In this document: one piece after another, positions 1 through 64,000 of the stretch
How the letters are laid out: the number at the start of each line of letters is the position of its first letter
How positions within the stretch are numbered: position 1 is the stretch's first letter
NCBI RefSeq assembly: GCF_029478095.1
Contig: NZ_JAKOAV010000008.1
Span: forward strand, 1-64,000
Direction: 5' to 3'
DNA: 64,000 bases
From: Pelotomaculum isophthalicicum JI
Lineage (GTDB): Bacteria; Bacillota; Desulfotomaculia; Desulfotomaculales; Pelotomaculaceae
Notes under the pieces: generated by a model
Database searches by the model: none
Seen by the model: only the letters and a program-made list of their open reading frames with translations
Told to the model about the DNA's origin: nothing
Program-made: the position numbers and the translations under genes

Positions 1-16
1 TTACTAACTCGACAAG

Positions 17-130
17 GTGTCCGGATGTTGCCGAAATGCTGTCCGGATAATTCCGTTATGCTGTCCGGATGTTGCCGTTACGCTGTCCGGATGCTACCGG
101 AATGGGTGTCCGGATGCGGCCGAAATATGC
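17..130. repeat. Five tandem 22-bp repeats, IS21-like element end
   Basis: The octamer GTCCGGAT occurs at 19, 41, 63, 85 and 108, a 22-22-22-23 bp periodicity, each copy followed by a variable G/C-rich tail such as GTTGCCG. Short multiple repeats of about 20 bp beginning with TGTCC are typical of IS21-family termini, where they bind the transposase. No transposase gene lies inside the window, so this would be the edge of an element continuing to the left, or a solo end. The SLH fragment next door stops just beyond it, which fits an insertion that cut that gene. The family assignment is by pattern only. Confidence 0.55.
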
Positions 131-153
131 AAGGCACCAGGAATACCTTCAGA

Positions 154-660
154 TTAACAAATCATAACGAAAAATGTCAATATAAAAGATACGACCCCAG
201 CCCTGACGATCATCGCCGCGATCTGTTCGCGCGTAACCGGGTCATCAGGACCGAATGTCGTCGCGTCATAACCATTGACGACACCGTTGGCAGCCGCAGT
301 CGCAACATAATCTTTAGCCCAGTGGCCGGCTGTGTCGCCGAACACTTTGCCTGATTGCTGCTGCAGCTTGAACGCCTTCACCAGGACTGTGGCAAACTCG
401 GCCCTGGTAATCTGGTTGTCAGGCTTGAAGGTTCCATCGGGATAACCACTGATTGCTCCCAATGCAACCAGCTTGTTGATGTTGTCTTTTGCCCAGTGAC
501 CGGCGATATCTGTCAAGGTGGCCTTTGAGACAACCTTTTCAGTGGCAAGCACGGCAAATTTCGTGAAGTGGGTAACATCGCCGCTTACTTTACCTGCCGA
601 AAGGTCGACACTCACGTTGTCCAGCTTGACCCACGCGCTTGTCGCTTCATTAAGCCAGTA
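154..660 (-). pseudogene. SLH-domain surface protein fragment
   Basis: The frame encodes two S-layer homology motifs (DIAGHWAKDNINKL...GYPDGTFKPDNQITRAEFA and DTAGHWAKDYV...FGPDDPVTREQIA), which bind pyruvylated secondary cell-wall polymer. The first ATG is at 615, but SLH-protein-like sequence (YWLNEATSAWVKLDNV) continues in frame upstream to a stop codon near 661-663, so the start is missing. The C-terminus after MIVRAGVV turns into non-SLH sequence next to the 22-bp repeats. Both ends therefore look broken. It is best read as a relic of an S-layer or stalk protein whose parent carried a beta-rich domain upstream of the SLH repeats. Confidence 0.8.
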
Positions 661-758
661 TCAAGGACCATTTCCAGAACTTCAGCTTCTGCGCCATTCC
701 AACCCAGGGCTGCAAGCATTTTTTGGATAAAACGTGTTAACATGTCAATGGTTTCCAT
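612..758 (-). pseudogene. Short unrecognised ORF overlapping the SLH relic
   Basis: An ATG at 758 opens a 48-codon frame (METIDMLTRFIQKMLAALGW...) that overlaps the SLH fragment in a different frame. The first 39 residues look like genuine helical protein, and the remainder reads the SLH frame out of phase. I do not recognise the family. It may be the N-terminus of another gene joined to the SLH fragment by a deletion. A GGAGG lies about 20 nt upstream, too far for a convincing ribosome binding site. Confidence 0.2.
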
Positions 759-892
759 ATTCTATTTCTGACAGTCCCCCTCCTTGTGTCGCACAATTAA
801 CAAAATGTTCATTATGCTAAAGATATATCGGAATTAAAACAGCCGGATTCTTATAGTACAGAATTCCGGCTGCAGGTAATCCAAATCATTTA

Positions 893-1255
893 TCATTCCT
901 TACCCCTAACACGTATTCGTTTCTCCTCAACTATCCAGAGCTGCCCGGGGAAAAAATTTCCCGTCAATCTTGGTAGTAGATTGCGGACCACTTTCAAAAC
1001 AGCGTCTTTCCCCTGTTCTTTGGACCTCAATACAATAATGCCTTCCGTTGTATCCGGAGGATATGTAATGATATCTGAAAAATCATTATCGAGGGTAACA
1101 AGAGCCCTGCCTTCCTCCCGGCATTTCGTCATCAGCATCTGATCGGAGCACCCTTGGATATTCTCGGAGAAAACCGATTCAACATCATGGCCGACGGAAC
1201 GGAAAAGCTCCATTACATCCACAGAAAGATTCTCATCTATCTTAATTCTCACCAA
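893..1255 (-). CDS. DUF5615 PIN-like toxin
   Basis: This 120-aa protein has the DUF5615 PIN-like layout: an N-terminal acidic residue in IKIDENLS, a central LVTLDNDFSDI with the expected Asp pair, and a C-terminal WIVEEKRIRVR strand. Such proteins are thought to be RNases of VapC type, acting on cellular RNA unless held by their partner. It follows the DUF433 gene by 9 nt on the same strand, the usual antitoxin-toxin order. The function is inferred from family and context, and no cognate target can be read from the sequence. Confidence 0.75.
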   Translation of the reverse strand: MVRIKIDENLSVDVMELFRSVGHDVESVFSENIQGCSDQMLMTKCREEGRALVTLDNDFSDIITYPPDTTEGIIVLRSKEQGKDAVLKVVRNLLPRLTGNFFPGQLWIVEEKRIRVRGKE

Positions 1256-1264
1256 CTGACCTCC

Positions 1265-1633
<369 letters not shown>

Positions 1634-1781
1634 GTCAAGAAAAACGGAGGTCACTATATGACGAAAGCACCCCTCATTTCTTCCCATTAAGATTGAGAAT
1701 CAAGGACAAGGCCGGAGTCATGGAATATAATAAATATAAAAAGGAACAATCAGAGGACTGGCTTTAGCCATGGGGAGAACG

Positions 1782-3176
1782 TTACGAGGCCCTGTCTTTC
1801 ATCAACATTACTTTTACAGTCTGCAGTAAAATAGCCAGGTCCTTTGCCGGCGAGTACGACTTCGTGTAAAGCAAGTCATACTTCAGCTTGTTCTCCGGAC
1901 TGGTGCTGTACCGCCCCGCAATCTGGGCCAGGCCGGTGATGCCCGACTTGACATTCATCCGGTAGACGTATTCCGGCTTCTGTTTTACCAACTCGTTAAC
2001 GAAAAAAGGTCTTTCCGGCCGCGGCCCCACGATGCTCATATCACCCTTCAAAACGTTCAGCAACTGCGGGATTTCGTCGATCCGGGCCGCCCGCAACAAG
2101 CGCCCCACCCTGGTAACCCGCGGGTCGTTCTCCGAAGCCAGCACCGGCCCGCTCTCCTGTTCAGCGTTTACTACCATAGTACGAAACTTGTACAAATAAA
2201 AAGATTTTTCCTGCATGGTAAGACGCTTTTGCCGGTATAAAACAGGCCCCGGAGAGTCTAATTTAATAGCAATACCCGCCAGGATACATAATGGCGCGGC
2301 AACCACAAGGGCGGCCAGGGAAAGAACAATGTCAATCAACCTTTTCAGAATCATGGATTCCTCAGGTATCTTCAAACGGCCCACAGCAAAGATAGGCACG
2401 TCATCAACCTGATCCAGCCTCGCCTGGGTTAACATAATCTCATACAAATCGGGTACCAGGAACACCTTGATATCTTTCGCCACACATGAGTTAATAACCC
2501 CGGCTTTGTGCTCCTGGGAGAGATTTGAACAGATAAAAACCTGGTCGGGTTTCACGATGTCAAGGCATTGACAAAATTCAGGCAACTCACCCAGCAGCGG
2601 CCAGCGGTTCTCAACACTACAAGAAGATTCATATACCGAATAACCCGGTTCAGACTGAGACTCAAGAACAAGACCGGATACCTTGATCGTCCCGCCCGCC
2701 GCTGATTCCAACTTTTCAGCCAGCGCGACCGCCTCTAAAGGTTGTCCGACGACAATAACCCGCCTGATACCCTGCAAACCTCTTTCCAGGTGCCATGCCG
2801 CTCTTCTCCAGAGGCTGAGCAGAGCCAGTTGAATAAATGGCGCTGCTAACAGGACCGTACGCGGGAAGGCGAAATTACGAAAAAGGAATGATAAAGCCAT
2901 ACCAACCATGGCTTGAAAGAACACAACACAGATTAATGAAGCAAAAACTTCCGCCCAACGCCACCTGTAACTGCCGTATAATCTGTAGAAATAAAAAAGG
3001 GCTAGCGCGGATACAGTAAGCCAGGGCCAAGTGGAAAGATAAGGAGTCAGGTTTCTTTCGGGAATGTCCCAACCGAACTTAATTAAGAATGCCAGTATAT
3101 ATGCCAGATTAACCAGAACAAGATCAAAAAGCACTAGTCCTATTCGAAAAAATATTTTATCCTTTTGCATTTCCAT
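1782..3176 (-). CDS. Undecaprenyl-phosphate sugar phosphotransferase
   Basis: This is a 464-aa polyprenyl glycosylphosphotransferase (WbaP/EpsL class) that loads the first sugar-1-phosphate onto undecaprenyl phosphate at the inner face of the membrane. Four or five membrane helices occupy about 10-120, a Rossmann-like CoA_binding_3 domain about 130-260, a further membrane hairpin about 280-305, and the catalytic domain follows. Visible signatures are SPGPVLYRQKR, YKFRTMVVNAE, DEIPQLLNVLKGDMSIVGPR and the C-terminal GITGLAQIAGRY. It is the promoter-distal gene of the glycan locus and is probably its initiating transferase. The sugar donor cannot be read from sequence. Confidence 0.93.
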   Translation of the reverse strand: MEMQKDKIFFRIGLVLFDLVLVNLAYILAFLIKFGWDIPERNLTPYLSTWPWLTVSALALFYFYRLYGSYRWRWAEVFASLICVVFFQAMVGMALSFLFRNFAFPRTVLLAAPFIQLALLSLWRRAAWHLERGLQGIRRVIVVGQPLEAVALAEKLESAAGGTIKVSGLVLESQSEPGYSVYESSCSVENRWPLLGELPEFCQCLDIVKPDQVFICSNLSQEHKAGVINSCVAKDIKVFLVPDLYEIMLTQARLDQVDDVPIFAVGRLKIPEESMILKRLIDIVLSLAALVVAAPLCILAGIAIKLDSPGPVLYRQKRLTMQEKSFYLYKFRTMVVNAEQESGPVLASENDPRVTRVGRLLRAARIDEIPQLLNVLKGDMSIVGPRPERPFFVNELVKQKPEYVYRMNVKSGITGLAQIAGRYSTSPENKLKYDLLYTKSYSPAKDLAILLQTVKVMLMKDRAS

Positions 3177-3262
3177 ATAAAAACCCCCAGGGGGAAATAA
3201 GAAAACCGTTCCACTATTGTACTAATTCCTTAATTCGTCACATTAAAACAATTTCCTTTTAA

Positions 3263-4456
3263 TTACCAATAAATAATTCTTATTATAGCATTATTACCCA
3301 GCCTTATGCATAGATATAATTCTATGTACTTTTTTCTCATTTCATTTATGCTAAATAAATTTTCAGCTCTTTGCCGTCCCAGTTCCCCCATCGAAAGGCG
3401 CTTGTCTCTACTGGAAATCAGGTCCCGGAGAGCCTTTTCCGCCGCTTTCAGGTCAAGTTCATTGATTAAACAACCCGTTTTCTGATGCACCACCAACTCG
3501 CCCACACCCCCCACCGCGTTGGCCACAACCGGACACCCTGCCTGCATCGCCTCAATTATAGTCAGAGGCAGGCCTTCCCATCTCGAAAACAGGACAAAAA
3601 TATCAAAATCCCTTATTAATTCCGCCGCTTCCTCTCTCGCACCCAGTAAAAACACACGCCCGTTCAGACCGCTACCAGCGATGAATTCTTCACATTCGGA
3701 TCTCAACGGACCGTCGCCGATAAGAACAAAATAGAGTTGTCCCTCACCCGGACCTCTGTCAGGACGGGTGATCATTCGCCTGGCTAACTCCAGTAAAAAC
3801 AGCGGGGCTTTCTGAGGCGCCAGGCGGGCCACTGTCCCGATGATAATGTCTTCTCCTTTAATATCCAGTTCCCCGCGTAAAATCCCTTCCCGTTTTTGGG
3901 ACTCAGGCAGACCATTATAAATCACACAAAACTTACCATCAGCCGCGAGCCTTAAACTCCGGCCCTTCGCCAGGTCGCTTTCAGACACACAGACAACCTT
4001 AGTGCTGACCGCTCCGGCCAGCCGCTCCGCCCATTTATAGAAGAAACGGACAGGCCGGCTCTGGTACTCATTGATCCCCCACCCGTGCACGGTGAAATAA
4101 ATCTTCGGCACGCCGGCCAACCAGGCGGCCAGCCTGCCTAAGATGCCGGCCTTGGAACTGTGGCAGTGGACAATATGAAAAGCCTCTTTTTTCATCAATG
4201 AATAAAGCTTCCAAAGGGCTTTGAAGTCATTTAACGGTGAGATATTTCTTTTCATTTCCGGGATTTCTACCACATGTATACCTTGGGGCAGAACCTTTAA
4301 CCAATTCACCAACTCGCCACCGGGCGCGCAGGCGACAGTTACCTCAAACTGTTCCGCGGGCAGCCCGGCAACAATATGGTAAACTACTTTTTGAGCTCCG
4401 CCAAGTTCAGATAATGTTATTACATGTAAAACTTTTAAAAGGGCCAAAGAACCCAC
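3263..4456 (-). CDS. Glycosyltransferase family 4 (GT-B)
   Basis: This 397-aa retaining GT-B enzyme has an N-terminal acceptor domain beginning VLHVITLSELGGAQKVV and a C-terminal nucleotide-sugar domain with GTVARLAPQKAP and the EX7E-type stretch GLPLTIIEAMQAGCPVVA near 295-310. It has no signal peptide and probably acts on the lipid-linked glycan at the cytoplasmic face. It lies between the initiating transferase and another GT4 gene, all on one strand. The donor and linkage are unknown. Confidence 0.9.
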   Translation of the reverse strand: MGSLALLKVLHVITLSELGGAQKVVYHIVAGLPAEQFEVTVACAPGGELVNWLKVLPQGIHVVEIPEMKRNISPLNDFKALWKLYSLMKKEAFHIVHCHSSKAGILGRLAAWLAGVPKIYFTVHGWGINEYQSRPVRFFYKWAERLAGAVSTKVVCVSESDLAKGRSLRLAADGKFCVIYNGLPESQKREGILRGELDIKGEDIIIGTVARLAPQKAPLFLLELARRMITRPDRGPGEGQLYFVLIGDGPLRSECEEFIAGSGLNGRVFLLGAREEAAELIRDFDIFVLFSRWEGLPLTIIEAMQAGCPVVANAVGGVGELVVHQKTGCLINELDLKAAEKALRDLISSRDKRLSMGELGRQRAENLFSINEMRKKYIELYLCIRLGNNAIIRIIYW

Positions 4457-4527
4457 CTCATAGTCTCTTTAGCGACACCACAGATAGCAATGATATCTAT
4501 CCGTCCAATTTTTATCCCATTCCCAAA

Positions 4528-5685
4528 CTAGATTGCTTTTTGTGCAATAGCGTCAAGAATCTTCTTTATGATGCTTTCCCAGGTATAGCTCTTAACACGT
4601 TCCTGCATTTTTACCCCCATGGTCAAAGCTAATTCTTTTTTACTACTAATCAGTTCTATTGCTCTAACCATATCACAAACATTGCCCGGATCAAACAGGC
4701 ATATTTCAGTATCTTTACAAAAAAGGGAATTGATATTTTCCAGGTCCGGAGCCACCACCGGGCGGGCCAACGCGGCATATTCAAAAAGCTTCATAGGGGC
4801 GCCTGTGGTCAACGTGTGTGGCAATATGGCTATATCAAATTTAGCAATTTCTTCAAAAGCCTGGCCGGGAGGCAGGTGTCCAACCCATTCAACATAACCT
4901 GAAATGCCCAGCACATCTGTTTTTTCTTTTAACTTTTCATATTCTTCACCTTTGCCGACAACAACAAGATAATACTTATGTGTTTGCTTTTCGATCAACA
5001 ATTTCACTGCTTCGAGTAATAAATCTACCTTGTGCCAACGGCTCAAGTTCCCTAAAAAACCCAAAGTAATTTTTTTTTCGTTAAAAAAAGGCTTATGTTC
5101 CGCAGCCAGAGCAATGCCCCTTTGCAACCTTTTATGGCTAATCCCGTTTGGCAATACCAAAATTCTTTGTTCCGGTATGCCCAGATTCACGAAATAACCT
5201 TTTGCCTGTTCTGACATTGTAACAACCAGGTCAGCATGCTTCCCGATGTTCTTCATCGCAGCTTTATGGAAAAATTTAAAATAACGCTCGCCTTTATACT
5301 CTCTTTCTATTGGAAATGGTGCATCAAGATGAACGATAAGCGGCAGCGCATTTTTTTTCTTTAAAAGACAACCGGCAAAATCATATATGCCGGCCCGGTG
5401 AAAAATTAAATCAAATTTCTTTTTTTTAATGCTGTTTTTCGCTCTTCTAATGGTCACTAAACCAAGGGCGGCCTCAATGATATCTTTTGCCCACCATGGC
5501 AAGCGGCGTGCCACATTGCGCAGTTTACCTTCAGCGCTTCCAAACTCATAGGGTTTTATTGGAGAAGGCCCGGTTAAAACCACCTGACAGCCTAAATTTT
5601 TAAATCCTTCCACAAAGGCGTTTACCTGCACGGCGTCGCCTCCACGGCCAACGAGAACATAAGTAAAAAGAATATTATATAACAT
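4528..5685 (-). CDS. Glycosyltransferase family 4 (GT-B)
   Basis: This GT-B glycosyltransferase has an N-terminal LVGRGGDAVQVNAF glycine-rich loop and a C-terminal domain with GFLGNLSRWHKVDLLLEA, followed by KLFEYAALARPVVAP carrying the catalytic-site glutamate. The start at 5685 (385 aa) is preferred: it has GGGTGGT about 10 nt upstream and homologues start MLYNILF. A longer frame from 5724 has no ribosome site and would overlap the end of gmhB. It is part of the glycan operon; substrate unknown. Confidence 0.88.
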   Translation of the reverse strand: MLYNILFTYVLVGRGGDAVQVNAFVEGFKNLGCQVVLTGPSPIKPYEFGSAEGKLRNVARRLPWWAKDIIEAALGLVTIRRAKNSIKKKKFDLIFHRAGIYDFAGCLLKKKNALPLIVHLDAPFPIEREYKGERYFKFFHKAAMKNIGKHADLVVTMSEQAKGYFVNLGIPEQRILVLPNGISHKRLQRGIALAAEHKPFFNEKKITLGFLGNLSRWHKVDLLLEAVKLLIEKQTHKYYLVVVGKGEEYEKLKEKTDVLGISGYVEWVGHLPPGQAFEEIAKFDIAILPHTLTTGAPMKLFEYAALARPVVAPDLENINSLFCKDTEICLFDPGNVCDMVRAIELISSKKELALTMGVKMQERVKSYTWESIIKKILDAIAQKAI

Positions 5686-5710
5686 TGACAGACTACCACC
5701 CGCAATCAGT

Positions 5711-6286
5711 TTACAAGTTCTCATTACGGTATCTTACAATGTAATCAAGCGCGGCAGTCATATCCGGTACCGAAATCCAACCTGACGGCAATTTCAGGCG
5801 CTCTTCCCGCCCATAGCCTGTCTCCACCATTAGTACTTTCGTCCCTGCCGCATCCCCCGCCTGCAGATCAATCAACTTATCACCTATTGTCCATGAATTA
5901 CCTAAGTCAATATCTAAGTCCTTAGCAGCCTGAAACCACATGCCTGGAGCAGGCTTACGGCAATTGCACCTAATCTTGTATTCAGGTATAATTCCATCAA
6001 TATGATGTGGGCAATGATATACCGCGTCAATTTTTACATTCCTTTGTTCCAACAGCTCAGCCATTCTATCATGGATTTTTTTTAATTCAGCTTCGTTAAA
6101 ATAACCACGTGCCAATCCAGATTGATTAGTAACTACCACCAGTAAGTATCCCATTTTGCTAAAAGTATTCAAAACGTCTCCCACGCCATATAACAAGTGA
6201 ACCTGTTCTGGACGCGAGAGGTAGTTTACTTCCTCAATAATAGTTCCATCGCGATCAAGAAATATAGCAGACCTCCTATCAATCAC
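5711..6286 (-). CDS. gmhB: D-glycero-D-manno-heptose 1,7-bisphosphate phosphatase
   Basis: This 191-aa HAD subclass IIIA phosphatase removes the C7 phosphate of heptose 1,7-bisphosphate. It shows the FLDRDGT nucleophile motif (D11, D13), VVTNQSGLARG, the zinc-binding set CPHH...CNCRKP and the last HAD motif IGDKLIDLQAG. With GmhA, HddA and HddC elsewhere in the locus it completes the route to GDP-activated D-glycero-alpha-D-manno-heptose. The anomer preference cannot be told from sequence; the GDP branch is inferred from the presence of hddA/hddC. GmhB-like proteins can also be histidinol-phosphatase-like, but the context favours heptose. Confidence 0.9.
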   Translation of the reverse strand: MIDRRSAIFLDRDGTIIEEVNYLSRPEQVHLLYGVGDVLNTFSKMGYLLVVVTNQSGLARGYFNEAELKKIHDRMAELLEQRNVKIDAVYHCPHHIDGIIPEYKIRCNCRKPAPGMWFQAAKDLDIDLGNSWTIGDKLIDLQAGDAAGTKVLMVETGYGREERLKLPSGWISVPDMTAALDYIVRYRNENL

Positions 6287-6369
6287 CGATCAGATCCCTC
6301 TCAATCAACATACCAGAATAAAAAAGATTTTTGGTACTGTTACATTAATATTTTTTTAAATATTTTATT

Positions 6370-7086
6370 TTACAAAGATTCTTTTAATTTCTTTTTAATT
6401 TGTCTAAAATCTTTTATAGCCTGCTTCCCAATTCTTATAATTCTTTTTAGATTAATGGAATTAACTCCTCCTTGTCTTGGTCTAAAAGTAATGGGGATAA
6501 ATTTAACATTTTCCTTTGCGTTCATAAGTAGCACTGTCAGCATAACGTTAGATAAATTAAAATCTTTTGGAATTTGGTATATGTACTTTTCCATGACTTC
6601 TCTTTTGATTAATCTAAATGGTGCATTAGCATCTGTTATATTTAGCCCAAATATACATCTTAAAACCAATTTTAATATCTTTGTAACAAATACCCTCGAT
6701 AACCCGTCTTGTCTGTTACTTCTATGACCAATTATTGCAGAATACCTATACCTTTGCTCCCAAAACTGATAAAACTCAGATGGAAGCGTTTGTCCATCTG
6801 AATCAGTTTGGAAAATATAATCCGCACAATGTTCAATTGCATAATGATAACCATATAAGACAGTTGCACCATGACCACTATTTGGCTTTGTCAATGGTTC
6901 AAAGTATTTTAATTCTGCCTTTAAATCAAGCATTTTATTGTATGTGTTGTCCTTACTACCATCGTTGATAATTACAAGTTTAGAATTACCACCTATTTTT
7001 TTAACCACTTCGTGCCATTCCCGCGCAACTGATTCGATATTCATTTCCTCGTTGTAAGCAGGAATGACTATATATAAACTATCCAT
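6370..7086 (-). CDS. Glycosyltransferase family 2 (DPM1-like)
   Basis: This 238-aa inverting GT-A enzyme of the dolichol-phosphate mannosyltransferase type has YIVIPAYNEEMNIE at the N-terminus, VIINDGSKDNT, and FQTDSDGQT with the metal-binding DxD. It lacks the long C-terminal membrane region of larger family members. It most likely transfers a sugar to undecaprenyl phosphate, making a donor flipped by the adjacent GtrA-like protein. The start ATG at 7086 has AGAAGG upstream; a TTG nine bases earlier is less likely. Its end is followed by an AT-rich gap before gmhB. Confidence 0.88.
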   Translation of the reverse strand: MDSLYIVIPAYNEEMNIESVAREWHEVVKKIGGNSKLVIINDGSKDNTYNKMLDLKAELKYFEPLTKPNSGHGATVLYGYHYAIEHCADYIFQTDSDGQTLPSEFYQFWEQRYRYSAIIGHRSNRQDGLSRVFVTKILKLVLRCIFGLNITDANAPFRLIKREVMEKYIYQIPKDFNLSNVMLTVLLMNAKENVKFIPITFRPRQGGVNSINLKRIIRIGKQAIKDFRQIKKKLKESL

Positions 7087-7543
7087 TATTTGCAAACCTT
7101 CTTTCTATATTTTTTTCTATACTTTCAATGACAGGTCCAAAGGTTACTAATTTATTTAGAATAAACTGAAACAGGGCAACAATAAATACTGAAACAATCT
7201 TTACTACCATATCATTTATGTTTATTATCTTGATTCCAATACACAAAATAATCATTGATAATAATAATCCAATATAGCCAACAAAATAAAAACTAGCAGC
7301 ACGCTTGATTAGTTTATCTGTCTTCTTAAAATTTATAAATGTATTTAGAATAAAGCTAAGAGTTATTCCGAGATTTATTCCAAAAAAATTTGCGACAAAT
7401 TCGCTTAACATCAACTCACGCGTTAATAAGTAATATGTAAGACTATCGAGTCCCGCAGATATACTACCGATAATTCCGTATAAAAACATTTCAACAAAAA
7501 TAGGGTTCTCTTTTAGTAATTTAATAATCATACTTTTATACAT
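7079..7543 (-). CDS. GtrA-family membrane protein, putative flippase
   Basis: This 154-aa integral membrane protein has four predicted helices and the GtrA pattern: FLYGIIGSISAGLDSLTYYLL, then FFGINLGITLSFILNTFINF. GtrA proteins are thought to flip undecaprenyl-phosphate sugars so that side-branch residues can be added outside the cell. It overlaps both neighbours (glf upstream, the GT2 gene downstream) by a few bases, so translation is probably coupled, and GtrA plus DPM1-like GT2 is a standard pair. It is strikingly AT-rich. Confidence 0.85.
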   Translation of the reverse strand: MYKSMIIKLLKENPIFVEMFLYGIIGSISAGLDSLTYYLLTRELMLSEFVANFFGINLGITLSFILNTFINFKKTDKLIKRAASFYFVGYIGLLLSMIILCIGIKIININDMVVKIVSVFIVALFQFILNKLVTFGPVIESIEKNIERRFANNG

Positions 7544-8690
7544 CTACCTCTTCAGCTATTTTTATTGCTCTATCAACAACTGCATCCATATTATAATACT
7601 TATATTCAGCAAGTCTCCCACAAAGGAAAATATTACCAGTCCTTTCTATATCTGCCTTATACATTTCATATCGTTTTAAGTTCCGCTCATTAATAATTGG
7701 ATAATATGGAATATTGCCCTTTTCGGCCATTATATTGTAATGCAGTGGATATTCTTTTAAAATTGTTGTTTTTCCGTTTACTACTTGACCGGTTAAATAT
7801 TTAAATTCAGTTATTCTTGTGTAATCTTCCTCATTGGGATAATTAACAACTGCACAAGGCTGAAAATTTGTTACATCATATCGTTCAAAAACCAAATCTA
7901 ATGAACGATATGGCAATTCACCGTATTTATAATTTAGTAAATCGTCCACAGCACCTGTGTAAATAATAGGTTTTCTATATATCTCACCGTCAAAATAAAC
8001 ATTTTTATCAATAATTTTTATTTTTTTTGCTGCATTACAGTTTAGTTTAATTGTTATATTAGGGTGATTTAGAATTTTCTCAAATAGTTTCGTGTAACCA
8101 TATTTTGGCATAACCTGTATTTTGTCTTGAAAATATCTATCATCATAACCCAAAACAACTGGTACTCTGCTAATGACCGACCCATCAACTTGCTCAATAG
8201 GAATACCCCATTGCTTTGCAGTATAGTTAATAAAAACTTTTTCAAAAATATATTGTCCAAGCTCTTTTATAATTTCGTCTGAGTTATTCATAATTTCCAT
8301 GACTGATATTACCTGTCTATCCAAAAAGATTTCTATAAGTCTTTTTTTAATTATATCCGCTTTTTCTTCTGAAAATAGTTTTTCGATTGATGTGAAGTTA
8401 AATGGTATTGGAACCAATTGTCCATCAATTCTGCCTAAGACTCTATGTTCATAGGAAAACCAATCTGAAAAGCGTTTCAGGTATTCAAAAACATAATCTA
8501 AATTTGTATGAAAAATGTGTGGTCCATAACGATGAACATATATGCCATTTATATCCATATCCTCATACATATTACCTGCTATATGGGACCTCTTTTCAAG
8601 TAATAATACTTTTTTGTTTTTCTCCTCAGCAAATTTTCGGGCAGCAACAGCACCTGCAAAACCACAACCGATAACTATAATGTCAAACAT
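7536..8690 (-). CDS. glf: UDP-galactopyranose mutase
   Basis: This 384-aa FAD enzyme interconverts UDP-galactopyranose and UDP-galactofuranose, the donor for galactofuranosyl residues. The N-terminal dinucleotide motif VIGCGFAGAVAARKF, then HIAGNMYED, HRYGPHIFHTN, the NYTAKQWG substrate-loop region and the C-terminal FLCGRLAEYKYYNMD are all typical and complete. It indicates that the glycan made here contains Galf. It overlaps the gtrA-like gene downstream, and a good AAGGTG ribosome site precedes its ATG. Confidence 0.95.
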   Translation of the reverse strand: MFDIIVIGCGFAGAVAARKFAEEKNKKVLLLEKRSHIAGNMYEDMDINGIYVHRYGPHIFHTNLDYVFEYLKRFSDWFSYEHRVLGRIDGQLVPIPFNFTSIEKLFSEEKADIIKKRLIEIFLDRQVISVMEIMNNSDEIIKELGQYIFEKVFINYTAKQWGIPIEQVDGSVISRVPVVLGYDDRYFQDKIQVMPKYGYTKLFEKILNHPNITIKLNCNAAKKIKIIDKNVYFDGEIYRKPIIYTGAVDDLLNYKYGELPYRSLDLVFERYDVTNFQPCAVVNYPNEEDYTRITEFKYLTGQVVNGKTTILKEYPLHYNIMAEKGNIPYYPIINERNLKRYEMYKADIERTGNIFLCGRLAEYKYYNMDAVVDRAIKIAEEVDV

Positions 8691-8884
8691 AATAATTCAC
8701 CTTCTTTAGAAATTTAAAGGGCACAGAAAAACGTATTTTCATTCATTTTTAATATATTCGCTATTTAACTTATAACCAAATGCACATACGTCAATTCAAA
8801 TATGTCAATTCTTATATAAACTTTATCGAGGCAGATTTGTTACTTGACTTGCAATAATTCCCTATTCATTAAGCCTTCATAGTA

Positions 8885-11254
8885 TCATTGATTTGAGATA
8901 TTTATGCTCCTTAATAACTCCTGTGCCCCTTTATGTTCAGGATTTAATAAAATAGCTCTTGATAAATCATCCCTAGCTCGTATTTTGTCATCTAATTTTA
9001 AATATAATGCGCCACGATTATACCGAACCCAAAACTCAGAAAAATCTAATTCTAGTGCTTTATTATAATGTAGCAATGCCTCATCTAAACTTTCTTCAGT
9101 AACATGTAAACAAAAAGCAAGATAATAATGCATATCTTTATCGTCAGGATATTTATTTATTAATTGTAAAAGTATCTTTTTAGCTTCGTTATAATTTAAA
9201 TTATCGACTAATTGCATAACATGTTTCCTTGCAGAGGAAATGTCAGTCATTTCATTCTTAAAAGGCAGGTTTGAATTCATACTGATATATTTGTAATAGT
9301 CTTTATCATAAGTCCATATATTTTTGGCTACTAAACCACTATTATTTTCATATACTATATTAAAGCCAAGCATTTCTAATCTTTGAATATTCTCTTTATA
9401 TTTTTTTTGTTGAACTTTATTTACCCCATAACCACTGGGCATTTTAGGAAGATATATATAATCAGAAGCTATAATGCCAATTAAGTTATTATCACTTATA
9501 GCCTTATATCTGGCTAACTTTATATTATCTGCGTTTATATCTTGTAATCTGGGAAAATAATCTTTACCAGAGGCGTACGCAGTCCTACCCAGCAAACTTT
9601 CAAATACAGTTCGTTCATCCTCTAACATTGAAACAACATCAGTTGCTTTTGTATTTTTAAGTACCCAATGAAATAAATCCCGCTCTTCAATTGAAATTTT
9701 CGGTGTATATTTCACTCCCGCGATACTTGCTGAACTACCAATACCAAAAGCTAATGACAATACTGCATTAATTAAAGTTAATAATATAGCTACCTTAACA
9801 AAATTATTGCAAGTACTCCTAGCCCACATTTCTTTTAAAATTAATACAAATAGAATAGGTAAGCTTACCTGTAGGATATTAAGAGATTTATGCAAGGTGT
9901 CAGAAGCAAAATTAGACAATAAACTTGCCATTATTGCAAGAAAACAAAAAGATAATAAGGGAAACCATTCTTTTTTCTTTATAAGAAGAATTGATAAAGG
10001 TAAAATTGCTACTGATACTCCACATGTGTCCACTATAAAACCAATATTATGAAAAATATTATCAGTTATACTTGTCACATTACCTACTGGACTTCCACCC
10101 TGGATAAATGCATTGATCGTATTAACATAATGTGGCAATATGAATACTAATTGAAGCACCCCAAATACAAGAACATAAGTAAACCATTGTTTAACTACGG
10201 CCTTTTTAACTAAAACATCTTCACGACTCAACGACTCAAAATACCTAATTAACAACCCAATTACAAATGCGGGTAACAAGAAAAGTGCCACAAAAAAGCT
10301 ACTTGAAACTATAAAGGCTAACATGATAGATATCATAAAAAAATATTTTCTCGAATGATGAAAAGCAAATGGTCTAACAAGGATATATAACGCATATATT
10401 GCAGGGACTATATGTTGAGGTAGCCACAATAAAGCAGCAAAAACAGGAAAAAGATGGTTCGGCACTCTGAATAGGATACCCAAAAACGAGTTGGCAATAT
10501 AACTATCCCATCCATAAAAGCTAATCCCAATTGAGAGTCCAGATAGAAATAATAAGAAGGATAGAATTCTCCATTTGTTCTCTTTAAAAATTTCACTAAC
10601 AAGATAATAACAAAGAATAACATAAATAATGCCACCCCAAACAAATTGAGCAACCACCATCTGTATTACGGCTCTTGGGAATAACGAAGCAAGGCAGGCT
10701 GGAGCTATATAGTACCCGGTGTAATACTGAAGCGGTACTCCAGGAGCAGCATAGTGAAATGCAGGCATCCCATTAGCCATAAGACTAGTAACTATCGCTA
10801 CATGTTTTTCAAAATCAAATACATTTGTCCCCATGAATATATGCCCATTACCAGCAGTAATTTCTAATGAACCAATGAGATATGGAGCATAGACAATTAA
10901 TGATCCAATAAATGCAATAACCCATATATTAAATGGGATAGCAATATTTAATGAAATTAATCCCTTCATTTCATGCTCTTCTTTAAAAATTGTTTTATAT
11001 TTATTTTTATTGGCAAATGTAATTATTATAATAATTAGCAAAGCAACTATCATTGAAATCTTAAGGCTTGATGTCGTAGACAGTCCTATTATTCCAATAA
11101 ATAACGGTGCACCAGCAAAACCTAGCACTAAAGACCAAAATAACTTACTCGTAAGATTTTGTATTTGCAAAGGGATTATTAAACAATATCCCACAATAAA
11201 ATAAATAAGACCAAGAAGCAAAAATGCAGTAATTTGAATTACTGATGCTTCCAT
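8885..11254 (-). CDS. Large polytopic membrane protein with C-terminal TPR module
   Basis: This is a 789-aa protein: about 500 residues of a dozen or so membrane helices, then an external or cytoplasmic region, then a TPR module from about 685 to the end. The membrane part, with a large loop containing PAFHYAAPGVPLQYYTGYY, resembles GT-C-type transferases or YfhO/DUF2298-like proteins, but I cannot assign a family. The C-terminal TPR carries DFSEFWVRYNRG (motif 740-748), also found in the FkbM protein and after the pyruvyltransferase in this locus. It is very AT-rich. A role in glycan polymerisation or as a lipid-linked sugar transferase is inference. Confidence 0.75.
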   Translation of the reverse strand: MEASVIQITAFLLLGLIYFIVGYCLIIPLQIQNLTSKLFWSLVLGFAGAPLFIGIIGLSTTSSLKISMIVALLIIIIITFANKNKYKTIFKEEHEMKGLISLNIAIPFNIWVIAFIGSLIVYAPYLIGSLEITAGNGHIFMGTNVFDFEKHVAIVTSLMANGMPAFHYAAPGVPLQYYTGYYIAPACLASLFPRAVIQMVVAQFVWGGIIYVILCYYLVSEIFKENKWRILSFLLFLSGLSIGISFYGWDSYIANSFLGILFRVPNHLFPVFAALLWLPQHIVPAIYALYILVRPFAFHHSRKYFFMISIMLAFIVSSSFFVALFLLPAFVIGLLIRYFESLSREDVLVKKAVVKQWFTYVLVFGVLQLVFILPHYVNTINAFIQGGSPVGNVTSITDNIFHNIGFIVDTCGVSVAILPLSILLIKKKEWFPLLSFCFLAIMASLLSNFASDTLHKSLNILQVSLPILFVLILKEMWARSTCNNFVKVAILLTLINAVLSLAFGIGSSASIAGVKYTPKISIEERDLFHWVLKNTKATDVVSMLEDERTVFESLLGRTAYASGKDYFPRLQDINADNIKLARYKAISDNNLIGIIASDYIYLPKMPSGYGVNKVQQKKYKENIQRLEMLGFNIVYENNSGLVAKNIWTYDKDYYKYISMNSNLPFKNEMTDISSARKHVMQLVDNLNYNEAKKILLQLINKYPDDKDMHYYLAFCLHVTEESLDEALLHYNKALELDFSEFWVRYNRGALYLKLDDKIRARDDLSRAILLNPEHKGAQELLRSINISNQ

Positions 11255-11369
11255 ACTCTATATCTCCAATCCTAAGAAGTTATAAAATGTTTGAATTTTA
11301 AATTCTCAAAATAACTTCCAAATATTTAATTCCTTCATAATAGCTTAATAATAATTGCTACATGCTAAA

Positions 11370-11942
11370 TCATATACCAAATATTATCCTCTCGACACCA
11401 GCACAAAGCATGTGGCCTGCTAGGAGGTGCACCTCTTGAATGCGTGGCGTACTGTCTGACGGTGCTTTTATTAACACATCACATATTCCGTTCATCCTGC
11501 CACCATTCTTACCTGTAAATCCAATTACCTGACACCCAATTTCGCGTGCAATATCTATGGCATATATAATATTAGGTGAGTTGCCTGAAGTACTAATAGC
11601 TATTAAAACATCACCTTGTCTTGCCATAGCCTTCATTTGCCGGGCAAAAACATATTCTGGCGGGTAATCATTTACCAGCGCCGTTAAGATTGACGTGTTA
11701 GTGGTAAGAGCACATGCCCTTAAAGGTTCTCTTTCAAGCATGAACCTTCCAACCAGTTCACCAGCCCAATGCTGAGCATCAGCGGCCGAACCACCGTTAC
11801 CTACCAAATATAATCCCCCATTACTTTTCAAACAACGTACAACAAGCTTTACAGCCTCTTCAATATGTTTAACAAATTCCACGTCGAGCGTAGATATCAC
11901 TTGTTGAGCCGTTGCAACCTGTTTCAATAATAAATCTCTCAT
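11370..11942 (-). CDS. gmhA: D-sedoheptulose 7-phosphate isomerase
   Basis: This 190-aa SIS-domain isomerase converts sedoheptulose 7-phosphate to D-glycero-D-manno-heptose 7-phosphate, the first step of heptose activation. It has the GNGGSAADAQHWAGELVGR loop, ISTSGNSPNII phosphate-binding serines and the C-terminal EVHLLAGHMLC helix carrying zinc ligands, all as in GmhA. An AAGGTGATAAC ribosome site precedes the ATG. Its base composition is less AT-rich than its left neighbour, consistent with a mosaic locus. Confidence 0.93.
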   Translation of the reverse strand: MRDLLLKQVATAQQVISTLDVEFVKHIEEAVKLVVRCLKSNGGLYLVGNGGSAADAQHWAGELVGRFMLEREPLRACALTTNTSILTALVNDYPPEYVFARQMKAMARQGDVLIAISTSGNSPNIIYAIDIAREIGCQVIGFTGKNGGRMNGICDVLIKAPSDSTPRIQEVHLLAGHMLCAGVERIIFGI

Positions 11943-12010
11943 GTTATCACCTTAAAAATATTTAAAAAAATATATATAATTTTTTCATAACCATAAATTT
12001 TAAGTTAAGA

Positions 12011-13114
12011 TTAAATTCTTAAAAATCGTTCTATTTTTTCAAACTGCTTCTCCCAATTTAATTCCTTTACTATCGCTTTCCGGCAATTACCTACCATTGT
12101 TTCGTACTCAAGTGTGCCATAAATTCGTAACGCCTGTTCAATAGAACGGCAAAAGGAATCATAATCCCACCTATCCATAACAATACCACACTTATAACGA
12201 TTGACTAATTCCTTGCATTGAGGATGTGGAGCAACTATAGGAGGCACACAGTCAAAAATTGATTCAAAAAACTTATTTGGCGCTGCATATAGAAAATTAT
12301 CATTAATAGGATTCCACATAACTATACTATAGGCATAATTCTTACGTAACCTTGCTAATACAATGTTTTCAACATATCCCAGATAACGTTCGGCACCACA
12401 GAGTTTAAAAAAGCTTTCAGTTAAAATTTGTTGATTGTCACCACCAATTAAACCATATAGATCGATGGGATAATCTTGTACTTTATTATTTAAGTAATAA
12501 TCGGCAAAAGTTAGATCCCGATCAATTGTGCCAGCATATAATATCCTACCATTTCTCTGATCGGAAGGTAAGGGACTGAATTCATAATCGTGATTAGCAC
12601 AGTTATACAAGATAACAGATGGGATATTTTTATACCCACGTAATTCAATGTCCCTTTTGGCCCGGTTCTCCTCAGGATAAATAATAAGGTCCACCAGTTT
12701 ATCAATACGGCGGTTTAATTCAATATCAAACATGCCATAAGCCGAGGTAGATTCAATGGCATAATATATCACATAACGGGGCCTGTAAGATATTTTCAAT
12801 AAAACAGGCAGACTATAGGTGCAAAATATAACCAATATATCCGGCTTAAACTTATTAATTTTTTTTGTAGAATTACTGATATATTCTACCCTGCCGGGAC
12901 TGCTATGAGGGTGAAATGTGGTATAAATTCTCTTTACATTAATTTCTGCGATAAGATTTTCCACTGGCGGTTTCTCTGGTTGATCCGGTTCCAACAGGAC
13001 ACTCTCAGCATGTCCGATATATTCACTAAGGGATTTCATGAAAGAAAGAATCTGTGGACTTCCGTAACCTACGCTAACATCGGACACGCCAAGTATTTTT
13101 AATTTTGAACTCAT
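12011..13114 (-). CDS. Glycosyltransferase, GT-B fold
   Basis: This 367-aa GT-B-like protein has an N-terminal LGVSDVSVGYGSPQI loop and a C-terminal half with RILYAGTIDRDLTFADYY, YAAPNKFFESIFDCVPPIVAP and a trailing helix that packs back on the first domain. The PNKFFE...PPIVAP block corresponds to the EX7E region of GT4 enzymes. It overlaps nothing and starts 13 nt after the next gene's stop, with GAGG before the ATG. Its sugar specificity is unknown. Confidence 0.8.
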   Translation of the reverse strand: MSSKLKILGVSDVSVGYGSPQILSFMKSLSEYIGHAESVLLEPDQPEKPPVENLIAEINVKRIYTTFHPHSSPGRVEYISNSTKKINKFKPDILVIFCTYSLPVLLKISYRPRYVIYYAIESTSAYGMFDIELNRRIDKLVDLIIYPEENRAKRDIELRGYKNIPSVILYNCANHDYEFSPLPSDQRNGRILYAGTIDRDLTFADYYLNNKVQDYPIDLYGLIGGDNQQILTESFFKLCGAERYLGYVENIVLARLRKNYAYSIVMWNPINDNFLYAAPNKFFESIFDCVPPIVAPHPQCKELVNRYKCGIVMDRWDYDSFCRSIEQALRIYGTLEYETMVGNCRKAIVKELNWEKQFEKIERFLRI

Positions 13115-13127
13115 TATAATAACCTCA

Positions 13128-15185
13128 TTAGCAGGAGCTATTTTTACTTATTTGCATTAGACTTTTCACTAGCTGGTTGGCGTTGTGTTTTTGCCTATAT
13201 TTAATGGTAAATTCCTGAGCTGTCCGTTGATAGTGTGGATAATTATCAATCATATCCCCCATTAGCTTCGGAATCTGTTCTGGAGATGAATAAGCAAGGC
13301 CTATAACACCTAAAGGTAATTTCTCAGATATGGAATCTTTTTTAATAAAATTAAGTGTAATATCAGAAATAGTAATGGTAAAGTCTCCAAAAGCATTACT
13401 GAAACCCAGCCATATTCTCTTTGAAAGCGGGTCAATTCGAACCAACCCTGAAACATTTCTTGTAATATTTCTACCTAAAACAAAAGAATGGCTTGAGATA
13501 GATCTTTTATACTGGTCAAGCTGGTCTACGTATACTTCCGCATACACCCCAGGCCGGGTTGTTTCATCAAAGCAAAAAGATATCAGAAGATTTCCCGCTC
13601 CTTCAGGTATATCCATCCAGCAAAATGATTTTGCAGACCTACCCCCGAATATCAGGTTACTCTTAGTCATAGGATTTAATTTTTTATTACCTAAATTTGC
13701 CCACTTCAATTTATTCCCATCTATATTCTGGATACTCTCCATTGTTCGGCTTATTTCTTTATGGTATTTATAGGTTTCATGGATAAACTCTTCCACCAGC
13801 CATGTACCTGCGGGCACGATAACCGGTTTGCCCGCGATTAAAAACTCAACCAGCGCGCCTGAACTTCTCGCGTAATAATTATCCTTGTCATAAAACAGAA
13901 GACCGATATCACCGGAAAGTATAAGATTGCAATATTCATCCGATGAAAGAGGCCTTTTAATTACTTGAATCTTATCATCAGGCATTATTTCCAACTGGTC
14001 TCTGGCAAAGACTATATCCGCATTATTTTCTAACCGTGTAAAAGCAAAATTTGATTGAAGGAGAAAACTGAGTTTTCCGGCATCAACATAATCCTCCCAA
14101 AGATCCCGAATGATTCCAGGTAAATATTGATACCCCTTTTCCCGCCTGGCGTCCCCGGCATATACTGCCTTAAGTGGATATCCTTTTTCTTTTTGAGCCA
14201 TATATTCCTGAAATCTGTTGTTAACCGGTATGGGTAAAGTATTAAATTGAAAGATATTAAGACTGTTGTATTGGGTCGTTAACTTTTCAGTATCGGTAAA
14301 AAAACATACCTTTTGACCAGAAAGATTATTTTTAAAATGCAAAAAGGCGTTACGTAAGGGCTTAATATTATTTCTCTGGGTCAGGTACTCTGGTTCCCTG
14401 CCAAAATATAAATTTCTTCTAAACACCAGGTTCCATGACGGTTTAATTGAATCATTTTTTTTCTTCTTAAAGTAGTCGAGTAGGCCCATTAAATCAACTT
14501 CAGACAAAGTTGGAATGAATATTATATCTTCATTTTCCAGTTTAACCCGTTCGAATAAATTTTCGGTAGCCTTTCTAAAAGCTCTAATTCTTCTTAACTG
14601 ATGAATATAAAAGATTAACTTACCTTTGTACTTTATAACAGCGATCAGAGGATGGATAATAACCTTGATAAAATTCAAAAATTCTTTCAATACATTTCCA
14701 ATATAGCCTGTTTTAAACGGATAAAAGATTACATTAAGTAAACTTCTAAATCCTTTTGCAATCTTCGTTAAATAAATAAGTGGAATAAGGATAAAAAACC
14801 ATGTAACAAGCTGACGTGCATTATAAGACTGCGAAAATAACAATTCCTTGTATTGATTTCTGACTAGCCATAGGAACCCCACAGATGAATACCCAAGAGA
14901 TAATTTTAACCTTACTTTAATTGAATTAATCTTACTTTTAATCTTTTCAAAAAAACTGTATTGTTTATAAATGGTCCTGGATAGTCCCCAAAAATCATAT
15001 TTATAAACAGGGTATACATCAGCAATATATTCTGTCTCACTTCTATCCAACTTAAAATCTCGGTTTGTTGCTAAAATAGTTTTTAATCCTTCTTCTTTGG
15101 CAGCCCGAAGAACATGAACGGCATATTCGTAATAATGACCACCAAATTCACGAATTGAGTGGTCAATTAATATGAACTTAGGCAT
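13128..15185 (-). CDS. Long GT-B-like glycosyltransferase with C-terminal beta domain
   Basis: This is a 685-aa protein. The N-terminus MPKFILIDHSIREFGGHYYEYAVHVL resembles GT4 N-domains; a hydrophobic patch lies near 125-165 and a basic helical insert near 185-225. The nucleotide-sugar half (about 330-480) includes KAVYAGDARREKGYQYLP and SSGALVEFLIAGKPVIVPAGTW. A further beta-rich segment (about 525-630) and a short C-terminal GT-like helix block (IPKLMGDMIDNYPHYQRTAQEF) follow. The interrupted GT domain with an inserted beta-sandwich is unusual. It overlaps the FkbM gene by 19 nt. Confidence 0.75.
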   Translation of the reverse strand: MPKFILIDHSIREFGGHYYEYAVHVLRAAKEEGLKTILATNRDFKLDRSETEYIADVYPVYKYDFWGLSRTIYKQYSFFEKIKSKINSIKVRLKLSLGYSSVGFLWLVRNQYKELLFSQSYNARQLVTWFFILIPLIYLTKIAKGFRSLLNVIFYPFKTGYIGNVLKEFLNFIKVIIHPLIAVIKYKGKLIFYIHQLRRIRAFRKATENLFERVKLENEDIIFIPTLSEVDLMGLLDYFKKKKNDSIKPSWNLVFRRNLYFGREPEYLTQRNNIKPLRNAFLHFKNNLSGQKVCFFTDTEKLTTQYNSLNIFQFNTLPIPVNNRFQEYMAQKEKGYPLKAVYAGDARREKGYQYLPGIIRDLWEDYVDAGKLSFLLQSNFAFTRLENNADIVFARDQLEIMPDDKIQVIKRPLSSDEYCNLILSGDIGLLFYDKDNYYARSSGALVEFLIAGKPVIVPAGTWLVEEFIHETYKYHKEISRTMESIQNIDGNKLKWANLGNKKLNPMTKSNLIFGGRSAKSFCWMDIPEGAGNLLISFCFDETTRPGVYAEVYVDQLDQYKRSISSHSFVLGRNITRNVSGLVRIDPLSKRIWLGFSNAFGDFTITISDITLNFIKKDSISEKLPLGVIGLAYSSPEQIPKLMGDMIDNYPHYQRTAQEFTIKYRQKHNANQLVKSLMQISKNSSC

Positions 15186-16369
15186 TTAGAAACCTCTTCT
15201 AAACTATTTAAGATATTTTTTACACCTGGATGATTAGGGTCTAACTGTAAGGCTCTTAACAAATCCTCCTTGGCGTCTTTATAATTCCCAGTGTTAAAAT
15301 AAAATGAACCTCTGTTATATCTAATCCAGAACTCATTAAATCCCATTTCTAGTGACTTATTATATAATTTAATTACATCTTCAGAACCTTTATTATTCAT
15401 ATGCATACAAAAAGCAAGTAGGTAAAATGCCTCAGCGTTATTTTCATCTCTTTGTACAATTTTATTTAATATTAACTCAGCGTTGTTAAACTGGCTATTA
15501 TCAATCAGTTTCCTTGCCTCAGATATTAGAGATTTTTGCCTTTCTCTCTCCGCTAATTCATTTATTTCGTATCCTGAAACATGTATAACATGTTTTCGAT
15601 ATTCATCATTTTTAATCTTTTTACTTGCTAGGATATAACGAATTTTCTTCTTGTATTCTTTAGAATATATCTCTCCATCTACTACTTTTCCAGTTTTTAA
15701 ATCCAAAAAACAATATCCATAACTATCTAATAATTCAACAAGTTCATTTAAACTACCACCAATGCCTTTAATGCCTTCCCCATGTGTCTCAATTACAATA
15801 TCTGGTCCTTTACAGGATAATAAGTTAGTCATTCCTAAAACAGCTATATACTCTGCACCTTCTATATCAATTTTTATAAGATCTGGGAATACATTTTTCC
15901 TTATGCAATAGTCGTCAATTTTTACTGTCTGAATTTTTCTTTTTTCAGCATCCGGGTATTTATTGATAATACTAGCATTACCCGTTGAAGCTACACTTTT
16001 ATATCCAGGTATAGCATAAAATTCGACCTCTATATCTGTCTTATCTCCTACAAAAATATTATTTAATAAAACAATATCTTCTAAATTATTAACCATAACT
16101 ATTTCTTTTTCTTTTTCAATAACATCCGCATTGGCCTCAAATGAATGGACTTGTCCTTCTTCACCTACTAATCTTGCTAACAATGTTGTCATTACCCCAT
16201 AAGATGCCCCAATATCAAAAACGATTCCACCTAATATTTTTGACAACTTAAATCCTATGAATGCATAAGGCTCGAAATCAAATCTCTGTCTATTGGGGGA
16301 TACAGGTAGTACCCCCTCAAATGTCTTTGGTACAATCATATCCATACCATTAATATTTGAACTATGCAA
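15167..16369 (-). CDS. FkbM methyltransferase fused to EFWxRYNRG TPR module
   Basis: This 400-aa protein has an N-terminal FkbM-family SAM-dependent methyltransferase (about 40-235), with IVFDIGASYGVMT and LIKIDIEGAEY. From about 275 to the end is a TPR module containing FYLLAFCMH and MGFNEFWIRYNRG (346-354), homologous to modules in two other proteins of this locus. It probably O-methylates a sugar of the glycan, and the TPR may dock it to the assembly machinery (inference). Translation starts at a TTG with GAGGTGA nine bases upstream. Confidence 0.88.
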   Translation of the reverse strand: MHSSNINGMDMIVPKTFEGVLPVSPNRQRFDFEPYAFIGFKLSKILGGIVFDIGASYGVMTTLLARLVGEEGQVHSFEANADVIEKEKEIVMVNNLEDIVLLNNIFVGDKTDIEVEFYAIPGYKSVASTGNASIINKYPDAEKRKIQTVKIDDYCIRKNVFPDLIKIDIEGAEYIAVLGMTNLLSCKGPDIVIETHGEGIKGIGGSLNELVELLDSYGYCFLDLKTGKVVDGEIYSKEYKKKIRYILASKKIKNDEYRKHVIHVSGYEINELAERERQKSLISEARKLIDNSQFNNAELILNKIVQRDENNAEAFYLLAFCMHMNNKGSEDVIKLYNKSLEMGFNEFWIRYNRGSFYFNTGNYKDAKEDLLRALQLDPNHPGVKNILNSLEEVSKCLSSY

Positions 16370-16379
16370 TTATTTCACC

Positions 16380-17318
16380 TCAAACATTTGAATATCTGGC
16401 ATTTCTAATTATGGTGTAACATTTTATTAATTCCCTGATTCCCTTGTCCAATGAGTGTGCAGGCTTAAATCCGGTACTTTCTATTTTCTCATTGGATACG
16501 ATATAGTCTCTTTTATCTGGATCTTCTCCGATGGGAGCCTCCATATATATAAACCCAGGTATTTGCTTTTTAATTTCCGCACATAACTCCAACTTCGAAA
16601 GATTCGCATCGCTCAGACCCACATTATACGGCTCATTTTTCATGCGATCAAAGTTTTTAATACCGTGCAAGAATGCACTGGCAACGTCTCTGATGTGGAT
16701 ATAATTACGCTTAAAGTGGCCCTCAAAAACAACTACCACACGATCGGTTACCGCGCGGTAAACGAAATCGTTTACCAGCAAGTCCACCCTCATCCTTGGT
16801 GAAGTCCCAAAAACAGTGGCCAGGCGGAAAGAAATAGCATTGCCAGCTTCAAGAATGGCTTTTTCCGACTCAACCTTAGTGACGCCGTACAGTGAAATCG
16901 GCTTGAGGGGAGTTTCTTCCGTGCAGAACTTGTCTTTCTCACCAATGCCGTAGCCGCTATTGGTACATGGATATAAAATGGCCTGGCCTCTTGAACGCAG
17001 GGATAGTAATAATTTTATTGCGTCATAATTAGTAGTCTGAGTGGCAATAGGATCAATTTTACACAAGGGTGCTCCTACTAAAGCTGCCAGTGGGATTATA
17101 ATATCCGCATTCTTCATAACCTCTTTCATTGTAGCTTTATCGCGACAATCGCCACGTACCACGGAAAAGTGTTCATTTGCGCAACATTCCAGCAGACTAT
17201 TTTGTTTGAACATAAAATTATCTAGAACCTTAACTTCATATCCTTCAGCTAAAAGTACAGGTACGATTACAGAGCCTAGATATCCGGCTCCCCCTGTGAC
17301 AAGAATCTTTGTCGTCAT
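16380..17318 (-). CDS. NAD-dependent epimerase/dehydratase (extended SDR)
   Basis: This 312-aa extended short-chain dehydrogenase has the NAD motif VTGGAGYLGS, PCTNSGYG, and the catalytic YGVTK. It is likely an epimerase or dehydratase acting on a nucleotide-activated sugar. It is separated from hddA by about 40 nt with AAGGAGATATAAC before the ATG. Next to hddA/hddC, GDP-heptose is an attractive substrate, as in Campylobacter and Yersinia modified-heptose pathways, but this is inference. Confidence 0.85.
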   Translation of the reverse strand: MTTKILVTGGAGYLGSVIVPVLLAEGYEVKVLDNFMFKQNSLLECCANEHFSVVRGDCRDKATMKEVMKNADIIIPLAALVGAPLCKIDPIATQTTNYDAIKLLLSLRSRGQAILYPCTNSGYGIGEKDKFCTEETPLKPISLYGVTKVESEKAILEAGNAISFRLATVFGTSPRMRVDLLVNDFVYRAVTDRVVVVFEGHFKRNYIHIRDVASAFLHGIKNFDRMKNEPYNVGLSDANLSKLELCAEIKKQIPGFIYMEAPIGEDPDKRDYIVSNEKIESTGFKPAHSLDKGIRELIKCYTIIRNARYSNV

Positions 17319-17357
17319 AAATGTTATATCTCCTTTTCTTGGTTGTATTTTTTCAAA

Positions 17358-18341
17358 TTAAATATTCGATATGATTTGGCAACCGGGCGCGTTAATCCGG
17401 AACGAAAGCTCGTAATAGCCTTTAAGCCTTTCTCTGACGGCTTCCTTCTTTTCAGGAGGGACAAATAAAAGGACAAAACCTCCGGCTCCCGCCCCTAAAA
17501 GCTTGCCGCCGATGGCGCCGGCCTCTCTACCAGTTTCGTAGATAAAATCTATATCGCTGTTTGATATGGAATCCTCCAGCCTTTTCTTCTCAAGCCAGGA
17601 AAGGTGAAGCAGCCGGCCGAATTCCTCAATTGGCTCGTTGCCCGTCAATATGTTATAACCTTTATCCACCAGGGAGAGCATTTTTTTGAGCCGTTCCTTA
17701 TTGTCATCCATTCTATCAATTTGCTTTTTTACAATATTGTCTGCCCGCCTTTTTACGCCCGTAAAAAATATCATCAGATGCTCCTGAAACTCATTTATCC
17801 TTGCGGGAGACAGTGGCAGCCGGTTGACCACAATGTCTCTCTCGCTGCGAAATTCGATAAGATTGAACCCTCCCACCGCGGCAAAGGTCTGATCCTGGCA
17901 GCCGATATTTTCTTTTAAGACATTCCGCTCCATGGCAATCGCATCGTAAGCCAGGTCTATACCATGGATAAACCGACCTCGGTAAGCATAAAGAGCTTGC
18001 AACAACGCCACCACAAACGTGGACGAGGAGCCCAGACCTGTAAACGCGGGCAGATTGGCAAAATAATTTATTTCTACATCTTCAGTAATTTCACATCGTC
18101 TCAGGCATTCGCGAAAAGGCGCATGTGCAATTTCGTCGATGGATTTTACCTGTTCAACTTTGCTGTAAGAAACCCTTATCGGATATTCAAACAACTGACC
18201 AATACGTTTACTAACTGCTATATAAGCAAACTTGTCAATGGCCGTACCGATAACAGCCCCACCGTGTTTGAGAAAAAACTCCGGGTAATCGGTTGCACCG
18301 CCCAAAAAACTGACCCTAACAGGTGCTCTTGCAATTATCAA
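17358..18341 (-). CDS. hddA: D-glycero-alpha-D-manno-heptose 7-phosphate kinase
   Basis: This 327-aa GHMP kinase phosphorylates C1 of heptose 7-phosphate, giving the 1,7-bisphosphate. It has the N-terminal RAPVRVSFLGGATDYPEF, the ATP-binding GLGSSSTFVVALL and the C-terminal GAGAGGFVLLF glycine motif. HddA is specific to the GDP-alpha-heptose branch known from the S-layer glycan of Aneurinibacillus thermoaerophilus and from capsules. It starts at a TTG overlapping the last bases of hddC, so the two are translationally coupled. GHMP relatives include fucokinase-like enzymes, but hddC next door supports the call. Confidence 0.92.
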   Translation of the reverse strand: MIIARAPVRVSFLGGATDYPEFFLKHGGAVIGTAIDKFAYIAVSKRIGQLFEYPIRVSYSKVEQVKSIDEIAHAPFRECLRRCEITEDVEINYFANLPAFTGLGSSSTFVVALLQALYAYRGRFIHGIDLAYDAIAMERNVLKENIGCQDQTFAAVGGFNLIEFRSERDIVVNRLPLSPARINEFQEHLMIFFTGVKRRADNIVKKQIDRMDDNKERLKKMLSLVDKGYNILTGNEPIEEFGRLLHLSWLEKKRLEDSISNSDIDFIYETGREAGAIGGKLLGAGAGGFVLLFVPPEKKEAVRERLKGYYELSFRINAPGCQIISNI

Positions 18342-19087
18342 AATTCGACATCCTTTCCAAAATTCCTACCAATAAAATCATCAGCTAGTTTAATACTTTC
18401 TTTTGTTCCAATATCTAGAAAAGGAGCGTTGCACTGGTGGACCTTTATAATGATTCCTCTTTCAAGCAAATAAGGGAATACCTCATTTTCGAAACTTAAA
18501 GGTAAATTTGGTGGAAATTCATCTATAATTCTTTTCTTTATCATGTAGATGCCAGCATTGATTATTCCTTGGCCAGATGTTTTTTCGGTAAACTTTAATA
18601 AGCGCATATCACTATCAACTACCATTGATCCATACCGTGTAGCATCATCAACATGTACTCCTATAATAACAACATCTGTATCCTCTCTATTCAAAGTTTC
18701 CAGAGCTGGCTGCAAGTCGGCTAAAACAATAGAATCCCCATTGGTTATAATAAATTTCTCATATTCGGATACTGTTTTTGATGCAAATAGGAACGCACCT
18801 GCAGTGCCAAGTGCAGTGTCCTCAATAACATAGGATAGTTCCATATCACTTTTATCCCTGACTGTTAGATAAACCTCAGCCACATTGGCGTTATGCCCAA
18901 GGGATATGACAGCTTTTCTCAGCCCCTGCTGTTTAAAGTAAAACAAAACCCATTCGATGAAAGGTTTTCCGTTTACCGGAATAAAGGGTTTTGGGACGTT
19001 CGGGTAAAGATCCCTGATCCTCGTTCCTTTGCCACCGGCTAAAACAACAACCACAGTATCTTGCATATCTAACTTTTTTTCAAACAA
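18338..19087 (-). CDS. hddC: D-glycero-alpha-D-manno-heptose 1-phosphate guanylyltransferase
   Basis: This 249-aa nucleotidyltransferase makes GDP-heptose from GTP and heptose 1-phosphate. It has the signature LAGGKGTRIRDLYPNVPKPF near the N-terminus, ITNGDSIV with a metal-binding Asp, and no C-terminal hexapeptide repeat domain, all as in HddC. A TTG at 19087 with GGGGAG upstream is the listed start; an ATG 21 bases later (19066) is possible and is where homology begins. It overlaps an SDR gene and hddA on either side. Confidence 0.92.
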   Translation of the reverse strand: MFEKKLDMQDTVVVVLAGGKGTRIRDLYPNVPKPFIPVNGKPFIEWVLFYFKQQGLRKAVISLGHNANVAEVYLTVRDKSDMELSYVIEDTALGTAGAFLFASKTVSEYEKFIITNGDSIVLADLQPALETLNREDTDVVIIGVHVDDATRYGSMVVDSDMRLLKFTEKTSGQGIINAGIYMIKKRIIDEFPPNLPLSFENEVFPYLLERGIIIKVHQCNAPFLDIGTKESIKLADDFIGRNFGKDVEF

Positions 19088-19874
19088 TTGCTTCTCCCCT
19101 ATTCAAACCAGTCACAGCTTCTTGTATGAACTTAATAACTGTTTCTTGAGAGTTCGGTACTATGCAATATTTTTTCAGCTTATTAATATTTACATCATAC
19201 CTTACAAAGGGGCTGCCCGGCTTAACCGGCACATCTCTCCCTAAAAGAGTAATCACGTCGGAAAGCTTAACCAACCCATTTCCGCATACATTAATTATCT
19301 CGTTTTTAATGCCGATATCAACCAGATAAAAAATAATTTTCGCCGCCTCGTCCGTATGTAAGTACTGCAATTGACTGCCTGGGTCAAGCCACAATGGCCC
19401 GCCGGTTAATATGTCATGGATCGGGTTCTTTTTTAAATTAGGCCCGACAAAACCGCCAAACCTGATAATCATCCAATCCTTGGCGCAATGTCTGACACAT
19501 TCCTCCGCCAGGTATTTATGAAAACCGTATATACTCTGTTTTGATATATCTATAGCTGTATCTTCATCGGTTAAATCTGGGTTTGAACAATCAGGATATA
19601 CATCGCATGAGGAAAACAACAGATACTTATTAAAATTAAAATCCTTCAAAGATTCACGTACGCTTAAAACAGATAATTTAAAATCCAATACCGGATCTTC
19701 TTTGCCTAAGTATTTTTTTGAATTGCCATTCGAATTAATTAAAATGTCACATGAGCTACCGATATAATTATTATAATTTTGCCTTGAAATGACTCGATAT
19801 TCGAACATGGATTTCTGGCAAAAGCGGACAACTGCAGATCCGATAAAACCTTCTCCACCTATAATATAAATCAT
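19080..19874 (-). CDS. NAD-dependent epimerase/reductase (SDR)
   Basis: This 264-aa protein has IIGGEGFIGSAVV for NAD(P) binding, LLFSSCDVYP and a YGFHK catalytic pair in place of YxxxK with the usual spacing. It is shorter than most extended SDRs and has a reduced C-terminal substrate domain, closest in style to sugar reductases. The 8-nt overlap with hddC and the AAGGTGG ribosome site show it is part of the GDP-heptose sub-operon. It may finish a modified heptose; the exact reaction is unknown. Confidence 0.8.
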   Translation of the reverse strand: MIYIIGGEGFIGSAVVRFCQKSMFEYRVISRQNYNNYIGSSCDILINSNGNSKKYLGKEDPVLDFKLSVLSVRESLKDFNFNKYLLFSSCDVYPDCSNPDLTDEDTAIDISKQSIYGFHKYLAEECVRHCAKDWMIIRFGGFVGPNLKKNPIHDILTGGPLWLDPGSQLQYLHTDEAAKIIFYLVDIGIKNEIINVCGNGLVKLSDVITLLGRDVPVKPGSPFVRYDVNINKLKKYCIVPNSQETVIKFIQEAVTGLNRGEAIV

Positions 19875-19886
19875 TATTTAACCACC

Positions 19887-20630
19887 TTAAGCCGACTGGT
19901 TTATAAATTCTTTATAGGCTCTTACTACTTCATCAGTTGGGCCGTATTGCATAATCTCTCCTTTTTCTAGCCATACCGCTTCTTGACAAATATTGCTCAC
20001 CTCGGAAATATCATGGGAAACAAATAAAATACTTACCCCTTCTTTTTGAAGTTTAGCAATTTTATTCTTGCATTTTTCTTTAAAATTTGCGTCACCCACT
20101 GCTAACACTTCATCTACAATTAACATATCAGGCTTAACCGCTATTGCCACAGAAAAACCTAGCCTGGCCTGCATACCAGACGAATAATACTTCACTGGAA
20201 TATCTATAAATTCCTTTATTTCCGCAAAATCAATTATTTCATCGAATCTTTGATTTATCTCTTTTTTTGACATTCCCATGATCATACCGCTTAAAAATAC
20301 ATTATCGCGCCCGGGAAAATCAGGATTAAATCCGGCACCTAATTCGATTAATGCTGATTTTGTCCCGTTTATATTAATAAAACCGGTAGTTGGTAACATT
20401 GTTCCGTTAATTATTTTTAGCAGGGTGCTTTTTCCTGACCCGTTCTTACCTATAATACCAAGGCTTTTCCCTTGTTCGAGAGTAATATTTACGTCTTTCA
20501 ACGCCCAAAATTGCCTATCCTTTTTAAATTTCTTTGCTTGAATTATGGAAGTGATAAGATTTGAAAATCTATCCCCCCTACATTCATGAAGTATAAATTT
20601 CTTACTAACATTTACAACATCAAGAAGCAA
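19887..20630 (-). CDS. wzt: Polysaccharide ABC exporter ATPase
   Basis: This 247-aa ATPase of the Wzt/TagH type has Walker A GKNGSGKST, signature YSSGMQARLGFS, Walker B MLIVDEVLAVGD and a switch His in FVSHD. It powers export of the finished or partly built lipid-linked glycan. It ends soon after the nucleotide-binding domain, so it lacks the C-terminal carbohydrate-binding domain that lets some Wzt proteins recognise a chain terminus. A TTG start is preceded by GGAGG within the end of wzm, so the pair is coupled. Confidence 0.93.
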   Translation of the reverse strand: MLLDVVNVSKKFILHECRGDRFSNLITSIIQAKKFKKDRQFWALKDVNITLEQGKSLGIIGKNGSGKSTLLKIINGTMLPTTGFININGTKSALIELGAGFNPDFPGRDNVFLSGMIMGMSKKEINQRFDEIIDFAEIKEFIDIPVKYYSSGMQARLGFSVAIAVKPDMLIVDEVLAVGDANFKEKCKNKIAKLQKEGVSILFVSHDISEVSNICQEAVWLEKGEIMQYGPTDEVVRAYKEFINQSA

Positions 20631-20631
20631 A

Positions 20632-21438
20632 CTATAATACCTCCGCGATCAAAGGTTCAATTTTCTTGAATACAATGTAGCCAAAAATAAAAACCCCAAG
20701 GGAGATTATCATTGCAGATAAAATATCACTTCCACTGGGCGCTTGGCCGGTTAAGAGTAAATTACGCTCCATGTCGACAATCTGTCCTATAGCGTTATAC
20801 TTAAAATATATCCTAAATTCTTCAGGCACCTGAGATATGCTATAAAATATTGGCGACAAATACATCCAAAGCATTAATAATAAGCCTGTCACTTGGCTAA
20901 CGTCACGATATAATACATTTAAAGCTGAAACGAGGTAGGAAAAACCCAATGTGAAAATAATATGTATTATTAATATAAGAAGTAGCATCCATGCGTTAAT
21001 ATTAATATTCACTTTATATATATATAGTAATAAAGCAACTGGAACCATTGAAAAGCACAGATCTACCAATCTCGCTAAGACAGTAGCTGTAGGTATGATT
21101 ATCCTGGGGAAATACTGTTTTGATAGTAGACTAGCTTGTCCAGTTAAACTAGTTGATGCAGATCCAACAGAATTGGAAAACAAATTCCAAAAAGTCAACG
21201 CTGTAAAAAGAAAAACGATATAGGGAATACCTTCAATTCCTGATGCCCTGAAAACATTTTCAAAAACAAACCCCATTATTAGGGCCATTACCAATGGATT
21301 TATTATTGCCCAATACAATCCTAATATAGTTAATTGGTAACGTGCCTTTACATCTCGCATCGCCAGGGCAAATAAGAGATCCTTGGAACGAATTATGTTA
21401 TTATATATACTTCTTTTTGATTTAATCATTTTATCCAT
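20632..21438 (-). CDS. wzm: Polysaccharide ABC exporter permease
   Basis: This 268-aa ABC-2-type permease has six predicted helices and the family landmarks: a cytoplasmic amphipathic start (LLFALAMRDVKARYQLTILG) and the AIINPLVMALIMGF stretch. With Wzt it forms the exporter for the glycan and defines the locus as ABC-transporter-dependent rather than Wzx/Wzy-dependent. The start ATG has no clear Shine-Dalgarno, unusual for this locus, and may rely on coupling with the TPR frame just upstream. Confidence 0.92.
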   Translation of the reverse strand: MDKMIKSKRSIYNNIIRSKDLLFALAMRDVKARYQLTILGLYWAIINPLVMALIMGFVFENVFRASGIEGIPYIVFLFTALTFWNLFSNSVGSASTSLTGQASLLSKQYFPRIIIPTATVLARLVDLCFSMVPVALLLYIYKVNININAWMLLLILIIHIIFTLGFSYLVSALNVLYRDVSQVTGLLLMLWMYLSPIFYSISQVPEEFRIYFKYNAIGQIVDMERNLLLTGQAPSGSDILSAMIISLGVFIFGYIVFKKIEPLIAEVL

Positions 21439-21456
21439 TTAAATATAAAGTAATAT

Positions 21457-23084
21457 TTATTTTTCTAATAACTTTAACGCATCTTCAAGATCAGGATGAT
21501 CTGGATTTAGGTCTTTGGCTTTATTTAGGTCTCTCTGAGCCATATCCATATATCCTAGTTCACATAATAAAATACCACGATTATAACGCACCCAAAACTC
21601 ATCAAAACCATATTCAAGAGCTAAACTATAGCATTCGAGTACTTTATTATATTCTTTTTTTAAGTTTTGCAAGCAAAATGCTTTCAAGTAATTCCATTCT
21701 GGCTCATCATTTTTAAATTCCAGCAAACTATCAAGTATATAAAGGCATTCTTCATATTTTAATTCATTAATAAGTTTCCGGATAGCATTATTATATGCCA
21801 ATATTGTTTTATTGAGTTTATCAACTTTTTTTCAATTTCAATTAAATTTTTTGTTTGCTTAAGTGCAATTTTTTTTATATATTGAGTACTTGAAAAAGTA
21901 TTGCTTTTTATGTCTTTTCGCCCATTAACAATTTCCAGCGCCAGCTTAGCATTTTCTAAAGCACTTTTCTTTAAATTATCTGTAGTATGTAATAAATAAT
22001 TGCTTACCTCTTTACGCTTATTATATAGATTTTGCAATAAATAATACACATTGTCTGCATTTATATTTTTTATATCTATTAAAAAATCTTTCATCCCCGC
22101 CATATCCATAATATTTTTAACTTTTTGATCATAGACAAGGCCAATGACAGGAACATAATTCTTTATTGAAAAAATACATGAATGCAATCGCATACCTAGC
22201 ACCAGATCACAATTTGCAATTATAGAGGAAATCTCAGATGGAGTATAATCACCTTCTAGTGAAAAAACCATATTAGAATCAATATACGTTTTCATTCGCG
22301 CAATAATAGTTTTATCATTACTTAAATCACCAAGAGCTGTATTAGTATCAAATGGGATAAATAGGATTATACCTTTAAAACTATTAGAAAATCTTTTAAG
22401 AGCTTTAGAAATCTCATGTTCAGTTCTTAATGGATCACCATAAAAATCCCAATTGCGTAAAACAACTCCAAGAACAGAATAACCATAGGGAATGTCTTCC
22501 TGAAAGAATATTTTTTTAACTCGTTCACTACTTACATTCTGCAACCTAAATGCTGGGTCTGCAGTAACTCTGACCTTATCTACACAACAACCAATATTTC
22601 TAAGAACGGATACAGAGACAGGATCCCTAACGGTACATATATCAGCCAACTCAATTGCCATGCGTGCATGAGCTATGGCCTCACTAGAATTAAAATTACT
22701 AGCACCAATTGCATATATCATACATGGCTTATCTAATAAAGCTGCAAGAAGAGGCAAACTAAAAATAAAAACACTAAACAAGGAATTATTATACGACAGC
22801 ATTTGATTACCGTCATATTCTAAATACGAATTAAATAGCCCCCCTCCTCCGATAATTAATAAATCACAATTCTCAATAACCTGAATTACCTTATCAAGTT
22901 CCCTCCATGATACTGATCTTACTTTATAGCTACTTTCTGTATGTTCCGGCTTGTCTGATAATACAACAAAATCAATATTAGGATCAAAAAATCTCATATC
23001 GTTAAGCATGGAATTTAATACTGCTTCGTCGCCAATATTATTAAAACCGTAATAACCAGCTATTACCACTTTTTTCCCCATCAT
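21457..23084 (-). CDS. Polysaccharide pyruvyltransferase joined by -1 frame change to TPR module
   Basis: Frame 1 (23084 to 21759) encodes a 441-residue CsaB-like polysaccharide pyruvyltransferase: YYGFNNIGDEAVLNSML, LLIIGGGGLFNS, and LVLGMRLHS. Near codon 420 the sequence reads GAA AAA AAG (heptamer A AAA AAG at 21825-21831). A shift to -1 there continues without a stop through KVDKLNKTILAYNNAIRK into a TPR module carrying GFDEFWVRYNRG, ending at 21457, about 542 aa in all. Without the shift, the pyruvyltransferase ends 22 codons later and the TPR could start at a TTG (21801). Programmed frameshift, transcriptional slippage, a fixed indel and a homopolymer sequencing error all remain possible. 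Confidence 0.8.
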
Positions 23085-23120
23085 AAATCACCTGGCTATT
23101 TAATAGAAATACTATAGGAC

Positions 23121-24077
23121 TTAAAGTCTAATACCATCACTTTTTGTTTCGTAATTTTTTACAAACCATCTAATAGTCTTATCAATTCCACTTTTTAGCT
23201 CGGTAAGACAACTCATACCCAAACTACTTAACTTCTTAACATCAAATATTTTTACCATTTGACCATCGGGTTTCGTCGCGTCCCAAACTATTTGTCCTTC
23301 AAACCCTATTAATCCTTTAATCATCTCTGCTAATTCATGAATAGAAATTTCCGTACCTGTTGAAATGTTCACTGGATTGCTTGAATCGTATTCTTCAATA
23401 AACCTGGGTATAAGTGCAGCAACGTCACCAGCGTAAACAAAATCCCGTTTCGGCGAGCCTGTACCCCACATTACTACTTGCTCCAAGTTATCTCTTTTTG
23501 CTTCATAGTATTTGCGGATCATGGCTGGTACAACATGCGATTCGTTATTTCGAAAATTATCATATTCTCCATACATATTACCCGGAATAAGTACCACGGA
23601 ATTTAAACCGTACTGCTTGCGGTAAGACTGACTAGCCACTATGCCTAACTTTTTTGCAACAGAATAACCAGCACTCTCAAGCTGTGGGAAACCATTCCAC
23701 ATTTGCCCCTCGTCAATCGGTGAGGTTGCGTTTGCAGGGTAACTACACCCACCCATTGTGTAGATGAGTTTCTTAACTTTATGTTTTGCGGCTTCGTCAA
23801 AAACCAATGCGGTTAACAACGTGTTCCGGTAGTAAAAATCAGCAGGGTAATCCCTGTTTACACCAATCCCACCGGAATACGCAGCTAGATGAACTACTAC
23901 ATCCGGTTGCAATTCATCAAACATCTTACGAACCTGTACTGGATCCATAAGGTCATAATCTTTACTGCTAAGCCCTGTTACTCGCTCTTTACCATAACGT
24001 TCATGCAATATCGGGATCAGATGTCTGCCTAAAAACCCTGATGAACCTGTAACAACAATATGTTTAAATTTAACCAT
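23121..24077 (-). CDS. GDP-fucose-synthase-like epimerase/reductase
   Basis: This 318-aa extended SDR is of the GDP-4-keto-6-deoxymannose epimerase/reductase (Fcl) type: VTGSSGFLGRHL, MGGCSYP, YSVAK catalytic pair, VLIPGNMYGEYDNF and VPAMIRKYYEAK near 185-200. In canonical members the product is GDP-L-fucose. Here the substrate may instead be a GDP-deoxyheptose derivative, because no Gmd (GDP-mannose 4,6-dehydratase) gene is visible in the window. GGAGGGAAAT precedes the ATG. Confidence 0.85.
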   Translation of the reverse strand: MVKFKHIVVTGSSGFLGRHLIPILHERYGKERVTGLSSKDYDLMDPVQVRKMFDELQPDVVVHLAAYSGGIGVNRDYPADFYYRNTLLTALVFDEAAKHKVKKLIYTMGGCSYPANATSPIDEGQMWNGFPQLESAGYSVAKKLGIVASQSYRKQYGLNSVVLIPGNMYGEYDNFRNNESHVVPAMIRKYYEAKRDNLEQVVMWGTGSPKRDFVYAGDVAALIPRFIEEYDSSNPVNISTGTEISIHELAEMIKGLIGFEGQIVWDATKPDGQMVKIFDVKKLSSLGMSCLTELKSGIDKTIRWFVKNYETKSDGIRL

Positions 24078-24098
24078 ATTTCCCTCCAGGTATTACAA

Positions 24099-26498
24099 TT
24101 AATTCTTTACTATCAGATTCCTTAATCCCTCATAACTTTGTGCCAACTGCGGCGCGGATTGCTTAGCCTGCTGCAAAAGGTCATTTGCCTCCTGCGCCTT
24201 GCCCTGTTTATCTTTCAATAGGCTGAGCCAAAGCGCCGCATCTCCTTTGGTTCTCTCATCCTGCAATCCTGCCTGTAAGTTTGCTTCGGCTTCTGTCCAC
24301 ATTCCTAGAATATATTGAGCAATGCCTACATTTAGTTTAACTCCTGGAGTTGGTGATAACAGTGGCGCGTCTTTCCAAAGCATTTTCTCCTGGTCATTCA
24401 AGCTGTCCATTTGACTTTGGATCCTGGCCGGCACTTGAACTGCTTTTTCAAAGTACTGTTTTGCCTTTTCCGGGTTTCCGCCGGCAAATACATTATATCC
24501 AACGACAAAATAAGTTCTTGCCAGCAACTCATACCACTGTATCTGAAAAGGAGCCAGGGAAAGGGCTTTTTCAGCGGCATTAACAGCTTCTTCATTATTC
24601 TTGTTTCCGTTTAAGTAAAGTCCGGCCAGGTCCGCGTAGCATTGTGCGTTGTACTTGCTCACCTTTACCGCTTCCTTCGCCTCAACCATACCTTCGTCAA
24701 GCTTCCCCTGTTGTGCGTAAACGCGGGCGAGGTTACTGTGATATTCGGCATTCAGGGAACTATATGAACTCGCTTTTTGTAATAAAGATACACCTTTATT
24801 AATGTCTTCTTGATTAATATTTTGCTTCTGAAAGTAATGTCCTGCCTGCAATGCGTAATTGCCTGCGACCGCTAATGTGCCCGTGTAGAAAATTAACATT
24901 ATTGATATTATTGACACACCAACCAGAACGGCATTATTAGGCGCTACATACGTCCTGCTCTTTTTCTCTTCCGTCCTGGCGCCTGTATAAATCCCAATGC
25001 CTCTGGCAAAGCCGAACATCGTCCATAAGACCATGGCGAGAGCGGAAAGGGAGAGGTCAAAGTCTATAACCGCGTGTAATCCAATGGAAACAGCAGCTAT
25101 GGTAATTGTCCAGATTAACAAACGACCGGCGGTATTTTCTCTCGCGCCATGGTAAAGCCGGTGGGCGACAAACAGAAAACTTGCCCAGATCCCGAGAATG
25201 GCCAAAAGGCCGAGGATGCCGGCTTCCACCATGATCTGAAAGTAATGCCCGTGCACCTGATTGGAATTGTACAGGTAACTCTGGTAGGCGCGGTAGGCTT
25301 CCTGCCAGCCGCCGCCGCCCCAGCCGATAATGGGCCGCTCCTTGAACATTTTCATGGCGTCCTGGAAGAAATACATGCGCTCGGTGGCATTGCGAAGACG
25401 GATTTCCCCGGCCAGAGTTTTAACGGCGTCGCTGTGGCCGCTGACGTAAACGCCGGCTCCGGTGCAACCGGCTACAATGACAAGCGCCGCTACGGCCAGA
25501 ACGACATTCCTGTGAGCGGCAATCCACTGTAATAAGCCTTTTCTCTCGGCAAAGCTGTATAGTGCCTGCCCTGCCAACGCCAAAGCCAGCCCTACAAACA
25601 TCCACAGCCAGGCCAGCCCCATTTTGCCGCCGGCCACGGCGGCCAGGAACCCCCAGATGGCCAGGAAAGCGGGTATACCGGCAAAAATAAAATGGATAAA
25701 TACAGGTATCCTGGTGCCCTTGGGCAAACCGATTAGAAAAAGGATAAATACGGCTGAAAAAACCAGCAGGCCGCCGTTGGACTTGGTGCCCAGAAGCACG
25801 GCAAATAACACTAAGTTACCCGCGGCATAAAGATATTGATAAAAACTGCCCAAATTCAACCAGGCGGGGGCGCCTTTTATTGATGATGGCGCACCGGCCC
25901 TGCGCCAGAGGTAAAAACCGATAAACGTCACCGCCGCCAGGTAGCTGGCCAGGGCGTTGGGATACTGGAAAGAGGAATAAACCCGCCCGTTCAGGAAGCC
26001 GTCCTTAATGTTGACGATCCCGGTGGCGGTGGCCAGGCCGGCCAACGCCACGCCGACGGCGCTGATATATATGACGTGCAGGATGGTTACAATATCTTGC
26101 TCATCCCTGACCAGCCGCGAGGCCAGCCAGTAAACCAGGAAATACAGGGTGGTCTTGACCGCTTCGTCCACCGCCAGGCCGTAGTTGGCGGCCTGAAAGG
26201 CTGATACAAGATAAACTGCGGGAAAAGCCAGGACGCAGTAATCCAGCGGGTGGGAAAGAAAGCTGTAATCACGCTTCGACCACTTCCACAGCCAGGCTAA
26301 CCAGAAAATGACGGCGGCAAAAATCAAGGCCCGCTCTTGTTCGGGCTGGAAGAAGAGTCCCCTGAAATAAGGAGGCAGGAACAGTAAGATCGCCAACCCC
26401 CAGAAGGCTATGGCGTGGATAATTTCCCACTGGTCACTTTCCGGTGTTTTCTTCACCGCCGCGGCTTTCTTTTTTCCCTTTGCGCTAACTTTAGACAC
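24099..26498 (-). CDS. O-antigen-ligase-like protein with C-terminal TPRs
   Basis: This 799-aa protein has about 12 membrane helices (residues 25-545) of the Wzy/WaaL O-antigen ligase superfamily, including the periplasmic-type loop GWGGGGWQEAYRAYQSYLYN and VHGHYFQIMVEAGILG, followed by TPR repeats (about 560-790). It probably transfers the finished glycan to its final acceptor outside the cell. The TPRs are ordinary and lack the EFWxRYNRG signature seen elsewhere in this locus. It starts at a GTG with GGAG upstream. Its higher G+C sets it apart from the AT-rich core. Confidence 0.87.
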   Translation of the reverse strand: MSKVSAKGKKKAAAVKKTPESDQWEIIHAIAFWGLAILLFLPPYFRGLFFQPEQERALIFAAVIFWLAWLWKWSKRDYSFLSHPLDYCVLAFPAVYLVSAFQAANYGLAVDEAVKTTLYFLVYWLASRLVRDEQDIVTILHVIYISAVGVALAGLATATGIVNIKDGFLNGRVYSSFQYPNALASYLAAVTFIGFYLWRRAGAPSSIKGAPAWLNLGSFYQYLYAAGNLVLFAVLLGTKSNGGLLVFSAVFILFLIGLPKGTRIPVFIHFIFAGIPAFLAIWGFLAAVAGGKMGLAWLWMFVGLALALAGQALYSFAERKGLLQWIAAHRNVVLAVAALVIVAGCTGAGVYVSGHSDAVKTLAGEIRLRNATERMYFFQDAMKMFKERPIIGWGGGGWQEAYRAYQSYLYNSNQVHGHYFQIMVEAGILGLLAILGIWASFLFVAHRLYHGARENTAGRLLIWTITIAAVSIGLHAVIDFDLSLSALAMVLWTMFGFARGIGIYTGARTEEKKSRTYVAPNNAVLVGVSIISIMLIFYTGTLAVAGNYALQAGHYFQKQNINQEDINKGVSLLQKASSYSSLNAEYHSNLARVYAQQGKLDEGMVEAKEAVKVSKYNAQCYADLAGLYLNGNKNNEEAVNAAEKALSLAPFQIQWYELLARTYFVVGYNVFAGGNPEKAKQYFEKAVQVPARIQSQMDSLNDQEKMLWKDAPLLSPTPGVKLNVGIAQYILGMWTEAEANLQAGLQDERTKGDAALWLSLLKDKQGKAQEANDLLQQAKQSAPQLAQSYEGLRNLIVKN

Positions 26499-26617
26499 TT
26501 ATTACAATTCTCCTAATACAGTATTCATGATACTGTTGTAATTGCATGAGAGCAGAATTCTACACAACCTTACTAAATTCCTTCCAATCCGACCATTTTT
26601 TTAATCGGGTATGCTTT

Positions 26618-27598
26618 TCATCCCAAATAGCGAAACCAGTCTCTCGTAATTTCCGCGATAGAATCTTCTGTCCATAAGGGAGCCTCCCGCCAGTAATCAA
26701 TATTTTCCAGAAGCGTTGCAACTCCCTGTTCAAAAGTCACTGCCGGTCTCCAGTTCAAATATTTGATGATCTTGGAGATGTCCGCCAGGGAACAGTCCGG
26801 CTCCCCCGGACGCTTTGGAATATAAACTTTGTCCCCTCCCAAAAGCTCCACCAGCCGGTTTATGCTGTATGTTTTTCCACTGCCCACGTTAAAGATTTCT
26901 CCGGAACAACCGGATTCAGCCGCCGCGTAATAGGCCCTGGCCACATCCGTGACATAAGTGAAATCTCTGGTTTGGGTCCCGTCTCCGACGACTGTAAACG
27001 GCTTATTGTGAAGCTTTTGAGCCAGAAAAACGCCAAAAACAGCGCCGTAAGAGCCGGCGGACGCGGAGCGCGGTCCGTACACGTTAAACAACCTCAGTGA
27101 TACCACGGGCAAATGATAAATTTTCCCCCAGTGCAGCACATACTGTTCTCCAATGTGTTTGGTCAGCGCATACGGATGTTCCAAACGGATCTCCGCCGTT
27201 TCAGGCGTCGGAAGCAAAGAGGGGAGCCCGTAGCAGGAAGACGAAGCGGTGTAGATAAACTTTTTCACATGATGTGTTCTGGCCGCCTCTAAAACGCGCA
27301 CCGTCCCGTCCACATTTGCCCTGTGGTACTCCAGGGGATTTTGAATTGACGGGACGACATCGGCCAACGCGGCCAAATGAAAAACGTAGTCCACTCCTTC
27401 AAAATATCGCGCTATGTCACCGGAAGCGACGTCGGCTCGCACAAAGCGCACGTTATTTTTGTTTCCCCGGATCAGGTCCAGGTTTTGCGCCCTTCCTGTC
27501 GATAAATTGTCAATAACAATCACTTCATGATCTTTACTGATCAGATATTCCACCAAATGGCTGCCGATAAATCCCGCGCCTCCGGTGACAAGAGATTT
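26618..27598 (-). CDS. UDP-glucose 4-epimerase-like SDR
   Basis: This extended SDR (326 aa from the chosen start) has VTGGAGFIGSHLVEYL, DNLSTG, FHLAALADVVPS, YTASSSCYG, YALTK and RLFNVYGPR: a GalE-like epimerase or UDP-glucuronate decarboxylase relative. If it is a 4-epimerase, its UDP-galactose product would feed glf. The TTG at 27598 with AAAGGGTG ten bases upstream is preferred. The longer frame from ATG 27640 begins inside a terminator hairpin. It is the first gene of the locus after that terminator. Confidence 0.85.
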   Translation of the reverse strand, partial: KSLVTGGAGFIGSHLVEYLISKDHEVIVIDNLSTGRAQNLDLIRGNKNNVRFVRADVASGDIARYFEGVDYVFHLAALADVVPSIQNPLEYHRANVDGTVRVLEAARTHHVKKFIYTASSSCYGLPSLLPTPETAEIRLEHPYALTKHIGEQYVLHWGKIYHLPVVSLRLFNVYGPRSASAGSYGAVFGVFLAQKLHNKPFTVVGDGTQTRDFTYVTDVARAYYAAAESGCSGEIFNVGSGKTYSINRLVELLGGDKVYIPKRPGEPDCSLADISKIIKYLNWRPAVTFEQGVATLLENIDYWREAPLWTEDSIAEITRDWFRYLG

Positions 27599-27621
27599 CA
27601 AAACGGTTTCACACCCTTTAA

Positions 27622-27650
27622 AGAAAAATGCCCGCTTCATAGACGGGCTT
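27622..27650 (-). terminator. Rho-independent terminator after yedF
   Basis: Read on the minus strand, GCCCG and CGGGC form a stem around a 9-nt loop and are followed by ATTTTTCTTT. It lies between the selenium trio and the epimerase gene, so it separates that operon from the glycan locus. Confidence 0.75.
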
Positions 27651-27713
27651 GCTCATAAAGCTAATCTTATGTTAACAAATTAATTAGAAAAATGTCAATA
27701 TGAGAGACTGTTG

Positions 27714-28307
27714 TTAAATTTTTATGATCACGTCGCCGCTGGTCAGCGCTTCGACGGTGTCGTACATATTGGTGATGGTCCCCACCCGGAGCTTGTCTTT
27801 CAGGCCGTAATAGTCCAGGCAGGTGCCGCAGGACCTTATTTCCACCCCCAGTTCAGCGAGCTTGGCCAACGACTGCAGCACGGGGGAACCTTCCGTCGTC
27901 AAATGGACGCCTTCGTTCAGGAACATGAGCAGCCGGGGCTTGTTGGTGGCGGAAGGCAGGGTATTGATGAATCCTTCAATCAGAATTTTGCCCAGTTCGT
28001 CATTAATGCCGATCTTGTTGCAGGTAATAAAAAAAGCAACCCTGGAATTCGATTCCTTTTTTGTCGGCTCTAGAAGTTCTTCACAGGCTGCGCAGCCTTC
28101 TTTTTGGCGGATGGTCAACTTCCAGCCGCCGGCGTCCGGGGTCTCGACCATGGAACAGTTGCAGCCGTCACAAAACTTCCTGATATTTTCTTTTGGGATC
28201 TCGTCGTCCACCAGCACCGCGAACTCTTTTTCACCGGCGTCAACCGCCTTTTTGGTCAGCAGCACCGGTTCCGGGCAGGCCAAGCCTCTCGCGTCGATTA
28301 TTTTCAT
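27714..28307 (-). CDS. yedF: YedF-like sulfurtransferase (TusA + DsrE domains)
   Basis: This 197-aa protein joins an N-terminal TusA-like domain (DARGLACPEPVLL, with the CPxP cysteine at about residue 10) to a C-terminal DsrE-like domain with GTCLDYYGL. It is the selenium-metabolism YedF architecture. It forms a run with a class V aminotransferase and DUF3343, a set that co-occurs with selenophosphate and selenium-dependent molybdenum hydroxylase genes. It probably relays persulfide or selane sulfur/selenium. Extra cysteines (CDGCNCS, CAACE) lie between the domains. Confidence 0.87.
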   Translation of the reverse strand: MKIIDARGLACPEPVLLTKKAVDAGEKEFAVLVDDEIPKENIRKFCDGCNCSMVETPDAGGWKLTIRQKEGCAACEELLEPTKKESNSRVAFFITCNKIGINDELGKILIEGFINTLPSATNKPRLLMFLNEGVHLTTEGSPVLQSLAKLAELGVEIRSCGTCLDYYGLKDKLRVGTITNMYDTVEALTSGDVIIKI

Positions 28308-28308
28308 T

Positions 28309-29466
28309 TTAGTTTACCATCTCCTTACGGGAAATTTCAGCCAGGGCTGTTAATCCTTTTGCAACCTCGGCGGCGTTATTGAAGCAGCCAAAAGCGAACC
28401 GGACGGTTCCCCGCGGGTGGGTTCCAATTGTGTTATGCGCCGCGGGCGCGCAGTGCAAGCCGGACCTGCAGGCGATGTCAAAACGCTTGTCCAGCAGGTA
28501 CGCTACCGTTGACGGCGCGCAACGGGAAATGTTGAAGCTGACAACCGACACTCTTTTGTCCATGTCGCCAGGCCCGTACAGTTCCACACCTTCAATTTTC
28601 CCCGCTTCTTTGATAAACATCCCGGTTAACTTCATTTCCTCTCGCCTGATATTTGACACGCCTTTTTCTAAAACATACTGCACGCCGGCGCCCAGGCCGG
28701 CGAGGCCGATAATGTTCAGGGTGCCGGACTCAAACTGGTCCGGTAAAAAATCGGGCTGGATTTCTCTTTCGGAATTACTGCCGGTGCCGCCCCTGACAAT
28801 GGGTGAAAGCTCGATCCCTTCCCGCACGTACAACCCGCCTGTGCCTTGCGGGCCCAGGAGGGACTTGTGGCCGGTAAAGGCCAGCATGTCGATGTCGCCG
28901 GACGCCGCGTCAACCGGATAGGCGCCCGCTGTTTGAGCCGCGTCCACCAGTATGCGGCTCCCATACCTGTGAGCTATTTCAGAAATAGTAGCAACGGGGG
29001 CTATGGAGCCGGTCACGTTGGAGGCGTGGTTTACCACGACCAGTTTGATTTTTTCTTTTTTGAGAATATCCGCGAAGGCTGCCGGGTCCACCAGACCTTC
29101 CCTGTTTGCCCGGACGGTAAATATTTTTATTTGCCCGCGCTGCTCCAGGTAACGGAGCGGGCGCATCACGCTGTTATGCTCCATGGAGGTGGTGACAACC
29201 TGGTCCCCCTTTTCCAAAAAACCGTTTATGGCTATGTTGAGGCCTTCGGTGACGTTTTTAGTGAAGATGATCCGGGCGCTGTCTTTGATCTGAAAAAGCC
29301 GCGCCAGCAGTTCGCGGGTATTGAAGACCAGCTCGCTGGCCTTTATCGCCAGCCTGTGGCCGCTCCTGCCGGTGCTCCCGCCGATGTTGAAAAAATAGTC
29401 CGCCATGGCCTCAATCACCGCTTCGGGCTTGGGAAAACTGGTGGCGGCGTTATCAAAGTAAATCAT
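28309..29466 (-). CDS. Class V aminotransferase, cysteine desulfurase family
   Basis: This 385-aa PLP enzyme of the CsdB/SufS type has the substrate-binding start IYFDNAATSFPKP, LVDAAQTAG, and AFTGHKSLLGPQG with the PLP lysine, then SGLHCAP with a cysteine in the active-site position. The start at 29466 is preferred over 29502 because family members start MIYFDNAA and a GGGG-rich site precedes it. The gene overlaps DUF3343 upstream and nearly abuts yedF. In this trio it likely supplies sulfur or selenium from cysteine or selenocysteine. Confidence 0.9.
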   Translation of the reverse strand: MIYFDNAATSFPKPEAVIEAMADYFFNIGGSTGRSGHRLAIKASELVFNTRELLARLFQIKDSARIIFTKNVTEGLNIAINGFLEKGDQVVTTSMEHNSVMRPLRYLEQRGQIKIFTVRANREGLVDPAAFADILKKEKIKLVVVNHASNVTGSIAPVATISEIAHRYGSRILVDAAQTAGAYPVDAASGDIDMLAFTGHKSLLGPQGTGGLYVREGIELSPIVRGGTGSNSEREIQPDFLPDQFESGTLNIIGLAGLGAGVQYVLEKGVSNIRREEMKLTGMFIKEAGKIEGVELYGPGDMDKRVSVVSFNISRCAPSTVAYLLDKRFDIACRSGLHCAPAAHNTIGTHPRGTVRFAFGCFNNAAEVAKGLTALAEISRKEMVN

Positions 29467-29671
29467 CCCGGTACCGCACCCCCGTTGATTGAAATAATTC
29501 AAGCGCCCTGCCTAGCAATGGTTCTTCTACTCGCAGCGACATCCCGCACTCGGAAGAAATTTCTTTGGGAGTGGGAATCAATTCATGCGGAATACAAGCT
29601 TTCTCGAGTTCACTTTTCGCTTTGATCACATCATGGGTTGACTTAAATACAATCACTACCGCTTGCGGCAA
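29453..29671 (-). CDS. DUF3343 protein
   Basis: This 72-aa protein has the DUF3343 pattern: VIVFKSTHDVIKAKSELEK, ELIPTPKEISSECGMSLRV with a conserved cysteine in the second half. DUF3343 proteins neighbour YedF and class V aminotransferases and are thought to act as small carriers or adaptors in selenium or sulfur handling. It overlaps the aminotransferase start by 14 nt, consistent with translational coupling. Confidence 0.87.
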   Translation of the reverse strand: MPQAVVIVFKSTHDVIKAKSELEKACIPHELIPTPKEISSECGMSLRVEEPLLGRALELFQSTGVRYRDDLL

Positions 29672-29808
29672 GGCATTTTCCTTCTTCCTGTCATCTCACT
29701 AACCCTTACTATCTTACCATACAACTGCTTTATGATTTAAATAGATTTATTTTATGCTGATTTAGCAATCGATAAAATAAATTTATAAGTAATTTATCGT
29801 ATAAACTA

Positions 29809-29844
29809 TAAATCCGCCTCCTTTTAAATTAGGAAGCGGATTTA
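29809..29844. terminator. Inverted repeat, likely terminator
   Basis: TAAATCCGC and GCGGATTTA form a 9-bp stem extended by TCC/GGA past one mismatch, closing an AT-rich loop. It lies 58 bases past the end of the NlpC/P60 gene and probably ends that transcript, although only an AT-rich flank rather than a strong T run follows. The rest of 29672-29901 shows no gene. Confidence 0.55.
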
Positions 29845-29901
29845 TACCGAAGTTTACTCGTCTCGAATTATTCTGACTCCTGACTCCTGAATACTTGTTA
29901 G

Positions 29902-30591
29902 TTAACTAATTACCCGGCGAGCGCCTAAATACCTTTCACGATAATAAGGGGTGGACAATGAAGTTATACAAACCTCGCCGGCGCCGGAACTGCCGTGAAT
30001 GAACTGGTTGTCGCCGATATAAATGCCCACATGCGACGGGCCGCTCTCATAGGTGCTGAAGAAAACCAAATCCCCCGCTCTCGGCTGGCTAACCCGATAA
30101 CCTTCATCAAACTGCTCGTCGGCCGCGTGAGGCAGGTCAATGCCGAAATGGCCAAAGACATAACTGGTAAATCCCGAGCAGTCGAAGCCCCTTGGCGAAC
30201 CACCCGCCCAAACATAGGGCGTGCCCAAAAATTGTTCCGCATAAGATACTATGGTCTGTCCTTTTCTATCACCTGCCGCCCCGCGGCTTGGAGTAAAAGT
30301 CGCAGGATTGAACCGCTCCAAAGCCTGTATTGTTTCTGGTCCAACAATACCGTCAACCGTCAACCCGCAATCCGCTTGAAATCTTATAACCGCGTTTAAT
30401 GTGGCAGGGCCGAAATCTCCATCCAGCGCGCTGTCGTAATAGCCATACGATTGCAATTTCGTTTGAACCTTCAAGACATCGTTCCCGGACGCGCCTTCTT
30501 TCAAAGCCTGTCCCGCGTACACCGCTGTGGCTGTGAGAAATGTAACAAGCAAAAAAATACTTAAGGATATCGACAGCTTTCTCTTAGACAC
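29902..30591 (-). CDS. Secreted NlpC/P60 peptidase with PG-binding domain
   Basis: This 229-aa secreted peptidoglycan hydrolase has a signal peptide (about 1-26, cut near VYAGQA), a PG_binding_1 domain (about 30-95: LQSYGYYDSALDGDFGPAT...DGIVGPET) and a C-terminal NlpC/P60 domain with the catalytic Cys in GFDCSGFTSY, His in PSHVGIYIG and a polar third residue in FIHGSS. It cuts peptide stems in the wall. The GTG start has GAGGTGATGCA upstream, and a TTCGACA (0A-box-like) lies about 75 bp further up, which would fit a sporulation or transition-phase role. Confidence 0.93.
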   Translation of the reverse strand: MSKRKLSISLSIFLLVTFLTATAVYAGQALKEGASGNDVLKVQTKLQSYGYYDSALDGDFGPATLNAVIRFQADCGLTVDGIVGPETIQALERFNPATFTPSRGAAGDRKGQTIVSYAEQFLGTPYVWAGGSPRGFDCSGFTSYVFGHFGIDLPHAADEQFDEGYRVSQPRAGDLVFFSTYESGPSHVGIYIGDNQFIHGSSGAGEVCITSLSTPYYRERYLGARRVIS

Positions 30592-30664
30592 TGCATCACC
30601 TCGTTGATAAATATTTCCCGTTATAGTTCAGGTGGAACATTTCACGCAACTTTTACCAAAAAAA

Positions 30665-30671
30665 TTCGACA
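30665..30671 (-). promoter_or_regulatory. Candidate Spo0A box
   Basis: On the minus strand this reads TGTCGAA, the 0A-box core. It lies 74 bp before the GTG of the NlpC/P60 gene in a short AT-rich spacer behind the histidine kinase. A 7-mer is weak evidence on its own. Confidence 0.3.
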
Positions 30672-30725
30672 CAAATTTCAAAAATCCTTTTTAAATTTCA
30701 AGAAAATTTTATCTATATCAAGAAT

Positions 30726-32396
30726 CTAATTCGCTGTGTTCATGTCCGGCTCCAACTCTGTTTCGTTATCGCAACCCGGCTTAAATGCCACAAAAAAAGT
30801 AGTTCCCGTTGGGCCGGTTTTTACATTGATAGCTGCGTTGTGCCTGGCCACGATGCTGTAACACACGGACAGCCCCAGGCCTGTCCCGTTTTCTTTGGTA
30901 GTAAAGAAAGGATCACCGATTTTATCAAGCACATCGGGTTCGATGCCCGGGCCTTGATCCTGCACCGATAAAACCACCTCATCACCGTCCATAAATGTCC
31001 CGACGGTCAAGTTCCCGCCGGGTGACATCGCTTCCAGCCCATTTCTAACAAGGTTTAAAATAAGCTGGCGCATTTCCCTTTCATCCAGGAATAAATCTGA
31101 AATATCTCCAAGCTCAAATTTTATATTTTTATCGAAGTTTATCGCATCAGCCAGGATTAAAGGTGATAAAGCTTCCACTATTGAATTAAGATTCTGCATT
31201 TTGAAATTCACCACCCTGTTTCTGGCCAGGGAAAGGTACTCCGTTATTATCGAATTCGCTCTATCCAGTTCTTCGACCATCAGATTAAAGTATCCCCTAT
31301 GTTTAATATACTCATCTTTTCTTTGAAGCATTTGTAAGAAACCGCGCACCGTGGTCATCGGGTTTCTTATTTCGTGGCCGATACCGGCGGCCATTTCTCC
31401 AACCAGGTGCATCCGCTCCAGCCGCTCCATTTCCTTTTCAACTTTTTTACGTTCGGTGATGTCTTCCGCGATTTTAATAAAATTAGTGATTGCGCCATCG
31501 GGGTTTCTAAAAGGCGAAATGGTGGCAAATTCCCAGTAATCATCACCGTTTTTCTTCTTGTTGCAGAATTCACCCTGCCATACACCGCCCGATTGAATTA
31601 CCTCCCAAAATTTTTCGAATTCATCAGAAGCAAGCCCGCCGGGTTTCAACTCTTTTCCGATGGCGTTATCATATGGATAACCAGTTATTTCAGTAAATCT
31701 CGGATTGACATACTCGATTTTGCCTTCTGTATCTAAAATCATAATGATATTTGGACTTTGCTCGACGACACTGGACAATTTCTGATTTTGCCGCTCCGTC
31801 TGTTTCCTATGTTCAATCTCTTCATTGAGAGATAATATGTTCTCTTTTAACTGCTCCTGGTACTGCACATTATTATCTATTAGCACGCCGACAAACCAGC
31901 CGACTATGTACATAATACTGATCATGATTAAACTTGATTCAAAAGCCTGAAAGAAATACATACCTTTGGCAATCATTTCATAAACAACTATGAAAAAGGA
32001 ACAAACAGTGGACATCACTATGCCAGCCGTTTTGCCCATAACTGAGGCGGCGAATAAGACCGGGAGGATAAACACTACTTTTAAGTAAAAAATATTTTCT
32101 TTCTCGATAAACAAAGTAGTTATCGCTATTAGCAGCGGAAAACTTATATATATAATATTAAATAATGATAAATATTTCCCATCCTTTTGCACTAAATGTT
32201 TTTCCAACTTGTATAACAGGATAATTAACCATATTAAATTCAATGACATGTAAAAGCAAATACTGCCCGTATTATAAGGGTTGATATTATTACCATAAAG
32301 CAATACGCCCAACAATGCGACAATGATACAAAAAATATGCATGATTGACAAATGATTAATTGATTCTTTTTGACTTTCTTTCATTACTCCTGCCAT
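30726..32396 (-). CDS. Membrane PAS sensor histidine kinase
   Basis: This is a 556-aa kinase: five or six N-terminal membrane helices (about 15-185), a coiled coil, one PAS domain (about 205-325, IIMILDTEGKIEYVNPRFTEITGY), HisKA with the phosphoacceptor in GEMAAGIGHEIRNPMTTVRG, and HATPase_c (NGLEAM, DQGPGI, GTGLGLSV). It resembles orphan KinA/B-type sporulation kinases; no response regulator gene is adjacent. It follows the AgrD-like peptide gene and may sense that peptide, although its membrane part is not the AgrC type. AGGAGGTGA precedes the ATG. Confidence 0.9.
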   Translation of the reverse strand: MAGVMKESQKESINHLSIMHIFCIIVALLGVLLYGNNINPYNTGSICFYMSLNLIWLIILLYKLEKHLVQKDGKYLSLFNIIYISFPLLIAITTLFIEKENIFYLKVVFILPVLFAASVMGKTAGIVMSTVCSFFIVVYEMIAKGMYFFQAFESSLIMISIMYIVGWFVGVLIDNNVQYQEQLKENILSLNEEIEHRKQTERQNQKLSSVVEQSPNIIMILDTEGKIEYVNPRFTEITGYPYDNAIGKELKPGGLASDEFEKFWEVIQSGGVWQGEFCNKKKNGDDYWEFATISPFRNPDGAITNFIKIAEDITERKKVEKEMERLERMHLVGEMAAGIGHEIRNPMTTVRGFLQMLQRKDEYIKHRGYFNLMVEELDRANSIITEYLSLARNRVVNFKMQNLNSIVEALSPLILADAINFDKNIKFELGDISDLFLDEREMRQLILNLVRNGLEAMSPGGNLTVGTFMDGDEVVLSVQDQGPGIEPDVLDKIGDPFFTTKENGTGLGLSVCYSIVARHNAAINVKTGPTGTTFFVAFKPGCDNETELEPDMNTAN

Positions 32397-32436
32397 TTCA
32401 ATATATCACCTCCTGATGTTACGCGTTAAAATGTAT

Positions 32437-32462
32437 AAGGAGGCGGGGAAAACCACCTCCTT
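32437..32462 (-). terminator. Hairpin between peptide gene and kinase gene
   Basis: AAGGAGG and CCTCCTT form a perfect 7-bp stem between the stop codon of the AgrD-like gene and the kinase start. No long T run follows on the minus strand, so it may be a partial terminator or RNA-stabilising hairpin that sets peptide transcript levels above kinase levels. Confidence 0.45.
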
Positions 32463-32471
32463 ACCTTTTGG

Positions 32472-32594
32472 CTACCTTCTTAGCGACTCAGGCACCTCTG
32501 GTTGGTAAGACCCTATACCACAAGCAGACGCTGATGTTATACTCGCGAGCAGCAGCAACACTGTGACCGCAAATGCAAATAATTTGTGTTTCAT
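32472..32594 (-). CDS. AgrD-like cyclic autoinducer peptide precursor
   Basis: This 40-aa ORF starts MKHKLFAFAVTVLLLL and ends CGIGSYQPEVPESLRR. The layout is that of clostridial cyclic lactone autoinducer (AgrD) precursors: a hydrophobic leader, a cysteine, a short core, and the conserved acidic/proline tail (Q/E)PE(V/L)PxxLR. Aligning PEVP with the staphylococcal tail would place the ring at CGIGS, but the cut site is uncertain. GGGGGTGA precedes the ATG. No agrB is present nearby. A lipoprotein or Sec-cleaved peptide (SASA|C) is an alternative reading. It lies between two membrane-protein genes and a histidine kinase on one strand. Confidence 0.75.
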   Translation of the reverse strand: MKHKLFAFAVTVLLLLASITSASACGIGSYQPEVPESLRR

Positions 32595-32621
32595 AACATT
32601 TCACCCCCTTCCATGCCTAGT

Positions 32622-33086
32622 CTATATTTCCCACGCGTCTTTATCAGGTTTTTTAAATTTTGAAATTATTACGGCGAATAAAATCATTAGAATGGCCTGC
32701 GGTAGAGTAATTAATTTCCATAATAAGTAATCTGACAAGAATACCTGTTGATCTAGTTTTGTGATCAAAAAAAATGATTTATTTATCACCAATTCCAATA
32801 TCGCCAAGGTAGTAAAACTCGCAAAGGCGGCAATAAAACTATTTAACTGTGTAGTCCTGGTGGCTTTTATAATAAAAAGGGCCAATAATAATGTAGCAGC
32901 AACTGAATGAAGACCAAAAGAATTTAGAGGTAGAGATCTTATTATAAAAATTATTATAGTCAGTGCCGTGCCGGCCACCGCTATGATTCTCCAGCGAAGC
33001 GGCACCCCGGCCAAAGCCAAACCAAAAGCCACAGTACCCATAATTTCAGGGATACCTTGCATAAAAAACAACAGTGTCTTTTCCAT
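32622..33086 (-). CDS. Cysteine-free membrane protein, QGIPE family, copy 2
   Basis: This 154-aa protein has about five membrane helices, beginning MEKTLLFFMQGIPEIMG and ending with a charged tail KFKKPDKDAWEI. It is a close paralogue of the next gene upstream (same length, same first and last motifs). It contains no cysteine, so it cannot be an AgrB-type thiol protease. I do not recognise a named family. Its position directly before the AgrD-like gene suggests a role in peptide export, sensing or immunity. GGAGTGGACTGACAG precedes the ATG. Confidence 0.8.
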   Translation of the reverse strand: MEKTLLFFMQGIPEIMGTVAFGLALAGVPLRWRIIAVAGTALTIIIFIIRSLPLNSFGLHSVAATLLLALFIIKATRTTQLNSFIAAFASFTTLAILELVINKSFFLITKLDQQVFLSDYLLWKLITLPQAILMILFAVIISKFKKPDKDAWEI

Positions 33087-33128
33087 CTGTCAGTCCACTC
33101 CAACTTTTATAATTTTAGAGAAATCAAC

Positions 33129-33590
33129 TCATATTCTCCACGCGTCTCTGTCGGGTGCTTTATACTTTGAAATTATCAATGCAAATAAAATCATCAGTAT
33201 AGCCTGCGGCAGGCCGACCAATTTCCACAACAATTCATTTGATACGAAAACTTGTTGATCGAGTTTTGTGATAAGAAGAAACAATTTAATAATTACAAAT
33301 TCCAATGTCGCCAGAGTGGTAAAACTCGCAATAGCGGCAAAAAAACTATTCATTGCTGTAATCCGGGTGGTTTTAATGATAAATACAGCTAAGAGCAAAA
33401 TTACCATAACCATATGAATACCAAAAGTTATTTGCACGGATCTAATCACATAAATTATTATGGTCAGCACCGTACCGGTCGCCGTGACGATCCTCCAGCG
33501 AAGCGGCACCCTGACCAGGGCCAAACCAAACGCCACTACACCCGTTATTTCAGGGATGCCTTGCATAAAAAACAGCAGAATCTTTTCCAT
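33129..33590 (-). CDS. Cysteine-free membrane protein, QGIPE family, copy 1
   Basis: This 153-aa paralogue of the following gene starts MEKILLFFMQGIPEITG and ends KYKAPDRDAWRI, with PLRWRI, TKLDQQVF and LPQAILMILFA also shared. The two probably arose by tandem duplication and may form a heterodimer. It has about five helices and no cysteine. It is the first gene of the peptide-kinase set; a TTCGACA is found about 100 bp upstream. The function is unknown. Confidence 0.8.
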   Translation of the reverse strand: MEKILLFFMQGIPEITGVVAFGLALVRVPLRWRIVTATGTVLTIIIYVIRSVQITFGIHMVMVILLLAVFIIKTTRITAMNSFFAAIASFTTLATLEFVIIKLFLLITKLDQQVFVSNELLWKLVGLPQAILMILFALIISKYKAPDRDAWRI

Positions 33591-33687
33591 TTATTTTCTC
33601 TCGTCATTATTTTTTTGGGATACTTCTACAAATGTTATCAAAAACCTGCCAATTAATTGATTAAATTTCTACAATATTCCAACTTTT

Positions 33688-33694
33688 TTCGACA
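33688..33694. promoter_or_regulatory. Candidate Spo0A box
   Basis: TTCGACA lies in the spacer between the divergent membrane-protein operon and the DUF5362-like gene, after a run of T. It could act on either side. The rest of 33591-33819 shows only AT-rich sequence and the GGAGGTG site of the plus-strand gene. Confidence 0.3.
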
Positions 33695-33819
33695 AAATAT
33701 TATTTTAGGCTCCTGGAACGCTTCTAATAGGTGGTCTTTTTTCAAGAATTGCAATATTTTTTAAGTCTTTAAATCAGGCTGGAGAATAGATATATATAAA
33801 AAAATGGAGGTGGTTTCGC

Positions 33820-34170
33820 TTGGTTGACAAGGAGAATTTGAAGGAGTTAAGCAAATGGGCCGGTTTTGTCGGTATCATGACAATTATTTTCGGTGCGATA
33901 TCAGCGATTGGAGGTCTTTTCGCGTTCATTATTGGCGCGATTCCTGGAATTATAGCGATAATACTTGGCATAAAGTTGCGCAACACAAAGCTATACGCTG
34001 ATGAACTTTTGGCCGGCGAACAGGATGAAACAAAATTGAATATGCTTTTTATGAATCTAAACACTTATTTTAAAATACAAGGAATTTTAATAATCATATC
34101 CCTGGCGTTTATGATTCTTGGTATGCTGACGGGTGTTTTCGCGGGTTTTGCCTTTAGACACATTTTTTAA
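33820..34170 (+). CDS. DUF5362-like small membrane protein
   Basis: This 116-aa protein starts at a TTG behind GGAGGTG. Residues 12-50 form a membrane hairpin (WAGFVGIMTIIFGAISAIGGLF, GAIPGIIAIILGIKL), a charged linker with an ELLAGEQDET stretch follows, and a second hairpin (about 80-116) ends the protein. The pattern matches the DUF5362 membrane family, whose function is unknown. It is transcribed divergently from the peptide locus. Confidence 0.7.
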   Translation: MVDKENLKELSKWAGFVGIMTIIFGAISAIGGLFAFIIGAIPGIIAIILGIKLRNTKLYADELLAGEQDETKLNMLFMNLNTYFKIQGILIIISLAFMILGMLTGVFAGFAFRHIF

Positions 34171-34176
34171 ATTCGA

Positions 34177-34222
34177 CCATGTGGTCATGCAGCTTTACGC
34201 ACTTGGCATTGTGGATGTATTT
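34177..34222 (+). pseudogene. Fragment duplicating part of the gene at 37327
   Basis: This 46-nt stretch encodes DHVVMQLYALGIVDV, the same peptide as the middle of the 89-aa gene at 37327-37596, with a few synonymous differences. It is a remnant of a paralogue, and the neighbouring HD gene uses its antisense for its last codons (STMPSA). Confidence 0.6.
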
Positions 34223-34746
34223 TTCTGTATCACTTTTGTTAACGCATCCATTATTTGAACTGGCGCAAATTGTTCCACTTGTGATAATGCAAATTCGGAA
34301 GATAAAGCTTCGCCGGGGATGAATTCATGCCTATTAATTATCGCGTCATAGACGTCACAAGCTCCAATTATCAACATCTCTAAAGCCGGTTCTTGCAGAC
34401 CGTCGGGATAACCGCCGCCTCCTGGCCGCTCATGATGACCACGAACCAAGGCATTTATAAATTCCGGCGATTTTGGCCATATTTCATCAAGTATATTTAA
34501 AGAAGCGATGGGATGAGCAGTAATCACCGCCCAATCAGAAGGTTCTATTGGAAATTTAGTTAATAGTTCAGGCGGCCATGTGGTTTTTCCTAGATCATGC
34601 AGGTAAGCCGCCAATGTTATTTTTTTGTGATTAGACATATGCAGAAGCGAAGTAACCGCATATGTCAGGTTGGCAACCCTTCTGCAATGACCCTCAACCA
34701 GTGGATAAATAAGAAGAGTTTTCTTGGCGATATCAACCACGTCCAT
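34195..34746 (-). CDS. HD-domain phosphohydrolase (HD-GYP-like)
   Basis: This 183-aa protein has the HD-GYP core: LAAYLHDLGKTTWP with the HD pair, ITAHP, and GHHERPGGGGYPDGL. The last resembles the HHE...G(Y)P region of c-di-GMP phosphodiesterases. It lacks a sensor domain and is short. The C-terminus runs into the duplicated fragment at 34177, so the original ending may be lost. GGGAGATGATTCA precedes the ATG. Confidence 0.78.
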   Translation of the reverse strand: MDVVDIAKKTLLIYPLVEGHCRRVANLTYAVTSLLHMSNHKKITLAAYLHDLGKTTWPPELLTKFPIEPSDWAVITAHPIASLNILDEIWPKSPEFINALVRGHHERPGGGGYPDGLQEPALEMLIIGACDVYDAIINRHEFIPGEALSSEFALSQVEQFAPVQIMDALTKVIQKNTSTMPSA

Positions 34747-34769
34747 TGAATCATCTCCCTTCGGTATTA

Positions 34770-34776
34770 TTCGACA
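34770..34776. promoter_or_regulatory. Candidate Spo0A box upstream of HD gene
   Basis: TTCGACA lies 24 bp before the HD-protein ATG, where it could overlap the promoter or leader. It is the third such 7-mer in intergenic DNA within about 4 kb. Confidence 0.25.
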
Positions 34777-34905
34777 TTTTACAGGTTTTACCTCCTTTCT
34801 TTTGAGAATAAATTAGAATAATACCAATTTTTTTCGCAATTCATCAAGATATCAAAATATACCTATAGTTACCAACCCATTCCAGGGTGGACATAAGTGA
34901 AAGGT

Positions 34906-34942
34906 AAAAGTAAGGAAGCACTATATGCTTCCTTACTTTTTT
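34906..34942. terminator. 15-bp perfect hairpin, bidirectional terminator
   Basis: AAAAGTAAGGAAGCA and its exact complement flank a 5-nt loop (CTATA), with A and T tracts on both sides: a strong intrinsic terminator in either direction. It sits between the divergent HD gene and the secreted protein gene, where no known gene needs termination, so a small RNA may end here. The rest of 34747-35038 has no gene. Confidence 0.6.
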
Positions 34943-35038
34943 GATATAATTACATTTATGGTAATTAATTACAGACGATCCCCGACCAGGAGGTTAATCC
35001 GTAGTTATCGCACTGACTAATTTGGGAGGGATTTCTCA

Positions 35039-35779
35039 ATGAAATTTCGCAGCGCATTTTGTATATTATCCTGTATTATCATAATACATTTACTTTTCAT
35101 CAGTTCTATCAATAATGCATTGGCGAATGACGCAGATAAATTAACAATAAATTATTTCATTCCTCACACAGGCTACAGATTCAGCTACACGTCGTTATTA
35201 AATAACAACGATAAATATGATTATGTAACCACCTGGGAAGAATCAGCGCCGGGAGCATACAAGCAAATTTTTTATAATAAAGATGGATCTCGAAGCTATT
35301 CAATATATCAACTAAATAAAGATACTTTAATGGGTTTGGAAAGCGGCTTCGAAATACCGGAAAGTGAAGTCATTGTCGAAAAAAATATTGAAGGAAGCGA
35401 CTTGGTTTTTCAGGAGCAAACACCTGGAGGTACTTGGCTAAGCCGGTATATAACCATAGACAGCTATAATAACATATCTGAGTATAAATGCACTTACAAA
35501 TACAATGGGCTGGAAAGAATAAATATCCTCGGGCATGATGTTCAGGCGGCAAATATACTATGGGAGAAAGAGTGCGCTGCAAAACAGCAGTCTTTTTACT
35601 CCGAATGGTGCAATATACCGTCCGTCAGTAAAGGTGAGGATTGGTACGTTGAAGGAATGGGCTTGGTGAAGAGAGTTTATGGTATTAGCCATAAAGGCTC
35701 CCAAGCATTATCTTGCACCGTTTTTTTAACCGGAATATTTGACGCGAATAATAACAAAATAGAATTTTATGATAATTAA
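35039..35779 (+). CDS. Secreted protein of unknown function
   Basis: This 246-aa protein has a clear signal peptide (about 1-29, cut near NALAND) followed by a soluble beta-rich domain (FIPHTGYRFSYTSLL, YVTTWEESAPGAYKQIF) that ends with GEDWYVEGMGLVKRVYG. The style resembles lipoprotein-like DUF proteins with a periodic G-x-V-K-R strand near the end, but there is no lipobox and I recognise no family. It is transcribed rightwards ahead of a chemoreceptor-like gene. GGGAGGG precedes the ATG. Confidence 0.7.
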   Translation: MKFRSAFCILSCIIIIHLLFISSINNALANDADKLTINYFIPHTGYRFSYTSLLNNNDKYDYVTTWEESAPGAYKQIFYNKDGSRSYSIYQLNKDTLMGLESGFEIPESEVIVEKNIEGSDLVFQEQTPGGTWLSRYITIDSYNNISEYKCTYKYNGLERINILGHDVQAANILWEKECAAKQQSFYSEWCNIPSVSKGEDWYVEGMGLVKRVYGISHKGSQALSCTVFLTGIFDANNNKIEFYDN

Positions 35780-35889
35780 ACTTTTTTAAAAAATTCAAAT
35801 ATATTTATCAATTTCTAAAGGTATCCCTTGCTTTTTATAGAAATCAGTTAGAACTATTGCAAAAACAGAAAAACTTGGGGGGTATTTTC

Positions 35890-36711
35890 ATGGCGCAAGA
35901 CATTTTGGACTCATTGATTAAAATTGCCCCGTTAATCCAAGATATGATTCCTGTTGATTGTACAATTGGAATAACGGACAGGGAGAAATATATCTATTAT
36001 CTACCCGGTCAAGAAATAAACTTGGGCAACTTGGCAGGAAAACCAATCCCCGAGGGCGGCGGTATGTACAAAGCCATTAAAACGGAAAAGATCATTGACG
36101 CGGTGTTACCTAAGGAAGTTTATGGCGTACCCTTTAAATCCAGGAGCCTACCCTTGAGAGAGAAAAGTGGCAATGTAGTTGGCGGCCTAGCCCTCGGCCT
36201 TAGTTTAAAAAGCCAGGGGGCAGTAATGGATATTGCCCAAGTAGTCGCTTCTTCAACACAACAAACTTCAGCTACCATAAAGGGACTTGCCTCATCCGCT
36301 CAACAGCTGGCTGACATTCAAAACATCCTTGAGACTTTAGGAAAAGAAGTGGTTGAGCAGGTCAAGAAAACTGACACGATTTTAGGTTTTATTCATGATG
36401 TCGCCAACACTTCTAATTTACTTGGCCTTAGCGCCGCCATAGAAGCGGCGAGAGCGGGGGAGAACGGCAAAGGTTTTTCGGTGGTAGCCGATGAAATCCG
36501 TAAAATGTCGGTAAAAAATACACAAGCCGTTAAGGAAATTAAAGAAATACTTGCTACGATAAACAATACAGCATTACTAATGATCGAAAAAGTAATTAAC
36601 ACAGCCGCTTTTAGCGAGGAACAGGCAGCTGCCACCCAGGAGATTTCCGCGGCTATGCATGAACTGGCCAACTCGGCTGAAAAACTTGAAGAAGTTGCCA
36701 GGATTAAATAA
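35890..36711 (+). CDS. Soluble methyl-accepting chemotaxis-like protein
   Basis: This 273-aa protein has an N-terminal ligand domain (about 1-120: MIPVDCTIGITDREKYIYYLPG) and a C-terminal MCP signalling helix bundle with the hairpin tip NLLGLSAAIEAARAGENGKGFSVVADEIRK and MSVKNTQAVKEI. There is no membrane segment, so it is a cytoplasmic receptor. The bundle is short for a chemoreceptor. The start at 35890 is chosen for GGGGGG ahead of it and for the family pattern MAQDIL. The earlier frame start at 35857 has no such site. Confidence 0.88.
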   Translation: MAQDILDSLIKIAPLIQDMIPVDCTIGITDREKYIYYLPGQEINLGNLAGKPIPEGGGMYKAIKTEKIIDAVLPKEVYGVPFKSRSLPLREKSGNVVGGLALGLSLKSQGAVMDIAQVVASSTQQTSATIKGLASSAQQLADIQNILETLGKEVVEQVKKTDTILGFIHDVANTSNLLGLSAAIEAARAGENGKGFSVVADEIRKMSVKNTQAVKEIKEILATINNTALLMIEKVINTAAFSEEQAAATQEISAAMHELANSAEKLEEVARIK

Positions 36712-36738
36712 AACTGAATAATGCAAATAGATTTTTGC

Positions 36739-36775
36739 GAAAAGGAGCTGCTTTTTTGAGTGGTAGCTTCTTTTA
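36739..36775 (+). terminator. Terminator after chemoreceptor-like gene
   Basis: AGGAGCTGC pairs imperfectly with GGTAGCTTC across a T-rich loop, followed by TTTTATTTT. It lies about 30 nt past the receptor stop codon. Confidence 0.55.
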
Positions 36776-36849
36776 TTTTAATATATGGGAAGGGTATGTT
36801 TTTAATAAACCCGGTGACAATAAGAAAAAATTAAGGGGGATTGTTATTT

Positions 36850-37242
36850 ATGCAATTGTCGCCAGGCGAAAGATCTATTCTTTCTTATTTCTCTTCGGAT
36901 AATCAAGCTCAGAAAGCTGTAAATGCGTTAAGGAACGCCGGAATGAAAGAGGTCCGGTTAGACCGTGTATCCCGTTACGGAGAGGAGCTTAACAGGGAAT
37001 TCAATAATCCTGTAAATAATGCTCTAAGTTTAACCGGGCTTACTTTATTCTCAAGTGGCGACAGTGAGAATCTGAACGATAATGGTAGGATATTATTGGG
37101 CGCGGATCCTTCTTCCAGCGGTTACGGGTGCGCCGATTATGGAGTGGCCGGCGGGCGGGCTTTTTTAGTTACGGTGGTGACAAGCGATAAGCATGTAAAT
37201 AAAGCTGTGGAAATAATAAAACAAAAGGGCGGAGAAGTATAA
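36850..37242 (+). CDS. Conserved small protein of unknown function
   Basis: This 130-aa soluble protein starts at an ATG with GGGGGA upstream. It has an N-terminal ferredoxin-like fold style (SYFSSDNQAQKAVNALRNAGMKEVRLDRVSRYG), a polar middle and a C-terminal strand-helix (RAFLVTVVTSDKHVNKAVEIIKQKGGEV). This resembles general-stress or YflT-type domains, but I cannot name the family with certainty. No clear operon partner. Confidence 0.6.
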   Translation: MQLSPGERSILSYFSSDNQAQKAVNALRNAGMKEVRLDRVSRYGEELNREFNNPVNNALSLTGLTLFSSGDSENLNDNGRILLGADPSSSGYGCADYGVAGGRAFLVTVVTSDKHVNKAVEIIKQKGGEV

Positions 37243-37326
37243 CAAATCATAGTGTACCTCATGTTTAATTGGTTGAGCAAATGACAATAATATTAATAAA
37301 TTACTTAGAAAGGATTAAATATTATT

Positions 37327-37596
37327 ATGTTTCCATCACTTGCTGAATACTTTCAAACAGTGCAAAAGCGCTTGCCGGAAGAAGCGGAAAGAGTAATCAA
37401 ATCCTTGGAAGACAGCGGTCCAATGAATAAGGAGGATTTATCACTCACCGCCAAAGTTAAAAGAGCCGTTTTAGATCATGTAGTCATGCAGCTTTACGCG
37501 CTAGGCATTGTGGACGTCAGCACCGAAGGAAAAAGCAAGATATGCAGTCTGACAAAATTGGGTTATGAATTTTTCAGCTTAAAGGATGCCGTTTAA
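37327..37596 (+). CDS. Small winged-helix-like protein
   Basis: This 89-aa protein has a helical N-terminus (EYFQTVQKRLPEEAERVIKSLED) and a likely winged-helix core (MNKEDLSLTAKVKRAVLDHVVMQLYALGIVDVSTEGKSKICSLTKLGYEFF). It has no neighbour with an obvious partner role. A 46-nt piece of a paralogue is at 34177. Its 3' end is within a terminator hairpin. Confidence 0.6.
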   Translation: MFPSLAEYFQTVQKRLPEEAERVIKSLEDSGPMNKEDLSLTAKVKRAVLDHVVMQLYALGIVDVSTEGKSKICSLTKLGYEFFSLKDAV

Positions 37597-38352
37597 AGGC
37601 ATCCTTTTTTCACCTAATTCCTCACAACTTCGAACATAATTTATTAACCAGTTAATCTTGCTAATTTCATTTGGTTCTTCAGTACTATTAAGCATTTCAT
37701 CACATGAAATTAGAAGTTTTTCTATAATTTCAACTCTACAGACCAAGAGAAAGTCCACATAATATAAACCATCATTATCTTTTTTCACTAAGTGGATAAG
37801 ATGTTTTCTTTCTTTAAGATTTGGATGAACTTCACATAATTTAGGGTGCAAGTATTGCATATCAAAATTATAGTCTTCCAAATACTTTCTTTCAATTATA
37901 ATACGTGGGTAAATTGCGGCCTTCGATTCTAACTCGTAAGCTTTAACTAAAGCTGGGCCAAAAACTATATTGCCGCTATGGAATAGCTTTCCGCAAACAA
38001 TTCCTCCACGAAGCATGAAACCAAGAAATGCCAAATGTGCCTGTAACAACATCACATCCAATAAAAGAAAAACCATCGTTTCCTCTTTCTTGGGATATGA
38101 TATGACAATACTGTCCGAAAAAGCCGTTACTTTCCTGCCGCTTTTGACAAACTCATCAGTACTATTACAAAAATCATTGTATTTTTTATAATCATAAGTT
38201 AGGAATTTTAACGCTGAACAAATTCGAAGCGTTTTTTCATGATCATGAGAACTCTCATTCACTCTTTTCCGAAATCCTAGTATGTCAATGAAAGCTGTAA
38301 CTCTTTCACGATATTTAAACTCATCCAGCACATTATCTTTTAAATCATTCAT
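37579..38352 (-). CDS. Class III nucleotide cyclase-like protein
   Basis: This 257-aa protein has cyclase-like landmarks in order: VTAFIDILGFRKRV (first metal-Asp position), VTAFSDSIVISYP (second metal-Asp), then LRGGIVCGKLFHSGNIVFGPALVKAYELESKAAIYPRI, matching the G-x-x-x-G and A-x-x-L segments of class III adenylate/guanylate cyclases. Homologues of this type appear as lone cyclase-fold proteins and, in relatives such as Pycsar PycC, make cyclic CMP or UMP for phage defence. No effector (PycTM or TIR) is adjacent here. Enzyme activity is not proven by sequence. Confidence 0.6.
   Translation of the reverse strand: MNDLKDNVLDEFKYRERVTAFIDILGFRKRVNESSHDHEKTLRICSALKFLTYDYKKYNDFCNSTDEFVKSGRKVTAFSDSIVISYPKKEETMVFLLLDVMLLQAHLAFLGFMLRGGIVCGKLFHSGNIVFGPALVKAYELESKAAIYPRIIIERKYLEDYNFDMQYLHPKLCEVHPNLKERKHLIHLVKKDNDGLYYVDFLLVCRVEIIEKLLISCDEMLNSTEEPNEISKINWLINYVRSCEELGEKRMPLNGIL
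37581..37610. terminator. Bidirectional terminator
   Basis: AAAGGATGCC and GGCATCCTTT form a 10-bp stem followed by T residues. It sits at the convergent ends of the winged-helix-like gene and the cyclase-like gene and could serve both. Confidence 0.75.
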
Positions 38353-38447
38353 TTATATACACTCCCCTACTATCTAATTCAACAGTAGAGGAATATTTCC
38401 TTCTTTTATAGAGGCTTGCCCTTTCATCGTGTTGAGGACTGGAAACA

Positions 38448-38478
38448 AGAAACCTTCCCCGCGTAGAGGAAGGTTTCT
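38448..38478 (-). terminator. Terminator after the copper-amine-oxidase-like relic
   Basis: An 11-bp perfect stem (AGAAACCTTCC with GGAAGGTTTCT) around a 9-nt loop lies just past the stop of the truncated surface protein gene. Confidence 0.6.
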
Positions 38479-38494
38479 AAGTTACGCTTACTAA

Positions 38495-39280
38495 TTATTG
38501 ACCGCCGAAAATTTTCACCGTTTGGGTCGAGTCGTCCCAGCTTACTTTTGCACCAAACGCCTCCGCTATAAAGCGCAGGGGTACGAAGGTTCTGTCGTTA
38601 ACAACTTCCGGCGGGACATCAATTGATAGTGACTGATTGCTCTTGAAAGCTTCTTTTTTACCTACCCACAGTTTGATATTGTCGGATTTGTGGACTAAAT
38701 CAATTCGGCTTTCCGAAGCGGTCCATGTCACTTGCGCCCCCAGGTTATTAGATATTGCTCGCAATGGGACCATCGTCCGGTCATCTTTGGTGTAAGGAGC
38801 ATCTGTAAACTTGATCGGTACATTGTCAATCATTACCCTGGTCCCCTGGTCAGCTATCTGGCTTAACTGCACGTCTCCCCGATAGGACCACAGCAGGGCA
38901 TAACGGCCATCACCCAAGTCTGTCTCTGCTTCTGCCACACCGTTAGTACCGTCCCAAAATATTTGAGACGGCAGTTCAACCCAATTCTTGTTTGATTCAT
39001 CCCAATAGCCAATTCTGAAACATCCTATCGGCTGTTCTATATCCATTTTACTGGCTCTTTTAAAATCAATGTCTTTAAAAGAGAATACCAGGCGTACCTG
39101 CTTTGCGAGCTGAGTGACTACTCCGGCTGAGGCGTTTGTCATTATTACGTCCACGGACCGGGTCACGTAAAAATCGTCGACGGGGATGATTTTCCTGGCA
39201 TCGGTGGTCTTAGGCGTAACGTATACAGCGGTGTTGTTGGCTTTTGCCGGTGCCTCTAACCTGACAATAAAATATACCTA
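38495..39280 (-). pseudogene. Truncated surface protein with copper amine oxidase-like domain
   Basis: The first start codon (39166) gives 223 aa with a beta-rich segment, then a copper-amine-oxidase N-terminal-like domain (VMIDNVPIKFTDAPYTKDDRTMVPLRAI, FVPLRFIAEAFGAKVSWDD), a common stalk domain of secreted Clostridia proteins. In-frame protein-like sequence (EAPAKANNTAVYVTPKTTD...) continues upstream to about 39280 without a start codon or signal peptide, so the 5' part has been lost. It resembles the SLH relic at 154-660 in carrying the same kind of N-terminal wrapper domain. Confidence 0.7.
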
Positions 39281-39353
39281 ATACAATACTACATTTCCCC
39301 ACTAAATCATTTAAAAGGTAATAATGATATATAAAAAATATCTTTCTTCTTAG

Positions 39354-39515
39354 CTGATTGCACACAAGGTTTCAGAAAGTGATAAGCAAAAGGCTAACTT
39401 CGACGCTGTGACTAAGGCTTATGCCCAAGCAAGTAAAGATTTAAATGACTCCTACTTTTTGGGGATTTATCATTTTTCTTCCTTAAATAAGATAGTAGTT
39501 CTCAAATTGAACTAA
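39354..39515 (+). other. Intergenic stretch with a short open frame
   Basis: In 39281-39738 I see no complete gene. One frame between stops (39354-39515) reads LIAHKVSESDKQKANFDAVTKAYAQASK..., helical and protein-like, ending at AAC TAA. It has no convincing start or ribosome site and is probably a relic. Confidence 0.3.
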
Positions 39516-39738
39516 TAATTTAGTGGTGTTGTTCTGCTAGCGGGTGGTTCTAGTTGAACATTTTATTTGTTGTGATATAACTGCCCTCGCCATTAGACAG
39601 GCGAATAGTAAATTGTTCCTTACAAAAAACAGAGGATACAAGAATCAATTAGCCTATTGAATTACCAGTTAGATGCTGTCGAAATATCTTCGTTTCTTTC
39701 TTTAAACTAAAAAGGTATAATGGATTTACCAACATGGA

Positions 39739-40080
39739 TTGAAGGGGGCAGGTTTCCTGGATATCTCAATCTTACGTAAAGCTGTGTTGGAAGAACGATA
39801 TGAAGTCTCCCAGCATGCGGAGCAGGAGAGACGAAACGATAATCTGCTTATTGAGGACATAGAAAAGGCAATACTAACTGGTGAGATAATTGAGCCATAT
39901 CCGGATGATCCGCGTGGGCAAAGTTGCTTAATTTATGGAAATGCCATATCTGGGCGACCGGTTCATGTTGTGATTGGTTTTTTACCTACCGGCTGGTGCC
40001 GGATTATTACAGTGTATGTACCAAGTTCCGATTATTGGGAAGATGATTGGAAAACAAGAAAACGGAGGGCAAACCAATGA
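39739..40080 (+). CDS. DUF4258 protein (putative toxin of TA pair)
   Basis: This 113-aa protein has the DUF4258 core: VSQHAEQERRNDNLLIEDIEKAILTGEIIEPYPDDPRG, then RPVHVVIGF and ITVYVPSSDYW. DUF4258 proteins pair with YgiT-type zinc-finger antitoxins and are RelE/MqsR-like in style. The TTG start is uncertain: family members usually begin at DISILRKA, where a CTG could be used. Its last codons overlap the YgiT start (ATGA). Confidence 0.75.
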   Translation: MKGAGFLDISILRKAVLEERYEVSQHAEQERRNDNLLIEDIEKAILTGEIIEPYPDDPRGQSCLIYGNAISGRPVHVVIGFLPTGWCRIITVYVPSSDYWEDDWKTRKRRANQ

Positions 40081-40331
40081 AGCACGAATATGCCGACTGC
40101 TCCTTTTGTGGAGGTAAAGTAACGGAGAAAAAAATCCAGGTTGATTATCGTACAGGCGATGAATTGGTAGTTTTTGAAAACGTCCCAGCCGGTGTATGCA
40201 GACAGTGCGGTGAAAAATATTATACCGCCAAAGTCGTCAAAGCCTTGGAACAAATGGCACGTGATAAGACTATTACTGGTAGAATCATTCATATTCCTGT
40301 AAAGTCCTTTACAGAAAAAAGAGTAATCTAA
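40077..40331 (+). CDS. YgiT-type zinc finger protein (putative antitoxin)
   Basis: This 84-aa protein has two CXXC pairs (CSFCGGK, CRQCGEK) of the YgiT zinc-finger family, the antitoxin side of DUF4258/MqsR-like pairs. The start at 40077 overlaps the stop of the toxin gene, fixing translational coupling. Integrase remnant sequence begins right at its stop codon. Confidence 0.78.
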   Translation: MKHEYADCSFCGGKVTEKKIQVDYRTGDELVVFENVPAGVCRQCGEKYYTAKVVKALEQMARDKTITGRIIHIPVKSFTEKRVI

Positions 40332-40489
40332 TTGATAGTGCCAAAGCTGTTTCTGAAAGACTTGGGCATACAGAACCAACCTTTACAATTAGAACCTATG
40401 GTCACACTAATGATGAGACAGATTTTAAAATAGCTAAGGAACTTGAAAATATTTTACCGTATAAAAATACTCCGATAATAAAGAAAAAC
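40331..40489 (+). pseudogene. Tyrosine recombinase C-terminal remnant
   Basis: Frame from 40334 reads AKAVSERLGHTEPTFTIRTYGHT, the C-terminal block of phage/transposon tyrosine integrases: the LGH...T motif and the catalytic Tyr region. No N-terminal part or active-site Arg upstream is present. Only about 50 codons remain, directly against the YgiT gene and about 90 nt from a tRNA-Val, so it is a degraded integrase next to its likely attachment site. Confidence 0.7.
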
Positions 40490-40512
40490 CGGCTTCTCTG
40501 CTACCGGTTTAA
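40487..40512 (+). terminator. Hairpin after integrase remnant
   Basis: AACCGG and CCGGTT form a 6-bp stem around an 11-nt loop, with T residues after it. Confidence 0.4.
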
Positions 40513-40578
40513 TCAAAATCTGGTGTGGGCAAAGATGATTTTGGCCACACTTAAAAACCCTGAAACCCTTGATTTTAC

Positions 40579-40653
40579 TGGTGGGGATGACTGGTTTCGA
40601 ACCAGTGGCCTCTTGAATGTGAGTCAAGCGCTCTCCCACTGAGCTACACCCCC
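40579..40653 (-). tRNA. tRNA-Val (CAC)
   Basis: The minus strand folds as a full cloverleaf: acceptor GGGGGTG with CATCCCC, D-arm GCTC...GAGC, anticodon stem CTTGA/TCAAG with loop CTCACAT giving anticodon CAC, and T-arm ACTGG-TTCGAAA-CCAGT. The terminal CCA is encoded. It sits beside an integrase remnant, and 3' tRNA ends are common attachment sites. Confidence 0.95.
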
Positions 40654-40752
40654 GTATTTGACTATTTTATTCTAACATATAGAAGGCCGAATGGCAAGAT
40701 GAACAGCGCATAATACATAGAACTACATGCCTTACCTTTACACAAATGCACA

Positions 40753-42117
40753 CTATAGCTGGTTTACAACCAAACCTGTGATTAACTTCGGATAGAAGAA
40801 AGTGCTCTTTTGCGGCATTTTCTCCCCGTTATTAGCCACATTGATCACTTCTTCCACAAAAGTGGGGTTTAGGAACAAAGCTAACTGGCATTCTCCCCTA
40901 TCCACTAAGGACAGGGCAACTTCTTCTTCACGAGTATAGGTTATATGTTCAGCTTTTGCCATAAGTTCGCCGCCAATACCCAAAAGCCTGTCAACAACCA
41001 GCGAGTGCAGTATCGAAACGTCCAGCCCCTGCCAGGCGGGAGACTTTCCTTGAGGCATTATTTCGGAAAGTTCTTTTTCGTTTTTCAGCTGCAATAAGTA
41101 AAATATATTTTCCCCGGCATACAAGCCAAAAACGTGTGGGTGATAAGCAAGAGTATCCTGTGTGAGGGGGGCCTTTCCTTTATCTTTGCCTACTTGTCCA
41201 CGTTCAGCCATGAGTTTGATGAGTTCCTGCAAACTGCTCCCGTTCGCTCCCAGGCGATGTTCCTCCACGACGAAGCTGTCTTTTATCCGCTCAATAATCC
41301 GTCTAATATCTAAATTATCAACATTTTTTATCAGACGGTGTGTGGGCAGGACCACCAATCCGGGGTCGTACAAGTTTACCAAAGTCATCATCATATAATT
41401 ATATGGCTCATTTTGCGCATGCTGCGCTTCTCTCTCCATTTTATAATTCAAAGCGGTCTCGTAACGATGGTGGCCGTCGGCAATGAAGATCCGCTTATCG
41501 GCCATTATTTGCTGCACCTTGCTGATTACTGCCTGATCAGTAATCACCCACATCCGGTGCGACTCGCCAATTTCATCGGTAAAGCTTATATCCGGCAAGG
41601 TCCTTGCTACCGCTTCGCGTAAAGATTGCTCCACCTTTTTTTCTTTATCGGCGTACAAGCTGAAAATCGGGCTGAAATTAGCCCTGCAGGCACGCATCAA
41701 GTCCAGGCGGTCCGCCTTGTGTTTAGGTATGGTTTCCTCATGAGGCAATACGATACCTTTATCGTAAGGCTCTAGCTTGACCCCGCAAATAAAGCCGCTG
41801 CGAATTTTCTTTTCCCCGCCGGCAAAAAACTCCTGCTCATAGAGGTATAGGGCCGGTTCGGTTTCGGTTATTAAAACGCCGTCTTTAGTCCAGGCGTCAA
41901 AGTCCCTGGCCGCCCTGGTATAGCGGTTGTCTGCTTCGTCATCTTCCGGATAGGTCTTCCCGTATTCCAGGCGAATAATGTTATATGGGTGACGTTTGTA
42001 ATACCGGTCCTGGGCGTCAGTGTCAATGACATCGTAAGGCGGTGTGACGACCTTGGCCATCTCCTCAATTCTTCCCGGGTTGTAGCGTAAACCTTTAAAA
42101 GGTACTATCGTTGCCAT
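40753..42117 (-). CDS. DUF1015 family protein
   Basis: This is a complete 454-aa DUF1015 protein: start ATIVPFKGLRYNPGRI, VVTPPYDVID, and the conserved IADGHHRYETAL near 230. The family is widespread in anaerobes and often near amino-acid genes; some members are related to free-serine kinases of the ParB-like superfamily, but the activity of this one is not established. A GGGGG site precedes the ATG. There is no obvious partner. Confidence 0.85.
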   Translation of the reverse strand: MATIVPFKGLRYNPGRIEEMAKVVTPPYDVIDTDAQDRYYKRHPYNIIRLEYGKTYPEDDEADNRYTRAARDFDAWTKDGVLITETEPALYLYEQEFFAGGEKKIRSGFICGVKLEPYDKGIVLPHEETIPKHKADRLDLMRACRANFSPIFSLYADKEKKVEQSLREAVARTLPDISFTDEIGESHRMWVITDQAVISKVQQIMADKRIFIADGHHRYETALNYKMEREAQHAQNEPYNYMMMTLVNLYDPGLVVLPTHRLIKNVDNLDIRRIIERIKDSFVVEEHRLGANGSSLQELIKLMAERGQVGKDKGKAPLTQDTLAYHPHVFGLYAGENIFYLLQLKNEKELSEIMPQGKSPAWQGLDVSILHSLVVDRLLGIGGELMAKAEHITYTREEEVALSLVDRGECQLALFLNPTFVEEVINVANNGEKMPQKSTFFYPKLITGLVVNQL

Positions 42118-42241
42118 AAAGAGAACCCCCTCAATAAACTGGCACTAGGATTAACGCCACGCTTTTAGCATGAATAGTAAAGTTCTAAATACAATACTTT
42201 TAAATTGTATTATAATAGTGATTAAAATACAATGATATATG

Positions 42242-42442
42242 TCACGTGTTATCTTTTCTGGTCCAACGCTCACTGTCACGGTACCGGTACTTGGCCATCA
42301 CCCGCTTAAACGCGTCCTCCAAGTCAATATTCAATGAATTGGAGTAGCAAATCAGGATGAACAATATGTCAGCCAGCTCAAGCGCCAGGTCTCCAATTGG
42401 CTCATCCGGTTTTTTAGGTTTTTCCCCATATTTGATATCCAT
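42242..42442 (-). CDS. Truncated MazG-like nucleotide pyrophosphohydrolase
   Basis: This 66-aa protein covers only the second half of a MazG-like hydrolase: LALELADILFILICYSNSLNIDLEDAFKRVMAKYRYRD. The metal-binding EExxE of the first helix is missing, and only the ExxD of the second is present, so it is unlikely to hydrolyse NTPs alone. The ATG at 42442 has a good GGGAGG site, so it may be expressed as an inactive or dimer-complementing protein, or it is a decaying gene. Confidence 0.6.
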   Translation of the reverse strand: MDIKYGEKPKKPDEPIGDLALELADILFILICYSNSLNIDLEDAFKRVMAKYRYRDSERWTRKDNT

Positions 42443-42562
42443 AATAATTCCTCCCAAAAGGGTTTTCTAAATTATTTACACTATTGCGCGTGTCTATGTG
42501 TCATAATCCGCAGAATTGAAAAGTATATTAAATAATACGACAAAAGGACGGGAGGTAGCGTC

Positions 42563-43285
42563 TTGCGGCGTCCTTGCTGGGTAGTATTAAATAAAAAAAT
42601 TTCCTTCATATTTCTGGCGGTAATCTTTATCTTGCTTATTTTCTTTTTGGCAAGTATGACCATTAAATCCCGCGGGGCCGGAAAAGCTCCTCCCCGGGAG
42701 ATGTTCAAGATCGGACTGGAAAGGACAATTGCCAGCGAGAGCTTCCGTTACCAGACAGAAACCAAACTGATCACAACAGGCAAAGCAAATATTAATTTTT
42801 ATAGCAAAGTCGAAGGCGAGAGAGCGGCTCCCGACCAGGTCCAGATGAAAGGGACCATCATGAATACACCAGTTGATTTCATTCAAGTGGGCGATAGTTC
42901 GTATTTCAGGGACCAGCCTTCCGGCAGGTGGGTCTCCCTGCCCGGGAACAAACTCTCGGACATGGAGATCTTTTATGCCGAGTTGAACCCGCTAGCTTAT
43001 TTCAACTTTAAAGATATCCCCGACTTAAAATATAAAGGTATTGTAAAAGTAAACGGTGAACGACTGCTGCAAATGGAAATCCGCCCAATCCTTATGGATC
43101 CTTTTCTTGAACTCCGGCTAACCGACTTTTCTTATATGATATGGTTAAGTCCGGAGGACTACCGGATCAAACAAGCGCTGATACAGGCAAAGGAAAAAAA
43201 TAGTCCCCAAAGCGGTATCGAGATCAACTTAAGCTTTTGGGATTATGACAAAAATATATCAATTGTACCGCCTGATGTAAACTAA
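42563..43285 (+). CDS. Membrane-anchored LolA/LppX-like lipid- or polymer-binding protein
   Basis: This 240-aa protein has an N-terminal membrane helix (about 12-31, FIFLAVIFILLIFFLAS) and an extracytoplasmic beta domain (MKGTIMNTPVDFIQVGDSSYFRD...) resembling the LolA/LppX/LprG fold of open beta-barrel carriers. A TTG start follows GGGAGG. It stands alone. The fold call is by pattern only. Confidence 0.6.
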   Translation: MRRPCWVVLNKKISFIFLAVIFILLIFFLASMTIKSRGAGKAPPREMFKIGLERTIASESFRYQTETKLITTGKANINFYSKVEGERAAPDQVQMKGTIMNTPVDFIQVGDSSYFRDQPSGRWVSLPGNKLSDMEIFYAELNPLAYFNFKDIPDLKYKGIVKVNGERLLQMEIRPILMDPFLELRLTDFSYMIWLSPEDYRIKQALIQAKEKNSPQSGIEINLSFWDYDKNISIVPPDVN

Positions 43286-43293
43286 ATATTTCA

Positions 43294-43325
43294 AGGCCCG
43301 TTACATAAAATACGGGTCTTTTTGT
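43294..43325 (+). terminator. Terminator after the LolA-like gene
   Basis: GGCCCGT and ACGGGTC pair (one G-U) around an AT loop, followed by TTTTTGTT. Confidence 0.7.
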
Positions 43326-43429
43326 TATGTTTGATATCTTATTCGATTATGCGGCGATTGACATGACGACAACATACTTGTTATAATATGCCGGATTTTA
43401 AAGCTTATTTTCTCCGGGGGGGGTTGGTT

Positions 43430-43990
43430 GTGCATCCAGACGGTGAAAAAATATTGCTTACAGAAGAGCAAATAAAGCTGCAGGTAACTAAATTAGGCAG
43501 GCAGATTTCACAAGACTATGCTAATAAAGAAATATTGGTAGTCGGCATACTTAAAGGCGCTATGGTGTTTCTGGCCGACCTGGTACGCAAAATTACGATA
43601 CCAACTTACTTTGATTTCGTCGCTGTATCCAGCTATGGAAGCTCAACCAAATCATCAGGGGTGGTCCGGATTCTTAAAGATTTAGACCGGAGCATCCAGG
43701 GCCGTCATATTTTAATCGTGGAAGACATCATTGATTCCGGCCTGACCCTGAATTACCTGTCAGATAATTTGAGCTCCCGCGGCCCTGCCAGCATTAAATT
43801 ATGCGCGCTGCTCGACAAACCGTCCAGGCGAATCGAACCGGTGAATATCGATTACTGCGGCTTCACCATTCCTGACGAATTTGTGGTCGGATACGGCCTT
43901 GACTACAATGAGCGTTACCGGAACCTCCCCTACATTATGATTTTAAGTCCGAAAATTTACGGTGGAGGAAAACAAAATGTCACTGCATGA
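43430..43990 (+). CDS. hpt: Hypoxanthine phosphoribosyltransferase
   Basis: This is a 186-aa purine salvage enzyme converting hypoxanthine/guanine and PRPP to IMP/GMP. It has [14 protein letters not shown], the PRPP loop [14 protein letters not shown] and [17 protein letters not shown]. The GTG at 43430 follows a GGGGGG site and matches family length; a longer frame from 43388 adds an N-terminal stretch not seen in the family. It overlaps guaA by 14 nt, a purine operon. Confidence 0.92.
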
Positions 43991-45518
43991 GCAAGAAATG
44001 ATCATTGTGCTCGATTTTGGCGGCCAATACAGCCACCTGATCGCGCGCCGCATCAGGGATCTGAAGGTATTCTGCGAGATGCTGCCGTTTTCAACACCAC
44101 TTGAAGACATTATTGCCAAAGGGGCCAAAGGAATTGTTTTCTCCGGCGGGCCTTCCAGCGTTTACAGTGAAGGCGCTCCTTCATGCGACCCGGGCATCTA
44201 TAAACTGGGCATCCCGATATTGGGCATTTGCTATGGTATGCAACTTATGGGCCGTCAGTTGGGCGGCGTGGTATCTCCCGCCGCGCACCGGGAATACGGC
44301 AAGACAGAATTGACTGTGCTTGAGCGGGACAAGCTTTTCATAAACCTGGAGCCAACCGAACAATGCTGGATGAGTCACGGCGACATGGTCGAATCACCAC
44401 CACCGGGATTTACTGTCACGGCGACTACCAGCAAGGCGCCCGTAGCAGCCATGGCTCGCGCGGAGCAGTCCTTATACGCGGTGCAGTTTCACCCGGAAGT
44501 GGTTCACACGCCAAAAGGGCAGGATATACTGCAAAGATTTCTCTTTGATATATGCGGCTGCCACGGTCTTTGGACCATGACCTCATTTCTTGAACAAGCC
44601 GTTGATGAAATACGCCGGCAAGTGGGAGATAAGAAAGTGCTTTGCGGCCTGAGCGGCGGAGTGGATTCTTCCGTCGCCGCTGTTCTGGTCCATCAGGCGG
44701 TAGGCGACCGTCTTACCTGCGTCTTTGTGGATCACGGCCTGTTGCGCAAAGGTGAAGCGGAGCAGGTTCTTAAAGTTTTCAGGGATAAATTTAAAATCAA
44801 TCTCATCGGGGTTGAAGCGCATGAACGCTTCCTTTCGAAATTATCAGGTGTAACAGATCCCGAACGCAAGAGGAAAATTATCGGGGAAGAATTTATCCGC
44901 GTTTTTGAAGAAGAAGCGGATAAACTTGGCCAAATAGATTTTCTGGTGCAGGGAACGCTTTACCCTGATGTGGTGGAAAGCGGCACCGCCACGGCGGCCG
45001 TAATCAAGTCACACCACAATGTGGGCGGACTGCCGGAGGACATGCGGCTGAAATTAATTGAACCACTGTGCTGGCTATTTAAAGATGAAGTGAGAGCGCT
45101 GGGTGAAGAGATGGGGCTGCCGGACGAAGTCGTTTGGCGCCAGCCATTCCCGGGGCCTGGACTGGGAGTCCGTATTACCGGTGAAGTTAACGCCGAGAAG
45201 GTGGCAATCTTACAAGAAGCGGACGCAATATTTGAAGAAGAAATTAGAAAGGCCGGCCTTTACCGGAAGATCTGGCAATCCTTCGCCGTATTGCCCGACA
45301 TGAGAAGTGTGGGGGTAATGGGAGACGAGCGTACCTATGCTTATACAGTGGCGCTTAGGGCGGTAAATAGCCAGGACGCTATGACTGCTGACTGGGTTCG
45401 CCTTCCTTACGAAGTGCTTGAGTCTGTCTCTTCCCGCATTGTCAGCGAGATCAGGGCCGTTAACAGGGTGGTTTACGACATTACTTCAAAACCGCCGGCG
45501 ACAATAGAGTGGGAATAG
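43977..45518 (+). CDS. guaA: GMP synthase (glutamine-hydrolysing)
   Basis: This is a 513-aa enzyme: an N-terminal class I glutamine amidotransferase ([23 protein letters not shown] with the Cys, FHPEV with His), the ATP pyrophosphatase domain with SGGVDSSV, and the C-terminal dimerisation domain ([12 protein letters not shown]-type stretch [16 protein letters not shown], then KPPATIEWE). It converts XMP to GMP. The start at 43977 has GGTGGAGG upstream and overlaps the end of hpt. Confidence 0.95.
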
Positions 45519-45727
45519 CATCTCTAACATTATTTATCAAATGCCGATATTTATACCTAAAGAAATGGTTATTTAAAACGCGGGACAACTTTATCAGTTT
45601 TAAGAATTATGGATAGTTCACTCAAAATAAAATCAATTTGATGACTGTAATATGAGTTCGCAAATACGTTAGACCTAACCTAATAATACAACACTAAGCA
45701 ACTTTATAATAAATTTAGCGTTTATAT

Positions 45728-45756
45728 TTGACATTATAATATTACCTATATATAAT
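45728..45756 (+). promoter_or_regulatory. Strong sigma-A-type promoter
   Basis: TTGACA at 45728-45733 and TATAAT at 45751-45756 with exactly 17 bp between them, 35 bp before the 107-aa gene. The rest of the spacer between guaA and this gene shows no gene. Confidence 0.8.
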
Positions 45757-45791
45757 AATTTCTAAAATACAAAAAGGTGGTCTAAAACAAA

Positions 45792-46115
45792 ATGGCATTC
45801 GAAGTTTATAAGCCAAGAGGGGAACGGGCTGAAAAATTACCCCTAGTATCATTGTCAAAGAATTCTCTGGTGATGAACAACAAAGCGCGCGAAAAACTAA
45901 ACAAACCTGAAATTGTGGAATTAGCATATGACAAGAGCAGCAACACAATAAGAATCAAGTCATCAAAAGACGGCCTGAATGTTAAAAAGACAAAGGTTTT
46001 CGCCAAAGGGTTTTTTAATTACTTCGATATAAATAAAAAGGGAAGATTCGCAGCCGTTTATGACGAAAACGAAAGTGCACTTTATGTAAACATCGATAAC
46101 ACTAACCTGCAATAA
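45792..46115 (+). CDS. Small conserved protein of unknown function
   Basis: This 107-aa soluble protein begins MAFEVYKPRGERAEKLPLVSLSKNSLVMNNKAREKL; two beta-rich halves (VELAYDKSSNTIRIKSS; GRFAAVYDENESALYVNI) follow. The opening recalls AbrB-like or SpoVT-like dimer proteins but lacks their conserved motifs. A perfect consensus promoter, AAAGGTGG ribosome site and strong terminator frame it as an independent, well-expressed gene. Confidence 0.65.
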   Translation: MAFEVYKPRGERAEKLPLVSLSKNSLVMNNKAREKLNKPEIVELAYDKSSNTIRIKSSKDGLNVKKTKVFAKGFFNYFDINKKGRFAAVYDENESALYVNIDNTNLQ

Positions 46116-46134
46116 AGCAGGTTAGTTTGTTTTT
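46102..46134. terminator. Bidirectional terminator
   Basis: CTAACCTGC and GCAGGTTAG (9 bp) around AATAAA, then TTTGTTTTT. It lies between the small gene and the convergent symporter gene and partly overlaps the latter's stop. Confidence 0.85.
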
Positions 46135-47522
46135 GGATATCTGGAAGCCGGAAACATCACTGAACAAATCAAAAGAACAATGAAACTTGCCAGCAAGCCT
46201 GCATATAATGGATCAATTCCTCCAGGAACGGCTAGTTTCCAAGCCAGGTCGGCCATCGGCCCTACTGCCAGGGCTAAAATGCCGCCTATGGGGCTGACTA
46301 AATTTTTAAAGAAAACCGCACCTAACAACGGAAGAAATATGCAAGCCCCACGCAACCCCATGGAGAGAAAGCTCCATTGCAAGATCATTGATTTCAGGTT
46401 TCCAGTTACAAAGAGAATGGTCAAACCTATTACTGCAATCAGAACTACCCTTGATATCATCAACATGCGGCGGTCGTCAGCCTGAGTATTGATGTATTTC
46501 TGATAAATATCCCTGGTAAACATAGTGCTAATCCCTAAAGTAAGGCCTGCCGCAGTCCCTATGACAGCCACTAACAGCACAGCCAGCACAATCCCCCCAA
46601 GCCAGGGGGGCAAGAAATTGATCACAAACACCGGCAAGGCTTCGGAAGCTATCATATCCGGGTAGTTCAATTTCATGTACATGCCGACAAGCAATCCCGC
46701 CAAGCCACTCGGCAGCACAAGAACTCCCGAACATATAGCGCCAAGCTTGGACGTTTTTACATCTTTTCCGGAAAACATCGCTTGCAAATAAGTCTGTGTG
46801 GACATAACTCCCACAATTAGCGAAAAGCCGGCGGCTATGTCCGTGGAGAACCCCCGGCCAAAGAAACTGAGCCAGGGGAAAGGAGGAAATGAGTTGATGA
46901 TGCCTGCCGCTCCCCCCACCTTGGTGTAAGCCAGCAAGCCTGTGACAATTAAAGAACTATATAGGATAACAAGTTTCACAATTCCTACAATACCGGTGCT
47001 CATTACTCCGCCAAAATAGACATAGCATATTACCAGAACTATGGCGATTAAGGCGGCGTTAATAGAACTAAGTTGAAATATTGGTGATATTAAGGCAATA
47101 GCAGCCAAAATTTGGGCTATGATATTTAAGAATATACCCGTTGAACTAAAGATACTGGCAATGGGCCCCGCGGCCGGACCATAATTCATAACTAAAAATT
47201 GCGGTATTGTTTCTAATTTCGACTCCCGCAGCGGCTTGGCCAATAGTAAAGCGAGCAAAAAGCAGCCTGCTCCCGCGCCAAGGGTGAACCACCAAGCCGA
47301 CATGCCATACCTAAAAGCCAATTCCGCTGTTCCAACAGTTGAAGCGCCTCCCACCAGAGTTCCTGTAATAGTTCCTATTATCAGAATTACCCCGGCTTTT
47401 CTCCCGCTCACTGTGAAATCGGCGGCGCCGCTAACCTGCCTGCCCGCGTAAATGCCCACAAGGGATACAAAAGTCAATGTTAGCACAATACTGATTATAT
47501 GGGAATAAGTTAAGCCATACAT
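46122..47522 (-). CDS. Sodium:solute symporter family transporter
   Basis: This 466-aa protein has 12-13 membrane helices of the SSS family, starting with YAGRQVSGAADFTVSGRKAG and containing GTLVGGASTVGTAE and GTAAGLTLGISTMFTRDIYQ near 320-345. It imports a solute with sodium; the substrate (carboxylate, amino acid or proline-like) cannot be told. It overlaps the 3' end of the PAAR-like gene, so it may be coupled to it. Confidence 0.87.
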   Translation of the reverse strand: MYGLTYSHIISIVLTLTFVSLVGIYAGRQVSGAADFTVSGRKAGVILIIGTITGTLVGGASTVGTAELAFRYGMSAWWFTLGAGAGCFLLALLLAKPLRESKLETIPQFLVMNYGPAAGPIASIFSSTGIFLNIIAQILAAIALISPIFQLSSINAALIAIVLVICYVYFGGVMSTGIVGIVKLVILYSSLIVTGLLAYTKVGGAAGIINSFPPFPWLSFFGRGFSTDIAAGFSLIVGVMSTQTYLQAMFSGKDVKTSKLGAICSGVLVLPSGLAGLLVGMYMKLNYPDMIASEALPVFVINFLPPWLGGIVLAVLLVAVIGTAAGLTLGISTMFTRDIYQKYINTQADDRRMLMISRVVLIAVIGLTILFVTGNLKSMILQWSFLSMGLRGACIFLPLLGAVFFKNLVSPIGGILALAVGPMADLAWKLAVPGGIDPLYAGLLASFIVLLICSVMFPASRYPKTN

Positions 47523-47916
47523 TGAAGATCCTGGTTTCTTGGGTTTTAAATTGCCCCGGGCTGATTATTTGGATTACTCCGCCCCAAGCGCACATTAATT
47601 TCGACGAATTATTCAGCGCCGGCATATTTCCGATCAGCACCTGCGGGCTGCCAGGCGCCCATGGAGCGGGCGTGACCGGCACGCAAGGCATCGGAGTTAA
47701 AACACCCATAGCCGCCGCCGTGGCTGACGCGACTGTGGGATTAGCCATGGAGTTACACATCCCAAAAGGCAGTATATTAACCATTGGCGCAAAATCCATT
47801 ATTGTAGCGGCAGGCGTGGTTGCTAACACACGGTTTACCGGCAGCACCATCAACGTAGACGGCGCAACTCCGAAGCTGCATTGCAAGTTGGCCCCGTTGC
47901 ATACAAGAACGCCCAT
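47431..47916 (-). CDS. DUF4280 PAAR-like protein
   Basis: This 161-aa protein has the DUF4280 PAAR-like core: VLVCNGANLQCSFG near the start, NILPFGMCNSMANPTVA, PMPCVPVTPAPWAPGSP, VLIGNMPALNNSSKLMCAWGGVIQI. PAAR-like spike proteins sit at the tip of contractile injection systems, but no sheath, tube or baseplate genes are in this window. About 36 residues after the core have no family match and overlap the symporter start, so its C-terminus is odd. It follows HD-GYP and PilZ genes on one strand. GGGAGTGATTTGCCA precedes the ATG. Confidence 0.8.
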   Translation of the reverse strand: MGVLVCNGANLQCSFGVAPSTLMVLPVNRVLATTPAATIMDFAPMVNILPFGMCNSMANPTVASATAAAMGVLTPMPCVPVTPAPWAPGSPQVLIGNMPALNNSSKLMCAWGGVIQIISPGQFKTQETRIFNVWLNLFPYNQYCANIDFCIPCGHLRGQAG

Positions 47917-47951
47917 TGGCAAATCACTCCCACAACAGATGCTAATTGAGC

Positions 47952-48563
47952 TTAAACTGAAGTCCTGGAATAAACATTTGCAAGCGTATCCAGTTCCTTA
48001 CGGACACCCGGCAGCAGATAAAGAAATTCAAAACCGCAATAATGGATATTATCATAACTTTTTAGCGAAGCCAAGCGCACTTTAATATTAAATGAAACAT
48101 TGCTTATCCGAAAGCTTGCGTAGATATCGTCACCGCTTTGCAACATCTTTGCCAGATCAGGAACCATGTAGGCCGTCAGGCCGCCCGCCGAAAACTTCAC
48201 AAGAGTTGTTTGCACAGACTGTTTACCTGTGGAAAACTTAACATTTGTGGCGTATTTGGCGCTAAGAAATTTTCTTTTTTTTTGGCCAAAATGTTCCGGT
48301 ATAGCCAGTCCATAAAATTTAGAAGAATCTGTTCCTATTTCCTCCAAACTCGTTTCAGCGCTATAAAACGCGGACGGCTTAACCAAACTCACCTTAACCC
48401 GCTGTTTTTCCTGCAGCATTAAAACCTGTCCATTTATTCTTGGAAGACCTATCCAGAAAAGCTTTTCATCAACTTCTGTGACAATAGCTTTAAATTCAAT
48501 CTGCTCAGAGACCTGCAAATTGACCTCTTGCTTAACAACAATTATATCATTTTCATTAGTCAC
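47952..48563 (-). CDS. PilZ/YcgR-like c-di-GMP binding protein
   Basis: This 203-aa protein has an N-terminal YcgR-type domain (LQVSEQIEFKAIVTEVDEKLFWIGLP) and a C-terminal PilZ-like domain (KFLSAKYATNVKFS, VKFSAGGLTAYMV), ending YCGFEFLYLLPG. The canonical RxxxR motif is not fully clear, so c-di-GMP binding is probable but unproven. The GTG at 48563 with AAGGAG upstream is chosen; a longer frame starts in the HD-GYP gene. Confidence 0.75.
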   Translation of the reverse strand: MTNENDIIVVKQEVNLQVSEQIEFKAIVTEVDEKLFWIGLPRINGQVLMLQEKQRVKVSLVKPSAFYSAETSLEEIGTDSSKFYGLAIPEHFGQKKRKFLSAKYATNVKFSTGKQSVQTTLVKFSAGGLTAYMVPDLAKMLQSGDDIYASFRISNVSFNIKVRLASLKSYDNIHYCGFEFLYLLPGVRKELDTLANVYSRTSV

Positions 48564-49668
48564 GTAAATGCAACTCCTTAGATTTATATCCCAATGAATC
48601 CTGCAAAACCTTAAGCACGCAAAGCCCGGGTTTCTCAAACAGAGGCAGATCATACTGTTTTGTTACAGGTTTGTATTGATTGTTATAGAAAATACGTACC
48701 AAAGGATATAGTGAGTAACCTTTCGGGGTGTCAACCGACACACCAATCATGCCGTTATTTAACTCAACGAGTGTCCCGGCAGGATAAGCGGCTATATTGT
48801 ACATAAAAGCTTTTGCAACATTCTCTTTGACGTAATAGTTGCCTGCAGCTAAACACATCTCGAAAGCTTCATGAGGCGGGAATGCCTTCCGGTAAACTCT
48901 GTTCGCCGTGATCGCGTCAAACCTGTCGGCGATGGCTACAACTTGAGAGTATTCGTGGATCCTGTCACTCTGTATCCCTGCCGGGTAGCCTGACCCATCA
49001 TAATTTTCATGGTGCTGAAGCGCCATAAGCGCCTGTATTTCACCGATATTTTCAGCATTGCGAATGAGTTCGTAACCCAAAATTGTGTGTTTTTTCATAA
49101 TTCCAAATTCTTCGGAAGTTAAGGCCCCTGGTTTATTCAGGATTTCATCCGGTATTTTAACCTTGCCCAGGTCGTGCAGCAACGCCCCAACCCCCAGCAC
49201 TTCCAACTCTTCGCGACTGTATCCCAATGTAATGCCAGTCATCAAGGCCAGCGTGCATACATTGACAGAATGAGCGAAAGTGTAATCATCCTGTGAACGC
49301 AGGTCTACCAGGTTAAATATTAAGTTTTTATTATTCAGGAGTTGCTCGGTAAATTCACCGACAGTATTATAGAGTGTCTGCGGTTCAATTACCAGGCGGC
49401 CGGACTCCTTGGCATTAACAAGGATATTTCTCACCTGGTTCACAGCCGCCAGGCGCGTTTGCCATTTTATCACGTCATTAACCTGTTGACCAATTTGCGC
49501 TCCATCTACCCATACAACAGTCACACCTTGTTTGAGAAGTTGTTGAATGTAGGTGTCGGTGAGTTGCTTCCCGGCCCTTAAAAGTTCTTCACCTCTACTG
49601 TTGTAAATCGCGCTGCTAAGTACCATGCCCGGCCGGAGAGATGAAATTTCAATCTTTCGCAAAATCAA
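48556..49668 (-). CDS. HD-GYP domain phosphodiesterase
   Basis: This 370-aa protein has an N-terminal DUF3391-like region (about 1-90) and a full HD-GYP domain: LGVGALLHDLGKVKIP, HHENYDGSGYPAGI (HHE...GxGYP), and VVAIADRFDAITANR. HD-GYP enzymes degrade c-di-GMP to GMP. It is the first gene of a run with the PilZ and PAAR-like genes. It starts at a TTG with GGGGATG upstream. In 49669-49872 no gene is seen; TGTCGAG and TGTCGAT variants of the 0A-box lie there. Confidence 0.9.
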   Translation of the reverse strand: MILRKIEISSLRPGMVLSSAIYNSRGEELLRAGKQLTDTYIQQLLKQGVTVVWVDGAQIGQQVNDVIKWQTRLAAVNQVRNILVNAKESGRLVIEPQTLYNTVGEFTEQLLNNKNLIFNLVDLRSQDDYTFAHSVNVCTLALMTGITLGYSREELEVLGVGALLHDLGKVKIPDEILNKPGALTSEEFGIMKKHTILGYELIRNAENIGEIQALMALQHHENYDGSGYPAGIQSDRIHEYSQVVAIADRFDAITANRVYRKAFPPHEAFEMCLAAGNYYVKENVAKAFMYNIAAYPAGTLVELNNGMIGVSVDTPKGYSLYPLVRIFYNNQYKPVTKQYDLPLFEKPGLCVLKVLQDSLGYKSKELHLRD

Positions 49669-49872
49669 TTCATCCCCATCATTTGTTTTTAAATCTATTT
49701 ATGGTAAAATTACTCTATTTTTTTCTGCGCCGATCAAAAAATTCCTTCAGAGATTTTGTCGAGTTGTGTCGATTAAGTTATTTTTTTACAAAATGAGTCT
49801 ATTTTTGCATGTATAAAATATTGCCCTCTAATTAAAATAAGTTTATAAATTCAAAAAAGGAGGTTCCACAAT

Positions 49873-50043
49873 TTGGACAAATCTTATGATAAAAGCAATA
49901 AGAACCGAAAAGCGCATGATATTCCTCAAGATATGATAGAAGACATACACAAGGCCAAACTGAACGATCCTAAAGCACATGAATATGAAATCAAGAAGAA
50001 TATGTCTAAACATCAAACCGGGAAAAAGGGCATTAAATTCTAA
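49873..50043 (+). CDS. Small basic hydrophilic protein, unknown
   Basis: A 56-codon ORF starts at TTG behind GGAGG and encodes MDKSYDKSNKNRKAHDIPQD...EIKKNMSKHQTGKKGIKF, rich in Lys, Asp and His with no hydrophobic core. It is too short for most gene finders. Its layout, small and very basic, recalls small acid-soluble or DNA-associated proteins, but there is no family match. A short hairpin at 50081-50109 follows. Confidence 0.5.
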   Translation: MDKSYDKSNKNRKAHDIPQDMIEDIHKAKLNDPKAHEYEIKKNMSKHQTGKKGIKF

Positions 50044-50080
50044 CATCCTTTTTATAAAATAAGGAATTTAAAAGTTTATG

Positions 50081-50116
50081 GACAGGTTTGAAATTTAATC
50101 ATTCCTGTCTATTTTT
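50081..50116 (+). terminator. Hairpin after the 56-aa ORF
   Basis: GACAGG and CCTGTC pair around an AT-rich loop, followed by TATTTTTAT. Confidence 0.5.
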
Positions 50117-50243
50117 ATGCTTTTCAACTGTGTATTTAAATTATATTTGGTAAAATTATTTTTCTCAGGAAGGAAATTCCGTATAGTATAGAGAATATAT
50201 ATGCATCCACTGAGAAGAATTGGCCAATAGGAGGAGTAATCGC

Positions 50244-50564
50244 ATGGGAGAGCTTATATATGCCAGAAAACAAGACGAAAACAGTTTGACAGGCGACAAT
50301 CATGAATGGGAAGGGCCTTACTCACAGGCTGTGGTGCCTACAATTGATGTATACACAGCCAAGGTACTATTCAGCCTGACCCAAAAAATGATTGAGGATA
50401 CTGTTGACAAACGCGTTTCCGCTTTGGAAAAAAATATTGAAAGAAGAGACCAGGAAGTTATGCGGACGATCCGTAGAATTCAAGCCCAGGTAGTCATACA
50501 ACAAAACAAACACAAATCGCCGTTAACATGGTGGAAGAAATTATTTAAAACCAGACAGGCTTAA
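50244..50564 (+). CDS. Coiled-coil protein of unknown function
   Basis: This 106-aa protein starts at an ATG with AGGAGGAG upstream. The N-terminal part is polar (MGELIYARKQDENSLTGDNHEWEG); residues 40-90 are a probable coiled coil (YTAKVLFSLTQKMIEDTVDKRVSALEKNIERRDQEV). The C-terminus is basic and aromatic (WWKKLFKTRQA), which may touch the membrane. No family recognised. Confidence 0.55.
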   Translation: MGELIYARKQDENSLTGDNHEWEGPYSQAVVPTIDVYTAKVLFSLTQKMIEDTVDKRVSALEKNIERRDQEVMRTIRRIQAQVVIQQNKHKSPLTWWKKLFKTRQA

Positions 50565-50591
50565 CCTTGCGCATTCACGCAAGGTTTTTTT
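50565..50591. terminator. Bidirectional terminator
   Basis: CCTTGCG and CGCAAGG around CATTCA, then seven T. It lies between convergent genes and overlaps the PilZ gene stop. Confidence 0.9.
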
Positions 50592-51348
50592 ATTCATTGT
50601 CATATGCGCTGCATTTCGGACAATACAACTTAACTCCTTTATCTCCTTCAGGCAAGGGTTTTCCACATAAAATACACTCGCCTTTAGATTTCCTTCTTTC
50701 TTCAAGAACAGATTCTTGCTGCTCTTGAAGTATTTTTCTTACAATTTTATCCTGCTCACCTTTTTTTATATTCAAAAATTGCAGGCCGATCATAAATTGT
50801 TTTTTGTCATCGCCGCCACTGTCTTCTGTAACCCTCACTACCCGGCCTTTAAGGTTCAATTCTTCACCATAAGATAACTCTAATATGATTTCCAATTCAT
50901 CATCTTTCTGAAGTTCTTCCCTAGTTGCAAAAAGAAGCCCGCCGCCGCTCATATTTATAACCTTTGCCCGCTTATATTTATCGTCCTCTTCACGTGCGTA
51001 AAGCACTTCTTGCTCAATGGAAAGACGCATCCAGTCTCTTTGTGTGCTGCTTCCTGCAGCTGTACCCGCAGTCCAGATATTTTGATTATTTACTCTCTTC
51101 ATGGTACGATACCGGAAAACAATTAACCCCAGCAGCAAGATAATCAAAGCCAGCCACAACCACAAGTATTGTTGATTCTGCATTATCATATCATTCATAG
51201 CGTCGCCAAAAGCTTGCGTAAGTTTCCACGCATAACCGTCATAACCCATGCTGCCGCAGGCAGGTGTAACCGGCGTTGTTCCCCAAAAAACTACCGTTGC
51301 GAATAGCGCCGCAAGTAGTAAACTAACTCGTTTAATATTAGAAAACAT
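50590..51348 (-). CDS. Membrane-anchored PilZ protein with C-terminal zinc ribbon
   Basis: This 252-aa protein has a signal-like N-terminus (about 5-30), a short extracytoplasmic part with DAMNDMIMQNQQYLWLWL, a membrane helix (about 62-80), a PilZ domain (about 100-215, RDWMRLSIEQEVLYARE, INMSGGGLLF) and a C-terminal double CXXC zinc ribbon (CILCGKPL, YCPKC). PilZ binds c-di-GMP; the ribbon suggests a protein- or nucleic-acid-docking end. This combination is unusual. GGGAGGATATAA precedes the ATG. Confidence 0.82.
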   Translation of the reverse strand: MFSNIKRVSLLLAALFATVVFWGTTPVTPACGSMGYDGYAWKLTQAFGDAMNDMIMQNQQYLWLWLALIILLLGLIVFRYRTMKRVNNQNIWTAGTAAGSSTQRDWMRLSIEQEVLYAREEDDKYKRAKVINMSGGGLLFATREELQKDDELEIILELSYGEELNLKGRVVRVTEDSGGDDKKQFMIGLQFLNIKKGEQDKIVRKILQEQQESVLEERRKSKGECILCGKPLPEGDKGVKLYCPKCSAYDNE

Positions 51349-51526
51349 TTATATCCTCCCTAAAAAATTATACTCTTTTATAACATATTACAAACCATTG
51401 CTTTGAAAAAGTAAAGTGTTTGCTGGAATATTTTTTATACTTCCCCTTGATTGATACTTTCTCGGCAACGAGCTTGATTAATTATGCAGAAATGATATAA
51501 TTATTAAGCCTGCTAAAGATCGATAG

Positions 51527-51585
51527 ACATCTCCTGACCGGGGTTGGTATTCGTCCATGCAGAGCACTTTGAGGTAAGGAGATGT
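51527..51585 (+). promoter_or_regulatory. Hairpin that can mask the ribosome site of the zinc-ribbon gene
   Basis: ACATCTCCT (51527-51535) is exactly complementary to AGGAGATGT (51577-51585), which contains the AAGGAG of the following gene. The 41-nt segment between could form a small aptamer-like structure. I do not recognise a known riboswitch class in it. The rest of 51349-51526 shows no gene. Confidence 0.5.
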
Positions 51586-51590
51586 TTTTA

Positions 51591-51902
51591 TTGTTTTCAA
51601 GCAAGATGTTAGTGTGTAAGGATTGTGGGCAAGAATTCGAATTCACAGTAGGTGAACAAGAATTTTTTGCCGAAAAAGGTTTTACTAATGAACCTTCCAG
51701 ATGTCCTTCCTGCCGTCAGGCAAGAAAAAACAACCGTAACCGTGATCAAGGCAATTGGTCCGGCAACAGGAAAAACCGTCCAATGTATGAAGTTACATGC
51801 GACGGTTGCGGTCAAATAGCACGGGTACCATTTCAACCAGACGGTTCCAGGCCTGTTTACTGCAGTGATTGTTTCCGCAACAATTCCAGCTACGCGCGGT
51901 AA
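51591..51902 (+). CDS. Double zinc-ribbon protein
   Basis: This protein (about 103 aa) has a zinc ribbon near the N-terminus (CKDCGQEFEFTVGEQEFFAEKG...CPSCRQARK) and a second (CDGCGQIARVPFQPDGSRPVYCSDC) joined by an Arg/Asn-rich linker. Homologues are common next to cold-shock genes and probably bind nucleic acid. A TTG at 51591 is about 12 nt from AAGGAG and is preferred; an ATG at 51582 is too close to that site. Confidence 0.75.
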   Translation: MFSSKMLVCKDCGQEFEFTVGEQEFFAEKGFTNEPSRCPSCRQARKNNRNRDQGNWSGNRKNRPMYEVTCDGCGQIARVPFQPDGSRPVYCSDCFRNNSSYAR

Positions 51903-52104
51903 TTGCTGATACCATAATAATAGCGTATACTAAAATAAGCCTACCCGTTAAAAAGGGTGGGCTTGATTTTTAAATAGGAGCCGCGTTGTGTGCCCTAAGG
52001 CCGTTTAAATAAAATTGTCGGGCTAGGTAATTAAATCATTGCTCCTGGTAATACTATATATAGTCTATTTAATATATAGATAATCTACAGGAGGAATTAA
52101 TACT

Positions 52105-52302
52105 ATGTTTGGCACGGTTAAATGGTTTAACGACAGCAAAGGATACGGGTTCATTGAACAAGAAGACGGAACGGACATTTTTGTCCATTATTCAGCCATA
52201 CAAAATTCCGGCTTTAAAACTTTGAACGAAGGTCAGAAGGTACAATTCGACATTAATTCCGGTCCACGCGGCCAACAAGCAGCCAATGTGCAGGTAGTTT
52301 AA
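52105..52302 (+). CDS. cspA: Cold shock protein CspA family
   Basis: This 65-aa single-domain cold-shock protein has RNP1-like KGYGFIEQ and RNP2-like DIFVHYSAI, the whole fold being complete: a single-stranded RNA/DNA-binding beta barrel. CAGGAGG precedes the ATG, with a long AT-rich leader upstream that may act in cold regulation. The zinc-ribbon gene lies just before it. Confidence 0.95.
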
Positions 52303-52322
52303 CGGCAAACGACAGAGCTAAT

Positions 52323-52418
52323 AAAAGGTGAGTCAGGGGACGCGTGAGTCAGGGGACGGTTCTTTGACTCATTTTTGAATAAAAAAATGAGTCAAAGAAC
52401 CGTCCCCTGACTCACCTT
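52323..52418. repeat. Long palindromic repeat, REP/BIME-like
   Basis: Arms of about 33 bp beginning GTGAGTCAGGGGACGG and ending CCGTCCCCTGACTCAC pair almost perfectly around a short AT loop, with an extra partial copy of GGTGAGTCAGGGGACG at 52327. Palindromes with this GGGACGGTTCTTTGACTC core recur in Clostridia-like genomes and may be mobilised by a REP-associated Y1 transposase, which is absent here. It could also act as a terminator for cspA. Confidence 0.6.
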
Positions 52419-52436
52419 TTACTTTCAAAATGATCG

Positions 52437-53135
52437 TCAAACCTTGGAGAAACTCTTTTTAAGCTTAAAAAGCTCCCTGAACGCTTTTAGGATTACAGTC
52501 AGTTTTGCCCCCGTCTGCTCACCGGCTATCCGCGGGTAATGATTTACACCCACCTCGGTTATTAGATACCCCCGCGCTTTTGCCTTTGCCAGAACTTCAG
52601 TGTCAATAAGAGCTCCTTGTGATTCCAGGGTTATCTCGTCAAATATTTTACGGCGGTAGAGCTTGAATGCGGAATCGACATCCGAAACTTTGAACTTGAA
52701 CAACATATTCACCATAGTGCCCCATAAAAAAGCGTTTATTTTTCGGATAACCGGATCCCGGCGGTTAATCCGGCAACCCGATACAATATCGTATTTTTCA
52801 ATTAACGGCAGGAGTTTTGTAATCTCCTCCATTTTAAACTGACCATCCCCGTCAGTATAAAAAACAAGCTCTTTAGTAGCGCTTTTAAACCCGGTTTGCA
52901 ACGCGGCGCCGTAACCTTTATTCTTATCATGATTGATTGCTCTTATTTCAGGGTATTCCCCGGCCAGACGCTCGGCAATTTCACCGGTGCGGTCGCGGCT
53001 GCCGTCGTTGACAATAATGATTTCATAGTCATCCGATATCTTAGGGGCAACAGCCAAGGCTTCCCGTGCCACTCTCTCCACATTTTCCTCTTCATTGTAA
53101 CACGGAAAAAAAATTGAAATGGGATACTTCTTCAT
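52437..53135 (-). CDS. Glycosyltransferase family 2 (DPM1-like)
   Basis: This 232-aa GT-A enzyme has SIFFPCYNEEENVE, IVNDGSRDRTGE and FYTDGDGQF with a DxD-type motif, then VSDVDSAFKLYR. It resembles dolichol-phosphate mannosyltransferases but has no membrane region. The start at 53135 with GGAGTG is chosen over an earlier frame start at 53225. It follows the second ECF sigma/anti-sigma pair, with a 146-nt gap, so it may be co-regulated. Confidence 0.85.
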   Translation of the reverse strand: MKKYPISIFFPCYNEEENVERVAREALAVAPKISDDYEIIIVNDGSRDRTGEIAERLAGEYPEIRAINHDKNKGYGAALQTGFKSATKELVFYTDGDGQFKMEEITKLLPLIEKYDIVSGCRINRRDPVIRKINAFLWGTMVNMLFKFKVSDVDSAFKLYRRKIFDEITLESQGALIDTEVLAKAKARGYLITEVGVNHYPRIAGEQTGAKLTVILKAFRELFKLKKSFSKV

Positions 53136-53281
53136 AGTCCACTCCTTTTTACAACCTTTTTCGCACATCATCGCCACTGTGGAACATCCGATGGCAAAAG
53201 CAATATTATGAATTAAGTATAGCATAAATCACCCTAAAGTCCCAAAAATATCACGAATTAAGAATGTACTCCGTTATTTAT

Positions 53282-54337
53282 CTACTGTAATGATTCAGCG
53301 ATTTTCAGAATTTCTTCAACCGGCAGAGTGCCTTCTATAGTGATCAGCAAGCTATCCTGCTTAAAAATTATGGTCGCCTGGCCTGCCGGAACCGATTCCA
53401 GCAAGGTCCCGCTCCGCCCGTTTATTTTTACTTCTTTCCCCTTTAATTGCTTATCCTTAAGAATGTTTGCTTCAGTTGCCGGCCTCTCCTCAATCCCGAA
53501 TTTTAAATTACCGGTCGTATAATTAATGCTAACCACGTTCTCACTGCGGGAGAGGCTTTCCAGCACCGTTCCTTTTGGTAAATAAGATGGCGTCAGCGGC
53601 ACAAGATCATTTTTAGAATCGGCATTATCAACCCTTTTCCCGGCGCCGGTCATTGCGGCGGCGCTGTCTGCCGCGTTTTCAGCTCCATTCGCCTTCTTGA
53701 CTGTTGACTCCAGCTTTTGTGAAGCCACGGGATTAGCCCCGGCATAGGTATCTGCTCCGCCAGCCGGCGGCCTGGCCGGCAACTCCGCTATCATTGCTGG
53801 CTGCCGGGCATTTTCAGGTTGATTCTGCGCACCCTGGCCACTTTGCTCAACAGGCTTACCAGTGATAACAGTTCGAACATCCCCGTCTTTGTCAAACTGA
53901 TTTATTTGAGCCGGGTCATTTACTTCCGGCAGATTTACCTGATCGGTCACTTCGGGTAACGATTCCCCGTCTTTAAGATTAGTAAACAAGTGGCCGCCAA
54001 GCTGCTGGTGGAACATACCATAAGCCGCGGCGAAAATAAGCAGCGCGGCGGCAATGCCGGTGCAGCCTCTTTGCAGCCGCTCATAAAAGGGTATACGACT
54101 GCCGCGCATTTTAATTTTATCGTCAATTTTTGATTGGAGGCCTTCAGGCAAAGGAATCTCCTGAAACATACGTCTGACTTCCAGACGCAGGAGGTCGTCC
54201 GCCTGCTTCAACTTGTTGAACTCCTGACGGCAATGATCGCAACGCTCCAGGTGGATGTCAACAGCTTCCTTTTTCTTGCTGTTCAGGTCACCGTCAAGAT
54301 AGTCGTTAAACCAAACTTTGACGCTTTCACAAAGCAT
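53282..54337 (-). CDS. Anti-sigma factor with zinc-finger domain (second ECF pair)
   Basis: This 351-aa membrane protein has an N-terminal zf-HC2 anti-sigma domain (HLERCDHCRQEF, with the Hx3Cx2C), a membrane helix (about 92-108), a long Ala/Pro/Asn-rich linker, and a C-terminal domain (about 255-350) of DUF4367/outer-membrane-lipoprotein-sorting style. It is predicted to hold the adjacent sigma factor until a wall or membrane signal arrives. It begins 5 nt after the sigma gene. Confidence 0.82.
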   Translation of the reverse strand: MLCESVKVWFNDYLDGDLNSKKKEAVDIHLERCDHCRQEFNKLKQADDLLRLEVRRMFQEIPLPEGLQSKIDDKIKMRGSRIPFYERLQRGCTGIAAALLIFAAAYGMFHQQLGGHLFTNLKDGESLPEVTDQVNLPEVNDPAQINQFDKDGDVRTVITGKPVEQSGQGAQNQPENARQPAMIAELPARPPAGGADTYAGANPVASQKLESTVKKANGAENAADSAAAMTGAGKRVDNADSKNDLVPLTPSYLPKGTVLESLSRSENVVSINYTTGNLKFGIEERPATEANILKDKQLKGKEVKINGRSGTLLESVPAGQATIIFKQDSLLITIEGTLPVEEILKIAESLQ

Positions 54338-54342
54338 GTTTC

Positions 54343-54933
54343 TTAGCCTCTTTCCAAAACCTCTTTTAGCATTGCGCGAGCGTTAGCCAGGCGCGACTTG
54401 ACTGTTCCCACCGGTATCCCCAGTATTTTAGCCACTGTTTTAATATCCAAATCCATTTCATAATACATCACCAGGACAGTTTTGTGCGCGTCACTCAATA
54501 ACCTCAAGGCATCCCTCAATTCGAGGCTCCGGTCGCTTTTATCGGTCCAGTCCTCTGTAACGGCAGTGTCCCAATCTGCCATTTTATCAAGCACAGCTCC
54601 TTCCCGGCGCTTTCTCCTCAGGTAGTCATAGCAAAGGTTCATAACAATACGAGTGAGCCACGTTTTAAAAGACGACTCCATGCGAAATCCCGCCAGTCTG
54701 CGAAAACAAACCAAAAAGGACTCCTGCACCAAGTCCTCCGCGTCACTTTGGCTTTGCAGGACAGTAAAAGCAATCCTGAAAGCGTAGCTTAAATATTGAC
54801 TGGTTAGTTCCGAAAAAGCCTCACTATCGCCGGCCTGAGAAGCGCGTATCAAATCGCGCTCGCTCATAACGACCTTCATTCCCATATATCCAAACGCTTC
54901 TTTCTCAACAAGCAACAAGTTGGTGACAAGCAC
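54343..54933 (-). CDS. ECF sigma factor (second pair)
   Basis: This ECF (group IV) sigma-70 factor has the region 2 block YAFRIAFTVLQSQSDAEDLVQESFLVCFRRL and region 4 (LRLLSDAHKTVLVMYYEMDLDIKTVAKILGIPVGTVKSRL). The listed start gives 196 aa; a later ATG (54873) with AAGG upstream and SERDLIRA sequence matches family starts better. Its promoter is not evident in the 52-nt gap to the ABC permease gene. Confidence 0.85.
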   Translation of the reverse strand: MLVTNLLLVEKEAFGYMGMKVVMSERDLIRASQAGDSEAFSELTSQYLSYAFRIAFTVLQSQSDAEDLVQESFLVCFRRLAGFRMESSFKTWLTRIVMNLCYDYLRRKRREGAVLDKMADWDTAVTEDWTDKSDRSLELRDALRLLSDAHKTVLVMYYEMDLDIKTVAKILGIPVGTVKSRLANARAMLKEVLERG

Positions 54934-54985
54934 GTCTATATTCAGGTCTATATTAATATTACCATCTAAAACTGATTCTTCAACG

Positions 54986-55813
54986 CTAAATATCTCTTTT
55001 ACTGAAGATTCTCAGCGCAAGGAGCAGGAATCCCAAGATATAGAAAGCTGTATACGCCAGCATCCAGGCGCTTGGCTCCGCGCCGCTGCCGAACGGACCC
55101 AGCATCGTCATGGATAAAGACGCGCCCGGCACGGATAAGAGTGAATAAACTATTTTCCGGTACACGGAGTCAGCCGGCATAAGCAGGCTGGACACGATAC
55201 CTATGTTCACCAGCGTTTTACTACCGGCCAGGTAGCCTATTTGTTCCAGCATACCGCCCACAACCCCTACCGAGTAAAGCATAAACGCGGCGATGCCGTT
55301 GGCCAAAGTAGAAAGAAAAGTGGATCCCAGCATGGCTACCGCCAGGAGAATTAATGGCTGCAGGCAGAAAAGACCGGCTGCCGCCGCTTTTACCGGTATG
55401 TCCAGCCCCGTATTATAATGTACGATAAGCAGCACAGCAAAGTAAAATAAGGCTGCGAAGGCGGATAACATCAAACCGTAGCCACAGAATTTTCCCAGGA
55501 TGATTGTTGAGCGTCTCACCGGACCCGGCACGATAGCATGCATCGTGCCGTTCTCAATTTCACTGGAAATGGTTCCAACCGCAGCCATGACAGCTAAAAA
55601 TGCGATTATGAAACTGCCGAAATAAAGGCCCAAAGCAAGAAACTGCGGGGCGATCAACGCCTTCAACGGCCCCGCGCCGCGGCTCATATCCTGGTAGCCG
55701 TAATGAACGCCGGCGCCGTATAGAATCAAAAAAATAACGGTCAGGATGACAGTAACCAAGAGTATCCGTCGCCGGACTATTTCCTTTAAAGTCAATAAAA
55801 TTATTGTCGGCAC
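54986..55813 (-). CDS. ABC-2-type transporter permease
   Basis: This 275-aa protein has six predicted helices and a GTG start after AGAGGTGATAG. It is a NatB/ABC-2-type membrane component (FLILYGAGVHYGYQDMSRG, IENGTMHAIVPGPVRRSTIILGKFCGYGL). Together with the ATPase next to it, it forms an exporter of unknown substrate. It is the last gene of the first ECF operon. Confidence 0.82.
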   Translation of the reverse strand: MPTIILLTLKEIVRRRILLVTVILTVIFLILYGAGVHYGYQDMSRGAGPLKALIAPQFLALGLYFGSFIIAFLAVMAAVGTISSEIENGTMHAIVPGPVRRSTIILGKFCGYGLMLSAFAALFYFAVLLIVHYNTGLDIPVKAAAAGLFCLQPLILLAVAMLGSTFLSTLANGIAAFMLYSVGVVGGMLEQIGYLAGSKTLVNIGIVSSLLMPADSVYRKIVYSLLSVPGASLSMTMLGPFGSGAEPSAWMLAYTAFYILGFLLLALRIFSKRDI

Positions 55814-55815
55814 GT

Positions 55816-56721
55816 TTAACTATCACCTCTTTGTATGAGGTCTACAAATAAATCTTCGAGAGAATTATGCTTGGCGCCAAGGCTATATAGCCGGCCGCCG
55901 TTCTTGACCACCGCTTCGGCGAGAGCCGGAATCTGTTCACTGTGTTCTAGAGTAACATTGACATGACGGCCTTCCACGGCAATCTTACCGCTCAGGTTGG
56001 TTAGCTCCTCCAACGCCGCCCGTGTCAGGCCATCAACCTGCATTTCCACCTCTATTGTTTGCGAGAGCAGTTCATCCAGCGTCCCGCCTGCCACTATTTT
56101 TCCTTTGTTTATTATCGCTACCCGGTCACAAATCATTTCCACCTCACTTAGAAGGTGACTGTTCAAGAAAACGGTTTTACCGTCGTCGCGCAGTTTTAGC
56201 ATTATTTCACGCACCTCACGCCGCCCCAGCGGGTCCAGGGCGGAAGTCGGCTCGTCCAGAAAGATCAGTTCGGGATCGTGCAGCAAGGCACAGGCCAGCC
56301 CTACCCGCTGCTGCATGCCCTTGCTGTAAGACCCGACCTTTTGCTTCTCTTTGCCGGCCAGCCCCACTTGTTCCAGCACCGCTGGAATGCGCTGTTTCCT
56401 CTCCGCTCCGCTCATCCCGTGCAAGGAGGCGTGGAAAGAAAGCAGTTCTTCACCCCTTAGCCAGTCCTGGTAGCGAAAATTTTCCGGCAAATAACCAATT
56501 TTGCGTCTGGCTCCCAGGTCGCCCAGCGGCCGCCCCAGGACGCGCGCCGTCCCCGAAGAGGGGAAAAGAAGCCCCACCAGCATCTTGACCAGAGTGCTCT
56601 TCCCGGCGCCGTTAGGACCGAGAAAACCGAAGATTTGCCCCTCGTTCACCGAGAGGCAAATCTTCGAACACGCGGCTTTGGCGCCGTATATTTTTGTTAG
56701 TTCGTTTGTTTCCAGGATCAT
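55816..56721 (-). CDS. ABC transporter ATP-binding protein
   Basis: This 301-aa ATPase has Walker [10 protein letters not shown], signature [12 protein letters not shown], Walker [14 protein letters not shown] and the switch histidine in LNSHLL, plus a C-terminal extension (about 210-300) typical of the NatA-type class. The start at 56721 with GGCGAGG is chosen. It likely works with the permease that follows, probably for drug or peptide export or envelope stress. Confidence 0.9.
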
Positions 56722-56769
56722 TTTTTTACCTCGCCTTGTATTAACCACCTAGAAAGGTCGGCAAATTAC

Positions 56770-57924
56770 TTACTTCATCGAGACAGCCATATCCATGGCT
56801 TGTTCCAGGGTCAGTTTCCCACTGATTGCGTAAACAACACCGTCTTTTTGCCAAATCAAGCTGTTGGGCGGAGAATCGTTGCCGCCGCCTTTTACATCGG
56901 CGGGCGGCGTGATAAATACGCCCTGCGACCCGGCCACGTTAACGTCCCGGGTAGTACCGTCGACAACCGGTACAAGCAAGGTATGCTGCCAGTCGTTAAC
57001 GGAAGCTATTTGCCCGCGCAGGCTTTCAGGCAGGAACGGCAGCGCCAGCAGCGCGTCCCGGATGGCACTCACGTCCGCGCCATTCGCCGCCAATTCGGGA
57101 CTCCTACCCTCCATCACAAAGATACTTGCGTCGCCTGAACCGGCATACCGCGTACTAACTGTGGCAGGCACTTTTACTGAAAACATCTTGCCGTTCAGTT
57201 CATCGGGAAGGAGTTTTTCACTACCGAGAGATTTTAAAACCTGGTTGGTATTATCGGTATTCAAGGTCAGGTTCAAGGTTCCTCCAGAGTTTAGACTAAC
57301 TTCTTGCAAACGGTAACCGGCCGGCGGCGGCTCAGGCAGCTTAAGCTGGAAATCAACCGCGTCGCGCGCCTCTTCCAGAGATACTTTACTTGCGGTCTGC
57401 TTGCCAACAAACTCCAGTTTGCCAAAATTTTCAATGTCAACCTGACCGGCCCCGCTGCGGACTGCTTTCTCAATATTTGCTAAATCAGCAGGTGCAATGC
57501 TGATAGTTTTAACTTTTTCCACCCGGAATATAGTCAGCAATTCGCCGGCCACGGAGCGCACCGAACTGAAACTAAAGGCGATCGCCACCGCTAAAACCAT
57601 TACCGCCGCGGTTGCGGCCACCCGGTATTTTGACAACATCTGAAAGACTCCTTTCTTAAATCCATAATTATTTTGCCTCGGCCTCCTGCTGTTGTTGGAC
57701 TGGAGCCATACTCCGCCGGTGTCAATCCCGGTCCGGCTCAGGGACCGCAGGTAACCGGCCACCCTGGCATCGGTGAAGGTTTGGTTTTCCCTTAATTGAT
57801 CCAGAGTTTCACGGCACGAACTACAGCCCGTCAAGTGTTTTTCAATCGCAGATTGTTCGCCGCCGGCAACCTCTCCATCCAGGAAAGCTTGCAGCGCGCC
57901 GGTATCATAACACACCGCCATCAC
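56770..57924 (-). CDS. Anti-sigma factor with zinc finger (first ECF pair)
   Basis: This 384-aa membrane protein has an N-terminal zf-HC2 (HLTGCSSCRETL), a membrane helix (about 100-120) and a large external region ending with two-strand domains (YAISGKLTLEQAMDMA). It overlaps the sigma factor stop by a few bases, so synthesis is coupled. It would release the sigma factor on a surface signal through a proteolytic or conformational change; no protease gene is seen here. Confidence 0.82.
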   Translation of the reverse strand: MMAVCYDTGALQAFLDGEVAGGEQSAIEKHLTGCSSCRETLDQLRENQTFTDARVAGYLRSLSRTGIDTGGVWLQSNNSRRPRQNNYGFKKGVFQMLSKYRVAATAAVMVLAVAIAFSFSSVRSVAGELLTIFRVEKVKTISIAPADLANIEKAVRSGAGQVDIENFGKLEFVGKQTASKVSLEEARDAVDFQLKLPEPPPAGYRLQEVSLNSGGTLNLTLNTDNTNQVLKSLGSEKLLPDELNGKMFSVKVPATVSTRYAGSGDASIFVMEGRSPELAANGADVSAIRDALLALPFLPESLRGQIASVNDWQHTLLVPVVDGTTRDVNVAGSQGVFITPPADVKGGGNDSPPNSLIWQKDGVVYAISGKLTLEQAMDMAVSMK

Positions 57925-58448
57925 TCCTTGAGCCTGGTGTATTCGGTCTTGAATCTGGCACGGGCCCGCGCCAGCAGGGTACCAATTGATGATTCTTTCA
58001 CACCCAGCGCTTCGGCTAATTCGGCGTAACTCATTCCGGAAAACTTCAGCAGCAAGCAGGCCCGGTCTCTTTCCGGCAAGAGTTCCAGAACGCGCCGGGT
58101 GAAGGACGCTTCCTCCTCCCGCTCCAGCGCATCTTCAGGACCCTCTTCCGCTGCAGTATCCCACTGACGCCCGGCACGGCTTTCCCGGTGTCTCCTGCTG
58201 TTTTCACTGCGCAACTGGTTGTAAGCCAGGTTAGTCGCCACTTTTGCCAGCCAACCGTTCAGGTTGGCAGACTCCCGGGGTGGTGTGAGGTAAAGCTTGA
58301 TAAACGTTTCCTGGGCAACGTCCTCCGCGGCGGCGCGGTTACCCAGCAGACCGATTAGCCTCCTGCAAACAGCCGGGTAAAAGCGGTCAAAAAGCACCTT
58401 GAAAACAGCCGGTTTTAATCTGTGTTCATCATTTTCCGGCGAGCTCAT
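57921..58448 (-). CDS. ECF sigma factor (first pair)
   Basis: This 175-aa ECF sigma factor has region 2 (NRAAAEDVAQETFIKLYLTP, LNGWLAKVATNLAYNQLR) and region 4 (LLPERDRACLLLKFSGMSYAELAEALGVKESSIGTLLARARARF), close to the SigW/RpoE type. GGAGG precedes the ATG. It heads a sigma, anti-sigma, ATPase, permease run and probably autoregulates from the promoter described below. Confidence 0.88.
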   Translation of the reverse strand: MSSPENDEHRLKPAVFKVLFDRFYPAVCRRLIGLLGNRAAAEDVAQETFIKLYLTPPRESANLNGWLAKVATNLAYNQLRSENSRRHRESRAGRQWDTAAEEGPEDALEREEEASFTRRVLELLPERDRACLLLKFSGMSYAELAEALGVKESSIGTLLARARARFKTEYTRLKE

Positions 58449-58490
58449 CCGGGTCCTCCAGACTGGGGTGATTTCATTATATATAACAGA

Positions 58491-58517
58491 GACGAGAGCG
58501 TTTTTGTGACAGTTGCA
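58491..58517 (-). promoter_or_regulatory. Candidate ECF autoregulatory promoter
   Basis: On the minus strand GCAACT is followed 16 nt later by CGTC, an ECF-like -35/-10 arrangement, about 43 bp before the sigma factor ATG. The remainder of 58449-58699 has no gene. Confidence 0.4.
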
Positions 58518-58699
58518 CCAGTAAACTTATCAAGAGATTATAGCTTTAATAACACTCTGTCAAGGCGTGACGCCCGTGGTATATTTTCCCGGTCAAGCAA
58601 GGGTACGTCCTGTTCGATTGTTTGATGTCTATATTTGACTCATGTTATCAATTATAATAAAATTAGCAAATGATAAAGTAGGTTGGGCTGGAGGGCTAA

Positions 58700-59814
58700 T
58701 TGAAGGCACGTTTACAGGAGTTAGATTTATTAAGAAGTATTGCCGTGTTAGCCGTAATAGCGATACATATAACGGGCGGATATTTATTTAACGGCAAGCA
58801 CGGTGTTGTTTTATTGTGGAATCAAGGGATGCGGTTTGCAGTGCCTACTTTCTTTATAATATCAGGTTTTCTTCTATTCTATTATGATCTTGACAAGAAA
58901 AAAGTTATATTTAATAATTTTATTGTCCGGCGTTTATCTAAAATAATAATTCCATATATTATCTGGACATTTATCTATAGTGTTTATTACTTGCACAACG
59001 GGTTATTTGAAATAAAGCACGGCATCATGGATATGTTTGGGCAAGGATTTACTTTTATTGAAAAATACCTTATAAATATTATACGAGGGACAGCGGCGCC
59101 ACACTTATATTTTATCGTAATAATAATTCAATTTTATATTTTATATCCAATTTTGCACAAGCTAGTTAAAGAACACGAAAAGCTAGTATTAGTCATTTCA
59201 TTTATTGTAACTTTTTACTTTCAATTAGCTGATTATCTCTATGGCTATGAATTATTCCTGCTACCCAAAAGCGGATTCAAATATTATTCGATTTTATTTT
59301 TCCCCTGGATTTTTTATTTCGTGCTCGGCATGTATACTGTAATAAAGATAGATAAAGGGGAGATAAATTTAAACAAATTATCAATGAAGACCTTCTTGCC
59401 ATGGGTGTTGGCCTACTGTATATTGATAACGGATACTATATTAACCAACACATCAGCCACCTCAATCAAACCAACCATAATGCTCTACAGTGTTGCAAGT
59501 TTCTTCTTCTTATACCACTAAGTATATATATCAAAGATTTTAATGATTCTTTTAATAAATTTATCAAATGGTTTTCAGCCCAGTCTTTTTTTATATATTT
59601 CAGTCATATTTTAGTGCTAAGTGAACTTAGAATATTCATCGCGAACAAAAATTTAGATGCTGTTTGGAGCGGCGGCTCCGTTATAATTTTTCTATTTATA
59701 AGTGTGATAATCATATCTTGCGCAATTGTATATCTGCTTAGTTTAACACCATTTGTCAGCGTTCTTGGCGGCGTCAATTCAACTTTCTTAACACAAAAAC
59801 GTGCATTTCGATAA
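58700..59814 (+). pseudogene. Acyltransferase 3 family protein, frameshifted
   Basis: Reading frame 1 (58700-59521) begins LQELDLLRSIAVLAVIAIHITGGY and has the helices and FFIISGFLLFYY of acyltransferase 3 (OafB-like) membrane enzymes that acetylate polysaccharide. Past a TTC repeat near 59500-59515 the continuation (LIPLSIYIKDFN... through FFIYFSHILVL) is in the -1 frame, to 59814. A single frame would give about 371 aa, the normal family length. A one-base indel in the TTCTTCTTC run explains it: an inactivating mutation or a sequence error. A TTG start follows GGAGG. Confidence 0.8.
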
Positions 59815-59829
59815 GTGCTGTCCTTGATG

Positions 59830-60162
59830 TCATTCAAAAAACCCAGCCAGTATATCAACTACCTCTTCAAGAATATCCTCCGGAGCCTTTTCCTTAAACC
59901 TTGCATTCCTGGCGAGCATGTCTAATGCCTTTACCTGCTCGCACATTATAACACCTGTTGTGGCAGTTCTTTCATCAAGAGGCACATGCAATGGAAACCC
60001 GCGATTGGTATTTGTTATCGGACAAACAATCGCAATTTTTGTAAAGTTGTTAAAAGTATTATTACTGACCACTAACGCCGGACGTCTGCCTTTTTGTTCA
60101 TGTCCCGCCTGTGGATCAAATTCAAGTGTTATGATATCTCCCTGTGCAGGTGTGTAGGCCAT
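59830..60162 (-). CDS. MazF/PemK-type toxin
   Basis: This 110-aa RNase toxin of the MazF/PemK family has GDIITLEFDPQAGHEQKGRRPALVVS, ITNTNRGFPLHVPL and CEQVKALDMLARNARF. It cuts mRNA at short sequence motifs. The start at 60162 overlaps the antitoxin stop by one base (TAATG). It lies 15 nt from the frameshifted acyltransferase. Confidence 0.9.
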   Translation of the reverse strand: MAYTPAQGDIITLEFDPQAGHEQKGRRPALVVSNNTFNNFTKIAIVCPITNTNRGFPLHVPLDERTATTGVIMCEQVKALDMLARNARFKEKAPEDILEEVVDILAGFFE

Positions 60163-60404
60163 TACCACACCTCTTTTCCCCTCGGGCTGCCCGTATCCCA
60201 TTCTGCGCTTCTATAATCACCATTATAACCGGCCAATCGTTCTTCTATCGTTTTGTGTTTTTTATTTGCACGGCTGATAATGATACTCCCGTTCTCCACC
60301 CTTATTTCCACTCTGTCGTTCTCACGCATGGCGACCTCCTCTAGTACTCCTTTCGGCAAACGTACCGCCTGACTGTTTCCCCATTTTTGAATAGTAGCAA
60401 ACAT
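60162..60404 (-). CDS. MazE-type AbrB-fold antitoxin
   Basis: This 80-aa protein has the AbrB/MazE swapped-hairpin sequence (IQKWGNSQAVRLPKGVLEEVAM, VEIRVENGSIIISRA) followed by the toxin-binding tail. GGAGGTGACGCGC precedes the ATG at 60404; a longer frame from 60452 has no such site. With the MazF gene it forms a coupled operon. Confidence 0.9.
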   Translation of the reverse strand: MFATIQKWGNSQAVRLPKGVLEEVAMRENDRVEIRVENGSIIISRANKKHKTIEERLAGYNGDYRSAEWDTGSPRGKEVW

Positions 60405-60489
60405 GCGCGTCACCTCCAACATAAGTATATACATAGTATCTACGCGCGTCAATCAGTCTATTCGCCTAAAATGGTTTATTTACAACAAA

Positions 60490-62505
60490 CTACCGCCAGT
60501 ATATTTCTACTGAATCCCCTTCTTCAAGCGCGTCGGTAAAACCGGCGGGGGCCCCGTTTAGGCGCAAAACCGGCAGGCCGGTATGTGCCGCCGGCTCCAG
60601 ATCAATGTGGTTGAGCACGTCCACAAAAATATAATGCTTTTTACCGGAAAGGTTTACTTTCTTCCCGTTGACTGTGACTGAAACGACTTCACCAGACGGC
60701 TGTCCGGCCTCGCTCCTGTCTACTCCCGTGTCATCACTCTCATTGTCTGAAAGTTTTTTTTTGACAAGCCTTACATCGTCCCCGTCCTGCAAAACATGCT
60801 CCAAAGTCGCTTCTACACCGTTAACATGGATAACCTGATCCGTCAGATCGACTTTTTCAAAAAGCTCGCCTAGTGTTTTTACCGTCTTTATCTCCAGATG
60901 GTCGCCATTCATTATCTCGGTATCATAAGAAGATAATTTCCCGTTAATCATACAAACCGGCTCGATTACCCTGGGCTCGCCGTCTAAAGTAATGCTGACG
61001 CCCGCCAGACCCTCCAGGAAATCCCGCGCGTAAGCCCTGGCGTCCGCGCCGGCCCCGGCTTTTAGAACATTAATCTCGTCACCGTCTTTAATGGCGGTTT
61101 TCAGGTTGGCTTTTTCACCGTTTATGTATATTTCCGCCGGACTGGCGAGACCGCCGTAAACTACTTCGGGTCTGCCGTTGAGGGTAAATTTCAAATCTTT
61201 GCCGTTGTACCCGATCAAATCCCTGGGGTTGAACTCCAACAGGCTGAGGGCGTTTGACACATTAAGATCCTTTGAATTAAACAGGCTGAATTCCTTGCCG
61301 TCCACTTTGATAGTGACAAAATTCTGTCCCAGTTTTTTAATGGCCACTGTCGCGATCCCCACTACCGTGACTCCTTCAGGTCCGTCCAGACCCTCCTCAT
61401 CGACAGTCAGATTCTGAATGGCCGCTCTCCCTCTGACAGCGACTTTTTGCGCTTCTATGCCCAACTTTTCAGCCAGCTTGTCGGTCAACGCCGGCAGCCG
61501 CGAGCCGCCACCCACGCAAAAGATTGTTCTGGGCGGTTCTCCGCCGTTAAGGTTCATGATTGACCCTGCTATTTCACCGGCCAACTTGTCCAAAACCGGC
61601 TCGATCACAGCGGCCACCTCAGCGGCGGCAACCGTGGTCTCAATACCCAGGACATCTTTGTAAACAATCTTCCCGCCGTTTTCTAAAGATCGTTTAATCT
61701 TCTCCGCCCAGTTAAAGTCAACTAATAAAGTTTCGGCGACAGCCTCGGTTATTTCATCGCCGGCCACCGGCACCATACCATACGATACTACTGATCCCTT
61801 TCTGGTGATGGCAATATCAGACGTGCCCGCGCCGATATCAATCAGCGCCAGATTTAACAGTCTCATACTTTCCGGAATCAGTACCTCGATGGCCGCGATT
61901 GGTTCCAGCGTCAGGTTTACCGGTTCCAGACCCACTCTTCCCAGCACCGCGTAAAGCCCGTTCACCACCGATTCCGGCAAGAAAGTAGCCAGTACGTCGG
62001 CTCCGATAATTTTACCGCGATGCCCGATTAAATTGGTAACCGGATAATTGTTTAAATAATATTTAACGACGCTGTAACCCACGCAATAAAATTTTTCAGT
62101 GTTTCCGGCAACAGCTGTGTCAACCTCCTGGTGGGCGCTCCTGATGCCGGCTATTTCCAGACTGTTAACCATCGTGCCGTCGATCTCCACATGATCGTCA
62201 ATATCCATTTCAGCATGGCACTGTTTGGTTACCAGGGACCTTCCAGCGGCAGCTATGGCCGCTTTGTTCAACTTAAACCCGACCTTTTTTTCGAGAACAC
62301 GTTTGACTTCCAGCACTGTGTCCGCCACTTTGGGAATGTCGTGAATCTGCCCGTCAAACATGGACCGGCTGCCGTGCTCAACCATATGCTGAGCGACTAC
62401 CCGCAGCAAGCCCGACTCAACCAGGGCTACGACCCCAATCACCGTTCTCGTCCCAATATCCAGGGCGAATATGGAGTTTTCCTCGGACGGAATTATTTTT
62501 GCCAT
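60490..62505 (-). CDS. FtsA/PilM-like ATPase with C-terminal beta-grasp-like repeats
   Basis: This is a 671-aa protein. Residues about 10-370 form an actin-like FtsA/PilM domain (FALDIGTRTVIGV, LIDIGAGTSDIAI, VGGGSRLPALTDKLAEKLG). The rest contains several units of the pattern VNG...L.DGD.(V/I).(L/I), for example HVNGVEATLEHVLQDGDDVRLV and the C-terminal RLNGAPAGFTDALEEGDSVEIYW, a ubiquitin/ThiS-like beta-grasp style. It is larger than standard FtsA (about 420 aa) and is not beside ftsZ or pil genes. It probably organises a membrane assembly by oligomerising. GGGGTG precedes the ATG. Confidence 0.8.
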   Translation of the reverse strand: MAKIIPSEENSIFALDIGTRTVIGVVALVESGLLRVVAQHMVEHGSRSMFDGQIHDIPKVADTVLEVKRVLEKKVGFKLNKAAIAAAGRSLVTKQCHAEMDIDDHVEIDGTMVNSLEIAGIRSAHQEVDTAVAGNTEKFYCVGYSVVKYYLNNYPVTNLIGHRGKIIGADVLATFLPESVVNGLYAVLGRVGLEPVNLTLEPIAAIEVLIPESMRLLNLALIDIGAGTSDIAITRKGSVVSYGMVPVAGDEITEAVAETLLVDFNWAEKIKRSLENGGKIVYKDVLGIETTVAAAEVAAVIEPVLDKLAGEIAGSIMNLNGGEPPRTIFCVGGGSRLPALTDKLAEKLGIEAQKVAVRGRAAIQNLTVDEEGLDGPEGVTVVGIATVAIKKLGQNFVTIKVDGKEFSLFNSKDLNVSNALSLLEFNPRDLIGYNGKDLKFTLNGRPEVVYGGLASPAEIYINGEKANLKTAIKDGDEINVLKAGAGADARAYARDFLEGLAGVSITLDGEPRVIEPVCMINGKLSSYDTEIMNGDHLEIKTVKTLGELFEKVDLTDQVIHVNGVEATLEHVLQDGDDVRLVKKKLSDNESDDTGVDRSEAGQPSGEVVSVTVNGKKVNLSGKKHYIFVDVLNHIDLEPAAHTGLPVLRLNGAPAGFTDALEEGDSVEIYWR

Positions 62506-62634
62506 TTTACACCCCTGACCTGAATTTACTTTTGGCAAATTTCAACAAAAGTATAACCCATATATTCCTATTAATCAACTATTCAAAATTTTTAGGATTA
62601 ATTGTATCTTCAAAATCATTCCATGAAGTCGGAC

Positions 62635-63108
62635 TCATGTGTTCACTAATACACCCTGTCCGTTCTCAAGGCCATATTTCCACATGATAATAGCGTCTTC
62701 ATTGTTATCGGTGTAATACTTTTTCCGCAGCCCTTTTTCTATGAAACCCATAGTTGTATACAGATGCCGGGCAATCAGGTTTGACGGGCGCACTTCAAGG
62801 GTCATCTTAAAGATCCCGAATAAAGCTGCCCGCCTGATCAATTCCATCATCAGCATTTTACCGATATTATTCATCCGGTAATCAGGATGCACGGCGACAT
62901 TAGTAATCTGCGCTTCTTCAAGAACAAGCCACATGCCTCCGTAGCCTGCCACCTGTCCATTCACTAACGCTACTATATAATGGGCAAAGCTGTTTTTTAT
63001 TTCAGAAGAAAAAGTTTGACGGGACCAGGGAGCCGGGTAGGACGCTTGTTCGATTTCAAACACTTGATCCAGGTGTTCAGGGCCCATTTTACAAAAAGTA
63101 ACTTTCAC
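62635..63108 (-). CDS. rimI: Ribosomal protein S18 alanine N-acetyltransferase
   Basis: This 157-aa GNAT acetyltransferase has the RimI pattern: FEIEQASYPAPWSRQTF, ITNVAVHPDYRMNNIGKMLM (acetyl-CoA loop) and ARHLYTTMGFIEKGLRKKYY. The GTG at 63108 with GGGGGATT inside the end of tsaB is the likely start. It is the last gene of the tsaE-tsaB-rimI set. Confidence 0.92.
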   Translation of the reverse strand: MKVTFCKMGPEHLDQVFEIEQASYPAPWSRQTFSSEIKNSFAHYIVALVNGQVAGYGGMWLVLEEAQITNVAVHPDYRMNNIGKMLMMELIRRAALFGIFKMTLEVRPSNLIARHLYTTMGFIEKGLRKKYYTDNNEDAIIMWKYGLENGQGVLVNT

Positions 63109-63824
63109 AATTCCAATCCCCCGGCACAATGTTTTTTCCGCCAAATTACCTCAGCCTCAGATAGTCTGATATATTCCGGCTGCAACCGTGATGGGCTGAC
63201 ACCCCTTCCGTTGTCAAACGCCACTAAACCTAGCTCAGCTACCGCGGCACCCCTCGGGTAACTAGCAGCCAGCGGGGCAAATACCGCCATTTGCGCCAGG
63301 CCGGTTTTAAGCTGATCGCCATAAACCGGCAATCCGTCTCCTAAAAAAGTCACCGGCTTTTGGTAACCCGCTAACAATTTGATTAATTCCTCTATCCGCG
63401 CGGCTCTGGGACTCATCAACAGAACCGGAGCCATGCCGGAATAATCATATACAGCAGTGTATACTTCATTTTTCCGGGCGTTCAATACCGGACATATCAA
63501 ACGGTTATGTCCGGCAAAGGCGTGAGCGAGGGTTTCCAGAGTAGAAATACCCGCTACCGGCAACTCCCATACCTGGGCCAAAGCCTTGGCGGTACTCATC
63601 CCAATCCGCAGGCCGGTGAAAGACCCCGGCCCGCTGGACACCGCTATACCGGTCAGGTCGCGGCGTTCAATCTCCGCATCTTCAAGTGCAGCCTTAATCA
63701 TCGGAAGCAAATTTACAGAATGTGTCCGTTTATTTAGAACCATGCGCTCGGCCAGGATTCCCTCTCTACCGGCGACAGCAACCGCGGCCACCGGAGTGGC
63801 GGATTCAATCCCCAACACATACAA
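63105..63824 (-). CDS. tsaB: tRNA threonylcarbamoyladenosine protein TsaB
   Basis: This 239-aa protein has the TsaB start (LGIESATPVAAVAVA), SSGPGSFTGLRIGMSTAKALA and a C-terminal region truncated relative to TsaD. It is the dimerisation partner of TsaD in t6A synthesis at ANN-reading tRNAs. It begins at a TTG with GAGGAG upstream, inside the 3' end of tsaE. Confidence 0.93.
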   Translation of the reverse strand: MYVLGIESATPVAAVAVAGREGILAERMVLNKRTHSVNLLPMIKAALEDAEIERRDLTGIAVSSGPGSFTGLRIGMSTAKALAQVWELPVAGISTLETLAHAFAGHNRLICPVLNARKNEVYTAVYDYSGMAPVLLMSPRAARIEELIKLLAGYQKPVTFLGDGLPVYGDQLKTGLAQMAVFAPLAASYPRGAAVAELGLVAFDNGRGVSPSRLQPEYIRLSEAEVIWRKKHCAGGLEL

Positions 63825-64000
63825 GACCCATCAACTCCTCAACCATGCCCGTCAAGTCATCTCCATATGGAACGAAAGAAATATTCCTGGCTTCCTCACT
63901 TTCCGGACTCCTGTCAATAAAGATATCCAGTCTAACGGCCGGGAGCAATTCCGCCACCCGCTCCGGCCACTCAATTACTGTTACACCGCTGCCGTAAAAA
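63805..64000 (-). CDS. tsaE: TsaE, partial (start beyond the window)
   Basis: The frame from the window edge reads FYGSGVTVIEWPERVAELLP then LDIFIDRSPESEEARNISF, the C-terminal third of the TsaE ATPase (motif IEWPER). It stops at 63805-63807 inside tsaB. The Walker A region is outside the window. Confidence 0.88.
   Translation of the reverse strand, partial: FYGSGVTVIEWPERVAELLPAVRLDIFIDRSPESEEARNISFVPYGDDLTGMVEELMGLVCVGD

Follow-up and report, generated by a model that had tools for sequence, protein, structure and literature searches.

The peptide locus at positions 30,726 to 33,590 of the window (the 64,000-nucleotide stretch of the Pelotomaculum isophthalicicum JI genome analyzed here) is probably a split agr-type signalling operon, in which an orphan AgrB encoded on another contig would act in trans on AgrD. 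We favour this reading because agrB belongs to the operon in most related loci (24 of 29) and because the orphan agrB, found beside yifB and rimO, falls in the same AgrB clade. The proposed action in trans is well supported by the position, the clade and the selection of the orphan gene. The seeming puzzle of an AgrD without an AgrB would then become testable, as a split operon whose processing enzyme acts in trans.

All four open reading frames were confirmed on the minus strand, with intergenic gaps of 75, 27 and 42 bases going from the kinase gene to qgipe1. Two membrane proteins of the QGIPE family are encoded by qgipe1 (33129..33590; 153 aa, five hydrophobic segments) and its paralogue qgipe2 (32622..33086; 154 aa), the latter occupying the position that agrB holds in most relatives. 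Beside them lie agrD (32472..32594), which encodes a 40-aa cyclic autoinducer precursor, and the gene of a 556-aa PAS histidine kinase (30726..32396; ORF and domain search). Much of the original prediction is borne out: the 40-aa gene is AgrD-like, the two membrane proteins are paralogues (72% identity) without a single cysteine, neither of them is an AgrB, and the kinase, with its PAS, HisKA and HATPase_c domains, is not of the AgrC type. According to the ORF list and the annotation of the locus no AgrB lies between its genes, so that agrD has no adjacent agrB, and no response regulator is linked to the kinase at the locus. The description "without AgrB" therefore fits the locus only: in the genome as a whole six AgrB matches exceed the cut-off, and four of these are full-length.

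The operon in relatives and the orphan agrB

Stretches around AgrD, QGIPE or AgrB matches were annotated in 25 genomes of the family using purpose-built profiles. QGIPE was found in 21 of these genomes, AgrD in 22 and AgrB in 22. When a window-type kinase is defined by a membrane-domain score above 100, 29 loci qualify, of which 24 contain agrB and five do not; L099 (kinase score 54, with agrB) is left out of this count, and L114 is counted as containing the gene, of which it shows part where its contig ends. The usual gene order in the 24 loci is qgipe-agrB-agrD-kinase. Departures concern L097, without agrD, and L146 and L114, without qgipe in the stretch examined; the agrD genes of L112, L114, L115 and L116 were detected by TIGR04223 only. 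The five agrB-less loci are the window locus, a second place in the same genome on contig C19, L082 of P. terephthalicicum JT (G016), L098 of G023 and L101 of P. propionicicum MGP (G011). L082 shows the same layout as the window locus, and on C19 (L025) an agrD ending in …ACIWCSYQPEVPASLRK is followed by a paralogous kinase.

Loci of the type qgipe-agrB-agrD-PAS kinase occur in Pelotomaculum, Desulfoscipio and related bacteria and are direct relatives of the window locus. Among 20 loci from named genomes, many at the same places as the 29, agrB is in place in 18, whereas it is absent from the window locus and from two of the 20 (L122 of P. terephthalicicum and L132 of P. propionicicum). Neither the operon type nor QGIPE was found described in the titles and abstract openings listed by searches of open-access papers. 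The suggestion that the locus represents an undescribed kind of signalling system is not supported: most relatives carry agrB in the same operon, an outcome that the original prediction had itself named as counting against it, and the orphan agrB occupies an apparently ancestral site.

The genome of the window is a draft assembly of 93 contigs (99.95% complete). Its six PF04647 matches comprise full-length AgrBs on C7, C4, C31 and C65, a fragment on C49 and a remnant within a longer frame on C2, while AgrD matches over the cut-off are seen on C49, C65, C19 and in the window, with a weak one on C7. Several of these copies look damaged: on C49 the regulator is broken by a transposase-like ORF next to the AgrB fragment, on C2 an AgrC-like kinase runs into the AgrB remnant, and on C31 qgipe is shortened.

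The copy of most interest is the orphan agrB on C4 (L021, 4478-5110), a contig separate from that of the window in this draft assembly. Its product exceeds the PF04647 cut-off and contains the motif GGAHSNSPWRC (GGAHx6C), in which the histidine and cysteine are spaced like the catalytic residues of AgrB; an AgrB with this motif thus exists in the genome. The orphan gene and its copies in G015 and P. terephthalicicum (G016) are flanked by rimO/pgsA and yifB (names via NCBIfam), and no agrD was detected beside any of the three. In Pelotomaculum sp. PtaU1.Bin035 (G009, L085), yifB and rimO enclose a complete qgipe-agrB-agrD-kinase operon, and the pgsA, rimO, yifB, yraN and rnhB around it share 77-84% identity with their counterparts around the orphan agrB. 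The orphan site looks like the ancestral one. The relative orientation of yifB is opposite at the two sites, so that the rearrangement must have gone beyond a simple excision.

The AgrB tree (44 rows, covering AgrBs of at least 120 bits and 190-260 aa) places the orphans of the window's genome, G015 and G016, which all carry GGAHx6C, in a clade of 23 rows with support 100/99. The remaining rows of this clade are 19 AgrBs from loci with a window-type kinase, together with L086, and within it a group of 12 rows has support 89/92. Support is weak (85/56) for a pairing of the orphans with the AgrB of G009. In a bit-score ranking over 23 loci L090 and L146 match the orphan AgrB best, with the G009 copy third; by identity G009 comes first outside the genus (64% against 59%). 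All four genomes with an agrB-less locus (G000, which is that of the window, G016, G011 and G023) have an AgrB of the 23-row clade elsewhere. Over the 23 loci the similarities to the kinase and to the orphan AgrB gave no support for co-evolution (rank correlation rho 0.23, p 0.29).

Taken together, the ancestral gene order would have been qgipe-agrB-agrD-kinase. In the lineage of the window and P. terephthalicicum, agrB would have stayed at its old site between rimO and yifB, and the duplicated qgipe, agrD and the kinase gene would have come to be placed elsewhere. The original prediction had called for either a distant AgrB or a new mechanism; the same-clade orphan on another contig points to the first, and the second is not supported. 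The three other full-length AgrBs of the genome are alternative candidates for the processing.

QGIPE proteins, kinase and peptide sensing

QGIPE accompanies agrB and has no convincing match in Pfam or NCBIfam. Neither window protein matched Pfam or NCBIfam at E up to 1, and no relative was found in PHROGs. A Pfam DUF5134 match in one of 26 QGIPE relatives (E 0.0061) and a DUF4149 match of the C7 relative (E 0.0057, under the cut-off) were both taken as chance, and the identity of QGIPE as AgrB was rejected given that PF04647 and the rest of Pfam give no match and cysteines are absent. Sequence comparison with solved structures gave no match at E up to 1. The AlphaFold model of qgipe1 is of high quality (mean pLDDT 93), but none of its 36 Foldseek matches among solved structures reaches E 0.001, and VIA-align yields middling Z values only (best 6.5), which are uninformative either way. 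In a viral fold library QGIPE has one match, a protein of phage ctOSJ35 (TM 0.59 but E 0.89), a mere hint; the AgrB of the same phage is listed at rank 5 of that search. A tblastn search with the L173 QGIPE gave one weak match on a Klebsiella plasmid and none in phages.

Qgipe1 is 78.4% identical to its ortholog in L082, and the two window proteins pair one-to-one with the G016 copies in the tree (four rows, 100/98), which implies that the duplication precedes the split between the window and P. terephthalicicum. We considered deriving the pair from the two G009 copies on either side of yifB and dropped the idea, as the tree places the duplication in the lineage shared by the window's genome and P. 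terephthalicicum.

QGIPE also occurs in fusions. A search with a single QGIPE query retrieved copies within six frames of 455-536 aa (E 9.4e-11 to 2.8e-5), all marked as AgrC-like kinases by our profiles. In the fused frame examined in full (L084), the QGIPE part forms the first four hydrophobic segments and is followed by SPOB_a and HATPase_c_5; this frame is co-linear with the NCBIfam AgrC model (59.7 bits, cut-off 500), and its QGIPE domain taken alone matched no NCBIfam model. By sequence search QGIPE is homologous to the N-terminal domain, the sensor half, of the family's agr-linked AgrC-like kinases; homology to the sensor domain of staphylococcal AgrC itself is at most putative. In other loci QGIPE is encoded separately, immediately before or close to the gene of a shorter AgrC-like kinase. 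One such split kinase, that of L023, was compared with the AgrC model: it aligns only over positions 139-395 (31.8 bits, cut-off 500), and a QGIPE gene immediately precedes it, so that QGIPE stands where the first part of AgrC would be. From these arrangements we infer that QGIPE is a detachable receptor half of an AgrC-like kinase.

Of the three roles proposed originally for these proteins (exporter, receptor or immunity factor), the fusions favour the receptor; the other two are less favoured. It is rather unlikely that the QGIPE proteins are exporters or immunity (quenching) factors and that the membrane domain of the kinase is the sole receptor. The kinase does have a membrane domain of its own, with six hydrophobic segments (aa 16-173) conserved among relatives of the locus, and the window QGIPE copies are not fused to it. 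Such roles do not readily account for loci in which QGIPE makes up the four N-terminal helices of an AgrC-like kinase, or for the L023 kinase, which aligns with the AgrC model only from position 139 on.

Of 398 genomes sampled across the phylum, 109 contain QGIPE, that of the window included. In 44 of 49 loci inspected, agrB was found near QGIPE within the stretches examined (27 of the 29 best-scoring and 17 of 20 lower-scoring loci; the latter were hand-chosen, so the sample is not random, and some overlap the named loci). Among the exceptions, L171 resembles the window locus in having two qgipes, agrD and a kinase but no agrB within a short stretch. It is conceivable, and we offer it tentatively, that QGIPE is a portable receptor module for autoinducing peptides across Bacillota, fused to or split from AgrC-like kinases or paired with unrelated PAS kinases. 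If true, the module would name the missing receptor part of clostridial agr loci that have no recognizable agrC, and answer which protein senses the peptide there.

Behind its membrane domain, for which the predicted model is of low quality (pLDDT 72), the window kinase contains PAS (215-315), HisKA (333-393) and HATPase_c (438-538). The AgrC core SPOB_a/HATPase_c_5 was not detected in it by Pfam search; two agr-linked kinases that do have this layout are encoded on C65 of the window's genome and in P. terephthalicicum (G016). The kinase scores 161.6 bits with the KinD model, far below the cut-off of 775. In the split-operon reading, the QGIPE proteins and the kinase membrane domain would together sense the exported peptide at the membrane, and the kinase would pass phosphate to an unlinked regulator. 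The likeliest candidate is Spo0A, reached via a phosphorelay, because two Spo0A genes over the cut-off are present in the genome and a phosphorelay has, according to a review, been verified in Desulfotomaculum acetoxidans (PMC11210211).

Peptide maturation, selection and the hairpin

By profile the window peptide is an AgrD (TIGR04223, 36.2 bits, E 4.7e-9, curated cut-off 19). Its C25 and its tail YQPEVPESLRR align with 27 other AgrDs, providing both a ring residue and a conserved C-terminal tail. Two objections raised beforehand, that the peptide might be a lipoprotein or unconserved, find no backing in the data. A lipobox has L, V or I at -3; the peptide reads S-A-S-A-C, with A at -3, and shows no good lipobox by eye. 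The sequence is 92.5% identical in a congener, with a low dN/dS, and this conservation together with the profile match makes it more than a chance reading frame. The ring is most likely the pentapeptide C25-G26-I27-G28-S29, closed as a thiolactone and followed by Y30 and P35, because of the alignment and numbering comparison with Clo1313_2818 (see below). Cut and cyclised in trans by the orphan AgrB, AgrD would yield this small thiolactone, C-G-I-G-S; in the P. terephthalicicum precursor C-G-G-G-A takes its place. A C. perfringens-like AgrD pattern matched in none of 45 genomes.

It might be argued that the peptide matures independently of AgrB, either through a signal peptidase cut after SASA that leaves a linear CGIGSYQPEVPESLRR peptide or through processing of AgrD by the QGIPE proteins. 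The leader ends in SASA-C and by eye resembles a Sec signal peptide, QGIPE has invariant E14, H59, E97 and Q129, and agrB-less loci recur (five of 29 in the family, plus L171 and L190 outside it, within the stretches examined). We consider this route improbable. Since 44 of the 49 loci inspected have agrB near QGIPE, QGIPE is no substitute for AgrB in them, and other loci carry it fused to kinases. Furthermore, the C-terminal tail of AgrD is required by AgrB in known systems, and in the alignment the tail YQPEVPxSLR is retained at the agrB-less window locus, L082, L025 and L101, with L098 coming close to it.

Purifying selection acts on the whole set of genes. Between the window's genome and P. 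terephthalicicum, dN/dS (Nei-Gojobori) is 0.156 for the kinase, 0.170 for agrD, 0.193 and 0.214 for the qgipes and 0.182 for the orphan agrB, compared to 0.120 for rimO and 0.085 for yifB. A decaying relic that lost its signalling along with agrB, as the broken agr copies on C49, C2 and C31 might suggest, is therefore hardly likely, since all four frames are intact, with orthologues in P. terephthalicicum at a dN/dS of 0.16-0.21, and a comparable constraint acts on the orphan agrB.

Just 3' of the agrD stop codon lies a predicted RNA hairpin (32435..32464, minus strand) with a 12-bp stem (z -2.42, a folding matched by 3 of 200 shuffles), which is conserved in relatives. Twenty-nine loci were folded, agrD loci outside this set including L095, L099, L105 and L138. 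The alignment covers 25 of them. It leaves out L104, because of an N run behind agrD, L093, which nearly duplicates L089, and both L130 and L133, whose comparable hairpin occurs about 70 bases further downstream. In the alignment 94.8% of cells are paired, against 52-76% in slid controls. Changes on both sides are seen in seven of ten pairs, covering 26 cells against a shuffle mean of 7.7, a comparison that does not give a probability because the sequences are related. The hairpin resembles an intra-operon terminator or attenuator, which would result in more agrD message than kinase message.

Comparison with known systems

As in staphylococcal agr (AgrB-AgrD-AgrC-AgrA), we find an AgrD with a conserved C-terminal tail and, in the genome, a PF04647 AgrB. 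In contrast, agrB, an AgrC-type kinase and AgrA are absent from the window locus, which adds QGIPE proteins and a PAS kinase without a linked regulator.

The closest precedent is Clo1313_2818 of Clostridium thermocellum, an AgrD outside any apparent agr operon, whose cyclic pentapeptide was found in the supernatant with the S25-F29 ring confirmed by LC-MS/MS (PMC5322536). The likeness extends to ring positions 25-29, Y30 and P35, with C25 of the window matching S25 in number, although the ring is a serine lactone there and would involve cysteine here. No AgrB, kinase or regulator is reported for it, whereas candidates for AgrB, kinase and QGIPE can be named here.

In the C. perfringens operon CPE1563-CPE1562-agrB-agrD, two co-transcribed genes annotated without function likewise lie upstream of agrB (PMC2706048). 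Both were present in the sole complementing clone, but this requirement may be no more than a promoter effect. As described there this operon has no kinase; the window locus has one. Finally, orphan sporulation kinases feeding Spo0A, as outlined in the review (PMC11210211), are also HisKA kinases without a linked regulator, but the window kinase differs in being linked to a peptide gene.

Loci without agrB outside the family

In two DNA stretches from outside the family of the window's organism (L190 and L171), qgipe, which encodes the cysteine-free membrane protein QGIPE, lies with agrD and a kinase gene, and no agrB is found within the stretches examined. Therefore agrB may have been lost or displaced several times.

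Altered agr copies

P. isophthalicicum itself (G000) contains a further, apparently broken agr copy on contig C49 (L024, 5481-8216), in which AgrB is only a 91-aa fragment and the response regulator appears, as read by eye, to be interrupted by a transposase-like ORF. Contig C31 (L022, 7195-8152) holds a near-duplicate of the agr locus of contig C65; here qgipe is shortened, and the adjoining ORF, also judged by eye, seems reverse-transcriptase/maturase-like. On contig C2 (L020, 106-1686) the C-terminal end of an AgrB continues the frame of an AgrC-like kinase, and the same is seen in the related genome G015 (L119, 4518-5369); both frames look like the product of a deletion that fused the kinase gene to agrB.

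Phage, plasmid and window observations

A search of the viral fold library BFVD with the QGIPE model gave a single match with TM > 0.5, a protein of Siphoviridae sp. ctOSJ35 (entries A0A8S5PKY4 and A0A8S5PJW7), a phage whose AgrB is also among the matches listed; at E 0.89 this is no more than a hint. A weak QGIPE-like match (26.7% identity) lies at 13982-14416 of NZ_CP061968.1. This record carries no annotation; it is deposited under Klebsiella as a plasmid and is possibly mis-assigned.

Within the window, DHVVMQLYALGIVDV is encoded twice on the + strand (34133-34258 and 37327-37596), which looks like a partial duplication; one copy overlaps the end of the DUF5362 gene.
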